A stretch of DNA of 64,000 nucleotides. It comes from a virus. Every line of letters starts with the position of its first letter. Position 1 is the stretch's first letter. Below are positions 1 through 64,000 of the stretch, piece by piece. A program made the translations under genes and the position numbers. The notes under the pieces were generated by a model. It saw nothing but the letters and a program-made list of their open reading frames with translations, was not told the origin of the DNA and did no database searches. The DNA lies in IMG/VR virus record IMGVR_UViG_3300031920_000373, positions 37,490-101,489 of that record. One strand, given 5' to 3'.

Positions 1-368
1 TCACTATCGCCTCTATGGTAGCATATAAGAGAGGACTGAACGCTGTTGTTACTGGTGTTTGCCAAACAGATTATTCGGGATATCCTGATTGCAGGAACGC
101 CACAATGAGGGCATTAAATGAGGCAATCGTGAAGGGCTTGGATAAAGCTATCTTGATCAGTACACCTTTGATGTGGTTGACAAAAGAGGAAACTGTCAGA
201 CTGGCTCAGTCATTTGAAGGCTGTATGGAAGCTCTGGCATATTCTCATACTTGTTATAATGGAGAGTATCCTCCCTGTATGCATTGTCCCTCATGCTGTT
301 TAAGGACAAGAGGATTCAAAGAAGCAGGTGTAAGGGATCCACTGATTGTGAGGTACTATGATAAGTAG
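1..368 (+). CDS. queC: 7-cyano-7-deazaguanine synthase QueC, C-terminal part (cut by window edge)
   Basis: QueC converts 7-carboxy-7-deazaguanine to preQ0 using ATP and ammonia. The frame is open to the left edge, so the gene starts outside the window; the family is usually about 220-230 residues and about 122 are present. Visible signatures are the substrate-binding DYSGYPDCR motif, the PLMWLTKEE segment, and the C-terminal zinc cysteines in HTCYN...CMHCPSC followed by LRTRGF. The stop overlaps the folE start by 11 bases, so the two are translationally coupled. queD and queE, needed for the same pathway, probably lie just to the left. Confidence 0.93.
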   Translation, partial: TIASMVAYKRGLNAVVTGVCQTDYSGYPDCRNATMRALNEAIVKGLDKAILISTPLMWLTKEETVRLAQSFEGCMEALAYSHTCYNGEYPPCMHCPSCCLRTRGFKEAGVRDPLIVRYYDK

Positions 369-969
369 AAAATATCCAGGTGCCATTCTTGCCAATGCAT
401 CAAAGCATGACCGAATCAAAGCATTGGTACATGATCTTTTGGTGGAAATCAATGAAAATCCAAATAGAACGGGATTGAAAGATACCCCTGAACGTGTTGC
501 CAAAATGTACTCTGAAATATTCAGAGGATACGATGATTCACAGAAACCGAACCTTACTGTTTTTCCAAATGACGATGATGGGCTTTCCTTCAAAGGTATG
601 ATAATTGATCAAGGATACTTTTTCAGTCATTGTGAGCATCATATGGTTCCCTTCTTTGGTCATTATTACTTCGGATATATTCCCGATAAAACACTGATTG
701 GCGCCTCAAAGATTGGTAGATTGATCAATTTCCATTCAGCCAAATTGCAGATAGCGGAGCGCCTGTGTCGTGTTGTGATAGATGACATTGAGGAGGCTGT
801 GAAACCTCAGGGTTGTATTCTCATAATGACTGCCCGCCATTTGTGTAAAGAAATGAGAGGAGTCAAGATGTTTAACAGCCCGTTTGAGGCGGACGATGCA
901 CGTGGTTGCTTCCTTGAAAATCATGCAGGATGTAAAGATGAATTTATTAGCAGAATAGGAATTAAATAA
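358..969 (+). CDS. folE: GTP cyclohydrolase I (FolE)
   Basis: This 203-residue protein has the normal FolE length. It would open GTP to 7,8-dihydroneopterin triphosphate, the first step of both folate and 7-deazaguanine synthesis. The zinc and active-site motifs are intact: CEHHMVPF near residue 98, the GASKIGR loop, and HLCKEMRGV near residue 161. Being between queC and queF, its job here is very likely to feed preQ0/preQ1 synthesis rather than folate. The start is the ATG that overlaps the queC end; the stop is directly followed by the queF ATG. Confidence 0.96.
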   Translation: MISRKYPGAILANASKHDRIKALVHDLLVEINENPNRTGLKDTPERVAKMYSEIFRGYDDSQKPNLTVFPNDDDGLSFKGMIIDQGYFFSHCEHHMVPFFGHYYFGYIPDKTLIGASKIGRLINFHSAKLQIAERLCRVVIDDIEEAVKPQGCILIMTARHLCKEMRGVKMFNSPFEADDARGCFLENHAGCKDEFISRIGIK

Positions 970-1434
970 ATGAAACATAAACATCTTGGATCAAACAAAA
1001 CGGACTATCAGTTCTCCGAGCCCTCGGCTGATCTTCTGGACACATTCAAAAACAAACACCCTAATATCTATCTGGTACCATTTGTTATGCCCCGGGATGA
1101 GTTCACAAGTCTTTGTCCCGTCACGAATCAGCCTGACCAGGCAAAGATTGAAATAATCTATGTGCCTTTCGATGATATGGTTGAAAGTAAGTCCTTGAAA
1201 CTGTATCTTTTCTCCTTTAGAAATAACGGAGAGTTTCATGAGGATGTTATTAACAGAATAGCCAAGGATCTGTATTCAGCAATGAAGCCCTTGTATATTC
1301 GTGTTTATGGTGACTTTGCTCCACGTGGGGGTATTGCAATCAAACCCATGGTTGAATTGTGGAATTCCAATGACCCTCATGATACAAAGCTGATTGAAAA
1401 TTATGTGAAAATGTGGGACAGGAAAAGGAATTAA
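970..1434 (+). CDS. queF: NADPH-dependent 7-cyano-7-deazaguanine reductase (QueF)
   Basis: QueF reduces the nitrile of preQ0 to the aminomethyl group of preQ1 with two NADPH. The 154-residue length matches the short unimodular QueF type. The catalytic cysteine is in [12 protein letters not shown] (near residue 50) and the NADPH/QueF signature is [15 protein letters not shown] followed by FHE (near residues 74-93). The gene starts one base after the folE stop and is followed two bases later by dpdA. Because QueF sits with the DNA transglycosylase, I infer that the modified base in this phage's DNA is preQ1-based rather than preQ0. Confidence 0.95.
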
Positions 1435-1435
1435 T

Positions 1436-3349
1436 ATGAAAACTCCAGGCAGAGAAGATGTTTCTCTAATGCTTGATTCCGGTGCTTTCTCTGCCTGGAT
1501 GAAACAAGAGGAGATATCAGTCGAGGACTACGGTAAGTTCCTTCAGCAACATGGAAATGATTTTGATCTGATTGTTAACCTTGATGTAATTCCGGGCAAA
1601 TTCGGGCAGAAGGAAATACCCGAAGCTGAAATGATCAAGTCCATTGAACAAGGCTGGAGAAATTATTACAGACTAATTGAAATGGGAGTCCCTAAGAATA
1701 AGCTCCTTCATGTATTTCACCAAGGAGAGCCCTTTCACTATCTTGAAAAAATGGTAAAGGAGATGGAATATATAGGAATCTCTCCTGCAAATGATAGAAC
1801 CACAAAAGAAAAGAAAAAGTGGCTGGACGAGTGCATGAAATATATTGTGGATAGTAAGGGAAAAGCCCAAATCAAATTCCACGGGTTCGGTATGACTTCT
1901 TTGCACTTGATCTGGCGTTATCCTTGGTTCTGTATGACAGAAGAGGATCATGAGGTATTAACAAAAACTGGATGGAAATTTAGAGAAGATTTATCCATAG
2001 GGGAGGAGGTATTAACATTCGATAAAGGAGCATCTAAGTGGGAACGTATTTTAGATATTCCTACATTTCCAGTAAAAGATATTGATATCAATGTAATGGA
2101 AAATAGAAACTTTTGTGCCAAAGTTACAGATAATCATAATTGGATTACTTGTCCTCAATATAATAGAGGAAATAATTGGAAGTGGAAAACAACACACACA
2201 CTGAACTCCAATGATTGTATACCTAGAATAGGAAAATACACTTTCCCTGAAACTAAAATATATATGGACAGTTTCATTGAATTATTGGCTTGGTTTTGGA
2301 CTGATGGAACAATCAACAAAAGGGAAAAATATAATCAGGATAGTATTTCTATTTATCAATCTGAAAGTGCTAATTCCGATAAATGTAAGATGATCCAGGA
2401 TTTGTTAAATTACAGTGGAGAACCGCATTGTAAAAGTGTGTCAAAAGAGGACAATTTAGCAAATTTTGAAATGTATGGAGACATTACTAAGGCTATATTA
2501 GAATTTGCTCCATTTAAAAAACTACCTTTAGATTTTATATTTGATCTTACTAAGGAACAGTTACAGAAATTTGTAGATATTTGTGTCCTGGCTGATGGCA
2601 CAGACACAAAACTGGTAAGACGTGATTCATTTAATATTACAGTTTCAAGACAGGTGAAAAAAGACAATCTTGAGGTTCTCCGTATAGCTTGTTTATTGTT
2701 GGGTATACCTACTTCTATTTCTTATGGAAACCAAGGGTATAAGACTTTACAATCATCCTCAGTTGATTATGTGTATAATCATTCACTTAAAAAACACAAG
2801 GAAAAATATACAGGAAATATATGGTGTTTACAGGTGCCAAGTAAAGCTTTTTTTACAAGATGTGACAATAAGATATATGTCACAGGAAACTCAATTGACA
2901 GTACTACATGGGTTTTGGTTGGTGCTATGGGGGGTGTTATGATGCCTAAAATTAAGTATGGCAGATACACTTACAGGCAATCACCAATCATACTTCCCAT
3001 CACCACAAAGAACGACATAAAAAAACCTTTCCATTATCAAAATCTATCAGAAATAGAACAAAGCAAGGTGCAACGATACTTTAATGATCGTGGCTTTGAT
3101 GTCAAAACCCTGGAAACGGAAGGAATGGAGAGAGACAGAGCCAACATGAGGTTCTTTCTTGATCTTGAACAAACCTTGACTGATACAAAGGTGTACTTTG
3201 CTGGTAACTTTCCCATGCTTCATAAGATGGAGAGAGAGTTCAAGACAATGGATTTGGCTTTAAAAATAACTGATAAGTGGAGAAGGCTGGGCTCTTATTA
3301 TCACCAGAACTATCTCCTTAAATTACTTGATCTAAAACGGAGGAAATAA
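1436..3349 (+). CDS. dpdA: DpdA-like DNA 7-deazaguanine transglycosylase, interrupted by an intein
   Basis: DpdA is a tRNA-guanine-transglycosylase relative that exchanges guanine in DNA for a 7-deazaguanine. Extein residues 1-165 contain MLDSGAFSAWM (substrate-pocket Asp) and the VNLDVIPG and HQGEP segments; residues 486-637 begin SIDSTTW. Removing the 320-residue intein (166-485) joins YPWF to SIDSTTW, the catalytic-Asp region of the family, giving a 317-residue enzyme. The protein can therefore only be active after splicing. It follows queF directly and completes the modification cassette. The sequence specificity of modification cannot be read from the sequence. Confidence 0.9.
   Translation: MKTPGREDVSLMLDSGAFSAWMKQEEISVEDYGKFLQQHGNDFDLIVNLDVIPGKFGQKEIPEAEMIKSIEQGWRNYYRLIEMGVPKNKLLHVFHQGEPFHYLEKMVKEMEYIGISPANDRTTKEKKKWLDECMKYIVDSKGKAQIKFHGFGMTSLHLIWRYPWFCMTEEDHEVLTKTGWKFREDLSIGEEVLTFDKGASKWERILDIPTFPVKDIDINVMENRNFCAKVTDNHNWITCPQYNRGNNWKWKTTHTLNSNDCIPRIGKYTFPETKIYMDSFIELLAWFWTDGTINKREKYNQDSISIYQSESANSDKCKMIQDLLNYSGEPHCKSVSKEDNLANFEMYGDITKAILEFAPFKKLPLDFIFDLTKEQLQKFVDICVLADGTDTKLVRRDSFNITVSRQVKKDNLEVLRIACLLLGIPTSISYGNQGYKTLQSSSVDYVYNHSLKKHKEKYTGNIWCLQVPSKAFFTRCDNKIYVTGNSIDSTTWVLVGAMGGVMMPKIKYGRYTYRQSPIILPITTKNDIKKPFHYQNLSEIEQSKVQRYFNDRGFDVKTLETEGMERDRANMRFFLDLEQTLTDTKVYFAGNFPMLHKMEREFKTMDLALKITDKWRRLGSYYHQNYLLKLLDLKRRK
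1931..2890 (+). mobile_element. Intein with LAGLIDADG endonuclease in dpdA
   Basis: In-frame 320-residue intein. It begins with Cys1 (codon at 1931) and ends ...YVTGN (Asn codon 2888-2890) with Ser as the +1 extein residue, the normal splice chemistry. A Hint-like N-terminal block (EDHEVLTKTGWK, then LSIGEEVLTF) is followed by two degenerate LAGLIDADG helices, LLAWFWTDGTI and FVDICVLADGTD, so the homing endonuclease looks intact. The insertion point is immediately before the catalytic SIDSTTW motif of DpdA. Confidence 0.93.
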
Positions 3350-3531
3350 TGACTGAGGAAGAATTTAAACTTTGGGCTACATTAAAAATCCTAAAACTCA
3401 GGGAAATGTTAGATTTTGATAATTCATTATTCACCACAACTGAATTAGATATGTTGTTCGCAATAAAGGAGCAACACAAAAATGAAGATAGGAAAAAAGA
3501 AAAAGGAAAAATCGTACAATTATTCCAATAA
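3349..3531 (+). CDS. Hypothetical protein, 60 aa
   Basis: Small protein between dpdA and the sliding clamp; its ATG shares the last base of the dpdA stop (TAATG coupling). It is mostly charged and helical (starts MTEEEFKLWATLKILKLREML; C-terminus rich in Lys and Glu). No family recognised. The position suggests co-expression with the replication genes. Confidence 0.7.
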   Translation: MTEEEFKLWATLKILKLREMLDFDNSLFTTTELDMLFAIKEQHKNEDRKKEKGKIVQLFQ

Positions 3532-3543
3532 AGGAGCAGAATA

Positions 3544-4560
3544 ATGGATAGGAAAAAGTTACTGGATGTCTTAAAGAAAGTTAAACCCGGAATAGCAGAA
3601 AAGGACATAGTTGAGTCAATGACCTATTTCTATTTTTCTGGGAAAGAAGTTGTAACCTATAATGACAAGATATCAATCTTGCATCCTCTTGAAACTGACT
3701 TCAATCTGTTTGTGAAGGCGGCTGATCTATACAAGATTGTCTCCTTGTCAAAAGCGGATGTTCTTAAAATTGAGGAAAAAGGGAATAATCTCAATATCAG
3801 ATCACCCAAAATGAATGTCAATCTCACTACTATTATTGATGAGGAGATAGTTGATAGGATTGGACTGATTGATAAATCCCTTAAAGATGTTAAGTGGAAA
3901 AAACTCCCTGCAAACTTCATGGAAAATGCTGTTCTTTGTGCATTTGCGGCGGCCAAGGTAGAGGCTGAATCAACTCTTTCCTGTGTATATTTCAACGGAG
4001 AGAACAGCATGGCGTTTGATAATGACCAGTTTGCTTCTGCCAAGCTTGCTGGCAAGGTAGATGAAATGTTCATCAAAGCTTCCCAGCTTTCAAACCTTTC
4101 GTCAATCAATCCTACGATGTATGTCCGAACAAAAGCTTGGATCCATTTCAAGAGTACAGATGGATGCATCTTTTCTATAAGAAGAATTGATGGAGACTTT
4201 CCCCAAAAAGACATGGAAGATGCTCTTGACTTTGAGGGAAGGACTGTTGATCTATCAGAGGATATACTTGAAGGAACTGATATTGCTTCCATCTTTGTTG
4301 ATACAATGGAACCCGTGGTTACTATCAAGATCACAAAAGGCAGATGTATTGTATCGGTAAAATCTGAAGGAGGGGGATCACAACATAGATCCAAGATCGA
4401 ATATGAAGGTGCGGATATAGAGTTCAACTTAAACCCTGATTTTCTAAGGGAAATGCTAAATCATTCCACGACCATCACCATTGATGATGAGTCCACAAAG
4501 GCAAAGTTGTCCACTGAAAACTTCACTATGATGACCAGTTTGAAATCAATACAGGAGTAA
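3544..4560 (+). CDS. DNA polymerase sliding clamp, DnaN/beta-clamp-like
   Basis: 338 residues, close to the length of bacterial beta clamps (about 366). The C-terminal third has the clamp pattern of an IEYEGADIEFNLNPDFLREML segment, resembling the DnaN third domain where a beta strand precedes the fNp.YL...L helix, and ends with a hydrophobic MMTSL strand like the peptide-binding cleft region. It is preceded by an AAGGAG site. The next gene is the replicative polymerase and a clamp loader follows at 8676, which supports the role. Sequence similarity is weak at the N-terminus, so the assignment rests on the C-terminal pattern and context. Confidence 0.72.
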   Translation: MDRKKLLDVLKKVKPGIAEKDIVESMTYFYFSGKEVVTYNDKISILHPLETDFNLFVKAADLYKIVSLSKADVLKIEEKGNNLNIRSPKMNVNLTTIIDEEIVDRIGLIDKSLKDVKWKKLPANFMENAVLCAFAAAKVEAESTLSCVYFNGENSMAFDNDQFASAKLAGKVDEMFIKASQLSNLSSINPTMYVRTKAWIHFKSTDGCIFSIRRIDGDFPQKDMEDALDFEGRTVDLSEDILEGTDIASIFVDTMEPVVTIKITKGRCIVSVKSEGGGSQHRSKIEYEGADIEFNLNPDFLREMLNHSTTITIDDESTKAKLSTENFTMMTSLKSIQE

Positions 4561-4564
4561 TTCT

Positions 4565-7500
4565 ATGGGATTTTTCACTAAATCCCAGTTATCTAAGCGG
4601 TCCGAGGTCAAGGTTGATGTCAATGACTTGGAATCGGATTGCTTGGCTTGTGGGTTATTCAAAGACACAATCCATCCAAAGATGGAATACTCAGGACAAG
4701 GTCAAAAGAAGATTCTCATTATAGGTGAATTTTCAAGTGACGAAGATGACCAATATGGTCAACATTTCTATGGAGAACGAGGCGATCCATTAAGACAGCA
4801 ATTAAGGTTCAATAATGTCAATATGAACAAGGATTGCTGGAAAGTTAACGCTGTTCGATGCAATCCTGATGGACTTAATTTACCCAGTCCTGGCCAGGTT
4901 CAAAACTGCTTCCCGTATATCAAAAAAATGATCAAACAGTTAAAACCTAAATTGATACTTCTTCTGGGTGATTTGGCTATTTCTTCATTGTACGGAAAGG
5001 ATTTTTCAAACAGAAGCATACACAGATGGAGAAAGTATGTTATACCCGATCAAGAGTTCAGTTGTAATGTTATTCCTCTATATCATCCCTATCATCTTTT
5101 CCGTCAATCCAAGAAAAAGAAGAAGAAAGACAAAAACCTCGAAAGTGTATTCAATCGGGATCTAAAATTTGCTCTCAGACAGTTGGAACGCCCGGTTTTA
5201 ACGACAAAGAACTATGAAAGCAATGTCACACTGTTAACAGACTTCAACCGCGTTAAAAAGCTGTTAAATCGAATCCTCAAGCGTAAATCAAAAATCTATT
5301 TTGATTATGAGTCCACAGGACTAAAGCCTTTCAGAAAAGGCCATAAGATTGTGACCATTGGTGTTGCTGTATCTGCCTCAAAAGCGTTTGCGTTTCCTTA
5401 TCAGTGGAAAAGTTTCTGGACTCCCTCTGAATTAAAGGTTATAAAGAAACTCTGGAAAAAGATTCTCAGGGATGATGAAATCCTAAAGATGGCGCACAAT
5501 TGCTTTTCAGGTGATACAAAATATATAACTAAAGAAGGATTGAAGTCCTTTATTGATACAGAGAACACTACCCAAACAGTGTGGACAAAGGAAGGATGGA
5601 AGGATGCTAAAGTTAAATGTTATGGAAAAGATCATCTTTCTAAAATAGTAGTAGGCCCTGAACTTAGAAGTAGATCCAAGATTAAAAGAACTATTCACAG
5701 CACTGAAAATCACCGTTGGATTGTAAAAAGAAAATTCAATCATTGTTACCCTAATCCCTCTACCTTTAAAACTATAGAGGTTACCACAGACCAATTGAAA
5801 TTAAGGGATAATATAATTTCGGAAATGCCCGAATTCACAATTGATCAAAATACAGAGGCTTTTAGACATGGATTAATCCTTGCGGATGGAGGTCGTTCCA
5901 GTAAACATTCCCTTCATTTTCAAATCAGACTATGTGGTAAAAAAGAAAAGTATAAAGACATTTTTCCTAAATATACGTACCCCCTTTCTGCTAATGGTGA
6001 TCCGGTTGTGAATTACTATAAAGCCTCTTGTGATATGAAGAAAGTTCCTGAGAATCCTACGGCAGAGTATGTAGCAAACTTTATAGCAGGATGGGATGCT
6101 GGTGACGGCACAGATTCAGCAACTGGAAGATCAAGAGTCATAACTACCTTTAATAAAGAACACGCTACATGGTTAAAGGACAATGCAGAACTTGGTGGAT
6201 GGAAATGTACTGGATTTTCAGAACATATTAATTCGAAAGACTTTGATGGGAATTATATAGACCCGCACCCTTACTGGATGATAATATTAACAAAGGAGAA
6301 AGTAAACTGGACAGTAAAAGAAATAAAACACAAGGATAGATACGAGAAAGTGTACTGTGTTTCTTTACCAAAAGAGGAATTTACTCTCCAATATGGTATT
6401 TACACAAGGAATTGCAAATTTGAGCAAGTGTGGTCAAAGGTTATGTTCAATGTAATGCCTAAGATTCACTTTGATACTATGATGGCAGAACATATCTTGG
6501 ACAATAGATCAGCCTCAACAGGTTTGAAATTTCAGACGTTCATAAGGTTCGGTGTTAAGCCCTATGATAAAGATATTGCTCCCTTCCTAAAAGCAAAGAA
6601 TGGAGAATTTAATACCATAGAAAAAGCACCATTCAAAGAGTTATTAACATACAATGGACTTGACTGCATTTATGGATGGATGGTATACGATAGACAGATC
6701 CTTGAAATAACCAAAAGACGGGACGTAAAGGATGCAATGAAAAGCGTTCTCGGTGAGGTTGATGCTCCCGAAAAAAGCCTACTTGGTGCTTACAATTTCT
6801 TCATGCGTGGTAACGAACAGATGGCTATTATCCAGCTTAACGGGATCAATATGGATTCCATTTATTATCAAAAAGCTGAAAAGAATCTGGAAAAGAAAGT
6901 CAAGGAGTTAAAGCACGGATTGGAGAATGGTCGTGAAGCGGAAATGTTTCATAAAATGTTCGGACGACCAATCAGGATCACATCCAATCAAGATCTCGGA
7001 AAACTATTCTATGAAGTTCTGGGAAAAGATCCCGTCTATACTGCTAAAGGGGGGTATAAGACAGATAAAATGACTCTGGAGAGTTTGAATCTACCTTATG
7101 TAAAAAACCTCCTTAAAATGAAAAAGTACGAGAAAGCCAAGGGAACTTATCTTGGTCAGTTTGCAAGAGAGATATTTAGGACAAAGATGTATCCATTCTG
7201 GGATCTTAATATTCCTGTCAGTTATAGGAGTTCATCATCAAAACCAAACTTTCAGAATATTCCTAAACGTGATGCAGAGATAAAGGCAATCATTAGAATG
7301 GGAATTGTTCCGAAAAAGGGATGTGTGTTAAGTGAAATTGATTTTTCAGGTGCGGAGGTTATAACTTCCGCCACTTACCACAAGGATCCAACATTTATTG
7401 CCTACTTGACAGAAAAAGATGCATCAGGTGAGTTGATAAATGATATGCATAGAGATAATGCAACTGACCTTTTGATGTTACCTCCTGATATGCTTGAGAA

Positions 7501-8242
7501 TCCTAAGTATTCAAGGGACCAGAAAAAGTTAATTAAAAAGATTCGATTCTTTGCCAAGAACAATTGGACTTTTGCTCAGTTCTACGGTGATTGGTTTGGT
7601 TCGTGTGCTCCTATGTTCTGGGAGAATGTTATTGAGGTGGACTTAGAACTTCCTAATGGCATGACTTGCCGAGAATGGCTTGAAGAAAAAGGCATCTATG
7701 AACTCGGAGAAGTAAAAGATGGAACTCCCACAGAGGGAAGCTTCATGGAGCATTGTGCCCATGTCCAAGAAAAGATGTGGAATGAACGATTTCCTGTATA
7801 TACTCAGTGGAAGAAGGATATAGTTGAGAAATATAGAGAACATGGTTTTATTCCCAATCATTTCGGTTTCAGATTCACAGGATATATGTCCGATAATCAG
7901 TGTACAAACTATCCCATCCAGTCAGCAAGTTTCCATCTGTTGGTTCATACTCTGATTGAGGTACAGAAGTTCATTGATAAAAATAACCTGAAAACAAAGA
8001 TAGTTGGGCAAATTCATGATAGTATTATCAGCAATGTTCCTGAAAATGAGATCAAATTCTACCATGCAGGTGTTAACAAGATTGTAAAAGGCCTGATGAA
8101 TGAATTTAAGTGGTTGATAATTCCAATGGAAATCGAAGCTGAAATAACCAAGTTAAGAGAAGATGGAGGAAACTTTTCTGACCTTAGAGAAGGTGACCCT
8201 GATAATATGGATTATGAAACAATCTGGAAGGAGGCAGCATGA
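4565..8242 (+). CDS. polA: DNA polymerase, family A, with N-terminal uracil-DNA-glycosylase-like domain and an intein
   Basis: Replicative polymerase, 1,225 residues, 921 after splicing. Residues about 25-200 form a family 4 UDG-like domain with four cysteines placed as in [4Fe-4S] UDGs (CLAC, VRC, NC), the LLGDLA segment and a YHPYHL motif. The 3'-5' exonuclease has YFDYESTG (Exo I) near residue 247, Exo II AHN-CKFE rebuilt by splicing, and YNGLDCIYG (Exo III). The polymerase domain has YRSSSSKPNFQNIPKRD, motif A DFSGAEV, motif B KKIRFFAKNNWTFAQFYG and motif C QIHDSI. Motif C has Ser where most family A enzymes have Glu. No 5' nuclease domain is present; that activity is encoded separately at 13172. 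Confidence 0.95.
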   Translation: MGFFTKSQLSKRSEVKVDVNDLESDCLACGLFKDTIHPKMEYSGQGQKKILIIGEFSSDEDDQYGQHFYGERGDPLRQQLRFNNVNMNKDCWKVNAVRCNPDGLNLPSPGQVQNCFPYIKKMIKQLKPKLILLLGDLAISSLYGKDFSNRSIHRWRKYVIPDQEFSCNVIPLYHPYHLFRQSKKKKKKDKNLESVFNRDLKFALRQLERPVLTTKNYESNVTLLTDFNRVKKLLNRILKRKSKIYFDYESTGLKPFRKGHKIVTIGVAVSASKAFAFPYQWKSFWTPSELKVIKKLWKKILRDDEILKMAHNCFSGDTKYITKEGLKSFIDTENTTQTVWTKEGWKDAKVKCYGKDHLSKIVVGPELRSRSKIKRTIHSTENHRWIVKRKFNHCYPNPSTFKTIEVTTDQLKLRDNIISEMPEFTIDQNTEAFRHGLILADGGRSSKHSLHFQIRLCGKKEKYKDIFPKYTYPLSANGDPVVNYYKASCDMKKVPENPTAEYVANFIAGWDAGDGTDSATGRSRVITTFNKEHATWLKDNAELGGWKCTGFSEHINSKDFDGNYIDPHPYWMIILTKEKVNWTVKEIKHKDRYEKVYCVSLPKEEFTLQYGIYTRNCKFEQVWSKVMFNVMPKIHFDTMMAEHILDNRSASTGLKFQTFIRFGVKPYDKDIAPFLKAKNGEFNTIEKAPFKELLTYNGLDCIYGWMVYDRQILEITKRRDVKDAMKSVLGEVDAPEKSLLGAYNFFMRGNEQMAIIQLNGINMDSIYYQKAEKNLEKKVKELKHGLENGREAEMFHKMFGRPIRITSNQDLGKLFYEVLGKDPVYTAKGGYKTDKMTLESLNLPYVKNLLKMKKYEKAKGTYLGQFAREIFRTKMYPFWDLNIPVSYRSSSSKPNFQNIPKRDAEIKAIIRMGIVPKKGCVLSEIDFSGAEVITSATYHKDPTFIAYLTEKDASGELINDMHRDNATDLLMLPPDMLENPKYSRDQKKLIKKIRFFAKNNWTFAQFYGDWFGSCAPMFWENVIEVDLELPNGMTCREWLEEKGIYELGEVKDGTPTEGSFMEHCAHVQEKMWNERFPVYTQWKKDIVEKYREHGFIPNHFGFRFTGYMSDNQCTNYPIQSASFHLLVHTLIEVQKFIDKNNLKTKIVGQIHDSIISNVPENEIKFYHAGVNKIVKGLMNEFKWLIIPMEIEAEITKLREDGGNFSDLREGDPDNMDYETIWKEAA
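5501..6412 (+). mobile_element. Intein with LAGLIDADG endonuclease in polA
   Basis: In-frame 304-residue intein, residues 313-616 of the polymerase. It starts with Cys1 (CFSGDTKYITKEG) and ends YGIYTRN, with Cys as +1 extein residue. Block B histidine is in STENHRW. Two LAGLIDADG-like motifs, HGLILADGG and FIAGWDAGDGTD, mark an apparently complete homing endonuclease. Splicing rebuilds AHN-CKFEQVW, the Exo II motif of the proofreading exonuclease, so unspliced protein should lack proofreading. Confidence 0.93.
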
Positions 8243-8268
8243 AAATAATAACCGCAGAATCGGCAATG

Positions 8269-8286
8269 TTAATGATTTATCATTAA
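8269..8286 (+). promoter_or_regulatory. Palindromic operator-like site, copy 1
   Basis: TTAATGATTTATCATTAA is a perfect inverted repeat with 8-base arms around TT. It lies 7 bases upstream of a TTGACT -35 box. The identical 18-mer occurs at 18826-18843 with the same spacing to the same -35 box, so a regulatory role is likely. The first gene downstream encodes a ribbon-helix-helix protein that could bind it. Confidence 0.75.
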
Positions 8287-8293
8287 AAAATAC

Positions 8294-8322
8294 TTGACTT
8301 TTCATTGAAATTAGAATACTGT
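8294..8322 (+). promoter_or_regulatory. Sigma70-like promoter for the 8365 gene onward
   Basis: TTGACT (8294-8299), 17-base spacer, TACTGT (8317-8322). The -35 is 5/6 to consensus and the -10 is weak, which suits a regulated promoter. It lies in the gap after polA, one of the few non-coding gaps in this arm. Confidence 0.65.
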
Positions 8323-8364
8323 ATAAAAATAAATGAAAATCAATACGTATATAGAGGAAACATT

Positions 8365-8679
8365 ATGGGCAAAACAATCAGCGTTACAATTCCTGAGCCT
8401 TTGGAAGCCTTATTGCAAAATAAGGCTGATATAGCAGGGATGTCAAGATCAAGGTTTATATGTAACATTCTATTAAAGTGGGAAGAAAAGATGAAACAAC
8501 CAAGAAGGCCCACTGAAATACCGGATAATATGGACATGGACACTGTTCCGAATGATTGTCCGAATCGGGATTCTGATGGGTTTTGTGTAGTGTTTGATCT
8601 TGTATGTAATGCTCCGCAACCTGAAGCAAATACATGTGTGGGTTGTCCGCGTGATGGTGACAAAGGGGGTGGCTCTTGA
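8365..8679 (+). CDS. Ribbon-helix-helix DNA-binding protein with Cys-rich tail
   Basis: 104 residues. The N-terminal 45 residues fit the ribbon-helix-helix fold: a short strand (KTISVTIPEPL) and two helices ending in MSRSRFICNILLKW. The C-terminal half has six cysteines (DCP, GFCVV, LVCN, NTC, GCP), perhaps a metal site. The ATG at 8365 is chosen over an upstream in-frame ATG because an AGAGGAAA site sits 5 bases before it and the upstream part overlaps the promoter. As first gene after a palindromic operator, it is a candidate regulator acting on its own promoter and that at 18.85 kb; this is inference. Confidence 0.75.
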   Translation: MGKTISVTIPEPLEALLQNKADIAGMSRSRFICNILLKWEEKMKQPRRPTEIPDNMDMDTVPNDCPNRDSDGFCVVFDLVCNAPQPEANTCVGCPRDGDKGGGS

Positions 8680-9656
8680 GTTTGCAAACTGTTTATAGAC
8701 CATCAACATTGAAAATGCTGGCAGGAAACCCTGATATCAAAAACAACCTCGAGACTATGTTAAAGAGAGACCAGCCTCCGGCTGCATTCTTAATTGTTGG
8801 ACCTTCTGGATGCGGTAAAACTACTTTGGGAAGAATTATAGCCAGAGGGCTTGGGTGCTCCAAATCATCATTTAAGGAAATGAATACTGCAAATGACAGA
8901 GGACTTCCTGCAATACGAAAAGTTCTTGAAAAATTACATTATCTTCCTTTAAAAGGAAAGAAAAAGGTCGTATTGTTTGATGAAGCTCACCAAATAACAC
9001 ATGCATCACAGGAAGCATTATTGAAAGCATTGGAAGAGCCTCCCAAGCATGTTCATTTCATAATCTGCACCACAAATCCCGAAGCTCTTAAAGACACATT
9101 TAAACGGCGTTGTCACATTTATGAAGTTGCACTATTGACAAGCAATGAACTCTTAAAAATGATGCGGCGGATCTTATCTAATGAGTTCAAAAAGACTCCC
9201 GACAAAGCAAAGAACTTTCCGATTGACATTCTTGACAGGATAATTGAACTATCAGGTGGATCCGCAGGAATTGCTCTGAAAAATTTAGATATGGTAATTG
9301 ATATGAGTGATGACATTAAGGGAGCTTTGAAAACCCTAAAATCATCAGGCACTACTGAGGCAGAAGTTCTGGACATTTGCCGTGCCATTCTCAATTTCGG
9401 TATCTCAGATAAAGCAAGATGGACCAGAGTTCGTAAACTCCTCACCTCTCTAAAAACAGATGGAGAATCAGCAAGACGGCCTATCATGGGTTATCTTTCC
9501 AAAGTACTCATCAATAATTCTATGGACAACAATAATGACCTCATTGCAGAGATCATGATGGAGTTCCGTAAAAACTTCTATGACAGCGGAAAGGACGAAC
9601 TAAGGTTAGCTTGCTATGCCGCCTGCTCTGCAGGAGAAGAGGAGGAGGAGGAGTAA
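8676..9656 (+). CDS. AAA+ clamp loader ATPase (gamma/gp44-like)
   Basis: 326 residues. Loads the sliding clamp onto primed DNA using ATP. Walker A GPSGCGKTT is near residue 43, Walker B VVLFDEAH near 97, the sensor 1 segment IICTTNP near 128, and FKRRC (arginine-finger region, SRC-like) near 143. The lid and collar regions follow. It starts with TTG overlapping the stop of the preceding gene and ends in an acidic Glu run whose codons also form the GGAGGAGGAGG ribosome-binding site of the next gene. No second loader subunit is visible, so the complex may be a homo-oligomer or use a gene outside the window. Confidence 0.92.
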   Translation: MSLQTVYRPSTLKMLAGNPDIKNNLETMLKRDQPPAAFLIVGPSGCGKTTLGRIIARGLGCSKSSFKEMNTANDRGLPAIRKVLEKLHYLPLKGKKKVVLFDEAHQITHASQEALLKALEEPPKHVHFIICTTNPEALKDTFKRRCHIYEVALLTSNELLKMMRRILSNEFKKTPDKAKNFPIDILDRIIELSGGSAGIALKNLDMVIDMSDDIKGALKTLKSSGTTEAEVLDICRAILNFGISDKARWTRVRKLLTSLKTDGESARRPIMGYLSKVLINNSMDNNNDLIAEIMMEFRKNFYDSGKDELRLACYAACSAGEEEEEE

Positions 9657-9660
9657 TAAA

Positions 9661-10185
9661 ATGCCTGAACTTAGGAATTATAATATTGATATTGAGGTTG
9701 ATGAGAATGACCTTGAGGGTGAATGGATAACTCATGCCTCCCTTTACATGCATTACGCAAAGATCCTTGCAGATTCCATTGCCAACCGTGATGAAGCAAA
9801 ATTGAAGATGGACTGGGTTGCTGCTAATATTGACCTTGATGTTAGAAAACATTGGCAATCAAAATACGGTCTGGAGAAGTTAACTGAAGGTGCCGTAAAA
9901 AACATTACTATGATCAATAAAAAATATCTTAAGGCATATAGAAAATTCAATAAATGTGTTAAGATAGTTAATTCCATGACCGGAGTTAGAACGGCTTTTG
10001 AGCATAAGAAACATGCTCTCGGAAACCTTGTCTCAATGCAGATATCGGGTTTCAATTCGGAGCCGAGAAACAAGGTCAGGGACTTACAGAAAAATATCAG
10101 TTCTGGCGATAATTTTAGACACAAAAAGGATCTGAATACGAGGATGAAAAACAGGAGTAAAAAAAAGGAGGAGACAAGTGAATGA
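9661..10185 (+). CDS. Possible UvsY-like recombination mediator
   Basis: 174 residues, mostly alpha-helical and charged, with a basic C-terminus (NRSKKKEE). The central part (about 25-130) alternates helices in a way that reminds me of T4 UvsY, and the gene lies beside the SSB and RecA/UvsX genes, its expected partners. There is no diagnostic motif, so the name is a proposal. ATG 9661 is chosen because a GAGGAGGAGGAG site lies just before it; upstream in-frame sequence overlaps the clamp loader gene. Confidence 0.45.
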   Translation: MPELRNYNIDIEVDENDLEGEWITHASLYMHYAKILADSIANRDEAKLKMDWVAANIDLDVRKHWQSKYGLEKLTEGAVKNITMINKKYLKAYRKFNKCVKIVNSMTGVRTAFEHKKHALGNLVSMQISGFNSEPRNKVRDLQKNISSGDNFRHKKDLNTRMKNRSKKKEETSE

Positions 10186-10312
10186 AACACAGGCACAAAT
10201 TTTATTAGATTTTGTTGATGAAAATTGGGCAAATTTTGAATTAAGATGTTCTGAGAAAAATGAGGACCCAGAACACATACGGAGTGAACTTGAAAAAATT
10301 GCTATAGGATAG
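10178..10312 (+). CDS. Small hypothetical protein, 44 aa, GTG start
   Basis: Starts at GTG 10178 overlapping the previous stop; a very strong AAAAAAGGAGGAGA site lies just upstream. Reads VNETQAQILLDFVDENWANF and ends ELEKIAIG, acidic and helical. It lies between the putative mediator and the SSB gene. No family recognised. Confidence 0.6.
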   Translation: MNETQAQILLDFVDENWANFELRCSEKNEDPEHIRSELEKIAIG

Positions 10313-10363
10313 GATTAAAGGGCTTAGACCCGTATTTCATTAAAACAGTAAGGAGAAAGTATT

Positions 10364-11284
10364 ATGAGTTTCAGGGACAGAATGAAACAACGCAAAGGTG
10401 GATTGAAAAAGAGGCACAATACGGCACCCAAGAAAAGTGGAGGCAGGTATCCAACAGTATTTAATAAGAAGAACATTCCCGAAGGAGTGAACTTCTTTTC
10501 CTGTAAAGAAGGACAGCACATTGTTGATATCCTCCCCTGGGAAGCCGGGCCTGATATGCCTCTTGATGATCAGGGCCAGCCTGTCGTGGAAGAAGGCGGA
10601 TTTGACTATGTTCTGGATTTGTATGTCCATCAGAATGTGGGTAAGATGCAGAAGCCCTACGTTTGTCCTTTTGAAAACTTTGGTGAATCATGTCCCATTT
10701 GTGAGTACATTAAAGCGAACAGATTGCCCAAAAAAGAATGGAGCAAGATTCGGGCAAAAAGGCGTTCCATATATCTGTTATGGGACAGAACTACTCCAGA
10801 ATCGGAGAAAAAAGGTGTCCAGATTTTTGATGCCGCTCATTTCTTCATGGAAGAAAAAATCCTCGAAATCGCAAAGCTTCCCAGAGGTGGAGGATATGAA
10901 GTCTTTTCCGATCCTGATACAGGGAAAAGTGTATGCTGGACTCGTAAGGGTTCGGGGCAGGAAAATACACAGTACTTGGGCCACAGATTCATTGACAGGG
11001 AAGCACCAATCCCTGAAAGGATCCTTGACCAGGGCTTTGCTCTTGACCAGTGTATCAATATGCACCCTACTTATGAAGAAATCGCAGAAGAAGCGAAGGA
11101 ATTACTTAGTAAGGGAAATCAAGCAACAGAAACGGATGACGATGTACCATTTAAGGGTGATGAAGATATTCCGGATGATCATGTTCGGACGAATCGAAAC
11201 CAAAAACAGGACAAAAAGGCGGGGGCAAAAAGTCCCAAAGCTGGCTTGAATAAACGTGTGGTCCGCAGAGTTGTGAAAAAATAA
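10364..11284 (+). CDS. Single-stranded DNA-binding protein, T4 gp32-like
   Basis: 306 residues, the gp32 size. The N-terminus is basic (MSFRDRMKQRKGGLKKR), as in the cooperativity domain of gp32. The core begins NFFSCKEGQHIVDILPW and has a zinc-type Cys cluster CPFENFGESCPIC near residue 104. An acidic stretch (TETDDDVPFKGDEDIPDD) lies near residue 255, followed by a basic tail, whereas T4 gp32 ends acidic. It coats ssDNA during replication and recombination and should interact with the recombinase encoded next. Confidence 0.85.
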   Translation: MSFRDRMKQRKGGLKKRHNTAPKKSGGRYPTVFNKKNIPEGVNFFSCKEGQHIVDILPWEAGPDMPLDDQGQPVVEEGGFDYVLDLYVHQNVGKMQKPYVCPFENFGESCPICEYIKANRLPKKEWSKIRAKRRSIYLLWDRTTPESEKKGVQIFDAAHFFMEEKILEIAKLPRGGGYEVFSDPDTGKSVCWTRKGSGQENTQYLGHRFIDREAPIPERILDQGFALDQCINMHPTYEEIAEEAKELLSKGNQATETDDDVPFKGDEDIPDDHVRTNRNQKQDKKAGAKSPKAGLNKRVVRRVVKK

Positions 11285-11298
11285 AGGAGCATTGAAGA

Positions 11299-12480
11299 AT
11301 GAAAAAGAAGATCATCCTCAAAAAAAAGACTCCCATAAAGTTGCCCGTGAAGCTACCTGTTAAAAAGCTACCCGTCAAAAGTGAGTCGGAAGCAGTGGCA
11401 GAACAGTTTGACGAGCAACGGGAGGCAGAAGATTTCTATGATTATGAAAAGGAATCGTTTGTGGATCCTCTTACTCTAATTCCGACGGGCTCAACAACTT
11501 TCAATCTTGAATGCTCCGGACGTATCGAAGGGGCATTCAGGACTGGAAAAATGGTCAATCTAATAGGAGATTCTCATGCTGGCAAAACTCTTTTTGCCTT
11601 TACAGTATTTGCGGAATGCGCCCTGCTGGAACGATTTGATAACTATAGGTTTATCTATGATGATGTTGAGGCCGCCAATGAGTTTAACCTTGCTTTATTA
11701 TTCGGTAAGAAATGTGCCGACAGGATAGAGTTGGTCCGTTCCAAAACAATTGAGGACTATAATGACAATATTGCCCGATACTTGGATGAGGGTCGTCCTT
11801 TCATTCATGTGCTGGATTCCTTTGATGCCTTGACTTCTGAGGCCGCCATGGAAAAAGATGCAGAGAACCGAAAAGCAAGAGAGAAGGGGAACAAAACCAA
11901 AGGAGATTATGGTGATGGTAAACCTAAGACATTCTCCCGTTTCTGTTCTCAAAGAATACAGGACCTAAGTGACAATGGATCCGCTTTAATCATTATCTCA
12001 CAAACAAGGGATAACATAGGCTTTGGTGCTATGTTTACTCCCAAAACCAGATCAGGAGGGAGGGCTCTAAAATTCTACGCCTTTCATGAAATTTGGCTTG
12101 CATGTCAGAAGAAGGAAAAAGAAGGGAAACGCACCATCGTTACAAATGTCCAGGCAAAAATCACCAAGAACAAATTGACTGGAAATCATGGTGAAGTTTA
12201 TTTCCCTATACTACGTGATTATGGCGTTGATAACCTAAAGTCCTGTATACACTTCTTACAAGATGAAGGAGACTGGACGGGTACTGACGGAGCAATCAAT
12301 ACAAAAGGGTTTCTGGCACCCGATTTAACTTCTACCAATAAAAAGAAACACCCATCCATTAAAATGATCATTGATGATATTGAACAAAATGACCGAGAAT
12401 TGGAAATGTTCCGTCTCTGTCAAAGAACATTTGATCAAATTATGGAAAATCTTAAACCTAAACGTAAACGAAAGTACTAA
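11299..12480 (+). CDS. RecA/UvsX-family recombinase
   Basis: 393 residues. Basic N-terminal extension with KLPVK repeats, then a RecA-type ATPase: Walker A GDSHAGKT near residue 97, FIYDDVEAANEF near 122, Walker B-like FIHVLDSFDAL near 168, and ALIIISQTRDN (loop region) near 232. It would form filaments on ssDNA and drive strand exchange for recombination-dependent replication, alongside the adjacent SSB. RBS AAGGAG at 11284. The Walker A differs from canonical GPESSGKT in the middle but keeps G-x4-GKT. Confidence 0.88.
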   Translation: MKKKIILKKKTPIKLPVKLPVKKLPVKSESEAVAEQFDEQREAEDFYDYEKESFVDPLTLIPTGSTTFNLECSGRIEGAFRTGKMVNLIGDSHAGKTLFAFTVFAECALLERFDNYRFIYDDVEAANEFNLALLFGKKCADRIELVRSKTIEDYNDNIARYLDEGRPFIHVLDSFDALTSEAAMEKDAENRKAREKGNKTKGDYGDGKPKTFSRFCSQRIQDLSDNGSALIIISQTRDNIGFGAMFTPKTRSGGRALKFYAFHEIWLACQKKEKEGKRTIVTNVQAKITKNKLTGNHGEVYFPILRDYGVDNLKSCIHFLQDEGDWTGTDGAINTKGFLAPDLTSTNKKKHPSIKMIIDDIEQNDRELEMFRLCQRTFDQIMENLKPKRKRKY

Positions 12481-12497
12481 AGCCCTTGGAGAGAAAC

Positions 12498-13088
12498 ATG
12501 ACTGGAAAGAAAACTGTAGTAAAAGACAATGGCGCCTTGAGCAGAATAATCAGGGTAATGGTATCAAGACAAATTGATTATGCAAAGGTCAAAATTGAGT
12601 TTGAAGTGACTGAAAGCCTGTCGGAAGATCAGGAATGTGTAGAGGCGTTGACAGGACTCTGTGAAGAATTGGAAACCCTTGCTGATAAGCGTATTGCCAC
12701 TTATGATGAAGATTATGATCCCGATTCTGAACCCGATGCGGGAACAGACAAACCCGATTCTGAACCCGATTCTGAACCCGATGACACAGGTGACGACACG
12801 GGTGATGACACAGGAGCCGAGGAAATTGAACTTTCTGAGGATCTGATCAATTCAATGAAAAAGGATGAGTTGATTGAACTCTGTGAAACTACAGAAGGCC
12901 TGGAAAATGTCGATACTTCCAAAAAAGTTACCCTTCTTAAAATGCTCATTATTGATGCCCTTTTTGATGAAGAAGGGGGAGATGATACAGGCGGAGAAGA
13001 TGACAACGGCACCGAAGAAGGTGATAGTGATGCCGGTGACAAAAGCGGTGACGATGAGTGGCAGGATGATGACTGGCAAGATGATTAA
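12498..13088 (+). CDS. Acidic repeat-containing hypothetical protein
   Basis: 196 residues. The N-terminal third is a small alpha/beta-like segment; residues about 70-110 are acidic repeats of DPDSEP, KPDSEP and DDTGDD; the C-terminus is another acidic Gly/Asp/Glu-rich tail ending DDDWQDD. Between them lies a helical SLINSM-like segment (KKDELIELCETTEGL) resembling a SAP/HeH-type two-helix motif. ATG 12498 is chosen for the GGAGAG site; a TTG 12 bases upstream is in frame. It could be a DNA mimic or SSB-partner; no function is shown. Confidence 0.7.
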   Translation: MTGKKTVVKDNGALSRIIRVMVSRQIDYAKVKIEFEVTESLSEDQECVEALTGLCEELETLADKRIATYDEDYDPDSEPDAGTDKPDSEPDSEPDDTGDDTGDDTGAEEIELSEDLINSMKKDELIELCETTEGLENVDTSKKVTLLKMLIIDALFDEEGGDDTGGEDDNGTEEGDSDAGDKSGDDEWQDDDWQDD

Positions 13089-13121
13089 TGCATGATCAAA
13101 GTAATTTGACCACATAAATAA

Positions 13122-13152
13122 GAGATTCCCTGAGTTCTGCTTAGGGAGTCTC
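13122..13152 (+). terminator. Intergenic hairpin before the 5' nuclease gene
   Basis: Arms GAGATTCCCTGAG and CTTAGGGAGTCTC pair at 11 of 13 positions with the two others G-U compatible, loop TTCTG. No clean T-run follows (CTTCACTT), so it could be an attenuator or RNA processing site rather than a full terminator. Confidence 0.5.
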
Positions 13153-13171
13153 CTTCACTTAAGGAGATCAG

Positions 13172-14053
13172 ATGGCACGGAAAAGGATTCTGTTAATGGA
13201 CACCTCAAGTGTCCTACACATTGTAAAACACGCAGGAGGTAAACACCTCAAAGAAAAGGATAAGTCCACTTATATCATTCTTGGCTTTCTTTTTAAACTT
13301 CAATTATTAATGCAAAAAACCAAGCCTAATGTTTGTGCTTTTGCAACTGACAGTCTTCCGGAAGATTCTGTCAGGAGAAAAATGTATCCAGGCTATAAGT
13401 TCAAAAGAAATACCCGAGAAAAGTCGGAGGCTGATCTTGCATTGGATGCAATAGCATGGCCACAATTTGATGCTATGGAACAAGAAGTGTTGCCTATGAT
13501 GGGATACTCTAATATATTCCTCACAAAGGGTCTTGAAGCTGATGACATAATCGGAAAAATCTGTAAGTCCTACAAAAACTGTGAAATCATCATAGTAACC
13601 TCAGATCAAGATATGTATCAATTATTAACTCCCACCACATGCATCTTGAAACCCAAAACCTCCACGTATTATACAAAGGCAATGTTTTTGAAGGAATATG
13701 GAATTGAGCCTTATATGTGGAAAAGAGTAAAAGCAATCGGGGGTTGCTCAACTGATGAGGTTAAGGGCGTTCAAGGAGTTGCTGAAAATACTGCTTTGAA
13801 ATATATTAAAGGTGAATTACCCGAGCATTGGAAATCATACAAAGCCATAATCAGTAAGGAAGGAAAGAGAGTAATCAATCGAAACAAGTCCCTTGTGATA
13901 CTTCCGTTTAGAAGAACACCTGAATACGATGTTCAACCTGATAGGGTAAGCAAGATCAGAGTTCAAGGAATGGCCAAACAATATGGATTCAAAGCAATAT
14001 TGTCTGACCTGGAAAACTGGACAAGAATATTAAAAGGATGGGGATCGGTATGA
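13172..14053 (+). CDS. 5'-3' exonuclease / flap endonuclease (FEN family)
   Basis: 293 residues. Supplies the 5' nuclease missing from the polymerase and removes RNA primers and flaps. Metal-binding acidic motifs are visible: LLMDTSS at residue 7, the helical-arch YKFKRNTREK near 72, GLEADDIIG near 118, VTSDQDMYQLL near 138, and the helix-hairpin-helix like IGGCSTDEVKGVQGV near 190. AAGGAG RBS at 13160. Its stop overlaps the HNH gene downstream by ATGA. Confidence 0.92.
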   Translation: MARKRILLMDTSSVLHIVKHAGGKHLKEKDKSTYIILGFLFKLQLLMQKTKPNVCAFATDSLPEDSVRRKMYPGYKFKRNTREKSEADLALDAIAWPQFDAMEQEVLPMMGYSNIFLTKGLEADDIIGKICKSYKNCEIIIVTSDQDMYQLLTPTTCILKPKTSTYYTKAMFLKEYGIEPYMWKRVKAIGGCSTDEVKGVQGVAENTALKYIKGELPEHWKSYKAIISKEGKRVINRNKSLVILPFRRTPEYDVQPDRVSKIRVQGMAKQYGFKAILSDLENWTRILKGWGSV

Positions 14054-14580
14054 TAAAATTAACCCATAAAGAGTTATTAAGACAATTAATGTACAATCCT
14101 TGGAATGGTTTGTTTTATTGGAAAGTATCTAATTATTGGTCTGTAAAAGTTGGAAGTATTGCGGGAAGTTCAGATAAAGATGGGTATATCATAATAGGCA
14201 TTAATGGAAAATCATATAAAGCACACAGGCTTGCTTGGTTTTATGTTTATAATTGCTGGCCTGGAAAAAACTGTCATCATCGGGATGAGATAACATATCA
14301 CAATTGGATTAGTAATTTAGGTGATGTATCACGTTCTGTCAATAACAGAATCTCAGGAAATAATAAAAATAATACGAGTGGAGTAAAAGGTGTAAAATGG
14401 GATAAACAATCAAACAGATGGGAAACAGAAATTCATATAGATAGCAAATGTGTATATCTTGGTCGCCACAAAGATTTTGATGAGGCTGTTTGTCATAGAT
14501 TAGCCTGTGAACAATGTATAGGTGATGAAAATTCTGAATCAACCAGTCCTGCTTATTTATACGTACAAGGAATGCTATGA
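14050..14580 (+). CDS. HNH homing endonuclease with AP2 DNA-binding domain
   Basis: 176 residues. The N-terminal part (YNPWNGLFYWK, then SYKAHRLAWFYVYNCWP) and HHNWISNL-like YHNWISNL belong to the HNH_3 type; the C-terminal NTSGVKGVKWDKQSNRWETEI to YLGRHKDFDEAV is an AP2-like domain. It is homologous to the protein at 60206-60739. The histidine region reads NCHHRDE where the other copy has EIDHIDK, so the catalytic motif may be degenerate. It is a free-standing mobile gene inserted between the 5' nuclease and resolvase genes by ATGA overlaps on both sides. Confidence 0.88.
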   Translation: MIKLTHKELLRQLMYNPWNGLFYWKVSNYWSVKVGSIAGSSDKDGYIIIGINGKSYKAHRLAWFYVYNCWPGKNCHHRDEITYHNWISNLGDVSRSVNNRISGNNKNNTSGVKGVKWDKQSNRWETEIHIDSKCVYLGRHKDFDEAVCHRLACEQCIGDENSESTSPAYLYVQGML

Positions 14581-15179
14581 AGAAAATATCAATAAGACAA
14601 CCAAGACAACCAAGACAACCAAGACAAATTAAGCAGGAAGAATTAATCAAAATAAGGAAATTTTTTCATAAGAAACAAAATGGAATTTGTCCTATACTTA
14701 AATTACGTTTTAATGTATCTAAAATGTGTGTGGATCATGCTCATACTGCAAATTCAAATAATCTGGGTAGACCAGAGGAGGCGGGATTGATTCGTGGAGT
14801 TATACACAGACAAGCAAATACAATGGAAGGTAAGATAACAAATTCCTTCATTCGTTGCGGTCTGCATAAGTTTGATATCACTATGCCTGACTTCCTTAGG
14901 CATCTGGCTGACTTCATTGAAAAACCTACTATGACTCATTTGGGATACATTCATCCGAATGAAGTGCCCAAAGGTAAATATCTCGGAAAAACTTGTATGA
15001 ATAGATTGGTAAAAGCATACAATCACAAATATCCTGGAAGAAATATTCCTGACGTTATGATATACAAAAAATGGAAAAAAGGAAAGAAAAAAGGAAAAGA
15101 AAAAGGCAAGAAGTTAACAGCAGGACTGGAGCGATTGTTCGAGGAGTTCAGTATAGAACCCAGTTTTTTAAAAGGATAA
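14577..15179 (+). CDS. Recombination endonuclease VII-like resolvase
   Basis: 200 residues. Endonuclease VII (T4 gp49) cleaves Holliday junctions and branched DNA before packaging. The His-Me motif is visible: one N-terminal Cys (GICPILKLRF), VDHAHTANSNN, GLIRGVIHRQANTMEGKI. Only one Cys of the usual zinc set is clear. The N-terminus carries a QPRQPRQPRQ repeat coded by 9-base repeats, and the C-terminus is Lys/Gly-rich. It overlaps the HNH gene by ATGA. Confidence 0.8.
   Translation: MKKISIRQPRQPRQPRQIKQEELIKIRKFFHKKQNGICPILKLRFNVSKMCVDHAHTANSNNLGRPEEAGLIRGVIHRQANTMEGKITNSFIRCGLHKFDITMPDFLRHLADFIEKPTMTHLGYIHPNEVPKGKYLGKTCMNRLVKAYNHKYPGRNIPDVMIYKKWKKGKKKGKEKGKKLTAGLERLFEEFSIEPSFLKG
14594..14627 (+). 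repeat. 9-base tandem repeat in the resolvase gene
   Basis: Unit AAGACAACC, three full copies and one partial, coding for Gln-Pro-Arg. As the unit is a multiple of three, length changes would keep the frame. Confidence 0.85.
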
Positions 15180-15180
15180 T

Positions 15181-15555
15181 ATGATAAACACGGATGAAAT
15201 AACCAAACGAATCAATCAGCATCATTGCAAAATGTTTGGAGTTGATACCTTCAGTTCAGAAATGAGGCTTGATTATAAGCCCACAACTAAGAAAGAAATA
15301 AATTATTTTAAGGTATTCTTCTTCTTTGAGTTTTGTTCCGAACATGTGAAGTCTTTTTATCCATGGCTATTTAAATGGACAGTGGATGGCAAAAGTTGGG
15401 AAGGGCTTATTGATCCTATAATTAAAATTACACAAGATGGTAAAAATATCTCTTATGATTTGGATGAACATGCAATGAGAGAATCGGTATATAAGTTAAT
15501 CCAAGCAAAAAAAGCAAATAATAACTATGGAGAATTACACAATGAATTACACTGA
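15181..15555 (+). CDS. Hypothetical protein, 124 aa
   Basis: Starts two bases after the resolvase stop (TAATATG). It contains an aromatic stretch (YFKVFFFFEF, YPWLFKW) and an acidic helical C-terminus. No family recognised. It overlaps the HD-domain gene by 14 bases. Confidence 0.7.
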   Translation: MINTDEITKRINQHHCKMFGVDTFSSEMRLDYKPTTKKEINYFKVFFFFEFCSEHVKSFYPWLFKWTVDGKSWEGLIDPIIKITQDGKNISYDLDEHAMRESVYKLIQAKKANNNYGELHNELH

Positions 15556-16117
15556 GGCTATAATAGTACTGGCACAACACCACATGACTCCCGAAGGATT
15601 TGATTTGTTGATGAAAATAGAAGGAAGAATGCCTGATATCTGGAACAAGCCCTCATCAAGCACAGGGAAATATCACAAGAAAGAGGATGGATCAGTTCCC
15701 ACAATTGCTCATCATACCTATGAAATGCTTTATGCAGGAGCAAAGATCATCCGCATGTTTGGCGGCAAAGTTGTTTCCATTCAAAATGATGCGTATATTA
15801 TGGCGATTATTCTCCATGATATTCAGAAGTATGGCCCCAAAGGTAATATGCCTCACACAAATAATTATCATGATCGTTCAATGGCAGATCTGCTTGAGAA
15901 AAACAAGAGTGCCCTTAAAACACATTTCACAACCACTCAGGCAGATCTTGTTATTGCAGGAGTAAGATACCACAGTGGTAGATGGAGCAAGAGTGTCCCG
16001 AACATGAACGATTTCACCTTTGAACAATACCCTTCCGTTGTTATGTTTCTGCATATGCTGGACATGATGAGTACTGCGGACGTTTTGAAATTTCCTGATG
16101 TAAATAATGGGAGATAA
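15542..16117 (+). CDS. HD-domain phosphohydrolase-like protein
   Basis: 191 residues. The HD motif pattern is visible: first metal His in AHHTYEML near residue 63, the HD pair in IILHDIQKYG near 92, and later His in YHDRSM and RYHSGRW. HD enzymes hydrolyse nucleotides or phosphodiesters using divalent metals; the substrate is unknown, but the context of nucleotide and DNA metabolism fits a nucleotidase or (p)ppNpp/cyclic nucleotide role. ATG 15542 is preferred to an in-frame ATG at 15527 because GGAGAA lies 8 bases upstream of it. Confidence 0.72.
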   Translation: MNYTEAIIVLAQHHMTPEGFDLLMKIEGRMPDIWNKPSSSTGKYHKKEDGSVPTIAHHTYEMLYAGAKIIRMFGGKVVSIQNDAYIMAIILHDIQKYGPKGNMPHTNNYHDRSMADLLEKNKSALKTHFTTTQADLVIAGVRYHSGRWSKSVPNMNDFTFEQYPSVVMFLHMLDMMSTADVLKFPDVNNGR

Positions 16118-16162
16118 TGTCTTTAAGGATAAAAAATTATACCACTATAGGAGAATGCAGTT

Positions 16163-16456
16163 ATGTTAAAAAAGATCCTTGTTAAAAAATACAAATATAA
16201 AAATGGCTGGGATGGTACAATTAAGAAGGTTGAAATAATAAGAGAAACAGACCGTAGTGTTTTCTTTTTGGGGGGAGGTAGATCTCCTAAAAATTCCAAT
16301 AGTACAGTTTTCAGAGATACCCCCAATGAGGTTTTCCTTTGGCTTAAAGAACGTCTTGAAAATGAAATGGATAGAGCGCAAAAGGAGTATATACGCAGAA
16401 AAGGAAAATATGATACACTGATAAACATGGGAACAGGATGGGAACAGGGGGCATAA
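16163..16456 (+). CDS. Hypothetical protein, 97 aa
   Basis: Basic N-terminus (MLKKILVKKYKYK), a beta-strand-rich first half with FFLGGGRS, and a helical C-terminus (ERLENEMDRAQKEYI). Preceded by TAGGAG. Followed without gap by the zinc-ribbon gene. No family recognised. Confidence 0.68.
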   Translation: MLKKILVKKYKYKNGWDGTIKKVEIIRETDRSVFFLGGGRSPKNSNSTVFRDTPNEVFLWLKERLENEMDRAQKEYIRRKGKYDTLINMGTGWEQGA

Positions 16457-16750
16457 ATGATACCGTTCATAAATCTAAAGTGGAACAAAGAGAACGTATG
16501 GGTCGGTGATGCAGTTATCAAGTTCTATCATGGACAGAAATGTCCTTATTGCAGTTTTGCAGGAAAAGGCTACAATGATCTTGATAGTGAAGGCCCTTGG
16601 GATTTTGAATGCTATAACTGTAAACGGGAATGGTCAGTTGTTATGGATGAAGATGCTAAGGAAAAGAGAAAGTATCTTCTTGACACCCTCCATGAAATTG
16701 ATTTTCTAATTGGAAGTGCCAAAGCGGTAAGGGGGTTTAAAAAAAGATGA
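16457..16750 (+). CDS. Zinc-ribbon protein, 97 aa
   Basis: CPYCSF near residue 29 and CYNCKREW near 53 form a typical CxxC-x~20-CxxC ribbon; a helical tail follows. No enzymatic domain is seen. It overlaps the next gene by ATGA. Several similar short ribbon proteins occur in this arm (16747, 23462, 24225). Confidence 0.7.
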   Translation: MIPFINLKWNKENVWVGDAVIKFYHGQKCPYCSFAGKGYNDLDSEGPWDFECYNCKREWSVVMDEDAKEKRKYLLDTLHEIDFLIGSAKAVRGFKKR

Positions 16751-17052
16751 TTGAATTTTCCTGTAAAGATTGTGGAAGACTTCTGACAATTGATAGCTCA
16801 TTAACTATTACCAGCCACACTATGATCAAAATCGGACCCTGTGAAAACTGTGATAATAACAGGTGTATAAAAGATACCTGTGATAAATTTACTGAATTAA
16901 AAGACGAACTCCAAGAAACAATTACCCAGCAACAAATTGATATTGAGGGTAATGATGAAATGCTCCAAGGAGTACAAAAATTGTCAGAAAGATGGGGCGG
17001 TTTAATAAAAAGGGAAATAAATGAAATCCTTGAAGGAGATAAAAATAAATGA
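16747..17052 (+). CDS. Cys-rich zinc-binding protein with coiled-coil tail
   Basis: 101 residues. CKDCGR and CENCDNNRC plus DTCDKF give a zinc cluster in the first 45 residues; the rest is a Glu/Gln-rich helix. Coupled by ATGA to both neighbours. Function unknown; a small adaptor is possible. Confidence 0.68.
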   Translation: MIEFSCKDCGRLLTIDSSLTITSHTMIKIGPCENCDNNRCIKDTCDKFTELKDELQETITQQQIDIEGNDEMLQGVQKLSERWGGLIKREINEILEGDKNK

Positions 17053-18422
17053 GTCTTAAAATCGTACATCAAAACATGATCAAAATTAAAGATACAAAGT
17101 CTACGAATGCAAAGATATCAATGCTTGCTGAAATGCTCAAAAATGATACATTCCGCTCAGTTATCACACTAATGTATGATGATGCGAAGCATTTTAAAGT
17201 GAACAAGCTTCCAAATAAAATGAAAGTGTCAGGAGGCCTTCTGGCTCCATCAAGTTCTAACCATAATCAAGAGTTGTTTGCCTATCTGGAAAAATTAGCC
17301 CTACAAAAGGGTACGTCCAATTTGGATAAACAGAAATTGTGCAAACTCGCCTCAGTGGATACAGAAACATTTGAGGTGGTTACTCGGATTATAAACAAGG
17401 ACGCTAAGTGTGGAATCGGTGGGAAGTCTATCAACAAGGCAATGTCTGATCTTCTTTTCCTTATGCCCTATTGTCGATGCAGTACAGAAAAGGCGAAGAT
17501 GGGGAATATTGATTATGAAAGAGGCGCCATTGGCCAAGAGAAAGCGGACGGAATGTTTGATAATATCATTATCGACCGCAATGGAGGTGTGTTATTCAGA
17601 ACCAGAAATGGCAACATTATCCACCAGTTAGACCACCTTAAGGAGTTCTTACAGAAAGCTCCTGAAAAATACAGGGATACTGTTTACATGGGGGAACTCC
17701 TTGTTAGTGTTGGAGGAAAGATTCTCCCCCGAAAAACAGGAAACGGGATTCTATCTTCATGTTTACAGAATACAGCGGATCCAAAAATGGCAAGGCAAGT
17801 CATCATAAAATTGTGGGATGCTGTTCCTCAAAAAGACTTCTGGGCGGGATCATCTGAAATAGCCTACACGTATAGACTCAGTAGAGTGTCCACGTTCGTA
17901 AGGGAAATGGCAACTATTCAGCTATTTGAACAATCTCCTATAGAAACATTCTGGGTGCATAAAATAGAGTCCGTAATGTTACATTCCTTAGAAGAGGCAC
18001 AAGCGTTTTACAAAAGATTGAGAGGTGAGGGAAAAGAAGGCGCCATTATAAAGAACATCCTTGCTAAATGGAAGGATAACACTTCTCCCGATCAAGTCAA
18101 AATGAAAGCTTGCAAGGATGTTGAACTTAGGATAGTAGGCTGGAAGTATGGCAAAGCTGATACAAGGTTCCATGATTGTATGGGTTCTGTTCAGTTGAAA
18201 TCCGATGATGATCTTATCTTTGTTTCCGTAAGCGGATTCACCGACGATGAGAGACTCCTTGATTGGGATGCAAGAATAGGAAAGATAGCTACCCTTGAGT
18301 GTGACGGAATCATTTCTGACAAAGGCAAACCAGGCGTATACTCTCTTTATCTTCCCAGAAATCTTGAAATGCGCCCTGATAGATCCAATACAGATAACTT
18401 AAAAAGCTTAAAAAAGAGGTAA
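17049..18422 (+). CDS. ATP-dependent DNA ligase (T4 gp30-like)
   Basis: 457 residues, close to T4 gp30. Adenylation motif I is QEKADGMF near residue 161 (Lys nucleophile); motif III-like YMGELLV, motif IV EGAIIKN near 330 and motif V VKMKACKDVELR near 352 follow; an OB-fold C-terminal domain completes it. The N-terminal helical domain matches phage ligases. It seals Okazaki and recombination nicks with the polymerase, FEN and SSB coded upstream. Starts by ATGA overlap. Confidence 0.93.
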   Translation: MSLKIVHQNMIKIKDTKSTNAKISMLAEMLKNDTFRSVITLMYDDAKHFKVNKLPNKMKVSGGLLAPSSSNHNQELFAYLEKLALQKGTSNLDKQKLCKLASVDTETFEVVTRIINKDAKCGIGGKSINKAMSDLLFLMPYCRCSTEKAKMGNIDYERGAIGQEKADGMFDNIIIDRNGGVLFRTRNGNIIHQLDHLKEFLQKAPEKYRDTVYMGELLVSVGGKILPRKTGNGILSSCLQNTADPKMARQVIIKLWDAVPQKDFWAGSSEIAYTYRLSRVSTFVREMATIQLFEQSPIETFWVHKIESVMLHSLEEAQAFYKRLRGEGKEGAIIKNILAKWKDNTSPDQVKMKACKDVELRIVGWKYGKADTRFHDCMGSVQLKSDDDLIFVSVSGFTDDERLLDWDARIGKIATLECDGIISDKGKPGVYSLYLPRNLEMRPDRSNTDNLKSLKKR

Positions 18423-18425
18423 AAA

Positions 18426-18812
18426 ATGAAAGAGGGTTATTACCATTTATACAGTCCTGATGAAAAAGAACCTACATTGGTTCATGGATACTATTGTACT
18501 GACGAAGGAGGACAATTCGTCTTTGGGTTTAATACACATGACGGCGGAGGATTGGTACGTCTTGACGATTTACGCAAAGAGTCAACTGTAATTCCTGTAA
18601 CATTGAAGGAGCCCAGACTTGACTCTGTAAAAGATGAAAACAAAGAAAAAGGAATGAAGTATCTTTGTGAAGAAAATGATAATACCATTGAATACAGGCC
18701 TCTGGACAGTGAATTTTATATTGGACATGAATCAGGAGTTGGTGGTTACTGGGTTATCGGGGAACAGGACTTGAAACTTGCCCTGATGGAATTCGGCATT
18801 ACCATTGAATAG
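18426..18812 (+). CDS. Hypothetical protein, 128 aa
   Basis: Follows the ligase after three bases. Contains GYYHLYSPDE, FVFGFNTHDGGGLVRLDDL and HESGVGGYWVIGEQDL; acidic, mixed alpha/beta. No family recognised. It is the last gene before the second palindrome promoter. Confidence 0.7.
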   Translation: MKEGYYHLYSPDEKEPTLVHGYYCTDEGGQFVFGFNTHDGGGLVRLDDLRKESTVIPVTLKEPRLDSVKDENKEKGMKYLCEENDNTIEYRPLDSEFYIGHESGVGGYWVIGEQDLKLALMEFGITIE

Positions 18813-18825
18813 GGAAGTATAAAAG

Positions 18826-18843
18826 TTAATGATTTATCATTAA
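18826..18843 (+). promoter_or_regulatory. Palindromic operator-like site, copy 2
   Basis: TTAATGATTTATCATTAA, identical to 8269-8286, again followed by AAAA, three bases and TTGACT. The flanks beyond the -35 differ, so the palindrome, spacer and -35 are the conserved unit. Confidence 0.78.
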
Positions 18844-18850
18844 AAAACGC

Positions 18851-18879
18851 TTGACTTTATTTGTCGTGTGTAGTACGAT
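18851..18879 (+). promoter_or_regulatory. Sigma70-like promoter for the small-gene block
   Basis: TTGACT (18851-18856), 17-base spacer, TACGAT (18874-18879, 4/6). The 18886 gene ATG lies only 7 bases downstream of the -10, so its transcript would be leaderless or nearly so, or the first efficiently translated gene is the one at 19061. Confidence 0.72.
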
Positions 18880-18885
18880 CATAAA

Positions 18886-19095
18886 ATGAAAAATTACAAA
18901 AAAAGACGGCTTTACAATAAGAATGAATTTTGCAAATCAGTTTCCTGTTCTTGGCTTCACCCGATTACAAAAACGTGTGGAGACAAGGACGGGAATTGTT
19001 GTTTTACGGCAAAGGAATTTCACCATTGGTTAATTAAAAATAACTTTAGGATTGTAAAAGATGAAAAAGATAGTAACCAAGACGTCAATTCGTAG
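18886..19095 (+). CDS. Small Cys-rich protein, 69 aa
   Basis: Starts right behind the promoter -10 without a Shine-Dalgarno site. Five cysteines (FCKSVSCSW, KTCGD, GNCCF) and a basic start suggest a metal-binding host-directed protein, but nothing proves it. It overlaps the next gene by 35 bases. Confidence 0.55.
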   Translation: MKNYKKRRLYNKNEFCKSVSCSWLHPITKTCGDKDGNCCFTAKEFHHWLIKNNFRIVKDEKDSNQDVNS

Positions 19096-19327
19096 GAAAT
19101 TAGAACAGAAGGCAAAAGTATTGATGATCTGTAATGCCAAGAAAAAGTTTGATCATTGCCTTACTTATTGCACTCATGGGATTTATCATGAAAAAGAAGT
19201 AGGAAGAGATGCCTGCCATAATAATACCGAAATCTGTAAAATACAACCCAGGATAGTTAGAGTCACTTGTCGGCATCTTACCGCTCAGGAAAAGCGAGAT
19301 TGGATTGAAAAGGAAATAAACAAATGA
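19061..19327 (+). CDS. Small Cys/His-rich protein, 88 aa
   Basis: Basic N-terminus, then cysteines and histidines in HCLTYCTHGIYH, DACHNN, EICK and TCRHL. Overlaps both neighbours and is probably a metal-binding early protein. No family recognised. Confidence 0.6.
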   Translation: MKKIVTKTSIRRKLEQKAKVLMICNAKKKFDHCLTYCTHGIYHEKEVGRDACHNNTEICKIQPRIVRVTCRHLTAQEKRDWIEKEINK

Positions 19328-19773
19328 AAGCTGACCACAATATGTTAATGAAGCTGGCTGAATTGGGAATTTTAAGAAGTATGCCTGATTTTCTTGGGGA
19401 ACCTCTGAAACCAGGAAGACTCAGAGCAAGATTCATGGAAATTGAGTTCATTGTGGATAATGAACTCAAACGTGTATTTGCCAATGATCCTAATATTTAC
19501 AAGGACAATCTATCCGAGATTACTGCATATCTTGAAAAATTCGGTAAAATAATGAATGTGGATAATCTTGAAAAGGCGGATATCCATGTTGCTTCTGTGG
19601 TTTGCTTCTGTATGAGCTTCCTTGAGACAACCAAAACAAAGTATCCCAAAAAGCTGTATGAATACCTCAAGGACATCATTGATTATTATGAGCGGGCCGA
19701 TAACATAAAACATAGTGATTTTATGAGTGGCAGAACCTTTCATAAAGAATGGGAGAGAATTAACAATGGATGA
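19324..19773 (+). CDS. Hypothetical protein, 149 aa
   Basis: All-helical by appearance (LMKLAELGILRSM, FIVDNELKRVF, LYEYLKDIIDYYERAD). Coupled by ATGA to the upstream gene. No family recognised. Confidence 0.68.
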   Translation: MKADHNMLMKLAELGILRSMPDFLGEPLKPGRLRARFMEIEFIVDNELKRVFANDPNIYKDNLSEITAYLEKFGKIMNVDNLEKADIHVASVVCFCMSFLETTKTKYPKKLYEYLKDIIDYYERADNIKHSDFMSGRTFHKEWERINNG

Positions 19774-19957
19774 AAAAATGCTGGAGTTCACTGGCGAAGT
19801 TAAACAGATTGGAAAAAATGCAGTTCTTATCAATGTTGATGGTATAACTGGATGGGTTCCAAATTCTGAAGCTGACTACATTGATGAACCAACACGAAGA
19901 GGTGAAATTACATTTCTTATTCCAAAATGGTTGGCAATCAAAAAAAGGATTTATTAA
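19766..19957 (+). CDS. Hypothetical protein, 63 aa
   Basis: Begins MDEKMLEFTGEVKQIGK and contains a beta-strand pattern with GWVPNSEADYI, like a small SH3/OB barrel. ATG 19766 is preferred: GGGAGAG lies upstream and earlier in-frame sequence overlaps the previous gene. Confidence 0.6.
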   Translation: MDEKMLEFTGEVKQIGKNAVLINVDGITGWVPNSEADYIDEPTRRGEITFLIPKWLAIKKRIY

Positions 19958-20175
19958 TGAATAAAAAAATACTCAGAAGATTGGCCAATGATGTTATAAA
20001 TGATCACATAACGGATATTGAGATAATAGGACAAGCAGTCAACGAACTACTTCCAAAAGAGACAAGTAGATTGCTGTTCAAAGCCGTCAATATGTGCATA
20101 TCAAATAAAGGCATCAGACACAGAGCATTCAATGCGTACCAAATACGTAATAATGGATATTCAAGAATAAATTAA
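19957..20175 (+). CDS. Hypothetical protein, 72 aa
   Basis: Start shares a base with the previous stop (TAATG) and has AAAGGAT upstream. Helical, basic, ends NNGYSRIN. No family recognised. Confidence 0.58.
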   Translation: MNKKILRRLANDVINDHITDIEIIGQAVNELLPKETSRLLFKAVNMCISNKGIRHRAFNAYQIRNNGYSRIN

Positions 20176-20185
20176 AGAGGGATAT

Positions 20186-20485
20186 ATGTTATTTTTCGTA
20201 TTTGGCGGAGAACAATTTTATGCGAACGGTGGATCAAGAGATTTTATATTCAGAACCTGTGATAAACAACTTGCTGAATCCACTGCACGAAGTCTCGTAG
20301 GTCAGAAAGTTCCAATGGTTGAATCTTGGATGGAAGAAGATGACTGGTTAGATATGACTATTGAATGGACACAAGTCATGGATGAAACTGGCAAGACTGT
20401 TTTTGAATTTGGAAAACCATACGGAAAGGTTGGTTACTTTGAGTTCAAAGGCTTAAATCGTATTAAATATATTAAGGAAGAGTAA
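20186..20485 (+). CDS. Hypothetical protein, 99 aa
   Basis: AGAGGGAT RBS. Beta-rich start (MLFFVFGGEQFYANGG), acidic centre (MEEDDWLDM) and strands at the end. No family recognised. Confidence 0.65.
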   Translation: MLFFVFGGEQFYANGGSRDFIFRTCDKQLAESTARSLVGQKVPMVESWMEEDDWLDMTIEWTQVMDETGKTVFEFGKPYGKVGYFEFKGLNRIKYIKEE

Positions 20486-20486
20486 A

Positions 20487-20879
20487 ATGGCAGATGATAC
20501 TTTGAAAATTTATCTTTGGCCTGATGGAAGCTGGGAGAGTGAAGATGAAATTGATGACATGGACTGGTATCTTTCCGGCTCTGGTAAAAGTGATGATTAC
20601 GCTATTTACAATGTTCCCCTTGATCTTGAATCTGAGGATATTGAGGAGCTTATAGGATTAAACGCCTTACCCGGAATGTTGTCGGATCCCATCTCTTTTG
20701 AAGGAGTAATAGACTCCAACACAATAGCGTCGGCAGGGGAAATCAAAATAGGAGAGGATGATATTATTATCGTATCGCATTCTAAGGACGTGAATTATAA
20801 TGCGGTAACTATACTCGATGATAGGGTGATAATAAATGCCCCTGGTATGATTCTGAAAGTGGTAAAAGGTAAAAAATGA
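20487..20879 (+). CDS. Acidic hypothetical protein, 130 aa
   Basis: Very acidic N-terminal half (ESEDEIDDMDWYL) followed by repeated beta strands with Ile/Val/Asp pattern (IIIVSHSKDVNY). A DNA-mimic role could be considered on charge alone; nothing more supports it. Overlaps the deaminase gene by ATGA. Confidence 0.62.
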   Translation: MADDTLKIYLWPDGSWESEDEIDDMDWYLSGSGKSDDYAIYNVPLDLESEDIEELIGLNALPGMLSDPISFEGVIDSNTIASAGEIKIGEDDIIIVSHSKDVNYNAVTILDDRVIINAPGMILKVVKGKK

Positions 20880-21370
20880 AAAAACTTAAAAGACCTACTT
20901 GGCAAGAGTACTTCTTTAACATAATGGCAGTAATTGCAACTCGTAGTTCTTGCATGAGAAGGCAAATAGCAGCCATAGCTGTTAAGGACAAGAGGATACT
21001 GGCAACAGGGTACAATGGAGCTCCAACTGGAATCAAACACTGTGTTGATCGTGGTGGTTGTATGCGGGAACAATTGAATATTCCTTCTGGAGAAAAACAA
21101 GAGAAGTGCCTTGCCGTTCATGCTGAAGAAAATCTTATTGTTCAGGCTGCTATTCATGGCATTAGTTTGAGAGGATGTGATATTTACTGCACTCACCAAC
21201 CTTGTATTATGTGTGCCAGAAAAATAATAAGCATTCAACCTAAAAACCTTTTCTACACCAATCATTATCCCGATCAAGATGCCTTTGATTTATTTAATGA
21301 AGTAGGCAGATACGGTGAAAGTGTTAATAAAATAAACGACAAAACGGTATCACATTGGGGATTTAAGTAA
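20876..21370 (+). CDS. Deoxycytidylate (dCMP) deaminase
   Basis: 164 residues. Converts dCMP to dUMP for thymidylate synthase. Zinc-site motifs HAEENLIVQAA near residue 83 and CTHQPCIMCARKI near 107 are intact; ATGYNGAPTGIKHC is the typical substrate loop. It pairs functionally with thymidylate synthase at 29858 and the dNMP kinase at 28902. Confidence 0.93.
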   Translation: MKKLKRPTWQEYFFNIMAVIATRSSCMRRQIAAIAVKDKRILATGYNGAPTGIKHCVDRGGCMREQLNIPSGEKQEKCLAVHAEENLIVQAAIHGISLRGCDIYCTHQPCIMCARKIISIQPKNLFYTNHYPDQDAFDLFNEVGRYGESVNKINDKTVSHWGFK

Positions 21371-21576
21371 TGACAATCCCAATTGATATGGATGGAAATA
21401 AACTTACACTTGGTACAAGAGTTGCGGCGGCTGATAATATTTGCGGAATTAAAATAAAAATTGGTAAGGTTGTGGGGTATACTCCAACAAGAGTCAAGAT
21501 TGATTTTGAAGGAGAAGTGAAAACATCCACAAAGGCACCCCGCACAATTGCGAAGATTTTTAATCAGGAGGAATAA
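21370..21576 (+). CDS. Small hypothetical protein, 68 aa (KIFNQEE tail)
   Basis: Starts on the last base of the deaminase stop (TAATG). SH3-like strands (MDGNKLTLGTRVAAAD, KVVGYTPTRVKIDF). It ends TIAKIFNQEE, almost the same as the end of the next protein (VIVKIFNQEK); the shared codons include the next gene's Shine-Dalgarno site. Confidence 0.65.
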   Translation: MTIPIDMDGNKLTLGTRVAAADNICGIKIKIGKVVGYTPTRVKIDFEGEVKTSTKAPRTIAKIFNQEE

Positions 21577-21776
21577 TGGAACTTTTATTTCATGTAGCAT
21601 TTCCCGTATCAATAACTATACTTATTGGTTGTGGTATGTTATTAGGTGTTTTGTGGAAAGGATTTAAAAATTATGAATTGTATAAAGATGACAGTGAATA
21701 TTTTGCATCCAGTATGGCAGATGTCAACAAAGGCGCGGCACATGTCATTGTGAAGATTTTTAACCAGGAGAAATAA
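21576..21776 (+). CDS. Small membrane protein, 66 aa
   Basis: One transmembrane helix (LLFHVAFPVSITILIGCGM) at the N-terminus, then a charged cytoplasmic tail ending VIVKIFNQEK. Preceded by CAGGAGGAATA. Function unknown. Confidence 0.65.
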   Translation: MELLFHVAFPVSITILIGCGMLLGVLWKGFKNYELYKDDSEYFASSMADVNKGAAHVIVKIFNQEK

Positions 21777-21777
21777 A

Positions 21778-21957
21778 ATGGAAATCCTTGAAAATGTTAA
21801 ACTAAAGGGAGCCAAACATCCTGATGTAATTTTGATGATCACGTATAAAGAGGCAAGAGTTTTTAATGATGCTATGGAAGCTTATGTGCAAGCCAACAAA
21901 AGGAAAAAGATAGCCAAAGCATTATACAAACAAATGTATGATGATTTACCTTATTAG
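21778..21957 (+). CDS. Small hypothetical protein, 59 aa
   Basis: ATG 21778 with CCAGGAGAAATAAA upstream; stop TAG 21955-21957. Reads MEILENVKLKGAKHPDVIL and ends in a basic helix plus QMYDDLPY. Packed in the operon with normal spacing. No family recognised. Confidence 0.62.
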   Translation: MEILENVKLKGAKHPDVILMITYKEARVFNDAMEAYVQANKRKKIAKALYKQMYDDLPY

Positions 21958-21968
21958 GAGTAAATAAA

Positions 21969-22151
21969 ATGGGAGATGGTGCAGATCAAGCATTGGAAAG
22001 GGCCGCAGAAAAATGTGAACATTTTAACGGGTTCAGGGATTCATTTGCTACTCAGTATGAAGAAGGCTTAATTGATGAATCAGGATCAATCATAGGAAAT
22101 CCAGGATCAATTCCCGGAAATACTATTCCTTCTTTTCTGGGTGACTTCTAA
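21969..22151 (+). CDS. Small hypothetical protein, 60 aa
   Basis: Preceded by TAGGAGTAAATAAA. Acidic helix then a Gly/Pro/Ser-rich tail (GSIIGNPGSIPGNTIPS). Shares its last base with the next start. No family recognised. Confidence 0.55.
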   Translation: MGDGADQALERAAEKCEHFNGFRDSFATQYEEGLIDESGSIIGNPGSIPGNTIPSFLGDF

Positions 22152-22375
22152 TGGATATTACAATAGAAAATTTGCAAAAGGTAGAACTCAAGAAAGGTGA
22201 AATTCTCATTATTACTTTTGATGACGAAAAAATGACAGAGGATGATATGAAAGACGCACATATAGCCTGTAAAGCTGTATTCACCAACAATAAAGTCATA
22301 TTTGTCCCTAAACATATGAAATTATCTGTGATTCGAGATCCCGACACTATTCCAATAGGCGGGAATGATGATTAA
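22151..22375 (+). CDS. Hypothetical protein, 74 aa
   Basis: Alpha/beta pattern (GEILIITFDDEKMTEDDM, VFTNNKVIFVPKHMKL). Overlaps the downstream Rad50-like gene by about 11 bases. No family recognised. Confidence 0.6.
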   Translation: MDITIENLQKVELKKGEILIITFDDEKMTEDDMKDAHIACKAVFTNNKVIFVPKHMKLSVIRDPDTIPIGGNDD

Positions 22376-23465
22376 TTCCCTTACAGGTAAATTCTTTGAA
22401 ACACACATTGATACCCATATTGAATTTGGACCTGGTGTCAATGTCATTATTGGTGAATCTGATGAAGGTAAATCGGGCATTATCAGACAGTTAAAGTGGA
22501 ATGCCGAGAATAGACCCCAAGGTGACTATTACAGAAATGACCAACTTGATCCTAAGAAAAAAGAGGACAAGTTAAAACTCACTGAGGTTTCCGTTGATTA
22601 CAAAGATTCAGGTATTATTACAAGGGCAAGGGACGGATTCTCAGGAGGAGTCAATCATTATCAGATAGATGATGGGGAGCCTTTACGTGCCCTAAGGACG
22701 GATGTTCCTGATGAGGTAAAAGACGTTTCAAAAATGAAAGCTGTCAACATCCAGACACAACATCCCACTGAACAGTATTTCCTTCTTGCTGATAAACCAG
22801 GACAGGTTGCAAAAGAGTTCAATAAGGTTGCGGGTTTAACTATCATGGACAAAGCAATCAAGGACATAAACTCACAAGTAAGAACCTGTAACACTGAAAT
22901 AAAAGTGGCAAAGGAAGAAATAGAGACCAAACAAAAGGAGATAGAAGAAACTACATGGGTTGATGACGCGGAGAAACTTGCAAACAAGCTCAAGGCGTTC
23001 AAAGCTCAGGTAAATAAAGAGCAAGCGGAATACAATGATCTCCATGATAAGATAAACCATGTCCTGGGAATTGAAGATGTTCTGGAAACACATTATAACG
23101 GAGTGGACGATGCTTTAAATGCTCTTGAAGCACTCGGCAAAGAAAAACAGTCAATTGACGATGAAAAGCACACTGTGGAGCAGATAGAGGACTTGATCTC
23201 TGCTATGACGGACGTTGATTTACAGTTAAACGCCACTACTGACATTGACAAAGCTTTAAAAGCTCTTGAAACGCTTTATTTAGAGCGGCAGAAAATTGAA
23301 AAGCTCAAGAAGGAGCACAAGGAATTAGATTACTCCTTGTGTATGCTTGAAAAGAATAGAATGGAAAGAACTGAGGCTGATATTGAACTGATAGATGCCA
23401 AAAAGGAGTACGTGAAAATCTTTAAAGAACAAGAATGTCCTACATGCGGGAGGAAAGGAATATGA
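22365..23465 (+). CDS. Rad50/SbcC/gp46-like ATPase, N-terminal half ending in a zinc-hook
   Basis: 366 residues. Walker A is GESDEGKSGI near residue 31; QTQHPTEQYFLL gives the Q-loop region; the rest is long coiled coil that ends with CPTCGRKGI, the zinc-hook CxxC, immediately before the stop. No Walker B or signature motif is present: these occur in a separate gene at 25587. The two halves together (571 residues) equal a T4 gp46-size protein. The stop overlaps the next gene by ATGA. ATG 22368 is an equally possible start. Confidence 0.88.
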   Translation: MMINSLTGKFFETHIDTHIEFGPGVNVIIGESDEGKSGIIRQLKWNAENRPQGDYYRNDQLDPKKKEDKLKLTEVSVDYKDSGIITRARDGFSGGVNHYQIDDGEPLRALRTDVPDEVKDVSKMKAVNIQTQHPTEQYFLLADKPGQVAKEFNKVAGLTIMDKAIKDINSQVRTCNTEIKVAKEEIETKQKEIEETTWVDDAEKLANKLKAFKAQVNKEQAEYNDLHDKINHVLGIEDVLETHYNGVDDALNALEALGKEKQSIDDEKHTVEQIEDLISAMTDVDLQLNATTDIDKALKALETLYLERQKIEKLKKEHKELDYSLCMLEKNRMERTEADIELIDAKKEYVKIFKEQECPTCGRKGI

Positions 23466-23656
23466 GTGTAAAGGCATATAACACATGTGAAACTTGCCCC
23501 TCTTGTAATTCTCACCAATCTGTAGTTTATGTGGAAATGAGAAAAATAGGAGAACATATAGATTATTCTAATATGGAGAACAGTACAGTAACATACAAAA
23601 GGATTGAAAATTTCAGGTGCAAAATCTGTAAACATGAATGGAGAAAAGGGAAATGA
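23462..23656 (+). CDS. Zinc-ribbon protein, 64 aa
   Basis: Two CxxC knuckles (CETCPSC near residue 8, CKICKHEW near the end). ATG 23462 overlaps the Rad50 N-half stop and is chosen over upstream in-frame ATGs inside that gene. Similar in plan to the 16457 protein. Confidence 0.65.
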   Translation: MSVKAYNTCETCPSCNSHQSVVYVEMRKIGEHIDYSNMENSTVTYKRIENFRCKICKHEWRKGK

Positions 23657-24051
23657 AATTAATAATTGCCGGAAGTAGGCCTATAACGGGAACTTCTTTC
23701 ATTTATGAGGCATTAAAAAAGTTTAAGATTACCAAAAAAAGTGTATCTGAAATTGTAAGTGGTTGTGCAAAAGGACCTGATACCGGAGGGAAGGAAGTAG
23801 CAGAAGAACACCAAATAAAAGTAAAATCATTCCCTGCTGATTGGAATAAATTTGGAAATGGCGCAGGATACAAGAGGAATATAGAAATGGGGAATTATGG
23901 AGATAAACTTCTTGCTATATGGGATGGCAGTTCAAGCGGCACCGAACACATGATAAATACAATGAAAGAAAGAAAGAAAGAAACCTGTGTTTGTTTTCAA
24001 TATATTCAAAGACTCCAAACTCACAATCGTAAAAACATTAATAGGGGATAA
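23653..24051 (+). CDS. SLOG/DUF2493-family nucleotide-binding protein, apparently frameshifted
   Basis: 132 residues. Rossmann-like SLOG signature: MKLIIAGSRPITG, EIVSGCAKGPDTGG, FPADWNKFGNGAGYKRN and AIWDGSSSGTEHMI. The family normally finishes just after GTEHMI with a hydrophobic strand such as KPVFVFNIF. That strand exists here but in another frame, directly after a (GAAA)5 run; the present frame instead reads ETCVCFQYIQRL. One GAAA unit fewer would fuse this gene to the 23987 frame. SLOG proteins bind nucleotides or nucleotide-derived signals. Confidence 0.75.
   Translation: MKLIIAGSRPITGTSFIYEALKKFKITKKSVSEIVSGCAKGPDTGGKEVAEEHQIKVKSFPADWNKFGNGAGYKRNIEMGNYGDKLLAIWDGSSSGTEHMINTMKERKKETCVCFQYIQRLQTHNRKNINRG
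23964..23983 (+). repeat. (GAAA)5 tetranucleotide repeat inside the SLOG gene
   Basis: Five perfect GAAA copies. As the unit is not a multiple of three, gain or loss of one copy switches the frame of everything downstream in the SLOG gene. Confidence 0.95.
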
Positions 24052-24298
24052 TTTTCATATAATTAGAGATTTTCATTCTGAACCTATAGACGATGCTTAT
24101 TTGTATCCTAAAGTAATTCCTTCTTCTGTAAGGAAACAATTAATTAAATATGCAAATGATAAGAATATGCCGGAATTACTTGCAATAGTGGATATAATAA
24201 TCAATAAATTCGCAGGAGGAAATAATGGTAAAAAAAGAAATGATGGATCCTTTATTTCAGAAAAGGAAAGAATTAAATGCAGAATCCCTGAAAATTGA
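23987..24298 (+). pseudogene. Out-of-frame C-terminal part of the SLOG-family gene
   Basis: Open frame of 103 codons from a GTG without a Shine-Dalgarno site. Just upstream the frame reads KKPVFVFNIFKDS, the expected last strand of the SLOG domain, then about 90 further residues ending KCRIPEN. I read it as the C-terminal continuation of the 23653 gene, separated by the GAAA-run frameshift, giving a 213-residue protein if restored. It runs 74 bases into the next gene. Confidence 0.55.
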
Positions 24299-24413
24299 TA
24301 ATGCCATAAAGGCTCTTCAGGATATATGTGATCATGATTATGTTAGTGATGGGCATGATTCACACAAAAGCCATTACAAATGTAAAATGTGCAGGTACAC
24401 TGACTCATGGTAA
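24225..24413 (+). CDS. Small zinc-binding protein, 62 aa
   Basis: Strong GGAGGAAATA site. Helical first half; the end has DICDHDYVSDGHDSHKSHY and CKMCRYTDSW, a Cys/His zinc-ribbon. Overlaps the Mre11-like gene by 7 bases. Confidence 0.68.
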   Translation: MVKKEMMDPLFQKRKELNAESLKIDNAIKALQDICDHDYVSDGHDSHKSHYKCKMCRYTDSW

Positions 24414-25360
24414 AAAAACAATGGGAATACATAGTGGCCGCGGCGGATCTTCACATACACTCCAAAGTGCCCGAAAATAGAAAGGGCGATTATTATGGTC
24501 AAGTTATTGAAAAATTTAGAAAACTCCTTGATATTACAGTTAAATGGTCCTCTCCCAAACTCCTTCTCATTGCTGGGGATTTCTTTGATTCTCCTAATGT
24601 TCCATATAAAGTTGCCAGGCTTGTTCTTGCAATGATAAAAGAAAGTGGAGTGAACATCCTCGTTGTACCCGGCCAGCATGATCTTAGGTACCATGTCAGT
24701 GGTCTTGATAATACCCCTCTTGGTATTCTTGAAACATCGGGACAAGTTGAGATTCTTACTCCTAAAATGTCAAAAACCACATATGGCGGAACAACTTTTG
24801 TAGGAGCAGGATGGAATGAAGAACCAGAGGATGAGGCTGATATTCTTGTAATGCATAGAATGATTACCAAGAAAGGTGAACTCTGGCCAGGTCAAACAAA
24901 CTATTCCTCCGCTCATGCGATTATGAGGAAATACCCCTGGGCTCAGTGCATAATAAGTGGAGACAATCATGCTCCACATGCATTGAGAATAGAGGGAGAA
25001 AGAGAAGGACACAGGCTTCAAGTAAACTGCGGATCTTTGGTTCGATCAACAAAGGATCAAATAGGATTTCAGCCCAGAGCGTACTTGATAGATGTATTCC
25101 AATGGAAAGCAAAACCGATAAAGATTCCGTGTTTGCCCGATGAGGAAGTTTTTGACTTCAATAAGATTGCCATTGAGGAAGTCAAGGAAGCTTCTAAAAA
25201 AGAAGCGGAAGCAAAGATAGCGGAATTTATAAACCTCTTGCCGCAGACTGACAGAGAACGTCCTAATTTCAAAAAGATCCTGAATAGTGTGGTAAAACAT
25301 GTGAATCCAAATAAAGGTGTAATAGATATAATCAATAAAACAATGGAGAGGGTGGCGTAA
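24407..25360 (+). CDS. Mre11/SbcD/gp47-like nuclease
   Basis: 317 residues, T4 gp47 size. Calcineurin-type phosphoesterase motifs: ADLHIHS near residue 13, AGDFFDSPNV near 56, GQHDLRYH (family GNHD) near 89, VMHRMIT near 148, and SGDNHAPHAL near 184. GQHD replaces the usual GNHD. With the two Rad50 pieces it would process DNA ends for recombination-dependent replication. The gene sits between the two Rad50 halves. Confidence 0.92.
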   Translation: MVKKQWEYIVAAADLHIHSKVPENRKGDYYGQVIEKFRKLLDITVKWSSPKLLLIAGDFFDSPNVPYKVARLVLAMIKESGVNILVVPGQHDLRYHVSGLDNTPLGILETSGQVEILTPKMSKTTYGGTTFVGAGWNEEPEDEADILVMHRMITKKGELWPGQTNYSSAHAIMRKYPWAQCIISGDNHAPHALRIEGEREGHRLQVNCGSLVRSTKDQIGFQPRAYLIDVFQWKAKPIKIPCLPDEEVFDFNKIAIEEVKEASKKEAEAKIAEFINLLPQTDRERPNFKKILNSVVKHVNPNKGVIDIINKTMERVA

Positions 25361-25590
25361 TGGATTTGATTCAAATGACAAAGGCAGTACAAGCTAAGGA
25401 AAAAACAAGAAATAAGCTCCTTGGACAAAAGGATATGCTGATGGAAGGACTGAAAGATTTAGGATTTGAGAATACTGGAGAAGCAAAGAAAGCGCGGACC
25501 CAAAAGAAAAATGCACTGGTAAAGATGAATGATCACTATACAAAGGGTGAGGCGACATTCAAAACAAAATTTGAGCATTTACTCCAATGA
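25360..25590 (+). CDS. Helical protein between the nuclease and Rad50 C-half
   Basis: 76 residues, charged, helical (QAKEKTRNKLLGQKDM, KKARTQKKNALVKM). Coupled on both sides (TAATG and ATGA). Its position and character would fit a detached piece of Rad50 coiled coil returning from the hook, but it has no CxxC. Confidence 0.65.
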   Translation: MDLIQMTKAVQAKEKTRNKLLGQKDMLMEGLKDLGFENTGEAKKARTQKKNALVKMNDHYTKGEATFKTKFEHLLQ

Positions 25591-26204
25591 AGAAATTATT
25601 GGAAAATCTTAAAGACAAAATCCAAGATAGGAAAACATCCAAAAAGATCCTTGAACTCACTGAGACAAAGATGGATAAATATCTCCTGCATCTGGAGAAT
25701 CTTGAGGAAGCCCGTGCCATCTTCCAAAAGGCATCACAGGTAACCCAAACCAGGCTATCTGAACAAATAGAAAAAATTGTATCCAGTGCATTGGCGGCAG
25801 TATTCGAGGATCCTTATAAGTTCAAAGTTGGATTTGTTCTCCGAAGGAATACAACCGAATGTGATCTGCAATTTGAGAAAAATGGCAAAAGAAAGTCACC
25901 ACTTGCTTCTTGCGGATACGGGGCGGCTGACATAGCATCCCTTGCTTTACGTGTGGCTTATTGGAAATTAGACGGCGAGTCAAGGAATGTGTTGGTATTG
26001 GATGAACCACTCAGGAACTTAGATAAAGAAAGGCAAGTGCTTGCTTCCATGATGATAAAGAACCTGAGCAGAATGAAAGGTGGGTTGCAATTTATCATTG
26101 TGACACATAATACCGCACTTGCTAAATCAGCGGATAGACAATTTAGCGTTATCAAGGAGGATGCGGTAAGTCACGTAACCATGATAGAATCAAAGGTTGC
26201 ATAA
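25587..26204 (+). CDS. Rad50/SbcC/gp46-like ATPase, C-terminal half
   Basis: 205 residues. A short coiled coil (about 1-60) is followed by the ABC-ATPase C-lobe: signature-like PLASCGYGAADIASLALRVA near residue 110, Walker B VLVLDEPLRNLD near 138, and the switch His in FIIVTHNT near 172. No Walker A. It must pair with the 22365 product to make an ATPase site. The signature reads SCGYGAADI in place of the SGGE core. Confidence 0.9.
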   Translation: MKKLLENLKDKIQDRKTSKKILELTETKMDKYLLHLENLEEARAIFQKASQVTQTRLSEQIEKIVSSALAAVFEDPYKFKVGFVLRRNTTECDLQFEKNGKRKSPLASCGYGAADIASLALRVAYWKLDGESRNVLVLDEPLRNLDKERQVLASMMIKNLSRMKGGLQFIIVTHNTALAKSADRQFSVIKEDAVSHVTMIESKVA

Positions 26205-26230
26205 AATGAAACGGCGTAATTTCTTAAAAT

Positions 26231-26320
26231 ATGATAAAACCCTCCATGCAGAAATTGGCGGATGCAATTGATAAGGATTTACTGGACAAAATATTAAAAG
26301 GAGAAATCGAATGCCCTTAG
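26231..26320 (+). CDS. Possible very small protein, 29 aa
   Basis: ATG 26231 to TAG 26318-26320, reading MIKPSMQKLADAIDKDLLDK then ILKGEIECP. The LADAIDKDLL pattern resembles N-terminal segments of many short phage proteins. There is no clear Shine-Dalgarno site, and it overlaps the next start, so it is uncertain. Confidence 0.35.
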   Translation: MIKPSMQKLADAIDKDLLDKILKGEIECP

Positions 26321-26622
26321 ACGTGATCTTAAAAGGCCTGGGAGAAGAATTTGAAAGAATGAAGAGACTCTTTGATAAGGATGATTGGAAATTCTATAAA
26401 TTCGGAAGAGGAGGCCCTTACAAAAGGACTCTCACTAAATTAATGGAAAAATCCAAAGAATATGATCAGACTCTATTTGACCATTTTGGGGCTGGAGAAG
26501 AAACTGCATCCTATAATAAATTGATTGTGCTTTGCCTTTCAGTGGCAGACACGCCTAAGGAAAGATATAAAAATATAGACACCTTCAAAAGACAAATTGA
26601 AAGAATGAAGGTGATTATATGA
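26311..26622 (+). CDS. Hypothetical protein, 103 aa
   Basis: AAAAGGAGAAATCGA before the ATG. Helical and charged, with FYKFGRGGPYKRTL. No family recognised; coupled by ATGA to the next gene. Confidence 0.68.
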   Translation: MPLDVILKGLGEEFERMKRLFDKDDWKFYKFGRGGPYKRTLTKLMEKSKEYDQTLFDHFGAGEETASYNKLIVLCLSVADTPKERYKNIDTFKRQIERMKVII

Positions 26623-26894
26623 GAGAGGGAATGTCCACTGCAACCTCTTATGGTAATGAATGCGTGATTCATTATTGTAAAGCCTGTGGAGGAGATAGAG
26701 ATTTCTGTGCGTGTGGGGTAGATTTTATGTCCAGTTTGGATAGAGTCATTGCCCTAAAATTGAAACTGGAAATCTATAAGTGTCTGAAAATAAAGAAAGG
26801 CATAATTAGGATTGTCGATTTGATCCGAAGAACTCCCACAAGTATCTCAGGAATGAGAGGTCTTGCGCTTCTTAAAAGAGAGGACAAAAGATGA
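26619..26894 (+). CDS. Cys-cluster protein, 91 aa
   Basis: N-terminal cysteine/histidine cluster HYCKACGGDRDFCACG near residue 18, then hydrophobic/basic helices. Probably binds zinc. Function unknown. Confidence 0.63.
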   Translation: MREGMSTATSYGNECVIHYCKACGGDRDFCACGVDFMSSLDRVIALKLKLEIYKCLKIKKGIIRIVDLIRRTPTSISGMRGLALLKREDKR

Positions 26895-27034
26895 CAAGGA
26901 AGGAAGCAATAAAAGTCATGCAAAGGATCCAGAAACATTTCATGGACATTCATTATCCATTAAAACACGCCATGTATGACAGGACACACACTGTTGGTCA
27001 AATGTTTAACAGGGTTCTGGAGGTGTTAAAGTGA
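26891..27034 (+). CDS. Small hypothetical protein, 47 aa
   Basis: ATG 26891 overlaps the previous stop (ATGA), TGA at 27032. Basic and His-rich (RIQKHFMDIHYPLKHAM). No family recognised. Confidence 0.58.
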   Translation: MTRKEAIKVMQRIQKHFMDIHYPLKHAMYDRTHTVGQMFNRVLEVLK

Positions 27035-27366
27035 GTGATTTTATAGAAAAAATGTTCTCTGAACAAGGGAAAAGTAAACCCATTATGGGCAATCCTCTTG
27101 AAATGGGTGCTTCAGGAGTTGAAGTATTTAATACTCCCAGACTAAAAATCATATCCTTTACTTTTAAAGCTATCTGGGAAATGAATGCCAGTGGAACTGT
27201 TGAAGAATACGATGAAATCCATAAAATTGCCTTAGAGGCTCTCAAAAGAAATGTGTATGACGAGTTTTATCAAAAATTAACCAATCTGGAACTTGCTCTT
27301 TATGACCATGATATAAAGAAGGGTAAAGAAATCATTCAGGAGATCAAAAAGGAAGTAGGGATATGA
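27031..27366 (+). CDS. Hypothetical protein, 111 aa, GTG start
   Basis: GTG overlaps the previous stop (GTGA) with a GGAGG site 10 bases upstream. Mostly helical; ends EIIQEIKKEVGI. No family recognised. Confidence 0.66.
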   Translation: MSDFIEKMFSEQGKSKPIMGNPLEMGASGVEVFNTPRLKIISFTFKAIWEMNASGTVEEYDEIHKIALEALKRNVYDEFYQKLTNLELALYDHDIKKGKEIIQEIKKEVGI

Positions 27367-27632
27367 ACAAAGTAAATACCTTAAAAGAGGTTCTGGATAA
27401 AATACTTTCAGAAATGTCCTTGCCCGACAGGAATAGACTTAAAAAAATAAAGGAAGATGATTTGATCATGCTACACCATACATTAGGTATGCAGATCAGA
27501 AACGTGTTCCTTCTTTGGGATGGCAATATTAATCTGGCAAAGGACATGGATCTGGCAAAGGATACACATGCTGATGAGGTTTCTCAAAAAATCATAGAAG
27601 CATTATGGAGGAGATTGCAAAATGAGCCATAA
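27363..27632 (+). CDS. Hypothetical protein, 89 aa
   Basis: ATGA-coupled. Helical; contains a short duplicated NLAKDMDLAKDTHADE stretch. No family recognised. Confidence 0.63.
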   Translation: MNKVNTLKEVLDKILSEMSLPDRNRLKKIKEDDLIMLHHTLGMQIRNVFLLWDGNINLAKDMDLAKDTHADEVSQKIIEALWRRLQNEP

Positions 27633-27963
27633 ATTCATGTTCGGTACAGATGATGATATACCTGTTAAGTTAGCAGAGGGATTCAAATTCTCCTTATGTG
27701 ATGATGAATGTCCTTATCTCTGCCCTACGGAGGCAGAACAAAATGCGGAAAAGAAGAGGAAAAAAGAATACAAGGCCAAAGTCCCCAGAGATTGGTGGAA
27801 ACATGTGTGCTATAGGTATAATCAGCAAGTATATCACGGACCTATTCACCCAGAAATTATAGCAGTAAAAGGATGTAAATATTCAATTAAAGGAGACAGA
27901 AAATGTCAGAAGGAAATACCAAATGTAAATTGTATGGAAATTGCCCTGAGTTCACCACAGTAG
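27622..27963 (+). CDS. Cys-containing hypothetical protein, 113 aa
   Basis: CDDECPYLCP near residue 26 and further cysteines (HVCYRY, GCKYS, KCQ) suggest a metal-binding site. It overlaps the next gene by about 60 bases; the overlap is accepted because the next gene has its own GGAGACAGAAA site. Confidence 0.6.
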   Translation: MSHKFMFGTDDDIPVKLAEGFKFSLCDDECPYLCPTEAEQNAEKKRKKEYKAKVPRDWWKHVCYRYNQQVYHGPIHPEIIAVKGCKYSIKGDRKCQKEIPNVNCMEIALSSPQ

Positions 27964-28364
27964 ACAAATGCACCACAGGGTGTGACTATTACAATCCTAA
28001 AAACCCTGATGAGGAAATTGACATTCCGGAAGAAGTAATGGCAAAGACTGAGGCAGAAGAACGTCCGGAGATTAAATTGATATTCAGTGATCTTCCCAAG
28101 TTTGACAAGATCCATGAATTTTTCGTCATGAAAAAACATGTGTTCATGATGCAAAGCATCAGCCCGAAAAAGATTATCCTCAAATACAAGAGGAGATTGA
28201 AAGATACAGATAAATTGAATGATGGTTGTTACATCTTCAGGAATCAGAAAAATGAACTGCTTGAACCTGAAAAGGTATTCAAAAAGTTTGATCGCCAATC
28301 CAAAGAAAAATTGGCAAAGGCCGGGGCGGAAATAAAGGCAAAGAACACAGAAAAGGATAAATAA
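27903..28364 (+). CDS. Hypothetical protein with N-terminal Cys cluster, 153 aa
   Basis: CKLYGNC, KCTTGCDYY in the first 30 residues, then an alpha/beta region and a Lys/Ala-rich helical C-terminus. No family recognised. Confidence 0.63.
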   Translation: MSEGNTKCKLYGNCPEFTTVDKCTTGCDYYNPKNPDEEIDIPEEVMAKTEAEERPEIKLIFSDLPKFDKIHEFFVMKKHVFMMQSISPKKIILKYKRRLKDTDKLNDGCYIFRNQKNELLEPEKVFKKFDRQSKEKLAKAGAEIKAKNTEKDK

Positions 28365-28365
28365 A

Positions 28366-28566
28366 ATGAGCAACCCTGATAAGACTGTGGTAGATGTGCT
28401 GGATAAACCTTTCCCTGATTATTTGACCAGATATCAAAGAAAACCCAAAGAAATAAAAGGTTTAGATCAAAGTAGAATTGATGAAATCCTTGATAGACTG
28501 GACAGAATAGAACAAGGTGTTAGAAGTCTTACAGGGTTGCAACTCATTAATGGAATTTGGCAATAA
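28366..28566 (+). CDS. Small hypothetical protein, 66 aa
   Basis: Follows the previous stop by one base. Charged; the second half is a helix (DEILDRLDRIEQGVRSL) that could form a coiled coil. No gap to the MazG-like gene. Confidence 0.63.
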   Translation: MSNPDKTVVDVLDKPFPDYLTRYQRKPKEIKGLDQSRIDEILDRLDRIEQGVRSLTGLQLINGIWQ

Positions 28567-28905
28567 ATGGAAAATCCTCTTGTACTGTGTAATAGATTTC
28601 CAAACGACAAGCTGACTTTGGAAAAACTCGCTGAGGAAGCGGCAGAAGTTATCCAGGCTAAATCAAAGATCATTCATTTTGGTTTGCTGGACACATACAA
28701 TAATACCAAAAATCATCCTGATCAGACAAATCAGGAGAAACTTGAAACTGAATTAGGCCATCTTTTTGCTGTTGTGGACATCCTTGTCGCTCGGGGAATA
28801 GTGCGATATGATAGGATATATGGAGTAAAAGAAGAAAAATGGGATAAGATGGAACACTGGAATAAACACAAAGGATCTATAACGAAAAAAGGAGAATTAT
28901 TTTGA
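28567..28905 (+). CDS. MazG-like nucleotide pyrophosphohydrolase
   Basis: 112 residues. The all-alpha NTP-PPase pattern is visible: LEKLAEEAAEVIQAKSK near residue 19 (EExxE metal site) and ELGHLFAVVDILVARG near 58 (ExxxD site). It would hydrolyse non-canonical or excess (d)NTPs. Among the dCMP deaminase, dNMP kinase and thymidylate synthase genes it fits pool control, or lowering an alarmone as proposed for other phage MazG proteins. Confidence 0.8.
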   Translation: MENPLVLCNRFPNDKLTLEKLAEEAAEVIQAKSKIIHFGLLDTYNNTKNHPDQTNQEKLETELGHLFAVVDILVARGIVRYDRIYGVKEEKWDKMEHWNKHKGSITKKGELF

Positions 28906-29669
28906 TTAAAGTACTTATTATGAATGGACCCGCTGAATCTGGAAAAGGAACAGTTGCAAAGTATCTAAAAGAATTGTTTGAATTTAAAATTGGGGAATAT
29001 TCTTCAATTACTTATGTCAAAGCAGTTGCAATCGGTACGTTCGACTGGAATGGCAAGAAGGACACGGCTGGAAGAAACCTTCTTGCAGGAATCAAACAAG
29101 CCATGATAGCTTACAATGATCTGCCTACAAAAAAAGTGATTGAGGAAATAGATCGTGCGTCTGCCTATAACGTAGATATTCTTATAGTAGATATCAGAGA
29201 ACCTGATGAAATTGAAAAACTGGTAACAATTTGTAAATTCAAGAGTTTGCAATGTGTTACCTGTCGTGTCATTAATACAAAGGCAGAAATCGAGGCTGAG
29301 AAAAATGATCTTAGTATAACTGGTGATCGTTTGTATGGTAAATATGATTACGATGTGGAAATTGACAACAATGGTACTCTGGAACAGTTGAAAAATAATG
29401 TAAAGGCCGTCTTTGGGGATGTTTATGGTAGCGTGGGTTGTGGTACATCACCCGATCATGTGATTGATTCCATGAAGTATGCCATGAAAGCGATGTCAGG
29501 CACAGTTAATGTTGTAAAAGGAAAAAACGAGAATAACCGTCAGCTTCCTTTCATTTCCTTGGTACATGGAAGGACTTGTAGTGAATGTGATTCTGAAAAT
29601 GTATTCATGAGTCAGGCACACAATGCTATAGTTTGTGATTTTTGTGGACAACGATATAACGGGAGATAA
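28902..29669 (+). CDS. Deoxynucleoside monophosphate kinase (gp1-like) with C-terminal zinc-ribbon
   Basis: 255 residues, TTG start with AAAAAAGGAGAA upstream. P-loop GPAESGKGT at residue 9, Asp-rich ILIVDIREPDEI near 90 as in phage dNMP kinases. The final 35 residues add CSECDSENV... CDFCGQRYN-type knuckles (TCSEC, CDFCG), an unusual C-terminal ribbon for this family. The role is phosphorylation of dNMPs, possibly including those needed around 7-deazaguanine-modified DNA. Confidence 0.82.
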   Translation: MIKVLIMNGPAESGKGTVAKYLKELFEFKIGEYSSITYVKAVAIGTFDWNGKKDTAGRNLLAGIKQAMIAYNDLPTKKVIEEIDRASAYNVDILIVDIREPDEIEKLVTICKFKSLQCVTCRVINTKAEIEAEKNDLSITGDRLYGKYDYDVEIDNNGTLEQLKNNVKAVFGDVYGSVGCGTSPDHVIDSMKYAMKAMSGTVNVVKGKNENNRQLPFISLVHGRTCSECDSENVFMSQAHNAIVCDFCGQRYNGR

Positions 29670-29670
29670 A

Positions 29671-29823
29671 ATGACACAATACGAGGAATTACACAATCAA
29701 TTAATGTATAATCCTTGGACAGGTAATTTTTATTGGAAAATAGATAAAGCTAACGGCAAAGTAAAGGCAGGGGAACAGTGTGTTAATTGGGCGGGATGTG
29801 ATGATAACAGTCCCGCATTTTAA
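29671..29823 (+). pseudogene. Internally deleted HNH-AP2 endonuclease remnant
   Basis: 50 codons. The start (YEELHNQLMYNPWTGNFYWK) matches the N-terminus of the HNH-AP2 protein at 14050 (RQLMYNPWNGLFYWK), and the end (AGEQCVNWAGCDDNSPAF) matches the C-terminus of the one at 60206 (AGEQCLDWAGCDIDSPAY). The middle 120 or so residues, with both HNH and AP2 domains, are missing. It stops a few codons short of the normal YLYVQ end. Confidence 0.85.
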
Positions 29824-29857
29824 TATGTAAAAAATAATATACAAAAAGGAATTTAAA

Positions 29858-30706
29858 ATGGCACAAAATGTAATCTTTGTGGAAGCAACAAACTTACCTG
29901 ATCTATGGTATCAAACTCTATACAAAGCGGTAGAGTTTGGAAGAGATTTTACAGTAGATACGGGATCATATGAAGGCCAAAGACGAAAAGAGTTCGATTT
30001 TGTTGTCCTACATTCTAAATGTCCTGGGGTGGGGGCACTTCTTCCGAAACTGAATCCCGCTTTGAATCTGGATGATCCTTGTGCCCAAGATTTTCTTGAT
30101 CAATATATGCCTTACCTCATGACTGGAGAAGAACAACCTGGTGAGGCGTACACGTACGGACAAAGAATATGTGCCGCCAAACTTAGTGTGGCTGATATGA
30201 GTGCGAGTGGAATGGCTAACACTGACATCATGATATCAGGTTTCGGTGAGTTAGTGGAACAAGGAATAATTTCTTTGTATAAAAATAATGAAAATGTAAA
30301 AGAAGGCGAAGGGTGGGACCATCTTCGTGTAAATCAATTGGAACTCATGATTTGGACATACAAAAATAAAGGATTTCGTAACAATCAAATGATTTTACAA
30401 GTAGGAAAACCTACTGACATGCTTCTGAAAGATCCTCCTTGTCTGCGCCACATTGGTACCAGGATTCAAGACGGTAAACTTCACTTCTATCCTTATTTCA
30501 GATCATGGGATTTATGGGGAGGTCTTCCTGCGAATCTCGCTGCCATAGAACTCATGAAACAATATTGCGCGGAACAGATTGGTGTTGAAAATGGAGAGAT
30601 CATATGCTCAAGTAAAGGGTTACATTTGTATTCATATGTGTGGGAGATTGCAGAACTTGTAAGAGGAAAAACATCAAAAGAATTTGCAAAGGAACTGTCA
30701 AAATGA
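29858..30706 (+). CDS. Thymidylate synthase family protein (ThyA-like), 3' end rebuilt
   Basis: 282 residues. Methylates dUMP to dTMP with methylene-tetrahydrofolate. The catalytic Cys region is DPPCLRHIGTR near residue 192; FRSWDLWGGLPANLAAI is the phosphate/dUMP site with the conserved Asn that favours dUMP over dCMP; GLHLYSYVWEIA is the C-terminal HxY segment. The last 26 residues are duplicated, diverged, in a fragment 600 bases downstream (31308), so the 3' end seems replaced when the HNH gene entered. AAAAGGAATT RBS. Confidence 0.85.
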   Translation: MAQNVIFVEATNLPDLWYQTLYKAVEFGRDFTVDTGSYEGQRRKEFDFVVLHSKCPGVGALLPKLNPALNLDDPCAQDFLDQYMPYLMTGEEQPGEAYTYGQRICAAKLSVADMSASGMANTDIMISGFGELVEQGIISLYKNNENVKEGEGWDHLRVNQLELMIWTYKNKGFRNNQMILQVGKPTDMLLKDPPCLRHIGTRIQDGKLHFYPYFRSWDLWGGLPANLAAIELMKQYCAEQIGVENGEIICSSKGLHLYSYVWEIAELVRGKTSKEFAKELSK

Positions 30707-31311
30707 AAAAATTACTTAATGTCCTTCAAGAAAGGGAAATAGTGCATTCGTATTTGAAAAATGAAAATACCAAAAAGCTTGCCGAATCTTATGAAGTAAG
30801 TCAAGATACCATAAGAAGGACATTAAGTAGAAAAGGTGTTCTAAAAACAAAGATTGATATTAATAAAAAAATTAATATTTGGAATCATTATGAAGTATCC
30901 GAAAATAGTTGTTGGGAATGGACTCTTTCTCTAAGAACAGATGGGTATGGGCAATTTTGTGTAGAAGGAAAAATGCATGGAGCACATGTATTGGCTTATG
31001 AAGTACATAATAAAACAAAAGTTTCACGTGGTTTATTGGTATGCCATACGTGTGATAATCCTAAATGTATTAATCCAGATCATTTATTTTTAGGAACTCA
31101 TCAAGACAATAAAAATGATTGTGTTGGTAAGCATAGACACTCAAGGGGAGAAAAAGTCAATACCTCCAAATTGGATGAAAAACAAGTAATGGAAATTAGA
31201 AAAATATATGAAAAAGGAAATAAAAATCAAAAAGAATTGGGTATTATTTATGGAGTTTCACAAGTGCAAATCTCCAGTATAATCAGAAAACAATCATGGA
31301 GTCACATATGA
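30703..31311 (+). CDS. HNH endonuclease flanked by helix-turn-helix segments, inserted at the 3' end of thymidylate synthase
   Basis: 202 residues. HNH_3-type core: GAHVLAYEVHN, CHTCDNPKCINPDHLFLGT near residue 113, HQDNKND. An N-terminal HTH-like KLAESYEVSQDTIRRTL and C-terminal KELGIIYGVSQVQISSII are DNA-binding. ATGA overlaps at both ends. No intron-like sequence is needed because the upstream gene has a complete end. Confidence 0.88.
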   Translation: MKKLLNVLQEREIVHSYLKNENTKKLAESYEVSQDTIRRTLSRKGVLKTKIDINKKINIWNHYEVSENSCWEWTLSLRTDGYGQFCVEGKMHGAHVLAYEVHNKTKVSRGLLVCHTCDNPKCINPDHLFLGTHQDNKNDCVGKHRHSRGEKVNTSKLDEKQVMEIRKIYEKGNKNQKELGIIYGVSQVQISSIIRKQSWSHI

Positions 31312-31472
31312 AGAATCTTTATAATTATGTCTGGGAAATTGCCGAAACGGTTCGTGGACGTTCTGCGGAAGAATTTAAAGCGGAAATGGGAAAAGATGCA
31401 TCTAATATGGAAGGGCATGATTTCAGAATCAAACAAAATATACCCTATGGTAATCATATCTCGGGGGGGTAG
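31308..31472 (+). pseudogene. Displaced C-terminal fragment of thymidylate synthase
   Basis: 54 codons. LYNYVWEIAETVRGRSAEEF matches the C-terminus of the 29858 protein (LYSYVWEIAELVRGKTSKEF), 16 of 26 residues identical, then continues 28 residues to NHISGG. It is best read as the original 3' end of the gene, cut off by the HNH insertion. Its ATG overlaps the HNH stop, so it may still be translated. Confidence 0.82.
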
Positions 31473-31477
31473 AAAAA

Positions 31478-31642
31478 GTGGAAGCAATAATAATTGATGG
31501 CAGGCTCTGTATAAAAGTTGGTGAGGTTGAACATATGCTTAATCTTAAAGAGGCTGAAAAGCTCATGACTGAAATATTCGTTGTCATAAAAGATATCAAT
31601 CTTGCTAAATTTAGAGCCATAAGAAACCTAAAAGTAGATTAA
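31478..31642 (+). CDS. Small hypothetical protein, 54 aa, GTG start
   Basis: GTG 31478 to TAA 31642, with GGGGGG upstream. Reads VEAIIIDGRLCIKVGEVEHML and continues as a helix with KEAEKLMTEIFVV. Normal spacing in the operon; no family recognised. Confidence 0.5.
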   Translation: MEAIIIDGRLCIKVGEVEHMLNLKEAEKLMTEIFVVIKDINLAKFRAIRNLKVD

Positions 31643-31654
31643 GAGGTTAACAGA

Positions 31655-31723
31655 AATGTGGAGAAGGATTAGCCCGGATGACTGTCGCAATAAAAGCGAA
31701 GGAAGTTAAGTTCACTCCACATT
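31655..31723 (+). ncRNA. Candidate structured RNA closed by a 9-bp stem
   Basis: Perfect arms AATGTGGAG and CTCCACATT enclose 51 bases with an internal TCGC-AATAAAA-GCGA hairpin (7-base loop) and a possible GAA/TTC pairing near the 3' side. It fills the gap before the J-domain gene. The cloverleaf-like size is too short and lacks a T-arm for a tRNA. It may be a tRNA relic, a leader or a processing signal. Confidence 0.4.
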
Positions 31724-31730
31724 ATAAAAT

Positions 31731-32129
31731 ATGGGAATTAACATGCAAAACCAAATAAAGATTGAGGATATTTGTAATATACTGGAAATTTCTCCTAATT
31801 CATATGGATTGCATGGAAACATGCAAAAAGAGGAAGCAGAAATAGCCCTTCAGGACTTTAAGGGTATCGTAAAGAAACAACATAGAGTTTTGGCGAAAAA
31901 GTATCATCCAGATCTTCCTTCTTCCGGTGAATCTGAATTAGCCAAAATGAAAGAGATCAATTCCACTATTGACCTTATAATGAAACTTAAAATCACAAGA
32001 GTGGCACCGAGATCACAAAATATTCATTTTATAAGAAGGCAAGGATTTGGCGGAATGACATGGAGTAATAATTCTTCTTCTACTTCTACTACTTCAAATT
32101 TCAACGAATTTAAGTTCTACAGATACTAA
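31731..32129 (+). CDS. J-domain (DnaJ-like) protein
   Basis: 132 residues. J-domain core is IVKKQHRVLAKKYHPD near residue 50, with the HPD tripeptide that stimulates Hsp70, then ELAKMKEINSTIDLIMKL as the last helix. A Ser/Thr/Asn-rich tail follows (NNSSSTSTTSN). It would recruit host DnaK. Last gene of the rightward arm. ATG 31731 has no clear ribosome-binding site; ATG 31743 with GGGA upstream is an alternative. Confidence 0.8.
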   Translation: MGINMQNQIKIEDICNILEISPNSYGLHGNMQKEEAEIALQDFKGIVKKQHRVLAKKYHPDLPSSGESELAKMKEINSTIDLIMKLKITRVAPRSQNIHFIRRQGFGGMTWSNNSSSTSTTSNFNEFKFYRY

Positions 32130-32133
32130 AAAA

Positions 32134-32194
32134 TCACATTATGAAGAGTTTCTATAGCTGTATTACTCAGTTACAGAAACTCTTTATAGTGTGA
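32134..32194. terminator. Large hairpin between the convergent arms
   Basis: Arms TCACATTATGAAGAGTTTCT (32134-32153) and AGAAACTCTTTATAGTGTGA (32175-32194) pair at 18 of 20 positions, the mismatches being G-U compatible on one strand; the 21-base loop can add CTGTA/TACAG. It lies exactly where the two transcription arms meet, so a bidirectional stop is likely. There is no classic T-run beyond either arm. Confidence 0.6.
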
Positions 32195-32226
32195 TATCAA
32201 TTACAATCTAAGACTCTTAAAATAAG

Positions 32227-32631
32227 CTACCAAGAAACGTACTTTGTAACAAAAGAAGTTAAATTAACTCCATATTTGTCCCACCCAAATTCAGCTCCGA
32301 GTTGTTCTAAGCGCACATAATAACCTATAACATACCCTTTTTCTTCGAAAGTTAAACTTTCCTTCTTTGCAAGAATATTCAACTCATTCATTATGCCTGT
32401 GAGTAACTTCGGCATTTCAAGATCAAAATTTGATGCCAGTAAGCCTTTAATTAATCCAGAAACATAGGGCCAAGCTTGTATGGATTGTTCAGCACTAATT
32501 ATACCTTTATTTGCTGATTCTTGAAAAGATGATCCAATTATAACTCCAATGTCAGTGGCTATTTTTGTTGTGGCACATCCTGTAAAAAATAAAATACTAA
32601 TCACCATCAATGATGTAATTATTTTTTTCAT
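32227..32631 (-). CDS. Lipoprotein, possibly lysis-related
   Basis: 134 residues. Signal: MKKIITSLMVISILFFTGC, a clear lipobox with Cys at residue 19. The mature part is helical without a known domain. GGAGAAAAAA precedes ATG 32631, which is preferred to an upstream in-frame ATG. As last gene of the late arm near membrane proteins and M15 peptidases it could be an outer-membrane spanin or a surface exclusion protein; not shown. Confidence 0.7.
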   Translation of the reverse strand: MKKIITSLMVISILFFTGCATTKIATDIGVIIGSSFQESANKGIISAEQSIQAWPYVSGLIKGLLASNFDLEMPKLLTGIMNELNILAKKESLTFEEKGYVIGYYVRLEQLGAEFGWDKYGVNLTSFVTKYVSW

Positions 32632-32731
32632 TTTTTTCTCCTTTCCTTTATTCTTCGTTCCGGGCAATATGCCGTGTACAAAAATTGTCTTCTATCCTTT
32701 ATTCCTCTTCTTTCTTTTTTGGTCAGCATAA

Positions 32732-33268
32732 TTAAATCTCCGCAAATAGTCCTGGAAAATCAGCGTATAAATTATTATTAGCTTTTCTATTTTCCCTCCA
32801 TCCGATGTAACCCGCAACAGATAAAGTTTTCTTTGCAATATTGGAAGCTTTTTTAAACCCACTTTCCCAAGCACAAAGGCTTTCAAATATTTCATCAAGT
32901 TCACTTTTGGTAAATGTTTTGATATAAAGTTCCCCGGTCATCTCACTTACCAGAATCAAGCACTTATAACGATAACCGAAGTCATGTGGCAGGGCACCCA
33001 GAAGCAACATTCCGTTTGTACTGAAAAGGCCATTCAATGCTTTGGGAACACTTGCTCCGTCCGATAGAAAAGAAACAGGCACAAATATGTAGGAGTTCAA
33101 TAAAGGAACCCAAAGAACATAATCAACCATAACCTCACTCCATCTGCGATAGGTGAGAAATTTTATAAGTTTCTGATACCAATTACGCTTTGGCGGAACT
33201 TTATATACTGCCCTTGATATCGGAAAATGTATTTCTTTTGTAAAATTTACTGTATCCAGTATTCTCAT
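32732..33268 (-). CDS. DUF1353-family protein
   Basis: 178 residues. DUF1353 pattern: VPVSFLSDGASVPKALNGLF and LLGALPHDFGYRY near residue 90. The family is common beside phage tail and lysis genes; its function is unknown. The start overlaps the upstream gene by ATGA. Confidence 0.75.
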   Translation of the reverse strand: MRILDTVNFTKEIHFPISRAVYKVPPKRNWYQKLIKFLTYRRWSEVMVDYVLWVPLLNSYIFVPVSFLSDGASVPKALNGLFSTNGMLLLGALPHDFGYRYKCLILVSEMTGELYIKTFTKSELDEIFESLCAWESGFKKASNIAKKTLSVAGYIGWRENRKANNNLYADFPGLFAEI

Positions 33269-33447
33269 AGTAGCTCCTTTGATGTCCTGCTTTGCAGTTC
33301 CAGTAAAAATCCTAATATCCTTGTATGCCTCTTTATAATATCAGGAGAGGTTTCTTTCTCCAATAAGGTTGACTCCTCTGAAATTAGTTTAACAAGCTCA
33401 ACATGATCACCAAGTTCCGAACTGTTTATTTTTGTACAACTTATCAT
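33265..33447 (-). CDS. Hypothetical protein, 60 aa
   Basis: ATG 33447 is chosen because GGAGATT lies upstream; a longer in-frame version starting at 33525 has no ribosome-binding site and overlaps the M15-like gene further. Helical, ends LQSRTSKELL. No family recognised. Confidence 0.5.
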   Translation of the reverse strand: MISCTKINSSELGDHVELVKLISEESTLLEKETSPDIIKRHTRILGFLLELQSRTSKELL

Positions 33448-33919
33448 TGTCGAATAATCTCCAATACTCAGAGTTTTTCTGTGGATATCTATAACAATCG
33501 GAAATCTCTTTTGTTTCCCTGTCATAAAGTTTATGACAAAACCAAATCCAAGGATAAACTCTTTTCCTTATATCCAAATGAAACATGACCCAGGGTTTTA
33601 CATCTGGTCCTGCTGTATCAAGATATATTCCAATACCTGTAAATAACCCGGAATGCAATATCTTTGAATAAATTTCAAAAGGCACACCTTCAATGAACTG
33701 ATCAGAAGCAGTAGATTTCCTTCCAATAGCATAGTGTTGTGAAGTCTTTGATCCATAATCTCTGGCCAATGCTCCTGGGACGGGGGAAGGGAACATTCTA
33801 TTGCCTAATAATTCCCTTAAAGCTCCTAAAGCATACATCAATTCAGGATCTGCATATTTATTTGGATCTTCTGAAAATTCCCCTGGTGATAGTTTATAAA
33901 CATAATCCCAATTTATCAT
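33407..33919 (-). CDS. M15A-like peptidase domain protein
   Basis: 170 residues. It shows the metal-site pattern of M15 peptidases: SQHYAIGRKSTASD near residue 62 (SxHxxG...D) and MFHLDIRKR near 112 (HxD). GIGIYLDT lies between. This plan occurs in phage and DUF peptidases acting on peptidoglycan cross-links. A second, more typical M15 endolysin lies at 38546, so this may be a tail- or host-associated paralogue rather than the lysin. Confidence 0.6.
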   Translation of the reverse strand: MINWDYVYKLSPGEFSEDPNKYADPELMYALGALRELLGNRMFPSPVPGALARDYGSKTSQHYAIGRKSTASDQFIEGVPFEIYSKILHSGLFTGIGIYLDTAGPDVKPWVMFHLDIRKRVYPWIWFCHKLYDRETKEISDCYRYPQKNSEYWRLFDNDKLYKNKQFGTW

Positions 33920-34689
33920 ATTATTTTTTCCTTTCTAAAACATCCCCCAAGATGATCACAAATGTTACAATCCTTTTTTTCAACTCCATCCATAATATGT
34001 GGATTAGGACAAACATGTTTGAACAAGGAGCATTGATTCACCTCGGGAACAATGGCGTAACAAAACACATTATTATCATGGAATATCTTGGTGGCTAATT
34101 CATCGTAAATCCACCTGTTTAATTGCCCAGTTAAAAAGGAGGAACGACTCGTAACATCCCACGCAATGCCTATTGTGCCTATAAACTCTCCTTCGGAATT
34201 AAATTGTGGTGTTTTTATAGTATAAAGAAGGATTTCATCATTATCTATTTTTCCTGCTTCCAGAAAGTGAACAGGTATTCTTTTACTGGCACAATAAATG
34301 TCAGAGACAAAACAAATTTCCTCAAATGTATTAATTATTCCATTAGATGTGTATATTTTTTTAATAAGTTCCTCATCTGTTTTACCTATAACATAATTAA
34401 GACATTCCTGCGATCCCTCAAATCCGAAAAAAGACTTACAATGATTTGGATTTGCTAAAATATATTTATGGCTTTTGTCTTTCTTCCATACCATTGCTTG
34501 GATAGCTTCTGTCAACATACTTAAAGTGGCAATGTATTGTTTATTCCATGAATACAAAGTGTCGTATTCCTTTTTAAGTAGTTTTATCCTAACTCTGTGG
34601 TCTTTTGCTTCTTTGGTGAGTTGCTTTGTAGCTATGGTGGGGTTAAAAAAATTGATTAAAAACTTTCGTGCCCTTATTATAGCAGTCAT
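33916..34689 (-). CDS. PAS-domain protein with C-terminal Cys cluster
   Basis: 257 residues. A short N-terminal basic helix and coiled coil (about 1-55) lead into a PAS fold: LTEAIQAMVWKKDKSHKYILANPN near 58, FFGFEGSQE, VIGKTDEEL, then EILLYTIKTPQFNSEGEFIGTIG with WDVTSR, the typical PAS end. The C-terminus has QCSLFKHVCPNP and DCNICDHLGGC, a possible metal site. No kinase, cyclase or HTH output domain is present. Phage-coded PAS sensors are rare; it may tap host signalling. Confidence 0.78.
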   Translation of the reverse strand: MTAIIRARKFLINFFNPTIATKQLTKEAKDHRVRIKLLKKEYDTLYSWNKQYIATLSMLTEAIQAMVWKKDKSHKYILANPNHCKSFFGFEGSQECLNYVIGKTDEELIKKIYTSNGIINTFEEICFVSDIYCASKRIPVHFLEAGKIDNDEILLYTIKTPQFNSEGEFIGTIGIAWDVTSRSSFLTGQLNRWIYDELATKIFHDNNVFCYAIVPEVNQCSLFKHVCPNPHIMDGVEKKDCNICDHLGGCFRKEKII

Positions 34690-34970
34690 TATACTCCCCC
34701 TTCATTGTCGGGATCACCGTCTCTATCAGAGTCCATGTAATTCTCAACGGGGGGGATGGGTCTGTGGTACAAGACAGTAGGTTGTGATTTAAGGTGGCTG
34801 TATAGAGTGCCCAAGCTGGTAATTACTATAAACATAATTATGGCAACTACCAGCTTAGTCACAAGTCCAAGGATAGCGGCATTGGCATGAACTACTTCTG
34901 ACAAATCAACTAACCGCTTGGAATGATTATCCAATTCAGTAAAGATCCGATCTATTATTTTCCCTTCCAT
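34689..34970 (-). CDS. Single-span membrane protein, holin-like
   Basis: 93 residues. N-terminal amphipathic helix (IIDRIFTELDNHSKRLVDLSEVV), one transmembrane helix (LVTKLVVAIIMFIVITSL, about 36-54) and a Pro/Asp-rich tail. The layout resembles XhlA-type holin partners. AAAAATGGAAGGG; overlaps the PAS gene start by one base. Confidence 0.6.
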   Translation of the reverse strand: MEGKIIDRIFTELDNHSKRLVDLSEVVHANAAILGLVTKLVVAIIMFIVITSLGTLYSHLKSQPTVLYHRPIPPVENYMDSDRDGDPDNEGGV

Positions 34971-35008
34971 TTTTTATCCTTATGGCAGAAATATCAAACA
35001 ATTAAGGA

Positions 35009-36022
35009 TTAAAGCGCCTTAGTAGAAATCTCGAGGACTGCGGCTGTCAAATTACCAGTCAATGTATTGTTATCAATCCGAAGATCAATATATTGGCCTG
35101 CGGTGAGTGCTACTCCTATGGGAGAAAGGTTCATGGATTTATTTTCTCCCGCAAGGCCTGACACAGTAAAGGAAGTATTAGGAATAATAATCCCATCTGC
35201 ATACAGGGAAGCAGTTGCATCCCAGGCGGCGCCTTCAGTTGAATCAATCTGGGCAGAAAATCCAATATTATAAAGATCAGCATACAGAACAGTATATCTG
35301 GCGGGTCTCGTCCATGATCCCGTTTCATCTGCAACAAATGTTTCAGTAATGATAAAATGATCCGTATCAGGAACAGCCACAACGGAATAATCTCCATTGT
35401 AACTTGTGGTACTGACAATTGTAATTTCATCTCCTGCAATCAGTCCATGTGCTCCATCACCAAGAAGTATAGTACCATCACCAATATCAGCCACATCAGC
35501 AATTGCTCCCGTAAGGTAATTCTGATACAGAAAAACTTCCTGTTGTGTATTGTCGAGTTCAGTGGCAAAAGGAACAATAGCCAAGGCGGCCCATGCTGTG
35601 TTTGCCCAGGTTCCTGAATAACTTGTTCTGGCACTTAACGTCAATTCACTCAAAATACCATACATGGTAAGAGAAGCGGAATTGATGACATAGAAATCAA
35701 AAGAATTAGGGATTGCAGGGAGATCGAAAGAGGCATTTCCAAGACTAAATGTTTCAAGACCTGAAAGCTGAACAACAATTCCATTCGTGCCCACCACATG
35801 CATAATCGGAATTATGATACGATAATCATCAACAGGCCAACTTGCAATTGGAGGCAATGTGATCGTTATTGCTCCTGCTGTAGTATCAACCATAAGTAGC
35901 CCATCTCCCGGATCATACGTATAATTGGCCGAAATATGTTTGATTTTCTGGAAGAAATTCCCGCCCACTCCAAAGTTTCCATCCTTAAAGTTATACTTCC
36001 AATTTCTTTCCGCTAAAGACAT
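35009..36022 (-). CDS. Virion structural protein, probably fibre or tail tip
   Basis: 337 residues, almost all beta-strand with Gly/Ser/Thr/Asn-rich sequence (ITITLPPIASWP, TTSYNGDYSVVAVPDTDHF). No catalytic motif. First gene after the promoter at 36071-36099, with TTAGGAGAAAATC before the ATG. Late position and composition suggest a fibre. Confidence 0.6.
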   Translation of the reverse strand: MSLAERNWKYNFKDGNFGVGGNFFQKIKHISANYTYDPGDGLLMVDTTAGAITITLPPIASWPVDDYRIIIPIMHVVGTNGIVVQLSGLETFSLGNASFDLPAIPNSFDFYVINSASLTMYGILSELTLSARTSYSGTWANTAWAALAIVPFATELDNTQQEVFLYQNYLTGAIADVADIGDGTILLGDGAHGLIAGDEITIVSTTSYNGDYSVVAVPDTDHFIITETFVADETGSWTRPARYTVLYADLYNIGFSAQIDSTEGAAWDATASLYADGIIIPNTSFTVSGLAGENKSMNLSPIGVALTAGQYIDLRIDNNTLTGNLTAAVLEISTKAL

Positions 36023-36036
36023 GATTTTCTCCTAAA

Positions 36037-36054
36037 TTAATGATTTATGATCAA
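36037..36054. promoter_or_regulatory. Diverged third copy of the palindromic element
   Basis: TTAATGATTTATGATCAA differs from the 8269 and 18826 copies at two positions in the right arm. It lies between a leftward promoter (36071-36099) and the 36022 start, an operator-like place just after the transcription start. Confidence 0.45.
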
Positions 36055-36070
36055 CGTTCATTATTTTTCG

Positions 36071-36099
36071 TTATTAACAGATTAAGATAAGAAAGTCAA
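36071..36099 (-). promoter_or_regulatory. Leftward sigma70-like promoter
   Basis: On the minus strand TTGACT (36099-36094), 17-base spacer, TAATAA (36076-36071). It would drive the 36022 gene and the lysis-side genes separately from the long late operon. The -10 is only a partial match. Confidence 0.55.
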
Positions 36100-36180
36100 G
36101 TTGGGCCACCAGACAAATCAAGGGAGTCAATACAAGGTGAGTGTCCTTGTGTGGAGCTTAAAACCCTTGCTGTCTGGATT

Positions 36181-36231
36181 ATTGAAGCATTCTTTCCCTG
36201 CCGGCAAGGATACTGATTTGAACGCTTCAAT
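36181..36231. other. Non-coding gap 36100-36272 with an inverted repeat
   Basis: ATTGAAGCATTC and GAACGCTTCAAT pair at 11 of 12 positions around a 27-base loop containing GCCGGC. No convincing gene occupies the gap. The repeat may end transcription from the 36273 gene, but lacks a T-run. Confidence 0.4.
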
Positions 36232-36272
36232 CGGCTTCTCTGTATGCATAGTCATTGACTACACACAAAAAG

Positions 36273-36530
36273 CTATAAAAACGTTAAGGATTCAAGTCCT
36301 ACAATCACAAACGCTCGTATGTATTGAAAAAAGAAAACAATTAACCACAGCATTGAAGCCCAGAATATTCTCCATGTATTTGAATTATAAGAATTAAACC
36401 ATTTATTCAAAATAAAATCACTATTCTTATTTTTTAATTTGGTTCTCTTGGATATAAAAATATAGATGGGTATAAATAAGCCTCGTATAACTATTAAAAC
36501 AGCCATTATAGTAAAATAATCTTTAACCAT
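36273..36530 (-). CDS. Two-span membrane protein, holin candidate
   Basis: 85 residues. Two hydrophobic helices, YFTIMAVLIVIRGLFIPIYIF (about 5-25) and IFWASMLWLIVFFFQYI (about 54-71), joined by a basic loop (SKRTKLKNKN). Size and topology suit a class II holin. Strong AAGGAGAAAT site before the ATG. Confidence 0.6.
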   Translation of the reverse strand: MVKDYFTIMAVLIVIRGLFIPIYIFISKRTKLKNKNSDFILNKWFNSYNSNTWRIFWASMLWLIVFFFQYIRAFVIVGLESLTFL

Positions 36531-36545
36531 TTTATATTTCTCCTT

Positions 36546-38531
36546 CTATGTTGCTATTTCTAAAATCCAAAATTCAGCACTTACTGTTCCTGTGCCTACA
36601 CCAACACTTGCCATAACTCCAAAATCTGTTGCCCCTACAAAACTGGAATAAGGTTTAAAAAAATTACCTCCACCAGGAGCATCTAATCCGTCCCATTGAT
36701 GAATCATCCTTCTTGCTCCTGTAAATGGCGTTATTACGTCATCAGCATTAGGTCTTAAAAACATTGTTATATTTGCTACTTTTGTGGAATCAATTGTAAA
36801 ATGGGGAGTAAATAATATTCCCTTTGATGCACTCGGAGTTGTGTACATTGCTACCTGACTTTGTCCTGCACTATTTCCTGTAGTAAATAATCCTATCACC
36901 AACCACGCTGCTCCAGCTCCGGCCTCTTGAATTGTAAGAGTTCCGACACCACTTACTGATGTAGGTGAGGCATAACCTTCTGTTTCACTTATGTAGGATC
37001 TAAATATCCTGATATAATCATTTGCAAGTGGAGAAGGAGTAGTGCCAGTTAAAGTTACCTCCTCACTTTGCGCTGACCATATTCCCGCCGTTTCAACAAG
37101 GCCGAAAACCATAACCTTTGTTGCACCACCCCCACCCACTGCATCACTTGTACTGGTTGATACAACCTCAAGCGCAGTATTTACCATTGGGGTAGGGTAA
37201 ACCCCGCCAATAGCCACAACACTCGAGGTTGTTCCAATGACATCATTACGGCCAAATTTATGAATTAAACTATAACCAGGGACATTTCCGAGTTTAACCT
37301 CAGTAAAGAAATCCCTTGATAAATCCAATCCGTTTAAATCAATATCCTTCTCTACTCCATCAGAATTAAATCTGGTAGTTCTTAATTGTGAATTATTATT
37401 TACACTTATACCTGATTCAAGTTCTTCCATAGATATTTTAAGATTTGAACCGGCAGTGGCCTCAATATCTGTTATAGAACCATCAGGTTTCAATGCCTGT
37501 AATCTTGCTGCCACCTCAATGTGTTTGAATATACCATATAAACCTGTCGTGATTGTGTCTGATGTATGAAATTCAATCCGCATTTGACTGAACTTTAAAG
37601 GAGCTGTGGAAAATAAATTTATTTTATATTTAGTGTTATCAGAACTCTCATCCACAATTAAAAATTCTTCCTGGCCTTGCTTTATATAAATTTTAACATT
37701 ACTAAAATCACCACTTGGTCCTGCATCTATACCAAAAGAAGTTGTTAAAATGGGCCGTCTAAACGCCAATGTAACTATTTTGGGATTAGTAACAGAATCA
37801 TCTTTCTTTTCCAACCAAACATCACTCACCATACTTGTTAATATTTCAGTTTGGTTTGCTGTAGGATTCGATGTAATTATAAAGCCGCCCGTATCACATT
37901 CCTGTAGATATAAATCTTTACCATATACACTGTCACCATCAGTAGGTAATGGATTTTGAGCATCAATATTTTTATATGTTTCATCGTCATTGGTTTTAAC
38001 TTTCAAAATGGAGGTAACAAGTTCCGTATCATCATCTCCTGTTACAGTATCGCCTATTCTGTGTGTGGTTGGTTTTGAGTAAACAGAGGAATATATAGTC
38101 TGAATTACAAATTCAGTTTGGTCAGAAGATCCATTGGTAAATTTTATTCTAAAATACTTAGCAACCGGATTTATTGCGTAAAGTTTTTCCGTTCCACCTA
38201 TGTAATTGTAAGAATCATCACCAATAAAGACTTGATCGGGACTTTGTTGAAAAACTAATCCATATTCTAAAGAATCTTGATCAGAAGAAATAAAAATCTT
38301 AATTAAGGCATAATCTCTTATAAGTTCCCAATCTCCTGTGAAAGTTTCTCCTGCATTAAGAGAGGTTACAGTAGAATTTACAACTGATTCTGTTCCTATC
38401 ACACCTGCTGAAACAGTAGTCAAATATCCTTCTGGTGTGATAGCTAAGGTTCTTGCCTCATTATCTGTGTCAACAAGAGTTCTGCCTCTGTCTATTCGGG
38501 CACGTTCATGTTGGAAGGGATTGCCAGCCAT
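36546..38531 (-). CDS. Large tail-tip or fibre structural protein
   Basis: 661 residues. Start MAGNPFQHERARIDRGRTLV, then long beta-rich, Gly/Ser/Thr-rich sequence without catalytic motifs; the C-terminal part (GGVYPTPMVN onward) looks like a receptor-binding domain. AGGAGGTCAAG before the ATG. Role inferred from composition and place between the tail genes and the endolysin. Confidence 0.65.
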   Translation of the reverse strand: MAGNPFQHERARIDRGRTLVDTDNEARTLAITPEGYLTTVSAGVIGTESVVNSTVTSLNAGETFTGDWELIRDYALIKIFISSDQDSLEYGLVFQQSPDQVFIGDDSYNYIGGTEKLYAINPVAKYFRIKFTNGSSDQTEFVIQTIYSSVYSKPTTHRIGDTVTGDDDTELVTSILKVKTNDDETYKNIDAQNPLPTDGDSVYGKDLYLQECDTGGFIITSNPTANQTEILTSMVSDVWLEKKDDSVTNPKIVTLAFRRPILTTSFGIDAGPSGDFSNVKIYIKQGQEEFLIVDESSDNTKYKINLFSTAPLKFSQMRIEFHTSDTITTGLYGIFKHIEVAARLQALKPDGSITDIEATAGSNLKISMEELESGISVNNNSQLRTTRFNSDGVEKDIDLNGLDLSRDFFTEVKLGNVPGYSLIHKFGRNDVIGTTSSVVAIGGVYPTPMVNTALEVVSTSTSDAVGGGGATKVMVFGLVETAGIWSAQSEEVTLTGTTPSPLANDYIRIFRSYISETEGYASPTSVSGVGTLTIQEAGAGAAWLVIGLFTTGNSAGQSQVAMYTTPSASKGILFTPHFTIDSTKVANITMFLRPNADDVITPFTGARRMIHQWDGLDAPGGGNFFKPYSSFVGATDFGVMASVGVGTGTVSAEFWILEIAT

Positions 38532-38545
38532 CTTGACCTCCTATA

Positions 38546-38983
38546 TTAAACTACACAAGGTGTATTTTTAAGGTTATTAATCAGCACTTCTCTTTTAATT
38601 TCAAAGTGGCAAAAATTAACGGACTTCCTATTCATACCTGACCATTGTAATTCAGGACAAAGATCAAGCACTGAATTTCCAAAAAGAATATACCAAGAGT
38701 TAGTGGTAGTATCTCTTAAATTCCATGACCATTTTGTATCAAAGTAAACGTAATCAACAGCGGTTGCGTAAAGAGGTGGAACGTTTTTTAAATTGAACAA
38801 ATGTCTGGATATGATATCCTTAGTCTTACCTTTATTAACCAGCATTTCATGACGATCATGATCTCTACCAGTTTCAAATAATCGAATAGGCATATTATGT
38901 GCGTCAATAAGTTGGGAACTGATTCTTCTGACACATTCAGCCAATATAGGATGAAGTACGTCTATTGTCCTTTTGATTTTCAT
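38546..38983 (-). CDS. Endolysin, M15 L-alanyl-D-glutamate peptidase type
   Basis: 145 residues. The T5-lysin plan is seen: VLHPILAECVRRI near residue 9, FETGRDHDRHEMLVNKGKTK near 37, SRHL (zinc His) near 60, AVDYVYFD near 75 (zinc Asp) and NFCHFEI near 124 (zinc His). The spacing between SRHL and AVDY is longer than usual by about ten residues. It would cut the peptide side chain of peptidoglycan. Overlaps the upstream gene by ATGA. Confidence 0.82.
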   Translation of the reverse strand: MKIKRTIDVLHPILAECVRRISSQLIDAHNMPIRLFETGRDHDRHEMLVNKGKTKDIISRHLFNLKNVPPLYATAVDYVYFDTKWSWNLRDTTTNSWYILFGNSVLDLCPELQWSGMNRKSVNFCHFEIKREVLINNLKNTPCVV

Positions 38984-39210
38984 ATATTAAATTCCTTATA
39001 AGTTTGGGAACTTTTAGTTCTGCCTATAATAGTACCATTCTTAATCACAACTGACTGTCCTGGTAAATAAATATCAGCGGCTTCAGCAATATACTTCCTA
39101 CTTTTTCTGTCAATAACGGAGTAAGATGTATTGCCAACTCTATTCACAATCGTCACTATCTTGGATACTTCTTCTGAGGAAGGCGTAATTAATGAAGTGA
39201 TTGGATCCAT
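38980..39210 (-). CDS. Hypothetical small virion-region protein, 76 aa
   Basis: Beta-rich (VNRVGNTSYSVIDRKSRKYI, LPGQSVVIKNGTIIG). Shares a base with the previous gene's stop. The pattern of a small barrel suggests a structural or adaptor protein. No family recognised. Confidence 0.62.
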   Translation of the reverse strand: MDPITSLITPSSEEVSKIVTIVNRVGNTSYSVIDRKSRKYIAEAADIYLPGQSVVIKNGTIIGRTKSSQTYKEFNI

Positions 39211-39551
39211 TATAAATTCCTCTCTATGGTCATGTTCGTGGCAGTTGAAAAGACATCACCACTCTTTTTGAGGGACAATTTTATGCTTTTCAACATGCCA
39301 TTAACAATTATGCCATCATCATTTATCCCCACAAAACTTCCAGGGTATGCGTAAATCCTTGATGCAAGAGATATGTTGGAATTTATACGATTGGTATAGC
39401 CTTCATCAATCTCAACCCTGCCACGCTCCAATGCCACATCCTCATTTGTTAAGAGGACTTCGGAGATATCATTGCCCCAATTCAATGCTGGATCAGTCTC
39501 TTTGCATTGACTTGGAAATGTGTTTCCTCTACATACCTTTATTCCGATCAT
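39210..39551 (-). CDS. Hypothetical virion-region protein, 113 aa
   Basis: MIGIKVCRGNTFPSQC start, then NWGNDISEVLLTNEDVALERGR, a segment I associate with baseplate or tail-tip assembly proteins but cannot name. TAGGAGCATAATGTC before the ATG. Confidence 0.6.
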   Translation of the reverse strand: MIGIKVCRGNTFPSQCKETDPALNWGNDISEVLLTNEDVALERGRVEIDEGYTNRINSNISLASRIYAYPGSFVGINDDGIIVNGMLKSIKLSLKKSGDVFSTATNMTIERNL

Positions 39552-39555
39552 GACA

Positions 39556-40083
39556 TTATGCTCCTATCATAAAGATAAAAATGGTGATCTGATAATTGCC
39601 ATCCTCATCAAGAACTATCGGAGTGGGCGGGGTTAACATATATTGTTTTTGAAAAGTTACGTTAAGGGTAGCCTCTCCTGTACAAGGGCCTCCGGCGATA
39701 AGTTTCAAATTAGTATCACTTACCTCTACTGTGCCTGATAATCCTCCAACCCATGCAGGTTGTCCTATCAAACTGGCATTTGCATAGGTTATACCCGAAG
39801 TATCTCCTACCTTTGAAAAGGTAACATCATCCTTTCTTTCCTGTGTGAGTGGTCCGCCAATTTCTGAAAGTGTACCTGCTGTGAGTGATATAGAACCTAC
39901 GGATAAGGTACTTCCATAATGAAGAAGGATAACAGGCTGATCAGGAGCATCCGAATCAAATGTACTCTTGACATTACCGTCAGAGTCAAGGTTATTAGTG
40001 TGTTCTGGATCAAATTCCACCACAACCGTGTCACTTATTACACCTTCACCGAATGATACAACTATACTTGCTTCTACTGCCAT
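39556..40083 (-). CDS. Beta-rich virion protein, 175 aa
   Basis: MAVEASIVVSFGEG start, then alternating strands with repeated GT/SG turns and no catalytic motif. GGAGATAAAAAA before the ATG. Probably a tail-tip component, from composition and neighbours. Confidence 0.6.
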   Translation of the reverse strand: MAVEASIVVSFGEGVISDTVVVEFDPEHTNNLDSDGNVKSTFDSDAPDQPVILLHYGSTLSVGSISLTAGTLSEIGGPLTQERKDDVTFSKVGDTSGITYANASLIGQPAWVGGLSGTVEVSDTNLKLIAGGPCTGEATLNVTFQKQYMLTPPTPIVLDEDGNYQITIFIFMIGA

Positions 40084-40098
40084 TTTTTTATCTCCTAT

Positions 40099-42129
40099 TT
40101 AAATTGTCTCTAATTCCGGTACATAAACCTGTGCATAAGCATTAAGCGGTCCTCTGACTGTCCATTTCCAATATTTCGTTTTATACTTAATCCTCAATAA
40201 GGATTCTTTCAAACTATCATCTTGTGTAATGGCTGTCAACGTTCCATTTTCAGATATCTGAAAGGCTCCCATATCTTCAGCCACCCATTCCCAATCAATA
40301 ATCTCATAGATCGGGAAATTAGTTGTTCCAACCCAATCAATAAATTCAACATATTCCCATTCTTCTTCATCTTCTGTGAAGTCTCCAGGGAGGCTGGCCT
40401 CTATATAAGAGGAGTCTTTAACAACTGAAATAGTGGGACCACCCGAAGTCACAAGTTCAAAAGGACCTGAATCAAAAGGAACTCTGAATCCTCTAATTAT
40501 TTTGGTGGTGCCGTCAACATCAATTTCTACCAATTTAATATCTGCCGCTGAACTGCCCTGGTCTGTGATTAAGAAGGCATTTTTACCTTCATTTATAATC
40601 ATAGAATCGGCAATGGATACTATATCCGTTTCAGAACTAAAAATTACGGAGGGTATAGTTACATCCCATAATGTTGGAGATACAGGGTATTTACTGGTAA
40701 TCAACATATCACCATTAGGTTTAGTTTGGATAATCCCTCCTACTGCATTTACCACTTTCTTTATTACAGCAAAGGGTGTTTCATCATTTGCAGAAATGGC
40801 ATAATTAGGAATAGCCCAATCAATTATATCCCAATCAACTGCGATACTTTGATAATCTGCCATTTGTTGTACAAGTGCGGAAGCATAAATCCCATCAGTG
40901 AAACTCTTTACCATTGTTTTAGAATAGGGTGAATCCAGTTTCGCTGTAGGACTTATCATATCTATTGCCCAAGTGGCACCAGTGGCGTTTGTTTTCTTCT
41001 TTCCTCTGGTTTCAATAAAGAGATTAAAAGTCACACCATCAATTATGCATGCCACCTCTCCATCCACTGGACAATTTTGATAATCAACCTCGGATGCTAA
41101 TTCCATGTTTCCGATAATAACGTATTTATCCATTCCTGCTTCTATATCGACTGAAAAGAAATCAATAGGAGTGCCATTTACTTCCACAGAAACACTTACT
41201 GTATTTTCCACCGATGTTTCCGATACCAAATAGTAAGGCATAGAAAAATCATTTGTTATTTTATTCAAGTTCTCCAATTCATAATTTTGTTCAAATGATG
41301 CAATGATATCCGTAGATGATATTCCCCAGGATTCATTTACAACCAATGTTGCTCCTGTAGTGAAAACATACAATTCAGTTACTTGGTTTCGTGATAATAA
41401 TGCATCATTATACCTCTGTTCAATTGCTTTGTATAATACTGAAGTATCTCCGTAAAATTCAGCATATGTTTTAAGTGTTGTAGGTCTATTTCCGTACAAT
41501 AAGTCTTTAGACGAAATAGAAAATGGAGCATCATTATAAAATTCCATATAAAATTCAGTAGCTACGGGTGAATCTGTATATGGTAAAATTTTAGAACTAA
41601 CAGAACAAGGTTTATCCTCGTACAACTCAATGAAATTCTTAATAGGTACAAGTGCGTCTGAGTATCTTAAAGAAATAATCCTTTTAAGAATAGAAGAATC
41701 AGCATAGTATTCATTAATAAGTGCAAGTGAGACTGGTTTATCTCCATACCACTCTACACACGTTATTCCCATCTTTAATCCATAGATCTCAGAAACAAAA
41801 TTTATATTAGGACGAGAAATACCCCAAATTTCCTCAATTGCTTTTATATTATCCGTACTAAAGGAATAGAACTCCTCAAAAACATGCGCAAGAGGAGGTG
41901 GTAATATCCACGGTAAATCAAACGCTCTATATGCATACGTATAATAAATCCATTCCTGATCAAAACTATGTACCGCATAAATATAGGAGGAGTAAGGTTC
42001 GTTAAATGTAGCTCTAACAGAGGTAATAACTGTACCTAATTCAAAATCTAATCTACCATTAGTTGGCGGAGTATAACCACCAACTAATGTAAAACTCACC
42101 TCTATTTCTGGAGGAACATATACTGCCAT
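40099..42129 (-). CDS. Tail-tip protein with seventeen 14-residue aromatic repeats
   Basis: 676 residues. After about 43 residues an array of 14-residue units runs to about residue 270, each with an aromatic at the same place and often YxDxP (ELYEDKP, EFYNDAP, EWYGDKP). From about 290 on the protein changes to a beta-rich domain (VSVSVEVNGTPIDFFSVDIEAG, then ITSKYPVSPTLWDV) resembling the structural core of siphovirus tail-tip/hub proteins. GGAGAAATAAA before the ATG. The repeat region could be an adhesin or a fibre shaft. Confidence 0.7.
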   Translation of the reverse strand: MAVYVPPEIEVSFTLVGGYTPPTNGRLDFELGTVITSVRATFNEPYSSYIYAVHSFDQEWIYYTYAYRAFDLPWILPPPLAHVFEEFYSFSTDNIKAIEEIWGISRPNINFVSEIYGLKMGITCVEWYGDKPVSLALINEYYADSSILKRIISLRYSDALVPIKNFIELYEDKPCSVSSKILPYTDSPVATEFYMEFYNDAPFSISSKDLLYGNRPTTLKTYAEFYGDTSVLYKAIEQRYNDALLSRNQVTELYVFTTGATLVVNESWGISSTDIIASFEQNYELENLNKITNDFSMPYYLVSETSVENTVSVSVEVNGTPIDFFSVDIEAGMDKYVIIGNMELASEVDYQNCPVDGEVACIIDGVTFNLFIETRGKKKTNATGATWAIDMISPTAKLDSPYSKTMVKSFTDGIYASALVQQMADYQSIAVDWDIIDWAIPNYAISANDETPFAVIKKVVNAVGGIIQTKPNGDMLITSKYPVSPTLWDVTIPSVIFSSETDIVSIADSMIINEGKNAFLITDQGSSAADIKLVEIDVDGTTKIIRGFRVPFDSGPFELVTSGGPTISVVKDSSYIEASLPGDFTEDEEEWEYVEFIDWVGTTNFPIYEIIDWEWVAEDMGAFQISENGTLTAITQDDSLKESLLRIKYKTKYWKWTVRGPLNAYAQVYVPELETI
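41290..42000 (-). repeat. Array of seventeen 42-base coding repeats
   Basis: Aromatic residues at 46, 60, 74, 88, 102, 116, 128, 142, 156, 170, 184, 198, 212, 226, 240, 254 and 268 of the protein give an exact 14-residue period with one 2-residue deletion. Nucleotide repeats have diverged while the protein pattern is kept. Confidence 0.9.
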
Positions 42130-42144
42130 TTTATTTCTCCTATT

Positions 42145-42438
42145 CTATCCTGTAAAAGGAACGTGTTCATAAATAAGTGAATTTTCATCTACACCACCTA
42201 TGCATATGACTCTAAATTCAGTATCCAAATCAATTACTTTAACCGAGATACTCCATATGCCTGTTGTTGGATCAGATGTGGTAGTTCCAGCTAATTCAGT
42301 TGTACCATTTAATATTGTATACACAAGAATAGTCCTTTCTACAGGCACCCCACTTACTGTGACTACTCCCCAAAGAGATTGTGAGGCAACTCTCGCTCCC
42401 TTAAATACAGGAATAAATTTACCAGCTAATACAGCCAT
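42145..42438 (-). CDS. Ig-like/carboxypeptidase-regulatory-like small protein
   Basis: 97 residues. VVTVSGVPVERTILVY, then TTTSDPTTGIWSISVKVIDLD and FRVICIGG is the strand pattern of a small beta-sandwich used in phage tips for adsorption. GGAGGTATAAAAA before the ATG. Confidence 0.62.
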   Translation of the reverse strand: MAVLAGKFIPVFKGARVASQSLWGVVTVSGVPVERTILVYTILNGTTELAGTTTSDPTTGIWSISVKVIDLDTEFRVICIGGVDENSLIYEHVPFTG

Positions 42439-42441
42439 TTT

Positions 42442-43485
42442 TTATACCTCCAATATAGCAAAATATAGATTGCTATAAAATTTATGACATCTCCATTTTG
42501 TTCCGTCTACTTCAAGAAGTAGGTCATGTATCGTATAAAATGCATTAAAAGTGCCTGTTTTGCAATATTTGTCCAGATACCCCGGACATCCTGATGCATG
42601 TGTGAGTAATGTTTGGTATATGCCTACAAAATCACTAAAACTTTCAGGATCATAATTACTTACAGGTAAATTAGGAGTAATTAGCATAGGAGTAGATTGT
42701 ATTAAAGTCCCATCTGGCAGTATTAAAGACACTACTGTACTATATGAGATAGTGGAGTTTTGTGCAAATAATCCCACATGATCTGAGAATTTACATCCTG
42801 TGGTATAACTATTTACTAAATCAACTGTTATGATATTTCCAGATAATGTAATAATTGTTGATTTTTCTATTTTAACTGTGGAATTATCATTAGTATGGGT
42901 AGTCCTTACATATACATCCATACCAATGAACCAATGAGAAGGAATAGCATCAAGGGTAACAGACACACCACTACCCGCCGTTAACGAAGAAGCACTAATC
43001 CCTGCCACCCCTGTTAAACCTGGGTATATGGGAAGGGCTCTTCCCATAATAGTAGGATAGGAATAAGTTACATCTTTATCAAATATAGGGAGAATGTAGT
43101 CAAGATTTCCATATACCCATAAGTATGAATTGGAAGTAGTATCACTGACCTGTGCAAGGGTCGTACTGGTATTTACCTGATTAGCTCCTGTGTGTGTTGT
43201 GGGGTCCCATGCCTGAAATAAATGAAAGTTCATATAACTGGAAGCCCACGACATCCTAATGTACATGTCATCATCTCCACCTTCGCCCGGAGAATAAAAA
43301 ACACACCAATCGTTAAGTTGTGGATTGTCCTCATCTACTGCGTAAGAAGAATCAAATAAGGTCCACCCTATTCCTGTTGTAGAATAATCATAAGTTCCAT
43401 TTCGGGCACAAATAAAATCTCTCCATCTTGAAAATACTTCTTTTTTGCTCGTCACATTAACATTTAACAAGTTTTTATATGCCAT
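42442..43485 (-). CDS. Virion structural protein, 347 aa
   Basis: Beta-rich, aromatic and Ser/Thr-rich (YTTGCKFSDHVGLFAQNS, MYIRMSWASSYMNFHLF). No recognised domain; likely a tail-tip or fibre component on composition and place. GGGAGAAACAAA before the ATG. Confidence 0.62.
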   Translation of the reverse strand: MAYKNLLNVNVTSKKEVFSRWRDFICARNGTYDYSTTGIGWTLFDSSYAVDEDNPQLNDWCVFYSPGEGGDDDMYIRMSWASSYMNFHLFQAWDPTTHTGANQVNTSTTLAQVSDTTSNSYLWVYGNLDYILPIFDKDVTYSYPTIMGRALPIYPGLTGVAGISASSLTAGSGVSVTLDAIPSHWFIGMDVYVRTTHTNDNSTVKIEKSTIITLSGNIITVDLVNSYTTGCKFSDHVGLFAQNSTISYSTVVSLILPDGTLIQSTPMLITPNLPVSNYDPESFSDFVGIYQTLLTHASGCPGYLDKYCKTGTFNAFYTIHDLLLEVDGTKWRCHKFYSNLYFAILEV

Positions 43486-43508
43486 TTTGTTTCTCCCTGT
43501 TTGATACT

Positions 43509-43811
43509 TTATTTCATTATCTCACTATACCTACATTTTTTACACCCAAGTATCAATAACTTTTCTGCATTTATTATAGGTAATAATATTCCTTCATCAC
43601 ACATAGGGCATTTATACCCTTGTCTCTCTTTATGAACTTTGGTAATTACCTCTTTTTGATGTTTTTTACCAACTACTATTCTTAGTTGTAAATGATCCTC
43701 TATTTCTTTTTTTAAAACAGATATAGTATCAATTCCTTCTCTCTCACAAATAGTTAATAAGGCGATTGCATTTTGTAAATCTCTTCCTGTAAATGCTTCA
43801 AAATTTAACAT
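43509..43811 (-). CDS. Zinc-ribbon protein in the tail region, 100 aa
   Basis: Helical first half; C-terminal YKCPMCDEGILL and LGCKKCRYSEIMK form a zinc ribbon. ATG 43811 with AGGAGTGGAT is preferred to the GTG at 43817. Unusual among virion genes; could be an assembly factor. Confidence 0.65.
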   Translation of the reverse strand: MLNFEAFTGRDLQNAIALLTICEREGIDTISVLKKEIEDHLQLRIVVGKKHQKEVITKVHKERQGYKCPMCDEGILLPIINAEKLLILGCKKCRYSEIMK

Positions 43812-45784
43812 ATCCACTCCTGAACATAAATAGCGTTATTATACATTTTCCATCCGTACCCTGCTTGACAAGTACATTCCGGGTAACAATCCTGGTAAAT
43901 AGTGCTTGGTTTACAATAAGGAGTATGCTCCGGATTTAATAAAAAACCACAAGCATCCTCCGATTCCGGAAAGGATACTTCCCCTGCATTCATTACAGCA
44001 AGAGTTACTGAAATTACGCCATTTATAGACCAACCAGCATAAGAGCTTGTTATTGGTTTGGCACACGCCGCACCACTTCCCGGAGCATAAATGTCCCAAC
44101 CATTTGTTGGACAAACAGGACCACACGCTTCACTTACATATTCAAATAAAGTATAGGAAGTATAAACATTTTGTGAATATTTATACTTCCCTTCATACGC
44201 TATTGCTGTACTTCCTGAATATTCAGTAGCTACAAAAGTTCTTGGATAAAGAGATGCTGAGTACTCAACAGCAACACCCCACCCACCCGCCGTAGATCGT
44301 ACAGAACCACTTGTATCAGAGCATATATCCTCAATATTTACAACACACATACCACAAGCATCCATATCAGCATAAAGAGTAACATACTGCTTTGTTGTAA
44401 TTATGGTTGTTTTTGAATGTACAGGATCTAAATAAAAACCTTCACCATTGACAGAAACAGTGGTGAGGCCTCCTACAAAACCGCCTGTCCAATAAACCAT
44501 TCCAGCTGTATCAGGAGCTATAGTATCCACACTATTTATTTCATCATATAACAAAGAATCATAAGATTCAGAATCACAACATCCTTTAGGATTAACCTCT
44601 TGAACATATTTAATAGTCCCACAAACTCCGTCCTCTGGACCTACCCCAACTAATATAACTCGCTCATCATGAAAGGCATTATCTAAATGAAAATCTGGAC
44701 CCTTTATTATACCGGCACCCCCTAACCAATTTGATGTTCTAACCTCGCAAGAAGGAAGACTAACCTGAGCCTCAACAGTAGAAACACAGCAATTGTCTAC
44801 ATAAAAATCCTCTTCACTTCCCTCCCATGTCTCTTCTTCATAACAAGGAACATACGTGTTTATATGTCTCGCCTGCCACCAAAAATTCAAAGCACCTTGT
44901 TCTGTATCCGAATGAGGTGTTGCGGGGGAATCTGGACAGGGTACTTCTGCAACAACACTGTAAGAATCCTTAATATTACCCGAACATTGGCATATTTGAC
45001 TATAAATATACCTTTGATAACAAACATCAAGATCAGTTGGTTCCTCTGATTCATCGGGAGTGCTTTTCCCATTTGTTGAAGATATGGGATTACACCCTAA
45101 AAGATTTACGGCAGTTGCATCCTCTGTTGGTTTGCTCACATTTTCACTGTAGGCGATCTCTTTATAAAACACAATACATTTTGCATCTTGTGCCTCAGAA
45201 TCAGTACCGTTGACTTTAATGGTTACTTTATCATATTTAGTAAGGTAAGAAAATGACAGATGTTTTGTGTAATCATTTTTCAATAATGCCCGTGCTCCTA
45301 CAAAAGATACAATTTCTTCATCACATTTGATATGGCCTACAATAGGGTAATCCACCTCAATTTTTCTTTCTTCAGGAAATACTAATGTTTCTATTGTTTT
45401 TTCTACCACCTCGGTACTAAGAATAGTCCCATCATTAATAACCAATTTATAAGGAATATCAAAATGAGATCTATAAATATACAAAGTTGCCTCATAACTA
45501 TATGAATTGGCATCATATTTACAAGGATCATAACTTATAGAACCAAAAGCAACAGATAGGAGTGGTTCCACTTCTTCTTCTTCAAAGACTTTGGCTTCTT
45601 GACCTCCTACTAAAGCAGAATCCTCATTACAAGGATCAATATCATATATGGAATCAATTACGGTTGCGGCATCAGATAAAGATACAAAATCTGATTCAGG
45701 TGGCTGTACTTCAATCCTTGCCCAGAATTTTTCAGTAAGCCCATCAACACTTCCAAAATTTACGTTTATATTTACATCATTCAT
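43805..45784 (-). CDS. Large Cys-rich tail protein, paralogue C
   Basis: 659 residues with about 30 cysteines, many in pairs or CxC/CxxC (NCCVST, KGCCDS, ACGMC, CYPECTCQ). The N-terminal 230 residues share the plan of the two upstream genes: DLLYSM-like LVINDGTILSTEV, conserved strand segments and an Ile/Val-rich end. ATG 45784 overlaps the upstream stop by 8 bases (ATGAATGA). Disulphides in a mature virion protein, or metal sites, would both fit. Confidence 0.65.
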   Translation of the reverse strand: MNDVNINVNFGSVDGLTEKFWARIEVQPPESDFVSLSDAATVIDSIYDIDPCNEDSALVGGQEAKVFEEEEVEPLLSVAFGSISYDPCKYDANSYSYEATLYIYRSHFDIPYKLVINDGTILSTEVVEKTIETLVFPEERKIEVDYPIVGHIKCDEEIVSFVGARALLKNDYTKHLSFSYLTKYDKVTIKVNGTDSEAQDAKCIVFYKEIAYSENVSKPTEDATAVNLLGCNPISSTNGKSTPDESEEPTDLDVCYQRYIYSQICQCSGNIKDSYSVVAEVPCPDSPATPHSDTEQGALNFWWQARHINTYVPCYEEETWEGSEEDFYVDNCCVSTVEAQVSLPSCEVRTSNWLGGAGIIKGPDFHLDNAFHDERVILVGVGPEDGVCGTIKYVQEVNPKGCCDSESYDSLLYDEINSVDTIAPDTAGMVYWTGGFVGGLTTVSVNGEGFYLDPVHSKTTIITTKQYVTLYADMDACGMCVVNIEDICSDTSGSVRSTAGGWGVAVEYSASLYPRTFVATEYSGSTAIAYEGKYKYSQNVYTSYTLFEYVSEACGPVCPTNGWDIYAPGSGAACAKPITSSYAGWSINGVISVTLAVMNAGEVSFPESEDACGFLLNPEHTPYCKPSTIYQDCYPECTCQAGYGWKMYNNAIYVQEWIC

Positions 45785-46679
45785 TGTCACACCCTGTTCC
45801 ACCTAAATCAGATCTGACTGTATCAAGAATCTCGCCTGTGCAAGTTGAATAATAAATTGTAGTGGAATACGTTTGATTTTCCTCAGTGTCTAATATACTA
45901 CCAGCACATCGGGGCCATAATGTAGGATACCCATCATCACATTCAGCTAAAAAATCCAGTACAGGTTTTGGTATTTTTAACTCAAGCATCTCTTCTTGTT
46001 CCTCTCCATTCTCATCTATATAGGTACAAATCACACTACACCTCACATTGGTAATAGAAGTATAAGAAGTTTGATTGGCTATTATTCCAAATATTTCAGC
46101 CCTGCCTGTTTGTGACTTAGGAAATGATAGGGTTGCGGTGTATTTATATCCCTGGGCCATTATATTTGCACGAACAATACCGAATACATCTTGTGTGAAT
46201 GTAAGATAAGGTCCATTTACAGTTATATCGGGTGAATCTAATAAATGTCCTAAATCATCATAAACAGGAGATTCCCAACCAAAAGAGGATACCACAGGAT
46301 CAATCAGATAAGGCATTTGCACTTTATCATCCAGTGGAATTACTATATTTCCCACCTTCGGTACTGAATCATGAATCCGACTGGACAAAGAACCTTGATT
46401 AATTGTCATAGAATAAAGCAAATCCATGTTGGAAGGGAATACCCAAAAATCCAATTTAATCTCTATAGTTGTAGGGGTGAACATTACATAATCAAGGCTT
46501 GTAGGAACATAAGAGAAGGATGTTAATCCAGATGCAGATCTATTTATCATTTGAAAAATATCAAATAGATTGGCATCTAAAGAGGTCTCAGGTATTACTT
46601 CCTGTTCCATCTTTACCCATATTTCCTGTTCGTTTATGTCTGCACTACTAAAATCAACTGTCTTTATTGCTGTACTCAT
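45777..46679 (-). CDS. Tail protein, paralogue B
   Basis: 300 residues. SSFGWESPVYDDLGHLL to FGIVRANIMAQGYKYTATL and GRAEIFGIIAN aligns with SYSWLGSVYDSFGNVV to YGTLKVEYQVTQHKYSLKV and GTDLFGAVVYG of the 46746 protein. Seven cysteines near the C-terminus. GAAGGGAAATG lies before the start. Beta-rich virion protein. Confidence 0.65.
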   Translation of the reverse strand: MSTAIKTVDFSSADINEQEIWVKMEQEVIPETSLDANLFDIFQMINRSASGLTSFSYVPTSLDYVMFTPTTIEIKLDFWVFPSNMDLLYSMTINQGSLSSRIHDSVPKVGNIVIPLDDKVQMPYLIDPVVSSFGWESPVYDDLGHLLDSPDITVNGPYLTFTQDVFGIVRANIMAQGYKYTATLSFPKSQTGRAEIFGIIANQTSYTSITNVRCSVICTYIDENGEEQEEMLELKIPKPVLDFLAECDDGYPTLWPRCAGSILDTEENQTYSTTIYYSTCTGEILDTVRSDLGGTGCDNE

Positions 46680-46745
46680 ATCATCAACATTTCCCTTCTG
46701 TTTAAGACTGTTTTAAAAGTTTTTGATAGTGATGTATGCGCTTTA

Positions 46746-47552
46746 TTATATATACGTCACAACATCGCTTAAAACTAATTGGGAACAATAGTCAGTTGTT
46801 ATAACCCTATCTACTTTTGGTGCTTTTGTAGGGGGACTACCAGCATCATCCCCATCCTCTGGATCTTCTACAGAAAATCCACCACAATTCATTGTTCCTT
46901 CTAAGAGTTCATCAAGATTTGGTGGGTTGTCTAACTCTAACCAAGATATGCCTTGATCATAAACACCGTAAACAACGGCACCAAAAAGGTCTGTTCCTGT
47001 ATCTCTGCGAGTAACTTTAAGTGAATATTTGTGCTGTGTAACTTGATATTCAACCTTCAAAGTGCCATACACTTTTGAAAATAAGGAAACTTTACCATTT
47101 GAATCTATAACCAAAGAAGGGGGACTCACTACATTTCCAAAACTATCATAAACAGAACCTAACCAAGAATAACTAACATTTCCCACAGGGGTAAACGTTA
47201 AATCTGATTCTTTGGAAATATCAAATGAAATTAATTCTTGGTGTGCATATGAATCAACAATGCGTTCATATAACTCGCCATAACTGGTGTGTAATTGATA
47301 GGACAAATCTGAAACTCTCGGATAAGCGTATATAATGGATGTGCAAGATCCGTCAGAATTTAATCCACAATCAATATCGTTTGATATGGTATTACTTAAA
47401 AGAACGTTATGGGTAAAATTATAAAAATCAGACATTCGTACCTTGCCTATATTATCTATCCAATCCTCTTGAGTAAGAATCAACATATCTCGTAATCCCG
47501 AGTCTTCTTTGGCTTCAGAAAAATTCACAACCATTGAGGTTTCAATTGACAT
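46746..47552 (-). CDS. Tail protein, paralogue A
   Basis: 268 residues; AAGGAGATATAGA before ATG 47552, which is preferred to an upstream in-frame ATG inside the hairpin. Beta-rich; shares the middle 90 residues' pattern with paralogue B. Pro/Asp-rich linker (EDPEDGDDAGSPPTKAP) before a short C-terminal segment. Confidence 0.65.
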   Translation of the reverse strand: MSIETSMVVNFSEAKEDSGLRDMLILTQEDWIDNIGKVRMSDFYNFTHNVLLSNTISNDIDCGLNSDGSCTSIIYAYPRVSDLSYQLHTSYGELYERIVDSYAHQELISFDISKESDLTFTPVGNVSYSWLGSVYDSFGNVVSPPSLVIDSNGKVSLFSKVYGTLKVEYQVTQHKYSLKVTRRDTGTDLFGAVVYGVYDQGISWLELDNPPNLDELLEGTMNCGGFSVEDPEDGDDAGSPPTKAPKVDRVITTDYCSQLVLSDVVTYI

Positions 47553-47566
47553 TCTATATCTCCTTA

Positions 47567-47598
47567 TATAGTGTCCCCAAAAAACAGGGGACACTATA
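47567..47598. terminator. Perfect 12-bp hairpin between tail genes
   Basis: TATAGTGTCCCC and GGGGACACTATA, loop of 8. On the transcribed strand the loop is T-rich and no T-run follows, and the next Shine-Dalgarno site (AAGGAG) begins right after it. It may be an attenuator or an mRNA 3'-stabiliser that separates expression of the 48644 gene from those after it. Confidence 0.55.
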
Positions 47599-47606
47599 AT
47601 CAGACC

Positions 47607-48644
47607 TTACGCACTTTCACCAGAAAAAACAACTGTAACTTTATTGCCTGTCAAGGATGCGGCTCCAGCAGGAACAACTCTCATCTGCCAAATTCCTTCC
47701 GTAGATGGCACAGTATGGAATACAATAGTATCGCCCAAGGCCCACGTTCCGGAAAAACCCGCAGTTTCCAAAGTGAAATAAGGTTTAGTAACGTCAGAAT
47801 TGTTTGGAAGATAATCAGTATTTTTATCCCCTCCTGACAAAGTTACACCTGCTACATTGGACGCCGCTGTAAAATTTATGGCGTCAGTAAAGGTTATTGT
47901 AACAGTTTGATCAATGGATCCGATATTGTCAAGAAGAACAGGATTTGTGGCATCGTCATACGCCCCGTCACCTACGGTAGTATCTACAAAACTATCAAAT
48001 GATCCTACAATATCCCCCGGCTCAAGAACAGACATGATTCTTGTGCCATTTGTATAATCATCTGTATTATAGGCATTTGCAAGAGTTCCAACAATGGTTA
48101 TGGTTACATCCAGAGTTGACACAGTTGGAACACCTGAGATCACATGAATCTCTTCTGTTCCCGATCCTGATGAGGGGGCATCCTTATTGGTTATTCTAAT
48201 TGTGTCACCATCACGGAAAATTTCATCGGCACCTCCCGGAACAAGAGATGCATTCTCAACTGTAACGGTAAAGACCGAAACACCTGAAGCAATATTCGCC
48301 TGAAGAGTAGCACAACCATAATGATCCTCTGTTCCTACTATATCAGCCTGTGTGTCTGTCTGAGTTCCCAGAAACAAGGTGACCCAATCATCGCCCTGAG
48401 TTATGATGTCCATCCAAATCTGGGTGTTGTACAATGTTTCATCGGCATCATTAGCAACTTTCAAAAAGGTTTTTCTATACTTGGTTGATCCAGCAGTTCT
48501 TTCCGCTTTAAAAACAGAAGGCCATACGTTGTTCACAACTCCAGAAGTGACAACGGCAGTATTATCCAATAAACCTCCGTTGGCACCCACATCACTTACC
48601 ACTTTACTTTTTAACATTACAAGTTCACTGTCTACTATTGCCAT
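47607..48644 (-). CDS. Tail structural protein, 345 aa
   Basis: MAIVDSELVMLKSKVV start; rich in beta strands, Gly, Ala, Ser, Thr, with DGDTIRITNKDAPSSGSGTEEIHVIS. Composition resembles the tail tube protein at 54829 (both contain ATN-DADET-like and GDTALIGD/FLGTQT segments), but a homology claim would need alignment. GGAGAAAAGATT before the ATG. Confidence 0.65.
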   Translation of the reverse strand: MAIVDSELVMLKSKVVSDVGANGGLLDNTAVVTSGVVNNVWPSVFKAERTAGSTKYRKTFLKVANDADETLYNTQIWMDIITQGDDWVTLFLGTQTDTQADIVGTEDHYGCATLQANIASGVSVFTVTVENASLVPGGADEIFRDGDTIRITNKDAPSSGSGTEEIHVISGVPTVSTLDVTITIVGTLANAYNTDDYTNGTRIMSVLEPGDIVGSFDSFVDTTVGDGAYDDATNPVLLDNIGSIDQTVTITFTDAINFTAASNVAGVTLSGGDKNTDYLPNNSDVTKPYFTLETAGFSGTWALGDTIVFHTVPSTEGIWQMRVVPAGAASLTGNKVTVVFSGESA

Positions 48645-48656
48645 AATCTTTTCTCC

Positions 48657-49037
48657 TTATACTTCTATTAAAATTAGTTGTCCAGAATACAAATCACCGA
48701 CTGCCTGATTCGGACGAGGAATTAAAGGAGTTACTTGAACACCCCCTGCCTGAATTTTGACATCATAATCAGTACCCTCATAATGAAAAACTATTGTGGA
48801 TCCTGCTTGTTCAAGGAACTTGAACTCAATTATTTGTGACCTGGTAAAAAACCCTTCATAAGAGCTATCACTTGCCACAGCAACAAGGTTAATTGTTCTA
48901 CCTTTTGATAACGGTAAATTCTGAATAACCAAATTACCTAATATGGTTCTTTGGGTGTTCTGGGAGATGGCTGGATTATCAAACTCATTCTCCCAAATCA
49001 AATCCTCACTTAATGTCTCTCCATTTAATGTTATCAT
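48657..49037 (-). CDS. Tail protein following the tape measure, 126 aa
   Basis: Beta-rich (MITLNGETLSEDLIWENEF, IIEFKFLEQAGSTIVFHYE). The place right after the tape measure is that of distal tail or minor tail proteins. ATGA overlap with the tape measure gene. Confidence 0.65.
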   Translation of the reverse strand: MITLNGETLSEDLIWENEFDNPAISQNTQRTILGNLVIQNLPLSKGRTINLVAVASDSSYEGFFTRSQIIEFKFLEQAGSTIVFHYEGTDYDVKIQAGGVQVTPLIPRPNQAVGDLYSGQLILIEV

Positions 49038-52000
49038 GTTGCAAACCTTTTTAAATTATTTAAATGAGTGGTTAACTGGCCAACAACGTCCTGTTGCACT
49101 ATGGCGGGTATTCTTGCTGTGCCTGTATCTAAACTTATTGTGCCAAAATTAGCAAGACTTCCTAAGATGGAGCTTGATTTTGTTGCAGTTGAATTAGGAA
49201 CAGAAACTTTGCCACCATTTTGAAACTTAGGTAATGTCATGTTGTTTATGCTGGACATAAAATCATCTCCAAACTTCCTAACTGCAAACTTGTTAATAAC
49301 CCATTCACCATCCTCTGCAAGGATTTGTCTCCTATCGCCCCCCCCAAATCCTGGAAGTCTTCCTCCTCCCTTGTATCCTGTAACAGATTGGCCTTGTGTA
49401 ACATACTTTGTTGTTATAGTTACTACTTTGTCCTTAAGTTTGTCAATAGATTTTTGAAGGTCTTCAACATCATCTTTTCCTAATACTTTTGCAAGAACAT
49501 CCAGAACAGTATCATGAATATTTTCCAGTAACGATTGAGTTTCAACAACCTCTGTATCATCCACTTCAATTTCCACTGGTGTATCTGATATCCCATCAAG
49601 GGTACTGCCCACAAGTTTGGCAAGCTCAGGGAGGGTCTTTAAAAATTCATCAAATCCCATATCCAGTTCACTCTGGGATAAGGCGTATTTGTCTATCTCA
49701 TTTTTCGCCACAGTGTACTTTTCTTTTATGGCATTTTTCTCTGCCTGAATATTCTGTAATTCATTAGCAGATCGTTGATCTTCGGCGGCCAAGGCTTTAG
49801 CATCTTCAGCGGTCGTATCAACTGTGGGAGCGGACTGTAATCTACCTGTTGCTATTCTGATTTTTTCCTCGTACTTGGCAATCTCTGCATCCAAGTTTGA
49901 CATTTCCTCTTTATGTCTACTTGCCTCTTTTGCGGCTATCTTATCAATGGCATCAATGGCAGCCTGAACCTTTGTGTCATAAAAGACTTTCTCTCTTGCC
50001 TGTTTTTCGGCGGCTTCAGCAATTTCCTCATTCTTCTTTTTAAGAAGGTCGAGTTCTTTTAATTCACCTTTTATATTCCGGGCATCTTTCAAGGAAGCAA
50101 GGGTGTCCCGTACTAATCGAACTGCGGTCCTTTCATCTTTTAAACCACCCACAAGACTTTCCGACATCTTTATTAGATCAGTACCACGATCAAGTTTCTC
50201 TTTGTCCTTTTCAGCTTCAGCCTGTGCAAGTAGTGTACGGCCTTGGGCAAGATACAGTAGGGCGGCTCTTTGGTCATCTGCATCTTTCTGGGCATCGGTA
50301 AAACTTCTCTGCTTGATATTCCTTATTTTTTCTTCTGTGGTAATTTCAAGACTTAGAATATCAGAAGAGGTAGAGGCTCTATTATCTTGGATATCTTCAT
50401 TGATATCTTTGAGTTTGTCCTGGAGGGCCTTTTCAATTGAAATCCTTTTGTCCTTATAATCTGTTGCCAGTTTTTCTAAATCTGAGTTCCTTTTGTCGGT
50501 AATCTCAACAAGCTTATCAGCATTCTTACTGGTTTCAGATTCAATATCCGAATGAGCATCAGCTATTTTTTTATTGGAATTAGTTACCTCTTTATTATAA
50601 GTATTGATATATTTGGCACGGGCTTTATAAAACACCTCTTCAGCTTTTAGAACTATTAGGTGGCGCTTGTCGTACTCTGCCTTATTTTCTTCCTCTGTAA
50701 CCATGCTCTGGAATCGTTTGGCTTCCGTCAACATATCCTGATACATTTGTGTCTGGATAAGTAAACGACCCGCCGCGGCATCATCAGCATTAATTAAACC
50801 CCTTGCCTCTTCATCTGCAACATCTGCAATGTATTTAGCGGAAAGATTTTTTCTTTCAACCAGATAGGCTTTATAATCATCCTCCTGTTGTGAATAATCA
50901 ATGGAGATACCTTCAAGGAGTTTTTTCTCTTTTTTAATGTATTCCCTGGTTGCCTCTTCTTGGTGTTTTATGCGGAGCTTGGCGTTGGTCTTATATTTTA
51001 CCGCAATTTCCTCTAATTGTTTATCTAAGGCTTCCTTTTCATGCTGAAGGACAATTATGCTTTGGGCGGCGGTATTTTCAGCTAATTCCTTTTTAAGATC
51101 AGAGGCTTGTTTAAGTAGCGCCCTTTCACCTGCGTAATAGTTTTTCCAACTTTGTTCTATACTGATACCTGCCTTTTCTTCAGCCTTTTGTATTTCCTTC
51201 AATGACTCTAAACGATCAACGAGCCTTTGCCTCTGGGCGGCATTCTCCCTGATCTGAGCCTCTTCTCCATCTGAGAATACTCCACCTAATTTTTTGTATT
51301 CTTCAATGAAATCAGTAACGGCAGTTGTTCCATCTTCTCCCCATTTCTCAATGATGTTTTCAAAAGAGCCTGAACTGGCTTCTTTAAGGAGTTTGATCTT
51401 TTCAATGACGGCGGTTAAAGCTGTTCCTGTGAGACCCGCGTCCTCTGCAACTTGCTGGATACTTTCAATAGTATCATCAAGGCCTATCTTATTTGTTTCC
51501 ACAAGGAATTTAACAAATTTATCTGCCTGTTCTGTAAGTATCTCGTAACTGCGGATCAATTGTTTTTGCTGGGCATTCAATCTGGTATGATCGAGTTTGG
51601 CAACATAATCACCAAGTTCTTTCATATTCACGGAACCACTTGCTATCTCTTTAGCAAAATCTCTGGCCTCTGTGGCTCTTTTACCGAACCCCACAAAATC
51701 CTCCGTGAATAAGTATTTCCATTGATTCCAATCTGCAATGGCTTTATTAACAATCCTGCCCATAAGGCTGTTTTGTTCTGCAATGGCTTGATTAACTTTA
51801 TTGCCCGCCTTTGCTAAATTATCAAACTGGAGTCTATCTAATTCTTCATTGTATTTTTTTAAAGCATCAGCCCCTTCATCAATCTCACCTGTGAGAGGAT
51901 TAATACTGGCTGCCGCGTCCTTTGCAAAGGATGATATATCTGTGTAACCAGAGGCGGTTTCTAACAAGCTTTTCCTTAAAGCTTTATTGGCATCAGTTAA

Positions 52001-53974
52001 TTCTTTTGACCCTTCTTTAAATGAGGCTGTCTTTATTTCATAATCCTGGAAGCTTTTGGCAAGGGTGCCAAAATTGTCAGCAAGTTTAAAGAACTCCTCT
52101 GAGGTAGTTTGTGCGTCCTCACGGAGAATTATAAGCAAAGCACTAAGGGCAAGTAATCCTATTCCTATAGGGCCAAGCACTGCCAAGAATGCTCCCACAC
52201 CTGTGGTAGCGGCTCCCATAGAAGCAGTAAAAGATACCACACTTGTAGCCATTGCCTGGAACAGTGTGGATTTCATGGCAAGACTTACAGCCCCCATGAC
52301 GGCAGCAAGAGCATAACCTGCCGCTACTGCTAATCCTGCGGATACAATGAACTTTCCTAACGCTGTATCAACCAGAGCAGTTAATACATCAATCAAATCA
52401 CGGGACACGTTGATCACAATCCTCATGGCATCGGCTATACCTGCTTTACCTAAAGTGATTGCAAATATACCAATCTTGTCTTGTAAATTCTTAAAAGACA
52501 CGCCGAGACCTTCCATCTGAATGGCGGCTTGTTGGGCGGCGGTACCTGATCGTCCTACTGTCTCAAGCATTCCTTCAAAATTAGATTCAGTGCTTGACAG
52601 AGCCAATACAGCGGAGGCTCCCCTTTTACCAAATACGTCAAAGGCGACAGATGCATCGTCAACTACCAAATTAAGATTGGACATTACACTTGAAAGACTG
52701 GAAGTCCTGGGATCAAGTTCAGAAAGTGCAACGCCTGCCTCTCTGGCTGCCGCCTTCAGTTTCTTGGAGGGATCAATCAGTTCTGCGAAGACTCTCCTGA
52801 GTCCTGTACCGATTGTGGATGCCCTCAAGCCTGAGTTAGCAAGAGTTCCCATTGCTGCCGCAAGCTCTTTAAAAGATACTCCTGAATCTCTCGCAATAGG
52901 GCCTACATAATTCATTGCTGTACGGAGTTTATCAATGGTAAGTTTGGATTTATTTACTGCATTGGCGAAAACATCTGATACCTCGGCTGACTGAGAGGCC
53001 TCTATACGGAATACCCTCATAGCAGTGGTTACTAAATCAACTGTTGAACTCATGTCGGACAAGGTGCCCGTTGCGAGATCTGATACAGCTTGCATGGTCT
53101 CTACCGCTTCACTTGCACTGAAACCAGCCTGTCCTATAGTCCTCATACCCTGAGCTACTTCGGAGGCAGAAAATTTAGTTGTGGATGCTACCTCAAGAAT
53201 CTTTAGGCCCATCTGAGCGACTTCAAGGGTTGTGGCTCCTGTTATTGCTTGGAGATCTTTTAAGGCCTGATCATATTCAATAATGGCAGTGACACCGTTC
53301 AATATAGATGACTTAACAAACTGGAAGGCTTCTGATATTCCTCTGAACTCTAAAACTGTCCGTATCTTATCAGCAAAGGTGCGAATCTTCAATCCTGACC
53401 TGTCTGCCTGTGTTCCTGTATCTTTCATGGCTTTGTTCATGTGATTCATTGAAGAAGCCGCGCTACCAAACGCTAATTGGAGACGGCTGACATCGTTTGC
53501 AAAGTTTTTGAATGCAGAGATACCACCACGCTTGTCAAGATCTTTTAAAGCTGTATTAAGCGAACGGATTTTATTCACTACTCCATTGACATCCAATTCA
53601 ATGAGCTTTTTGAATCCTGTAACAAGGGCTGTTATTCCGGGAAGCTTAATTCCTGATAATTTACTTAATTCCTGAGCAAATTTACTGAGATCAGGAGGAG
53701 TTTGCATCTTCCCTATTTTATCAAAACCATTAGCAATTGCGTTAAGATTTGGAACTTTTATCTTATCCAACTGCTTTAAGGTATTTATTGTCGAGGTTAA
53801 AGTGGGAGGGGGTTTAATAGTATCCAAGGCCGCCTGAAAACTTTTTACGGATTCAGTGGCCTTAGTAACTGACTTCTGGACATTTTCGAATATAGTGGCA
53901 ATGGCCTTTACTTTTGAGGCATCAAATCCTACTACCTGTAAAGCTATTTCCACTGTCTTTCTTACGTCAGCCAT
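49034..53974 (-). CDS. Tail tape measure protein (TP901-type)
   Basis: 1,646 residues, which would measure a tail of roughly 250 nm at the usual 0.15 nm per residue. The N-terminal domain (about 200-460) has the TP901 core: LEVASTTKFSASEVAQGMRTI, GFSASEAVETMQAVSDLA, TAMRVFRIEASQSAEVSDVF and AAAMGTLANSGLRASTIG. Hydrophobic segments (about 545-620, SAGLAVAAGYALAAVMG and FLAVLGPIGIGLLALSALLI) and very long coiled coil follow; near the end a short glycine-rich GYKGGGRLPGFGGGDRR. AAGGAT before the ATG. Confidence 0.93.
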   Translation of the reverse strand: MADVRKTVEIALQVVGFDASKVKAIATIFENVQKSVTKATESVKSFQAALDTIKPPPTLTSTINTLKQLDKIKVPNLNAIANGFDKIGKMQTPPDLSKFAQELSKLSGIKLPGITALVTGFKKLIELDVNGVVNKIRSLNTALKDLDKRGGISAFKNFANDVSRLQLAFGSAASSMNHMNKAMKDTGTQADRSGLKIRTFADKIRTVLEFRGISEAFQFVKSSILNGVTAIIEYDQALKDLQAITGATTLEVAQMGLKILEVASTTKFSASEVAQGMRTIGQAGFSASEAVETMQAVSDLATGTLSDMSSTVDLVTTAMRVFRIEASQSAEVSDVFANAVNKSKLTIDKLRTAMNYVGPIARDSGVSFKELAAAMGTLANSGLRASTIGTGLRRVFAELIDPSKKLKAAAREAGVALSELDPRTSSLSSVMSNLNLVVDDASVAFDVFGKRGASAVLALSSTESNFEGMLETVGRSGTAAQQAAIQMEGLGVSFKNLQDKIGIFAITLGKAGIADAMRIVINVSRDLIDVLTALVDTALGKFIVSAGLAVAAGYALAAVMGAVSLAMKSTLFQAMATSVVSFTASMGAATTGVGAFLAVLGPIGIGLLALSALLIILREDAQTTSEEFFKLADNFGTLAKSFQDYEIKTASFKEGSKELTDANKALRKSLLETASGYTDISSFAKDAAASINPLTGEIDEGADALKKYNEELDRLQFDNLAKAGNKVNQAIAEQNSLMGRIVNKAIADWNQWKYLFTEDFVGFGKRATEARDFAKEIASGSVNMKELGDYVAKLDHTRLNAQQKQLIRSYEILTEQADKFVKFLVETNKIGLDDTIESIQQVAEDAGLTGTALTAVIEKIKLLKEASSGSFENIIEKWGEDGTTAVTDFIEEYKKLGGVFSDGEEAQIRENAAQRQRLVDRLESLKEIQKAEEKAGISIEQSWKNYYAGERALLKQASDLKKELAENTAAQSIIVLQHEKEALDKQLEEIAVKYKTNAKLRIKHQEEATREYIKKEKKLLEGISIDYSQQEDDYKAYLVERKNLSAKYIADVADEEARGLINADDAAAGRLLIQTQMYQDMLTEAKRFQSMVTEEENKAEYDKRHLIVLKAEEVFYKARAKYINTYNKEVTNSNKKIADAHSDIESETSKNADKLVEITDKRNSDLEKLATDYKDKRISIEKALQDKLKDINEDIQDNRASTSSDILSLEITTEEKIRNIKQRSFTDAQKDADDQRAALLYLAQGRTLLAQAEAEKDKEKLDRGTDLIKMSESLVGGLKDERTAVRLVRDTLASLKDARNIKGELKELDLLKKKNEEIAEAAEKQAREKVFYDTKVQAAIDAIDKIAAKEASRHKEEMSNLDAEIAKYEEKIRIATGRLQSAPTVDTTAEDAKALAAEDQRSANELQNIQAEKNAIKEKYTVAKNEIDKYALSQSELDMGFDEFLKTLPELAKLVGSTLDGISDTPVEIEVDDTEVVETQSLLENIHDTVLDVLAKVLGKDDVEDLQKSIDKLKDKVVTITTKYVTQGQSVTGYKGGGRLPGFGGGDRRQILAEDGEWVINKFAVRKFGDDFMSSINNMTLPKFQNGGKVSVPNSTATKSSSILGSLANFGTISLDTGTARIPAIVQQDVVGQLTTHLNNLKRFAT

Positions 53975-53979
53975 ATCAT

Positions 53980-54737
53980 TTATCCTTGCTTAGACATAAA
54001 GGTTGCTAATCGTTTCCAGTCTTCATTCACTTCATCGACTGAGGGTCCTTTTGGTTTCTGTTTTGAAGGACTCACTCCTAACTCTTTTAAAACTTCCTTC
54101 AACCCTTCTAAGGTAAGATTATTCGCCTGCCACTTTTCGGAAATGCTTCGGGCTTTTTCCTCCCTTTCCATTATTACTATTGTTTTGAAAAAGGTTCCTA
54201 CTTCTGATAACGTATAGGTTTTAATGCTTGACCAGTTGTGTCCATTGGCAATCAGTGTTTGGACTGCAAATGTTATTTCCCGGGTATCTTTTTCAGAGGA
54301 GTCGGTTCCAGAATTGGTTCCGGAGTCTTCTCCTGGGGAAACAATCTCTTGATCAAGCTCCCGAAGTTTTTTAATAGCAGTTCCTTAGATTCAAGGTTGA
54401 CTTCAATCACCTTATCTACTACCCGGGCAATGAGGCCAATTGGCATTTTCTTGATATCAGCAATATCAAGGTTTGCGGCTTCTTCAAGAACATCAGGAAA
54501 ATTGTCAAACAATACTCCTGCGATTTTTAGAATGCTTTCTGGATGGTTCCAGTTATCAAAGGTGACCCCCACTTTTTCAAGAAGTTTTGTTACCCCTGTG
54601 AGTCTTTTTGAAATTTCGGAAATTTGTTCAAGGCCTAAAGGCTTGATTACGATGGATTGGGTACCTATTTCTACAGTACCTCCGGGGAATAAAGATTCGA
54701 GGTCTACTGTTAATTTCTGCCGTGTTTTGTCTGACAT
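53980..54737 (-). CDS. Tail assembly chaperone, long form made by -1 frameshift (gpGT-like)
   Basis: The frame of the short form (54273-54737) is left by a -1 slip at 54366-54372, and the -1 frame then stays open for about 129 codons through the apparent gap 54172-54272 to the stop at 53980. The added part reads FAVQTLIANGHNWSSIKTYT and ends LATFMSKQG. This G/GT layout just before the tape measure gene is standard in long-tailed phages. The product would be about 252 residues. Confidence 0.85.
54273..54737 (-). CDS. Tail assembly chaperone, short form (gpG-like)
   Basis: 154 residues, mostly helical (LEQISEISKRLTGV, EAANLDIADIKKMP). Coats the tape measure protein before tube assembly. AAGGAAAGAG before the ATG. 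The end, LLLKNFGSLI onward, holds the slippery site. Confidence 0.82.
   Translation of the reverse strand: MSDKTRQKLTVDLESLFPGGTVEIGTQSIVIKPLGLEQISEISKRLTGVTKLLEKVGVTFDNWNHPESILKIAGVLFDNFPDVLEEAANLDIADIKKMPIGLIARVVDKVIEVNLESKELLLKNFGSLIKRLFPQEKTPEPILEPTPLKKIPGK
54366..54372 (-). other. A AAA AAC -1 ribosomal slippery site
   Basis: Read in the zero frame as TTA AAA AAC, a canonical X XXY YYZ heptamer. A second weaker candidate, G AAA AAG, lies at about 54288-54294. Upstream of 54372 the -1 frame has several stops, and downstream it is open to 53980. Confidence 0.8.
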
Positions 54738-54770
54738 GGCTCTTTCCTTCTTTTTATATAAGGGTGAAGG

Positions 54771-54807
54771 GTCTGGAGGACTCTTTTCTTTTGGTTGTCC
54801 TCCAGAC
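54771..54807. terminator. 11-bp hairpin after the tail tube gene
   Basis: GTCTGGAGGAC and GTCCTCCAGAC pair perfectly round a 15-base loop, 20 bases after the tube protein stop. No T-run follows. It could lower expression of the chaperone and tape measure genes relative to the tube protein. Confidence 0.6.
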
Positions 54808-54828
54808 TCGTTAATTAAAGGTTAAATA

Positions 54829-55881
54829 TTACGTGGCCATCTGATTCATAATGATGTCCATATAAGGAGACAGTGGGTGGTTGGTCTCGTCTTTCAGAAT
54901 CTCACCTGTAAAACCAAGAGTTGACCAGTCATCACCAATCAATGCGGTATCTCCGGCAGGCACAAGAGATACACTCCATACTCGGAGTTCCTGCTGATTA
55001 CCTGCTGGATTGTCGGAAACAAAACGAAGTTTACCAACAACCTGTGTATTGGCAAAACCCGCGATCTGGGTCCAGGACAGGGCGTCATACTGATAAGACA
55101 CATGCAGGGTCTCCCCCACTGTTATCGAACCAGTTTCAATAACTCTGATACGGCCCAGTTTTTCATCACTGAGGGAAATATCAATTTCATAATCGGTACC
55201 TGCAACATAGGTTGTGGTATCGGTAGAATCCTGTACAAGGACGAGGGGTGTGGTTGTAGCAGGAACCTGTGTTCCACCTGTCAGTGAATTAACCTCCGCA
55301 ATACCTGCGGCTCCGCCAGTGAGGACTTCATCATCAATAAAGGCAGTGGTATTGGTTCGGGCAATGATCAGGGTTCCCGTGGTAGCAGTTGCTCCAGCAG
55401 AAAGACCCAAAACAATTCCAGTGGCTCCGCCCGCTCCAGTAACAACTTCTCCTACAGCGAACAGGACGTTATCTGCGGCGGATTCATCATAGGGAAGATA
55501 CCAGTTAATGATTCCACGGAAAGCAAGATCAACTCTGTTCCCGAGCGTATTGGGTGCCAGGACAACTTCAGCGGCAACAGAACCTGCTACCTGTGTTTCG
55601 GTTGTAACATCGCCCAAGGTGAGCAACGCCATGTTTTCTTTATTGACTTCATCAAGGGTAAAGGCAAGACCCGGTGTAATCTGGGAAATGATTTCTTTAT
55701 CCTTGGCTTTCAATCCACCACGTGAACTGTAATGTTCCAGGGTTTCAAGAGCAATGTTAAAAGTGAAGGCAGGGGCATTCCCGAGATCACGTTCTCCCTG
55801 ATAAGTTCCAGAGACAAGCTGATCGAAGAACACCACGCCTTTTCCTAAAGTGTAATTGTCGGTATTTGGTGATGTGGCCAT
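54829..55881 (-). CDS. Major tail tube protein
   Basis: 350 residues. MATSPNTDNYTLGKGVVFF start and LGNAPAFTFNIALETLEHYSSRGGLKAKDKEI are typical of siphovirus tube proteins; the residues about 130-210 form a Gly/Thr-rich insert like a decoration domain (GAGGATGIVLGL, GTLIIARTNTTAF). TGGAGGATTTTAAC before ATG 55881. It stacks as hexamers round the tape measure. Confidence 0.82.
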   Translation of the reverse strand: MATSPNTDNYTLGKGVVFFDQLVSGTYQGERDLGNAPAFTFNIALETLEHYSSRGGLKAKDKEIISQITPGLAFTLDEVNKENMALLTLGDVTTETQVAGSVAAEVVLAPNTLGNRVDLAFRGIINWYLPYDESAADNVLFAVGEVVTGAGGATGIVLGLSAGATATTGTLIIARTNTTAFIDDEVLTGGAAGIAEVNSLTGGTQVPATTTPLVLVQDSTDTTTYVAGTDYEIDISLSDEKLGRIRVIETGSITVGETLHVSYQYDALSWTQIAGFANTQVVGKLRFVSDNPAGNQQELRVWSVSLVPAGDTALIGDDWSTLGFTGEILKDETNHPLSPYMDIIMNQMAT

Positions 55882-55882
55882 G

Positions 55883-56344
55883 TTAAAATCCTCCATCTGT
55901 ATAAATTAAGTCCAAAACGAGCCTCATTACTTTGATATCAGGAAGCCCATATCCTACTGGTCCTTCTGTTCTATTCTCATTGATAAAAACGTCATCCGCA
56001 ATAATCGAGCTATACGTAGGCTCTGCATTCGGATCATTCTCGTTCCTAACTTTGAAAATCGTTTTTCTCAGTTCCAGGAACAGTGCTTTAATATCAGGAG
56101 TGTCAACTTTATTAACTACCAGTTCAACAATTGTCTCCAGATCCCTTTGGGCGGGATATCCAAGTTTATTCCTTGAAGCACGTTTAAAAATATTGTCAGT
56201 ACCTTCCAGCAAAATCACACAAGGCAAATCCTCTGATTTTAAAGGGTCTGTCGGAGTACGCTTAAAGGTCTTTAAACCAAGGGAAGTTCTATCTGCCTTA
56301 ATCCTTGCCTTTATTTCAAGTAGTCCTAATTCCCTATTTTCCAT
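55883..56344 (-). CDS. Tail terminator/completion-like protein
   Basis: 153 residues. LPCVILLEGTDNIFKRASRN, LETIVELVVNK and PVGYGLPDIKVMRLVLDLIY give the alpha/beta plan of tail terminator proteins, and the gene is in the expected place between the gp10-like protein and the tube. Start shares a base with the upstream stop. Confidence 0.68.
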   Translation of the reverse strand: MENRELGLLEIKARIKADRTSLGLKTFKRTPTDPLKSEDLPCVILLEGTDNIFKRASRNKLGYPAQRDLETIVELVVNKVDTPDIKALFLELRKTIFKVRNENDPNAEPTYSSIIADDVFINENRTEGPVGYGLPDIKVMRLVLDLIYTDGGF

Positions 56345-56805
56345 TAGATGACCTTTATGATACTGTTGGCTACCGTTTTTGCAATCTGCAACTGCCTGTC
56401 TTTATTATTCAAAAGAATCGGTCCCATAGCACCCCCTATTGTAAGTGCATGGCCTGGGCTCAATCCTCCTGCCCAAATACGCCCACCCGATTCAACGAGT
56501 TTGCCTGTTGGTTTTTTCTGACTTGGAAAGTACCATGGAGCGGCTCCAGGTGCTATCCCTTCATTCATTATGCCTGCTTTAGGATCATCATTTAAAACAC
56601 TTGCACTGGCAAGAACTCCCGCAGGAGAAAAACGAGGAGAAGACTTTTTCCAGCTTGACCGATATGCACCGGTGTCTACAGGAGACCTCTCCTGCAAATC
56701 AGAAACCAATTTCGGGATTTCTGAATCTAATGCCGCTTGAGAAGCTTGTTTCATCCTCTTAGGCAGACTATTCAAGTCCCTGATTAATTCCTTCAAAGTT
56801 CCCAT
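56344..56805 (-). CDS. HK97 gp10-like head-tail joining protein
   Basis: 153 residues. Helical start with ALDSEIPKLVSDLQERSPVDTGAYRSSW, the signature of HK97-gp10-like proteins, followed by ALTIGGAMGPILLN. It helps to finish the neck or tail. Coupled by one-base overlaps on both sides. Confidence 0.85.
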   Translation of the reverse strand: MGTLKELIRDLNSLPKRMKQASQAALDSEIPKLVSDLQERSPVDTGAYRSSWKKSSPRFSPAGVLASASVLNDDPKAGIMNEGIAPGAAPWYFPSQKKPTGKLVESGGRIWAGGLSPGHALTIGGAMGPILLNNKDRQLQIAKTVANSIIKVI

Positions 56806-57170
56806 TAGTTTCTCCTAAGTAGCAAGGTGTAAAGAACATCCATTGGATCGAGATCGAATCCTTCTAAGGTATATCTCTTTCCTTCAAAAATGCAGTACCC
56901 CTGTGTATTCATTTCACAATTCACCAGATCAACACTTGGCATCAGCCCTTTAATATCCTGCGGCTGAATCAACTTAGAGAATGTAAGAAGTTCTACATCC
57001 TTTTCAGTAAACTTCTCAAAAAGACACCTAACAACGTCTGTAGTTACTACAGGTGTATCCTCGAACCCGTCATCATCACTGGTGTTATACGTGCCAGTTT
57101 TGACAGCCTCTTCAAAAGTCTTGAAAATAGTCTCAACACCTTTTAGGAATATATTTCTGAGTTTTGCCAT
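56805..57170 (-). CDS. Head closure-like protein, 121 aa
   Basis: Strands typical of head-closure proteins: TFEEAVKTGTYNTSD, FTEKDVELLTFSKLIQPQDIKGLMPSVD and YTLEGFDLDPMDVLYTLLLRR. Order relative to the adaptor and gp10-like genes supports the role. The assignment is from context and pattern. Confidence 0.65.
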   Translation of the reverse strand: MAKLRNIFLKGVETIFKTFEEAVKTGTYNTSDDDGFEDTPVVTTDVVRCLFEKFTEKDVELLTFSKLIQPQDIKGLMPSVDLVNCEMNTQGYCIFEGKRYTLEGFDLDPMDVLYTLLLRRN

Positions 57171-57171
57171 T

Positions 57172-57675
57172 TTATGCCCTCAATAAACGGACTACGCCAC
57201 CCCTGTTATACAGATCCGAAACAATGTTATACACATTATCGGGAACAGGTTTAGCATTGGTTTGATTTGGTTTTTCAGCTCCTGCCTGGATCATAAGAGA
57301 TCCCGCCCTAAGTTGTCCGATTCCTGCTAAGGGATCATCTTCCATTCGGTCAGCATCAATGTTGGCAAAGGCTTGCTCATACGTGGCCGTTTTTACTTCA
57401 GGAGGCAAGACACCATCATCAATCTCCGTTCCATCGGGCCTAATAGCTCCTGTTCTGGGCCATTGCATTGATTGAGCAACTATAACCTTTGTACCTTTCC
57501 ATTTAATATACCAATCCAACATCTGGGATGAGGAAATTAATAAGCTGGATTTCACTTCATCTGTCAATGCCTCCCAGGCTGAGGCATGCATACGATCTGC
57601 AAAATAGATCTCTGCCTCAGCGAGGGTTACATAGGAGTTGGCATCGCTGGCACCTAATGTTGCATTTAAGGCCAT
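57172..57675 (-). CDS. Head-tail adaptor (DnaT-like/gp6-like)
   Basis: 167 residues. SDANSYVTLAEAEIYFADR to WEALTDEVKSSLLISSSQMLDW and QSMQWPRTGA are the standard DnaT-like head-tail adaptor segments; LPPEVKTATYEQAF follows. It bridges portal and head-closure proteins. Confidence 0.85.
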   Translation of the reverse strand: MALNATLGASDANSYVTLAEAEIYFADRMHASAWEALTDEVKSSLLISSSQMLDWYIKWKGTKVIVAQSMQWPRTGAIRPDGTEIDDGVLPPEVKTATYEQAFANIDADRMEDDPLAGIGQLRAGSLMIQAGAEKPNQTNAKPVPDNVYNIVSDLYNRGGVVRLLRA

Positions 57676-57684
57676 TTATTCCTC

Positions 57685-57948
57685 CTACTTACTTTTCTTG
57701 GAGGTTATAATTTTTACTGTCTTCAATGGTGCGGGGGCAGAATCTTTTTTGGAGGCATCTTCATTTGCTGCCGCTTCTTCGGCTTCGATTTGTGCCTGTA
57801 GTTCAGCTTCCTCGGCCACCTCAGCATCCGCTTTGGCTTTGGCTTCCTCTGCCACCTTATCCGTTCTGCTCCAGCCGGCATCAAGGCATGTACTCAGTTG
57901 GTCTTTATCAACAAACTGCATACATTTCCCGTCCTTATAAAGCTTCAT
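57685..57948 (-). CDS. Small Ala/Glu-rich protein after the coat gene
   Basis: 87 residues. MKLYKDGKCMQFVDKDQLS then LDAGWSR, an N-terminal fold seen in phage proteins next to capsid genes, followed by a long Ala/Glu/Lys helix. Might be a capsid fibre or accessory protein. Confidence 0.62.
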   Translation of the reverse strand: MKLYKDGKCMQFVDKDQLSTCLDAGWSRTDKVAEEAKAKADAEVAEEAELQAQIEAEEAAANEDASKKDSAPAPLKTVKIITSKKSK

Positions 57949-57998
57949 ATCGTGTCTCCTTTAACTTTGAAATTAATGACTATACCCAGCCTGATGTA

Positions 57999-59174
57999 TT
58001 AGGCGGTCTTGTCACCAATGAGGGTCATACGTCTCGGATCCAAAGCAAACGCACCGCACAGGAGATCCATGGACATTGTGGTTTTCTTGCCACTCAGATC
58101 GTAACCTTTAACAATACGGATGCCAATACCATTGTTCGTGGCTGTAGCGGCAACTCTGTCTTCCGGAAGATCGAGCATGGGGAAGGCAACTGCAAGGGAT
58201 CTGTCATCCATTATAACACCGTGATGCTGAACATCTTTACCGGAGGCAACAATTGTAACCGCGGCTCCGTCGGGGATGATTTCAGTGATAGGGTCAACAA
58301 GCACAATGGATACAGTGGAATCGCCAGTAGTGGAACCAGTATCAGCAACAGCTGTTTTAACAATCAAGGGCCGTCTCACGCCTGCAATTTGGATTCTGTC
58401 ACCAACTACAAGAGTCAGGGCGGTAGCAATCACATCACAAGTCAAAATTTCATCACCGATGAGATTCTTGGTACCTGAGGCATTGTCGGTAGTGGTTACA
58501 TGTGTACCAACTGTATAAGCGGCCGTTTCAGTCGGATAGGCGATGCTGGAATAAAAGTCCATTCCCATAACACGTCCCATGTCAGCATTACGGAGGGTAG
58601 TCTCGCCGTCTGCGCCACGAGTCTGACTCTGGTTAAACCAGGTCTGTCCCAGGAGGGTTGCTTCAATGTCCAGATCGACCAGACAGAAACGATTCATGGC
58701 CAACTGTTGCAATGTGGCAGTTTTTCTCGCCAGGGCAATATCAGCGGCAGTTTCATAAAGGGCTGTACTGTAATAAGCACCCGCGGCCTGGAGAAGTTTG
58801 GTACCGATGTAGGCGTCAACTTTTTCAGCCAGTTTGTAGGTGGCGGGCTGGATGACCTGTTCTACGAAAGAGTCCAGATCAAGTGCGGCCTCTCGGGCAG
58901 TCACTTCGACGGAAATATCGAAATGTTTTTCAATACTCATGGGCCTGGTGCTGGAACCGATGGACTGAGTGGAGATAGTGGTTGAAAATTCATCAACCTC
59001 ATACTCACCGTGTGTCCTGAATGATACAGAGTCTCCGACTTTCCAGCCATTTGCCTTAGTGGTAAAATCACTGGTCTTGTCTTTGGCACAAAGAGGTGCA
59101 ATTACGAGTGCGTCCTCAAGATGTGTCAATGCCTCTGCGGCGATTATTGATGGGTGTTCCCAAATGTTTGCCAT
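57999..59174 (-). CDS. Major capsid protein, P22 coat-like
   Basis: 391 residues. MANIWEHPSIIAAEALTHLE and DALVIAPLCAKDKTSDFTTK match P22 coat-type proteins; GWKVGDSVSFRTHGEYEVD and ISVEVTAREAALDLDSFVEQ follow in family order. GGAGGAATTTAAA before ATG 59174. A dedicated strong promoter lies about 150 bases upstream, as expected for the most abundant protein. Confidence 0.9.
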   Translation of the reverse strand: MANIWEHPSIIAAEALTHLEDALVIAPLCAKDKTSDFTTKANGWKVGDSVSFRTHGEYEVDEFSTTISTQSIGSSTRPMSIEKHFDISVEVTAREAALDLDSFVEQVIQPATYKLAEKVDAYIGTKLLQAAGAYYSTALYETAADIALARKTATLQQLAMNRFCLVDLDIEATLLGQTWFNQSQTRGADGETTLRNADMGRVMGMDFYSSIAYPTETAAYTVGTHVTTTDNASGTKNLIGDEILTCDVIATALTLVVGDRIQIAGVRRPLIVKTAVADTGSTTGDSTVSIVLVDPITEIIPDGAAVTIVASGKDVQHHGVIMDDRSLAVAFPMLDLPEDRVAATATNNGIGIRIVKGYDLSGKKTTMSMDLLCGAFALDPRRMTLIGDKTA

Positions 59175-59263
59175 TTTAAATTCCTCCAATTAGAATTAAT
59201 TACGTTCACCGATCTAAATGAAAAGGGCCGGTGAAACTTTTACTTTTCAATAAATGTTTTTCC

Positions 59264-59306
59264 GACCCCCGAGGTCTTCAAAATGTTGGTGCTTCACAGA
59301 AACACC
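59264..59306 (-). other. Two hairpins in the coat-gene leader
   Basis: In the leader RNA, GGTGTTTC-TGT-GAAGCACC (59306-59288, 8 pairs with one G-U) is followed by GACC-TCGGG-GGTC (59276-59264). The leader is about 140 bases, long for this phage. They may stabilise the transcript or protect its 5' end. Confidence 0.5.
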
Positions 59307-59321
59307 CTTAGGCTATTTGAC

Positions 59322-59350
59322 ATAATAATTAATAAAAATACATAAGTCAA
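59322..59350 (-). promoter_or_regulatory. Strong leftward promoter for the coat gene
   Basis: On the minus strand TTGACT (59350-59345), 17-base spacer, TATTAT (59327-59322); 5/6 at both boxes, the best promoter in the window. It lies in the scaffold-coat gap. Confidence 0.75.
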
Positions 59351-59363
59351 GCCAAAAATAAAA

Positions 59364-60146
59364 TTATTTTTTAGCCTTGTTGTGTTTGTCCCTCAAGACA
59401 CGATAACCTTTCATATCACCTTTGGCGGCCAGTTCAGCAAGCTTTGTGGTGTGGTCACTATCATTTCCGCCAAGGCCTCCTTCAGCTCCAGCTCCTTCTG
59501 ATCCTGGCCAGTAATGGGGAGAGGTGTCTTTCAATCCTTCTATCCAATTTTTGGGGTTAAGAACTTTCTTGTCTTCGGTAACAGAGAGTTTACCCTCATT
59601 ATCCCGTGCCTCAATCTGTTTGCTGTCATCAAGGGAAAAGATTCCTCTCCCTCTAAGGATAATATCTTCAACAGCTTCCGATCGAACACCTTGTTTGATT
59701 GCTTCCGCCCTCAACCCATCATCAATGACTTTGGATTCAAAGAGAGTCTGGTAAGTGGTGCCATGTGTCTCGGCGACAGTCAACTTACCTGATAGTTCGG
59801 TTACCACTGTTTCATGGTCCGACATTAACTGGGAAGTTTTCTTTTCAATCAATTCCTCAACCGTTCCATCCTTCAGGAACTCTGCATCCTTGTTCTTTTC
59901 ATAGAAGTCGGTAGCCGTCTTGACAGTATCAACATTGATGCCGTCAAATTTCTTCAAGCTTTCCTGTAAAGTTTTCTTTTCTCCAAGAATCTCTGCGTTT
60001 TTGGTTTTAAGTCCTGAAACCGCTTCATCTACTTGGGTCTTGGCTGAGTTGGTCAAATTGACTGTTAACTCATCAACCTCAAGCTTATGGGCGTTTTCTA
60101 CCCTCTCCCTGATGTCTGTGTCTTCGATAAATGTAAAATCTGGCAT
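59364..60146 (-). CDS. Capsid scaffolding protein
   Basis: 260 residues, highly charged and helical with a coiled coil (LEVDELTVNLTNSAKTQVDE to GEKKTLQESLKKF) and a basic C-terminus (GYRVLRDKHNKAKK) that would contact the coat. Position immediately before the coat gene fits. GAGGAGAAAGAAA before ATG 60146. Confidence 0.82.
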   Translation of the reverse strand: MPDFTFIEDTDIRERVENAHKLEVDELTVNLTNSAKTQVDEAVSGLKTKNAEILGEKKTLQESLKKFDGINVDTVKTATDFYEKNKDAEFLKDGTVEELIEKKTSQLMSDHETVVTELSGKLTVAETHGTTYQTLFESKVIDDGLRAEAIKQGVRSEAVEDIILRGRGIFSLDDSKQIEARDNEGKLSVTEDKKVLNPKNWIEGLKDTSPHYWPGSEGAGAEGGLGGNDSDHTTKLAELAAKGDMKGYRVLRDKHNKAKK

Positions 60147-60205
60147 TTTCTTTCTCCTCAATTATGAAATCCTCAGGATTTCAGTTATGGAACCCCTGGT
60201 TCCTG

Positions 60206-60739
60206 TTATATTATCCTTTGTACATATAAATAAGCAGGACTATCAATATCACATCCCGCCCAATCTAAGCATTGTTCTCCCGCCAGTCTGGCACAAACGG
60301 CATTGTCAAAATCTTTGTAGGACCCAAGTTGTTTTTGCTTCTTATCTACACAAATTTGGGCTCTCCATTTATTTGTATTTTTATTCCAGAAAACACCTTT
60401 TACTCCACTGGTATTATTTTTAAAATTACCTCTATTCCTCATTTGGCATTGGTGAGATGCTTCCCTAAGGTTGGAAATCCAATTATGATGCCTATGTTCG
60501 GGTAGCTTATCAATGTGATCAATTTCACTTTCTGGCATATACCCATAATAAAAGAACCAAGCTAAACGATGGGCCTTATAAGATGCGCCCTCAACTATTA
60601 TTTGGATATAACCCTCAATACCCTTGCTTCCTGCGATATCTCCTATTTTTATACACACGTTCGGAGAAACTTTCCATTTAAATATACCTGTAAATTCATT
60701 ATATTCCAATAAATGAATTAATCTTTCATAGGTTAACAT
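60206..60739 (-). CDS. HNH homing endonuclease with AP2 domain
   Basis: 177 residues. HNH_3 core SYKAHRLAWFFYYGYMP, EIDHIDKLPEHRHHNWISNLR near 78; AP2-like NTSGVKGVFWNKNTNKWRAQ to LGSYKDFDNAV. The catalytic DH/N pattern is intact, unlike in the 14050 paralogue. Free-standing gene between portal-side and scaffold genes. The end (AGEQCLDWAGCDIDSPAYL) is the parent form of the remnant at 29671. Confidence 0.9.
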   Translation of the reverse strand: MLTYERLIHLLEYNEFTGIFKWKVSPNVCIKIGDIAGSKGIEGYIQIIVEGASYKAHRLAWFFYYGYMPESEIDHIDKLPEHRHHNWISNLREASHQCQMRNRGNFKNNTSGVKGVFWNKNTNKWRAQICVDKKQKQLGSYKDFDNAVCARLAGEQCLDWAGCDIDSPAYLYVQRII

Positions 60740-60741
60740 GA

Positions 60742-60849
60742 CTATATTTGATCCTCTGGACCTTCGCTTTTGGTCGCTGTGGATTTAACATTCGTTTCTT
60801 TTTTGGTAGTACTGGTGGATGCTGTAGTCTTTTTAGTGCCGTCATTCAT
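60742..60849 (-). CDS. Small Thr/Lys-rich protein, 35 aa
   Basis: MNDGTKKTTASTSTTKKE and on to SEGPEDQI. ATG 60849 overlaps the end of the portal gene (ATGAATGA-like), with AGAGGA upstream. Low complexity; it could be a real tail of the portal operon or non-functional. Confidence 0.42.
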   Translation of the reverse strand: MNDGTKKTTASTSTTKKETNVKSTATKSEGPEDQI

Positions 60850-62242
60850 TAAGATCATCATCCTCTTGGGGCGGTTTATTCTGAGCAAGCAATAACAGGT
60901 AATCATTGAAACCGATTGTCTGATCAAGCAGGCCTGAATAAACAAGGTATCTATGTACTACAGGAAGTGGAATAACTTCTTTACCGTACCCTTCAACTAT
61001 TTCCTTCAATACGGAAGAATCAGGAATACCCTGAGTTAATGACGAGGGAGCATCAAGTATAACATCCTCTTCATTATATCCTCCCCACTTACACATTGCG
61101 AGTAGGCCTTGTTTGATCGCATTCATTGCGGCAAGGTATACTGAATAAATGGAAGCTGATTGGGTGGACTGTCTGATCCTTAATGATTCTGCGGCTTCAA
61201 CACCTTTACGGGCATCAAGAATTGCAACTCCATGACGAATGGCCTCATCGTATAGATCACTTATATGATCCTTAACATGCGACAGTGCGGCTGTATCTGT
61301 TTGAGTATAAAATATCCGGGCGGCTTCATTGGGCAAAACAATCATGACAGATGAGCCGACTACATTGGGCAAATCCTTGTCGTTTGTTGCGCCGACTATG
61401 CATAGGGTGGGGTTGCATGACAAATACTCTGAATTGGCTAAATCCGCTTCTTTCCTGTATATCTGAACAGAGCAGTTGGCGACAGAGATAAGTGGAATCG
61501 GTTGCATATCAAAGGAGTTATTGATTGATCCTGCGAGGAATAAAGGAATCTCATCAATAGATTTCCCTCTGAATTTAGGAACAACTATGGATCCTTTAAT
61601 CTCTCCATCTTCTCCATGAAGTTTGGTATAGTAGTTACCCTTATCATCCAGGTGAAGGACTCGGAAAACATCTTCGGTTTCATGGGAAAAAGGGTCAAGG
61701 TCGGCAGGTTTTGTTTCTTTTAATACACCCAATGACAGGCTTCTTTCATCCTCAACCAGTGCTGTCTGCCAATTAATGAACTCCTCTGCCTTGTATTGGA
61801 CAAATCGGAACTCATTCTTGGCAGAAATAATATCAACCAATATAGGAGATCGTCCAGTCTGGAATATTTCAATGATCATATCAAGGAAAAGTTGTTGTAA
61901 TGATCTCCCATCCTTGGTTGCTGTCTTTATAATGTATTCAAGTTTCTTGGGAACGTTGAACTCAGGGAGTTTGGTAATGACAATGCCTAAGGCTCCCTGT
62001 AAGGCGTATGAAGTGATTAATGGGAAATGGGCACGTTCCACGTAAGGAGCATATGCACTCGCATAATCTCCGGTCATTCCAGAAGGACGGGGAAGATACG
62101 CTTCTCCCTTTGCTTTGACAACATCCTCACCGTCCATACAGTCACGGATTTTTGCCCAAGCGTTTTTAAATTTAATATAATCAGGGTGCTCCGTATCTAC
62201 AGAACCTGTATAAAAATTTGCGGTGGGTTTGTCATCAGGCAT
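60842..62242 (-). CDS. Portal protein, DUF4055-type
   Basis: 466 residues. HPDYIKFKNAWAKIRDCMDG and GEAYLPRPSGM then YVERAHFPLITSYALQGALG are the DUF4055 start; GRSPILVDI, LANSEYLSCNPTLCIVG and ESLRIRQSTQSASI follow. Dodecameric DNA gate of the head. Between terL and the scaffold, the normal order. Confidence 0.9.
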   Translation of the reverse strand: MPDDKPTANFYTGSVDTEHPDYIKFKNAWAKIRDCMDGEDVVKAKGEAYLPRPSGMTGDYASAYAPYVERAHFPLITSYALQGALGIVITKLPEFNVPKKLEYIIKTATKDGRSLQQLFLDMIIEIFQTGRSPILVDIISAKNEFRFVQYKAEEFINWQTALVEDERSLSLGVLKETKPADLDPFSHETEDVFRVLHLDDKGNYYTKLHGEDGEIKGSIVVPKFRGKSIDEIPLFLAGSINNSFDMQPIPLISVANCSVQIYRKEADLANSEYLSCNPTLCIVGATNDKDLPNVVGSSVMIVLPNEAARIFYTQTDTAALSHVKDHISDLYDEAIRHGVAILDARKGVEAAESLRIRQSTQSASIYSVYLAAMNAIKQGLLAMCKWGGYNEEDVILDAPSSLTQGIPDSSVLKEIVEGYGKEVIPLPVVHRYLVYSGLLDQTIGFNDYLLLLAQNKPPQEDDDLNE

Positions 62243-62245
62243 GTC

Positions 62246-62521
62246 TTATCTCCTTTTTGTTACACCGGGAATATTCGTGTTGCTTCGGATAATTGCTCCA
62301 CCGGAACGAGTAGAACTGGCTTTTTGTACATTTGCCTTTCTTCTGGGAGCAGGTTTTGCTACCTTATTAAAAGATTTTGCACGAGTTTCCGCTTGCTTTG
62401 CCATTTTCTTTGCTTCTGTTTTCGCTCCCTTTAACCTTGCGGGGGATTGTTTGATTACTTCTGCCTCTGCCAATGCGTTTGCATCTGATTCCCTTTGCCA
62501 TTTTTTTTCATTCCATGCCAT
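62246..62521 (-). CDS. Small basic protein next to terL, 91 aa
   Basis: MAWNEKKWQRESDANALAEA then Lys/Arg/Ala-rich with TRSGGAII. Very basic, possibly nucleic-acid-binding, in the terL-portal gap. No family recognised. Confidence 0.6.
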   Translation of the reverse strand: MAWNEKKWQRESDANALAEAEVIKQSPARLKGAKTEAKKMAKQAETRAKSFNKVAKPAPRRKANVQKASSTRSGGAIIRSNTNIPGVTKRR

Positions 62522-62522
62522 G

Positions 62523-64000
62523 TTAACACCCCACCTTTCTTCTTTTTAATGTGGTTAATTTTCTTGCCACAAGATATCTCAAGGAATCCATGCAGTGGTC
62601 TTCTAAATCAGTATTTGACACAAGACCTCCATTTGCATAGTACATCCCTGCTTGTTCCGTTGTCAAATTATATACTGCTTTTTCTTTTTCGGAGGTCCCA
62701 TCCACACTTGTAACTACAAGTTGCCGAATCTTGTGGTCGTCCTCTAAAGATTTTTTTACATATTGGACATTCTCTTTTAATTTTTTTGGATTCTTCTCTG
62801 CATTCAATTGAGCAATATTTCTGTGAGGAACTTGCTGGAGTAAAATCATTACAACAATAAAGGCACGTGTATTTTCGTTTAAGTGTTTTTTTAACACACT
62901 TTTCCATATTAATTCTAAGCTGTTCTTTACCTTTATCAGATTTTCTCCATCGTTTAAGTGTGTCGTGCAAATCCCCACCTTCTTTAAGTCTTTCTTGCAT
63001 ATGGAATCTTGCGTGATCGCTGCCATGAAGGAGTTCAAGATTTTTACGACTGCAATCATATTTAATTCTGTTTTTGTGGTGTAATTCATAATCTTTAGGA
63101 ATTGGTCCAATATAATATTCCCATTTAACTCTGTGCAATAATGTCTCCCCATCAAAAATTTCACTATGACCTGGACTGCATTCAAAATATCCTTCATCGA
63201 CACTAATGAATTTGATTTCTTGGAAATATGTAATGAGTCTTGACATAAAACATCTCCTTCTTTTAATTCACATAAAGGAACAAGTCCTTTGGAATTTATA
63301 AATATCTTGTGATTGTGCTTTCCTTCTAATTGCAAATTGTTTGATAATGTTACACAATAAGTTCTAACTTTTCCTGAAATTCCAGACTTAATGACTTTTC
63401 TTAAACCTATTGGTGTATGAACTAAATCACCAATTTTAATGTTTTCAATTAGAACCTGTCCTTTTTCAGTCTTTACAAAAGTGCCTGCAACAAAACAATC
63501 AATGTCCTCTGGCTTCTTTTTATCTCTCTGCATGATGGGCAATGTCCTTATATGGTGTTGGGCTTGCGGAAAGAAGTATAAATGAGGAGACTCCAATTCT
63601 TGTCTCTTTGCCGCACCCAACATTTGTCTTATAATTGACCATCCTGCTATCCTTGATCCTGATCCTTTATATGCTTTGGTCCAATAACAACCATGTGATT
63701 CTAAATTGCTACCAATGGATGTTCCGTCCCTAACATCATAAATGGACGTATCAGCGGGACCAGGAACACATCGAGTATTATATTCGGTCATCATATTATT
63801 GTCAATAGCTAATACACGGGCGGCGATTTGTTGTGAGGTTGCTTGGTCTCCCTCATTGATAGTTCCATTCCATCCATATAATTCATTTGGAACAATTATT
63901 GATCCTCTGGGAATATAAGGAACTCTCATTCCACCTAGGTGATTGGGATTGGGTTGTTCTCCGTTTGCTTCAAATCCATATGTAACTGCCCATGGCTTAG
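62523..64000 (-). CDS. Terminase large subunit, nuclease-domain part, interrupted by an intein (cut by window edge)
   Basis: The frame is open to the right edge, so the N-terminal ATPase lies outside. The visible extein has GMRVPYIPRGSIIVPNELYG, ESHGCYWTKAYKGSGSR and PHLYFFPQAQHHIRTLPIMQRD before the intein and TDLEDHCMDSLRYLVARK after it. The spliced joint PEDID-TDLEDH is the third acidic motif of the RNase H-like packaging nuclease. The C-terminus is basic (KRRKVGC). Confidence 0.88.
   Translation of the reverse strand, partial: KPWAVTYGFEANGEQPNPNHLGGMRVPYIPRGSIIVPNELYGWNGTINEGDQATSQQIAARVLAIDNNMMTEYNTRCVPGPADTSIYDVRDGTSIGSNLESHGCYWTKAYKGSGSRIAGWSIIRQMLGAAKRQELESPHLYFFPQAQHHIRTLPIMQRDKKKPEDIDCFVAGTFVKTEKGQVLIENIKIGDLVHTPIGLRKVIKSGISGKVRTYCVTLSNNLQLEGKHNHKIFINSKGLVPLCELKEGDVLCQDSLHISKKSNSLVSMKDILNAVQVIVKFLMGRHYCTELNGNIILDQFLKIMNYTTKTELNMIAVVKILNSFMAAITQDSICKKDLKKVGICTTHLNDGENLIKVKNSLELIWKSVLKKHLNENTRAFIVVMILLQQVPHRNIAQLNAEKNPKKLKENVQYVKKSLEDDHKIRQLVVTSVDGTSEKEKAVYNLTTEQAGMYYANGGLVSNTDLEDHCMDSLRYLVARKLTTLKRRKVGC
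62613..63497 (-). mobile_element. Intein in the terminase nuclease domain
   Basis: 295 residues, Cys1 (CFVAGTFVKTEKG at 63497) to the C-terminal Asn (NGGLVSN, 62613) with Thr as +1. Block A and B (IENIKIGDLVHTP, LEGKHNHKIFI) and the C-terminal TEQAGMYYANGG block are intact. No in-frame endonuclease domain is visible in the middle (about residues 230-415 of the precursor): there the intein frame runs over an HNH gene in another frame (62668-63246) and stays open. Confidence 0.9.
62668..63246 (-). CDS. HNH endonuclease encoded inside the terL intein in a different frame
   Basis: 192 residues. HNH core LLHRVKWEYYIGPIPKDYELHH-type: GPIPKDYELHHKNRIKYD near 50, NLELLHGSDHARFH near 68; then CLYCCNDFTPASSSQKYCSIEC and CPICKKIFRGRPQ zinc fingers. 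It starts at ATG 63246 with GAAGGAGATG seven bases upstream, a full Shine-Dalgarno site whose bases code for KEGDV of the intein. Its frame is shifted relative to the intein. It is probably the homing endonuclease of this intein made as a separate protein. Confidence 0.88.
   Translation of the reverse strand: MSRLITYFQEIKFISVDEGYFECSPGHSEIFDGETLLHRVKWEYYIGPIPKDYELHHKNRIKYDCSRKNLELLHGSDHARFHMQERLKEGGDLHDTLKRWRKSDKGKEQLRINMEKCVKKTLKRKYTCLYCCNDFTPASSSQKYCSIECREESKKIKRECPICKKIFRGRPQDSATCSYKCGWDLRKRKSSI

What the first reader, a model, noticed from the sequence alone, without database searches (positions are those of the whole stretch)
41290..42000. Seventeen-copy, 14-residue aromatic repeat in a tail-tip protein
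An aromatic residue recurs every 14 positions from residue 46 to 268 with one slip of two; middle units carry a YxDxP core. Such strict periodicity over 220 residues indicates a solenoid or stacked fold. I do not recognise this as a known phage repeat. The number of copies can change by recombination, which would alter length or avidity of a host-contact part.
Basis: seen in the sequence. Interest (0 to 1): 0.72.

Follow-up and report, generated by a model that had tools for sequence, protein, structure and literature searches.

The report
Repeated aromatic arm on phage tail-hub
A virus that infects bacteria carries, at the front end of the protein that forms the hub of its tail tip, a long stretch of about nineteen 14-residue units; relatives carry the same kind of stretch with about five to twenty units, some behind a domain of a kind that often binds sugars, so it is probably a length-variable stalk at the tail tip, but its shape and task are untested.

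Summary
ORF 40099-42129 (minus strand, 676 aa) has aromatics at 17 of 17 positions from 46 to 268, 14 apart with one step of 12; Y283 and Y299 extend it to 19 in-phase units. Lag-14 periodicity: 0 of 100,000 shuffles; of 60 window ORFs tested only this one exceeds z 4. The C-terminal half is a gp27/Mu-gp44-type tail hub (Z 14.7) in a siphophage-like tail module; the array stands before the hub's usual first residue. The 14-residue unit (F/H/W-x-x-P-Y-x-L) is shared: Vibrio SIO-2-like hubs carry about 5, other viral contigs 9-12 and 19-21. A profile from relatives alone recognises six units at residues 15-84 (0 of 1,000 shuffles), four of them among the nineteen; the rest is tied to the family by phase and position only. 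Aeromonas phage tail proteins carry near-identical 14-mers at the opposite end. Some hubs in bacterial genomes have an F5/8 type C domain before such repeats. Best reading: a length-variable stalk on the hub presenting host-contact surface. Solenoid geometry is unproven: two predictions gave array pLDDT 21-37. No Pfam family or paper on it was found in the searches made.

The parts
40099..42129 (-). 676-aa tail-hub protein with an N-terminal 14-residue aromatic array
41227..42006 (-). array of 19 in-phase units (position-1 residues 42,56,70,84,98,112,124,138,152,166,180,194,208,222,236,250,264,279,295; residues 42-301)
   Evidence: my own register from the unit table
41848..42096 (-). six units (residues 12-94, path positions 15, 29, 42, 56, 70, 84; the first two degenerate) that a profile built only from relatives recognises (score 31.3; 0 of 1,000 shuffles)
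40651..41217 (-). gp27/Mu gp44-type hub fold (model residues 305-493)
   Evidence: 1wru Z 14.7, rmsd 1.9, 165 aligned; 3cdd Z 14.9, rmsd 4.0, 175 aligned
40102..41217 (-). C-terminal part shared with SIO-2-like hubs (residues 305-676)
49034..53974 (-). tape measure protein upstream in the same tail module
39210..39551 (-). 113-aa neighbour; in three relatives (G003, G005, G006) a small ORF downstream of the hub matches the C-terminal part of phrog_6079, so the hub family seems fused in some phages and split in others. This ORF itself matched only phrog_22220 (E 8e-4).

Best explanation
The protein is the gp27/Mu gp44-type hub of a siphophage tail tip. Its N-terminus is extended by an array of 14-residue units of the type F-x-x-P-Y-x-L. 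Each unit probably supplies one short beta strand with residues 1, 5 and 7 facing the same way. The array forms an arm or stalk leaving the hub, up to three per virion if the hub is a trimer like its relatives, with its length set by the number of units. In some relatives an F5/8 type C domain (a type that often binds glycans; recalled) sits on its N-terminal side; in this phage no head domain is seen and the long aromatic arm itself would be the contact or spacer surface towards the host. Shown here: hub fold, periodicity, sharing of the unit and its place among relatives, differences in unit number, F5/8 type C domains N-terminal to some hubs. Inferred: beta structure, outward direction, trimer, host contact.
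For: Periodicity. Hub fold with the array before the canonical first residue: model 311 aligns with residue 3 of 1wru. The same unit in Vibrio hubs at residues 6, 21, 35, 49, 65 (seeds for P0002 and P0006; sequences), with a last step of 16 as in the window (279 to 295). A profile from relatives finds six window units (0 of 1,000 shuffles, z 8.0) but nothing in the window's hub half (303 of 1,000). 19-21 units in L009 by listing or chain, 12 in L015, 10 in L013, 9 in L010. F5/8 type C hits N-terminal to the hub in 8 of 10 genome-encoded hubs scanned, 6 above the Pfam cut-off (8 of the 10 were picked because they looked so). A 14-mer of the same core at the C-terminus of Aeromonas phage tail proteins. 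FoldIndex of the array is positive like the hub's (0.15 and 0.15), hydrophobicity is highest at unit positions 1 and 5 in the window and 1, 7, 5 in L009.
Against: A profile from L009 alone does not find the window array (50 of 300 shuffles reach it), and the window's own profile does not clearly find relatives' arrays (best 5 of 300, L033). Fifteen of the 19 window units are tied in by phase only. Two AlphaFold2 runs give no confident array fold. Of the 8 hubs with an F5/8 type C hit, only 3 (L027, L033, L035) have a profile-detected array at 0 shuffles; L045 fails its leave-one-out test (62 of 400), L028, L037, L039, L041 give 93, 67, 4, 37 of 300. Lag 14 is the top lag in only 10 of 31 terminal parts, 5 of them at P 0.05 or less over lags, and L033 loses significance when His is counted as aromatic. 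Nothing here tells on which side of the hub the N-terminus leaves.
Confidence: 0.5

Rival explanations
1. The array is an assembly clamp: each 14-mer is a short linear strand that docks onto repeated sites of the surrounding tail-tip proteins, fixing the hub in the tip, and does not meet the host.
For: P-Y within a short conserved core looks like a docking motif; no confident stand-alone fold; the array sits right before the hub's first strand.
Against: In 13 of the 30 loci L021-L050 the hub match starts at residue 60 or less of the open frame (L047 may be cut short), so it is not needed by this hub family in general; unit number varies about fourfold; F5/8 type C domains occur at the same end.
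Confidence: 0.25
2. The array is a flexible aromatic sticker chain without fixed fold that binds glycans or membranes weakly and many times.
For: Aromatic spacing with otherwise drifting sequence (mean protein identity of units 17%, against 5% for random pieces); low pLDDT.
Against: FoldIndex positive, equal to the hub's; a phase kept over about 260 residues suggests a geometric constraint.
Confidence: 0.15
3. The array is a decayed remnant of a once functional stalk: units near the N-terminal end keep the family core while the middle has drifted.
For: Only six N-terminal units score with the relatives' profile; middle units have a different core.
Against: Aromatics remain at 17 of 17 in-phase positions and the frame is open over its whole length.
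Confidence: 0.07
4. Chance periodicity in an aromatic-rich segment.
For: None.
Against: 0 of 100,000 shuffles; same period in some relatives.
Confidence: 0.01

Closest known systems
gp27 / Mu gp44-type tail hub (phrog_6079, phrog_24698; PDB 1wru, 3cdd)
   Same: Hub fold over residues 305-493 and PHROG matches of the C-terminal half
   Different: An extra stretch of about 300 residues stands before the canonical first residue
Vibrio SIO-2-like siphophage hub (428-450 aa in six translated)
   Same: C-terminal domain, similar order and sizes of the flanking genes, and an N-terminal array of F-x-x-x-Y units with a last step of 16. In one search a five-unit chain is found in P0002, P0004, P0005, P0006, P0007; in P0003 only one unit scores (3 of 1,000 shuffles)
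   Different: About 5 units instead of 19; 20-26% identity
C-terminal 14-mer array of Aeromonas phage tail proteins such as BUCT552 (Casjensviridae; related by sequence to the Chi hub 8vjh)
   Same: Period 14 and unit core L-x-A-P-Y-N-L-R; found by tblastn with the L009 array (E 1e-13 for BUCT552, 3e-14 for PhAER-6; 7 Aeromonas records and 1 weak Vibrio one) and by the pooled profile
   Different: At the C-terminus of a different tail protein; units alike in DNA (mean 73%, max 100%); common origin or convergence not decided; the window's own array finds no phage record
Triple beta-spiral shafts (adenovirus fibre, reovirus sigma1; recalled, no call)
   Same: Short repeat with alternating hydrophobic positions building a stalk
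   Different: 15-residue repeat with a Gly/Pro turn (recalled); no structural evidence here that the array is a triple spiral

Membership tests
gp27/Mu gp44-type tail hub | hub fold (tube domain plus alpha/beta domain) | tested here: met
   Z 14.7-14.9 for about residues 305-493 of the model; the rest of the C-terminal half is barely tested
[quoted passage not shown]
   (tape measure, major tail protein, capsid, portal, terminase on the same strand)
gp27/Mu gp44-type tail hub | trimer at the tail tip | not testable with these tools
   no multimer prediction or virion data
SIO-2-like hub family (phrog_24698) | sequence profile match | tested here: met
   E 7.1e-25, residues 255-652; 11 of 11 members of A3 match
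14-residue F-x-x-P-Y-x-L array | period 14 of aromatic residues ahead of the hub | tested here: met
14-residue F-x-x-P-Y-x-L array | unit core recognised by a profile without window sequences | tested here: met
   for six units at residues 15-84 only; the L009-only profile failed on the window (50 of 300 shuffles)
beta solenoid / triple beta-spiral | solenoid or spiral geometry | tested here: inconclusive
   array block means of pLDDT 21-37

The most novel reading that the evidence does not exclude
An unnamed, widespread 14-residue repeat forms a length-tunable N-terminal stalk on gp27/gp44-type hubs of siphophages and prophages, carrying interchangeable heads (F5/8 type C and others) at its N-terminal end, that is, a tail-tip adhesin with the opposite polarity to the usual C-terminal central fibre; the same module has been reused at the C-terminus of Chi-like tail proteins.
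Probability: 0.35. Interest if true: 0.65.

Novelty: new variant of a known kind. Interest (0 to 1): 0.42.

Why it matters
If true, hubs now labelled 'hypothetical protein' carry a receptor-contact arm at the N-terminus, where annotators do not look for it, and unit number becomes a simple, testable measure of reach. It would also give a new short repeat for structural study. If the arm is only an assembly clamp, it still explains why these hubs differ so much in length.

Tried and rejected
Pfam scan of the protein and eight neighbours: for this protein only a sub-threshold DASH_Dam1 hit over residues 104-127, taken as spurious (18.7 bits against a cut-off of 26.6; 21.1 bits). PDB sequence searches with P0001 (best E 0.092, a carboxysome-type protein), hub profile A3 and the BUCT552 array: nothing relevant. 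Tblastn of the window's array alone against phages: no match at E up to 1. BLASTP of the window and L009 arrays: best piece E 0.001 over 38 residues. The L009-only profile failed on the window, P0005 and most genome-encoded hubs, while it found P0004, P0006, P0007, P0011 and the BUCT552 C-terminus at 0 of 300; I then pooled relatives, chose seed units partly by eye, and held the window out. That profile does not find L026 (276 of 1,000) although L026 has a strong lag 14 (z 8.6). Two AlphaFold2 runs gave no array fold; the second used a fragment of a relative. Viral-contig scans with the arrays gave nothing beyond the L009 contig itself. A CAP-like head that I thought I saw in L013/L015 and a propeller in L010 got no Pfam hit at E up to 10; neither is claimed. 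Paper searches showed no paper on this repeat: listings and starts of abstracts seen. Of PMC13243795 I saw the outline, abstract and 12 passages, of PMC11990801 12 passages, of PMC11945409 11 passages; none of these was about such an array. Most subscription papers are not in that library.

Rows left out before counts: one search skipped L001, L012, L014, L016 and L017 as duplicates or the window itself. One search left out hubs with an N-terminal part under 60 residues or hub score under 30, and printed no row for sequences with fewer than 4 aromatics (L038 and L042 with FWY). For one search I gave 10 hubs, 8 picked because the text looked discoidin-like, so 8 of 10 is not a frequency. One search covered 398 genomes, found 45 with a match and fetched 30 loci. 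In one search I picked 60 ORFs from the 102. Whether the genome-encoded hubs lie in prophages was not tested.

Full report
What is there. The ORF at 40099-42129 on the minus strand encodes 676 residues. Aromatic residues stand at 46, 60, 74, 88, 102, 116, 128, 142, 156, 170, 184, 198, 212, 226, 240, 254 and 268, that is 17 of 17 positions, 14 apart with one step of 12. The lag-14 count over residues 41-285 is 21; none of 100,000 shuffles reaches it. Of 60 window ORFs that I tested this one has the highest lag-14 z (4.3; the next is 2.3). The phase continues to Y283 and Y299 with steps of 15 and 16, so 19 units can be listed.

What the protein is. Residues 255-652 match phrog_24698 (E 7.1e-25) and 307-497 match phrog_6079, a tail protein. 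An AlphaFold2 model from an alignment of eight sequences has block means of pLDDT of 72-91 over residues 311-480. That part aligns with the hubs of Mu (1wru, Z 14.7, rmsd 1.9, 165 residues) and MuSo2 (3cdd, Z 14.9, rmsd 4.0, 175 residues), starting near residue 3 of the Mu protein. So the array is an addition before the usual start of a gp27/gp44-type hub. The window also encodes a tape measure protein, a major tail protein with Ig-like domain, capsid, portal and terminase: a siphophage-like module, although the virion was not seen. The record is a virus contig of 101,489 bases. The order tape measure, about 126 aa, further genes, hub, then about 175, 113, 76 and 145 aa resembles that of Vibrio phage SIO-2, except that eight genes lie between tape measure and hub here and three in SIO-2; apart from the hub I did not test these neighbours for homology one by one.

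Relatives. Tblastn with the whole protein finds 29 phage records, all Vibrio, all through the C-terminal half. The six hubs that I translated have 428-450 residues. Several carry, before the hub domain, the same kind of unit: LV6 and PJ32 at residues 6, 21, 35, 49 and 65 (seeds printed), and two more sequences of the same look are printed. The last step is 16, as in the window (279 to 295). Viral contigs L009, L013, L015, L010 and L008 carry longer arrays. The chain search gives 21 units in L009, 12 in L015, 10 in L013, 9 in L010 and a weak 4 in L008 (3 of 300 shuffles).

Is the window's array the same thing? A profile from L009 alone does not recognise it (50 of 300 shuffles score as high). 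A profile pooled from relatives, with the window left out, recognises six units at residues 15-84 (score 31.3, shuffle maximum 19.2, 0 of 1,000), two of them degenerate and four among the nineteen, while the window's hub half scores at chance (303 of 1,000). The other fifteen units are therefore tied to the family by phase and position, not by sequence. In the general test lag 14 is the top lag in 10 of 31 terminal parts (the window, P0004, P0006, P0009, P0011, the BUCT552 C-terminus, L024, L026, L033, L045); five of these pass P 0.05 over all lags: the window, P0009, BUCT552, L026 and L033. L022 (top lag 28, then 14) and L021 (15, 29, 14) also pass. In the other 19 lag 14 does not lead and gives no support.

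Wider setting. A search with phrog_6079 in 398 genomes found it in 45. In 13 of the 30 fetched loci the hub match starts within 60 residues of the open frame's start, so without room for a long array (L047 may be cut short). In eight others I saw and then tested an F5/8 type C domain before the hub: 6 above Pfam's cut-off and 2 just below. Three of these eight (L027, L033, L035) have a clear array by profile between that domain and the hub; L045 has one by eye but fails the leave-one-out test. A query with the L009 array alone found seven Aeromonas phage records and one weak Vibrio one. In BUCT552 the C-terminus carries 19 units matched by my pattern (20 by the chain), with a mean DNA identity of 73%. 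There turnover of units at DNA level looks recent; the window's units average 38%, against 28% for random pieces, and no DNA tandem repeat is listed there.

How it may work. Hydrophobicity is highest at unit positions 1 and 5 in the window and 1, 7 and 5 in L009, and the composition is not that of a disordered chain (FoldIndex 0.15, as in the hub); one strand per unit is my inference. The F5/8 type C domains at the same end in some relatives, and hubs that do without the array, make a stalk more likely than an obligatory assembly part. I put 0.5 on the stalk, 0.25 on an assembly clamp, 0.15 on a flexible sticker chain.

Novelty. No Pfam family covers the array in the proteins scanned, and the paper searches listed nothing on it; most subscription papers are not in that library. 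The protein is a new variant of a known kind.

Noticed in passing
43805-45802 (-): A 665-aa protein with 28 cysteines lies among the tail genes; no Pfam or PHROG hit at E up to 1.
   Followed up: no
43509-43817 (-): A 102-aa ORF with two CxxC pairs (zinc-ribbon-like by eye) whose start overlaps the end of the 665-aa gene; it lies in the larger gap between tape measure and hub, eight genes here against three in SIO-2.
   Followed up: no
records G003 (L010), G005 (L015), G006 (L008): The C-terminal part of phrog_6079 matches separate small ORFs of 106-114 aa downstream of the hub in these three records, so the hub family seems fused in some phages and split in others.
   Followed up: partly
38546-38983 (-): A 145-aa protein resembling an endolysin (phrog_465, E 5.8e-7) sits where SIO-2 has a hypothetical gene of about the same size.
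   Followed up: no
L019:1302-5732: The tail protein of Aeromonas phage BUCT552 has 19 or 20 very similar 14-mers at its C-terminus, some identical in DNA, a good case for turnover of unit number.
   Followed up: partly
L015:2748-6041 and L013:3081-6029: These hubs start with further repeats of the type GVAGHLSLTGKTATA before the 14-mer array.
   Followed up: no
L020:2798-5179: An uncultured phage hub has a different N-terminal repeat (NFSAQLDDFTGAFTA type).
   Followed up: no

Follow-up and report, generated by a model that had tools for sequence, protein, structure and literature searches.

The window analysed here is a stretch of viral DNA of 64,000 nucleotides that ends where its source contig, a 101,489-base virus record, also ends. 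It raises the question of whether one segment of the large terminase gene (terL) can serve both as an intein and, in another reading frame, as the gene of a homing endonuclease. In canonical full-length inteins, such as those of mycobacteriophage TerL (PMC5050341), one polypeptide includes the endonuclease as an in-frame domain, whereas the window carries an HNH-type endonuclease as a separate gene that overlaps the intein. The original prediction had placed a 192-codon HNH gene out of frame inside a 295-codon intein, and re-reading of the sequence confirmed the coordinates, strand, start, ribosome-binding site and lengths of both. We consider it about 80% probable that the element is a working mobile intein with a homing endonuclease that is encoded by an overprinted gene and translated separately, instead of forming an intein domain. 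This reading builds on the anatomy, the stop-free overlap in a single frame, the switch of constraint between frames and the patchy distribution with exact empty sites, all of which were observed by computation.

All features of the window described below lie on the minus strand, where the terL frame has no stop from 63998, at the contig end, down to 62523. The N-extein (63498..63998) is the C-terminal part of the nuclease domain of the phage large terminase, in which the intein is inserted; it ends in ...KKKPEDID, matches phrog_30251 (terminase) and shows 63-81% identity to homologues. The intein itself (62613..63497, 295 codons) begins with the Cys codon at 63497-63495 and closes with Ser-Asn, the Asn codon ending at 62613. 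It is followed by Thr (+1) and the C-extein, TDLEDHCMDSLRY... (62523..62612, stop 62523), which was assigned from the reading frame and from comparison with empty sites. TerL is incomplete in the window since the contig ends at 64000, and its N-terminal half sits at the contig's other end. That half, at the contig start (L093), is homologous to the one in L001, a relative that has a second, conventional in-frame LAGLIDADG intein.

Both ends of the intein carry splicing blocks, as had been predicted, and Pfam and AlphaFold agree on this point. The N-terminal splicing region with blocks A and B occupies 63231..63497 (pLDDT 92-97), and the C-terminal region with blocks F and G, VYNLTTEQAGMYYANGGLVSN, occupies 62613..62729 (pLDDT 84-93; Intein_splicing). 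The Hint ends were given a pLDDT >90 and, in a PDB comparison, matched gp41-1 (E=1.7e-6) and DnaB inteins; the Pfam matches in the terL frame, Intein_splicing and Hint_2, were slightly below the curated cut-offs. The segment has Cys1, the block EGKHNHKIFI (A/B, T..H) and a terminal Ser-Asn followed by Thr, with Ser instead of His as the penultimate residue. By its motifs and modelled structure, 62613-63497 is a class-1-type intein. It also differs from a split intein, in which N- and C-intein lie in separate open reading frames, because it forms a single open frame. TerL is essential in tailed phages, and the named phages Highwayman, TJE1 and LS06 carry such an insert in it, which implies that splicing takes place.

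Over the middle of the intein, the other frame contains the HNH gene (62668..63246, 192 aa), which starts with ATG at 63246 and ends with TAA at 62668, the latter within the Val-Tyr-Asn codons of intein block F. The gene starts at intein phase +2, so that the intein is read in the +1 frame of the HNH. The protein was predicted by AlphaFold with a pLDDT of 88.8, and its HNH_3 domain (63007..63141) was matched by Pfam with E=1.8e-11, which bears out the description of this frame as a convincing HNH gene. PF13392 (HNH_3) was found in 22/22 family members, and the alignment showed invariant catalytic residues (H38, H56, H57, N69 and H78) together with two invariant Cys4 zinc-finger-like motifs at 62704..62865 (C128/C131/C145/C149 and C160/C163/C177/C181). 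A Foldseek comparison of the HNH with the PDB gave no match with E <1, and its identity therefore rests on Pfam and the conserved residues. The intein-frame reading across the gene (the shadow, 62730..63230) is stop-free, and AlphaFold predicted no fold for it (pLDDT 33-62), in line with the earlier view that it holds no domain. Elsewhere in the window, at 60206-60739 and directly behind the portal gene, lies a free-standing HNH_3 plus AP2 gene of the homing-endonuclease type.

For this element we infer splicing, internal initiation and site-specific cleavage. Ribosomes on terL would read through to give TerL-N/intein/TerL-C, whose Hint parts at both ends would fold and splice, and the stop-free middle would be accepted as a disordered linker located where inteins usually carry their endonuclease. 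Other ribosomes would use the internal Shine-Dalgarno sequence and the ATG at 63246 to produce a free endonuclease with HNH_3 and zinc-finger parts. This enzyme would cut intein-less terL alleles close to the empty site, and repair of the cut terL would copy in the whole element. Two products from one DNA would lead to selection that maintains the intein frame at the ends and the HNH frame in the middle, and that also keeps intein-frame stops out of that middle.

The Shine-Dalgarno sequence AAGGAG (63254..63259) stands 7 nt ahead of the HNH ATG, within intein codons Lys-Glu-Gly-Asp, and is retained at that distance in L001 and L013; internal initiation is thus likely in the window, as judged from these signals. 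Among related loci with the same layout (nested loci), ATG was present at the predicted HNH start in 114/127, versus 60/138 control windows. A Shine-Dalgarno match of at least 6 bases was found at 16/126 nested starts, versus 3/138 control windows and 15/27 non-nested genes. Since a strong Shine-Dalgarno sequence is not universal among nested loci, initiation may differ between members, and the other HNH starts may use weaker or different signals. The HNH might instead be made by ribosomal frameshifting off the intein frame, which would yield a TerL-N/IntN-HNH fusion and not a free protein. A -1 shift would reach the HNH phase, and in L004, L058 and L063 the HNH frame runs well upstream of the start. 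We regard frameshifting as unlikely, however, because the HNH frame of the window has a stop 7 codons ahead of the ATG, the ATG is kept across the loci at the above frequency, and the window, L001 and L013 have a Shine-Dalgarno sequence. Inspection by eye revealed no slippery heptamer.

The same arrangement recurs well beyond the window. Loci were classed by whether the N- and C-terminal Hint blocks flank the HNH and by the frame of these blocks; a viral search with the HNH profile gave 80 loci, and all searches together gave 162 nested loci with 132 distinct HNH sequences from phages, prophages and archaeal elements. The arrangement in the window is therefore no singleton but part of a widespread class. 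The intein reads the +1 frame of the HNH in 162/162 of these loci and the +2 frame in none. An HNH in frame with the intein, the finding that would have turned the window into a frameshift error, is likewise absent from all of them. An HNH-independent search with the intein C-block found 79 loci, of which 71 were scored nested and 2 were nested by eye, the rest being 4 mini-inteins without HNH and 2 loci cut by contig ends; as the query was made from nested inteins, 73/79 does not represent a census of TerL inteins. The exteins are terminases from several Pfam families. Named carriers include Acinetobacter phage Highwayman, Tetrasphaera phage TJE1, Rhodobacteraceae phage LS06 and a Halobacterium plasmid, the last of which emerged from a plasmid search for non-phage homes; in the named carrier records examined, terL is annotated alone and the HNH is left out. 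Carrier contigs are also labelled Bacteroides, Parabacteroides, Thermoplasmatales, Methanomethylophilaceae, Acidobacteria, Planctomycetota and others. The archaeal carriers of the nested layout are L192, L201 and L205 (the Halobacterium plasmid and Methanomethylophilaceae and Thermoplasmatales MAGs). In L146 (69-3288), a single 1073-codon terL frame holds two inteins, and both of them have an overprinted HNH of their own in +1.

The stop-free shadow had been called improbable by chance, and this view was upheld by codon shuffling. Synonymous shuffling that kept the HNH protein and its own codons gave a mean of 3.4 intein-frame stops and P(0)=0.006 for the window; with phage codon usage, the mean was 7.4 and P(0)=5e-5. 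Across 64 nested loci, 0 intein-frame stops were found versus 133 expected from their own codons, whereas 27 non-nested relatives, which are free-standing or lie between split halves, had 180 versus 182 expected. The nested intein frame contained 0 stops in 26,480 codons and was stop-free in all 132 distinct loci, the class being defined partly by openness but its flanking-block criterion being independent of it. The same frame (+1) in homologues contained 187 stops in 5,007 codons (free-standing) and 125 in 3,134 (split-intein). The avoidance of stops extends to the protein: Met followed by an A-starting codon occurred 0/123 times in nested genes versus 22/59 in non-nested genes, and NTA codons were rare in nested genes, with NTA before a purine at 0/169 versus 133/254 in the others. 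Because Met never precedes an A-starting codon in nested loci, the amino-acid choice of the HNH itself, as read from these sequences, bends toward keeping the intein frame open. Free HNH genes have a mean of about 8 stops in +1 and about 25 in +2; +1 is thus the cheapest frame to clear of stops, which would account for the use of the same frame across several origins.

Substitution patterns show that purifying selection acts on the two frames in different parts of the element. In a first set of pairs, in which one locus pair was counted twice, 61% of substitutions in the splicing flanks fell at intein codon position 3, and 50% of those in the overlap fell at HNH position 3 (intein position 2), with HNH position 2 the lowest. 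In a second set of 18 pairs, the HNH-frame dN/dS was 0.26 pooled. The intein-frame dN/dS in that set was mostly 0.05-0.3 in the N-terminal splicing flank, whereas in the overlap most pairs had a value of about 1 (0.5-1.3; 2.0 in a single very close pair). On this sequence evidence, constraint switches frame, the splicing domain being held in the intein frame and the middle in the HNH frame. The intein-frame middle, with a dN/dS of about 1 and never a stop, thus appears to be selected for openness and not for amino acids. This supports the original claim that selection keeps both frames open. Conservation of shadow amino acids was considered and rejected, as an invariant Gly proved to be the echo of an invariant HNH Trp codon (T-GGN). 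A frame that stays stop-free across very divergent relatives is expected if the full precursor must be made.

In L178, L181 and L198, which represent one lineage in three assemblies, an internal stop cuts the HNH and the intein frame is fully open, which indicates that this frame is maintained in its own right. L219 and L221 were rejected as further broken HNHs because their stops fall past the HNH end. This broken lineage, together with the four mini-inteins without HNH, would suit the view that the intein has trapped a decaying HNH gene, which is now dead or neutral and no longer drives homing. Such a view is quite improbable given the pooled HNH-frame dN/dS, the invariant catalytic and zinc residues, and the intact HNH in nearly all 132 distinct copies.

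The distribution of the element is patchy, as expected of a mobile one. Among TerLs 63-81% identical to that of the window, 11 are empty exactly at the junction between KPEDID and TDLEDH (L174, L176, L180 and others), five records and L001 have an intein at the same place, and one record has an intein at a neighbouring site; carriers and empty TerLs are interspersed. A free HNH of the window family lies directly behind terL in two of the empty relatives, L187 and L190. Epa43, suggested as a carrier by tblastn, was rejected because its site is empty. Homologues of the HNH thus adjoin terL or sit inside it, which raises the question of whether the HNH serves DNA packaging with TerL, as HK97 gp74 does, and not homing. 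We find this highly unlikely, because the HNH is sporadic (present behind terL in PAE1 and absent in YuA), is absent from most close TerL relatives, and is broken in a lineage with an open TerL.

HNH open reading frames are common in group I introns, and the middle could in principle be an RNA intron within the intein gene, in which case the shadow would never be translated. Rfam, including group I/II intron structures, gave no match anywhere in 59000-64000, and an intron could do without an open frame, yet here it stays open and in phase throughout, which leaves this explanation with a very slim probability. That the frame is open by chance, or that misassembly shifted the frame of an ordinary intein with an in-frame HNH, has a negligible probability, given the shuffles for the window (0.006 to 5e-5), the two compensating errors that misassembly would need, and the 132 distinct sequences with this layout, which come from independent assemblies and isolates.

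The overprinted, separately translated endonuclease gene also has neighbouring states. Dassa et al. in 2009 reportedly described "fractured genes", in which a free endonuclease gene separates the two halves of a split intein. MIJ3 PolB provides an example with an HNH (PMC6892783). These resemble the window in having a free-standing endonuclease gene between N- and C-intein; they differ in that their halves are separate polypeptides joined by trans-splicing, whereas the window has one continuous open frame. The split state was found in about 16 relatives, including Lactobacillus phage CL2, in which the IntC-TerLC piece is unannotated, and Vibrio phage 1.238.A, in which it is called a "hedgehog/hint domain protein". 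Split TerL inteins with an HNH gene of the window family between the halves were seen in L010, L022, L040, L055, L061, L071, L081, L193, L207, L208, L212 and L218. L080 (550-3025) has a contiguous mini-intein terL with a free HNH of the window family directly behind, as if the endonuclease had left the intein; L096 (2622-3090) has a 156-aa TerL intein with an HNH remnant (31 bits), possibly in decay toward a mini-intein. On a quick HNH tree, which has many long branches and counts changes but not their direction, the nested state needs 17 changes, at least six of them on starred branches. A split intein would let an HNH gene occupy the loop before the stops were lost. On balance, we lean toward a widespread and as yet undescribed class of true inteins that occupy terminases of phage, prophage and archaeal origin, and in which an overprinted, separately translated HNH lies in the cheapest stop-free frame. 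The layout would have arisen or been lost several times, with split inteins and free genes behind terL as neighbouring states and TerL never lost.

The closest known parallel is the ShiLan domain, a hidden out-of-frame HNH in a mycobacteriophage methylase (Arsenault, Gosselin, Gogarten 2025, PMC11855218). Like the window element, it combines an HNH with zinc fingers in the other frame of a stop-free insert, at the same frame offset, and is patchy and spread horizontally; its HNH is weakly related by profile to the window family. Unlike the window element, whose HNH is bordered by true Hint splicing domains and whose target is TerL, the ShiLan insert lacks both an intein splicing domain and a ribosome-binding site, and it is presumed to remain part of the protein. 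The arrangement had been taken to be undescribed; this may hold for its position inside an intein, whereas a hidden out-of-frame phage HNH was already known. No description of an out-of-frame endonuclease inside an intein was found in the CC-licensed PMC literature. The conclusion section of PMC11855218 cites, for overlapping frames, a preprint on actinophage inteins with "non-canonical architecture" and Gorbalenya 1998, so part of the present arrangement may be described already. Canonical inteins share with the window the Hint fold, insertion at a conserved TerL motif and the usual loop for the endonuclease (PMC6801210), but the endonuclease lies outside the intein frame in the window and in all 162 nested loci. 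Group I introns with HNH open reading frames and collaborative homing (PMC10448857) likewise pair a selfish splicing element with a separately translated HNH; the window element differs in that it splices, as we propose, at the protein level and its endonuclease region must stay open in the host frame.

The nested layout would represent a third coupling of a splicing element to a homing endonuclease, beside an endonuclease domain in frame and a gene placed between the two parts of a split intein. Overprinting lets intein and HNH evolve in different frames and at different expression levels. With more than 100 natural replicates in a constant frame, these loci offer a good system for studying the origin of overlapping genes, and they help to separate selection on two frames, as one frame must merely lack stops. 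Nested inteins also bear on the origin of split inteins. Their splicing domains appear to tolerate disordered inserts of about 170 residues, which would be useful for intein engineering if splicing is borne out. Judged from the sequences, the nested layout is genuine and has recurred, and it gives a selfish insert a means of carrying its predicted mobility enzyme.
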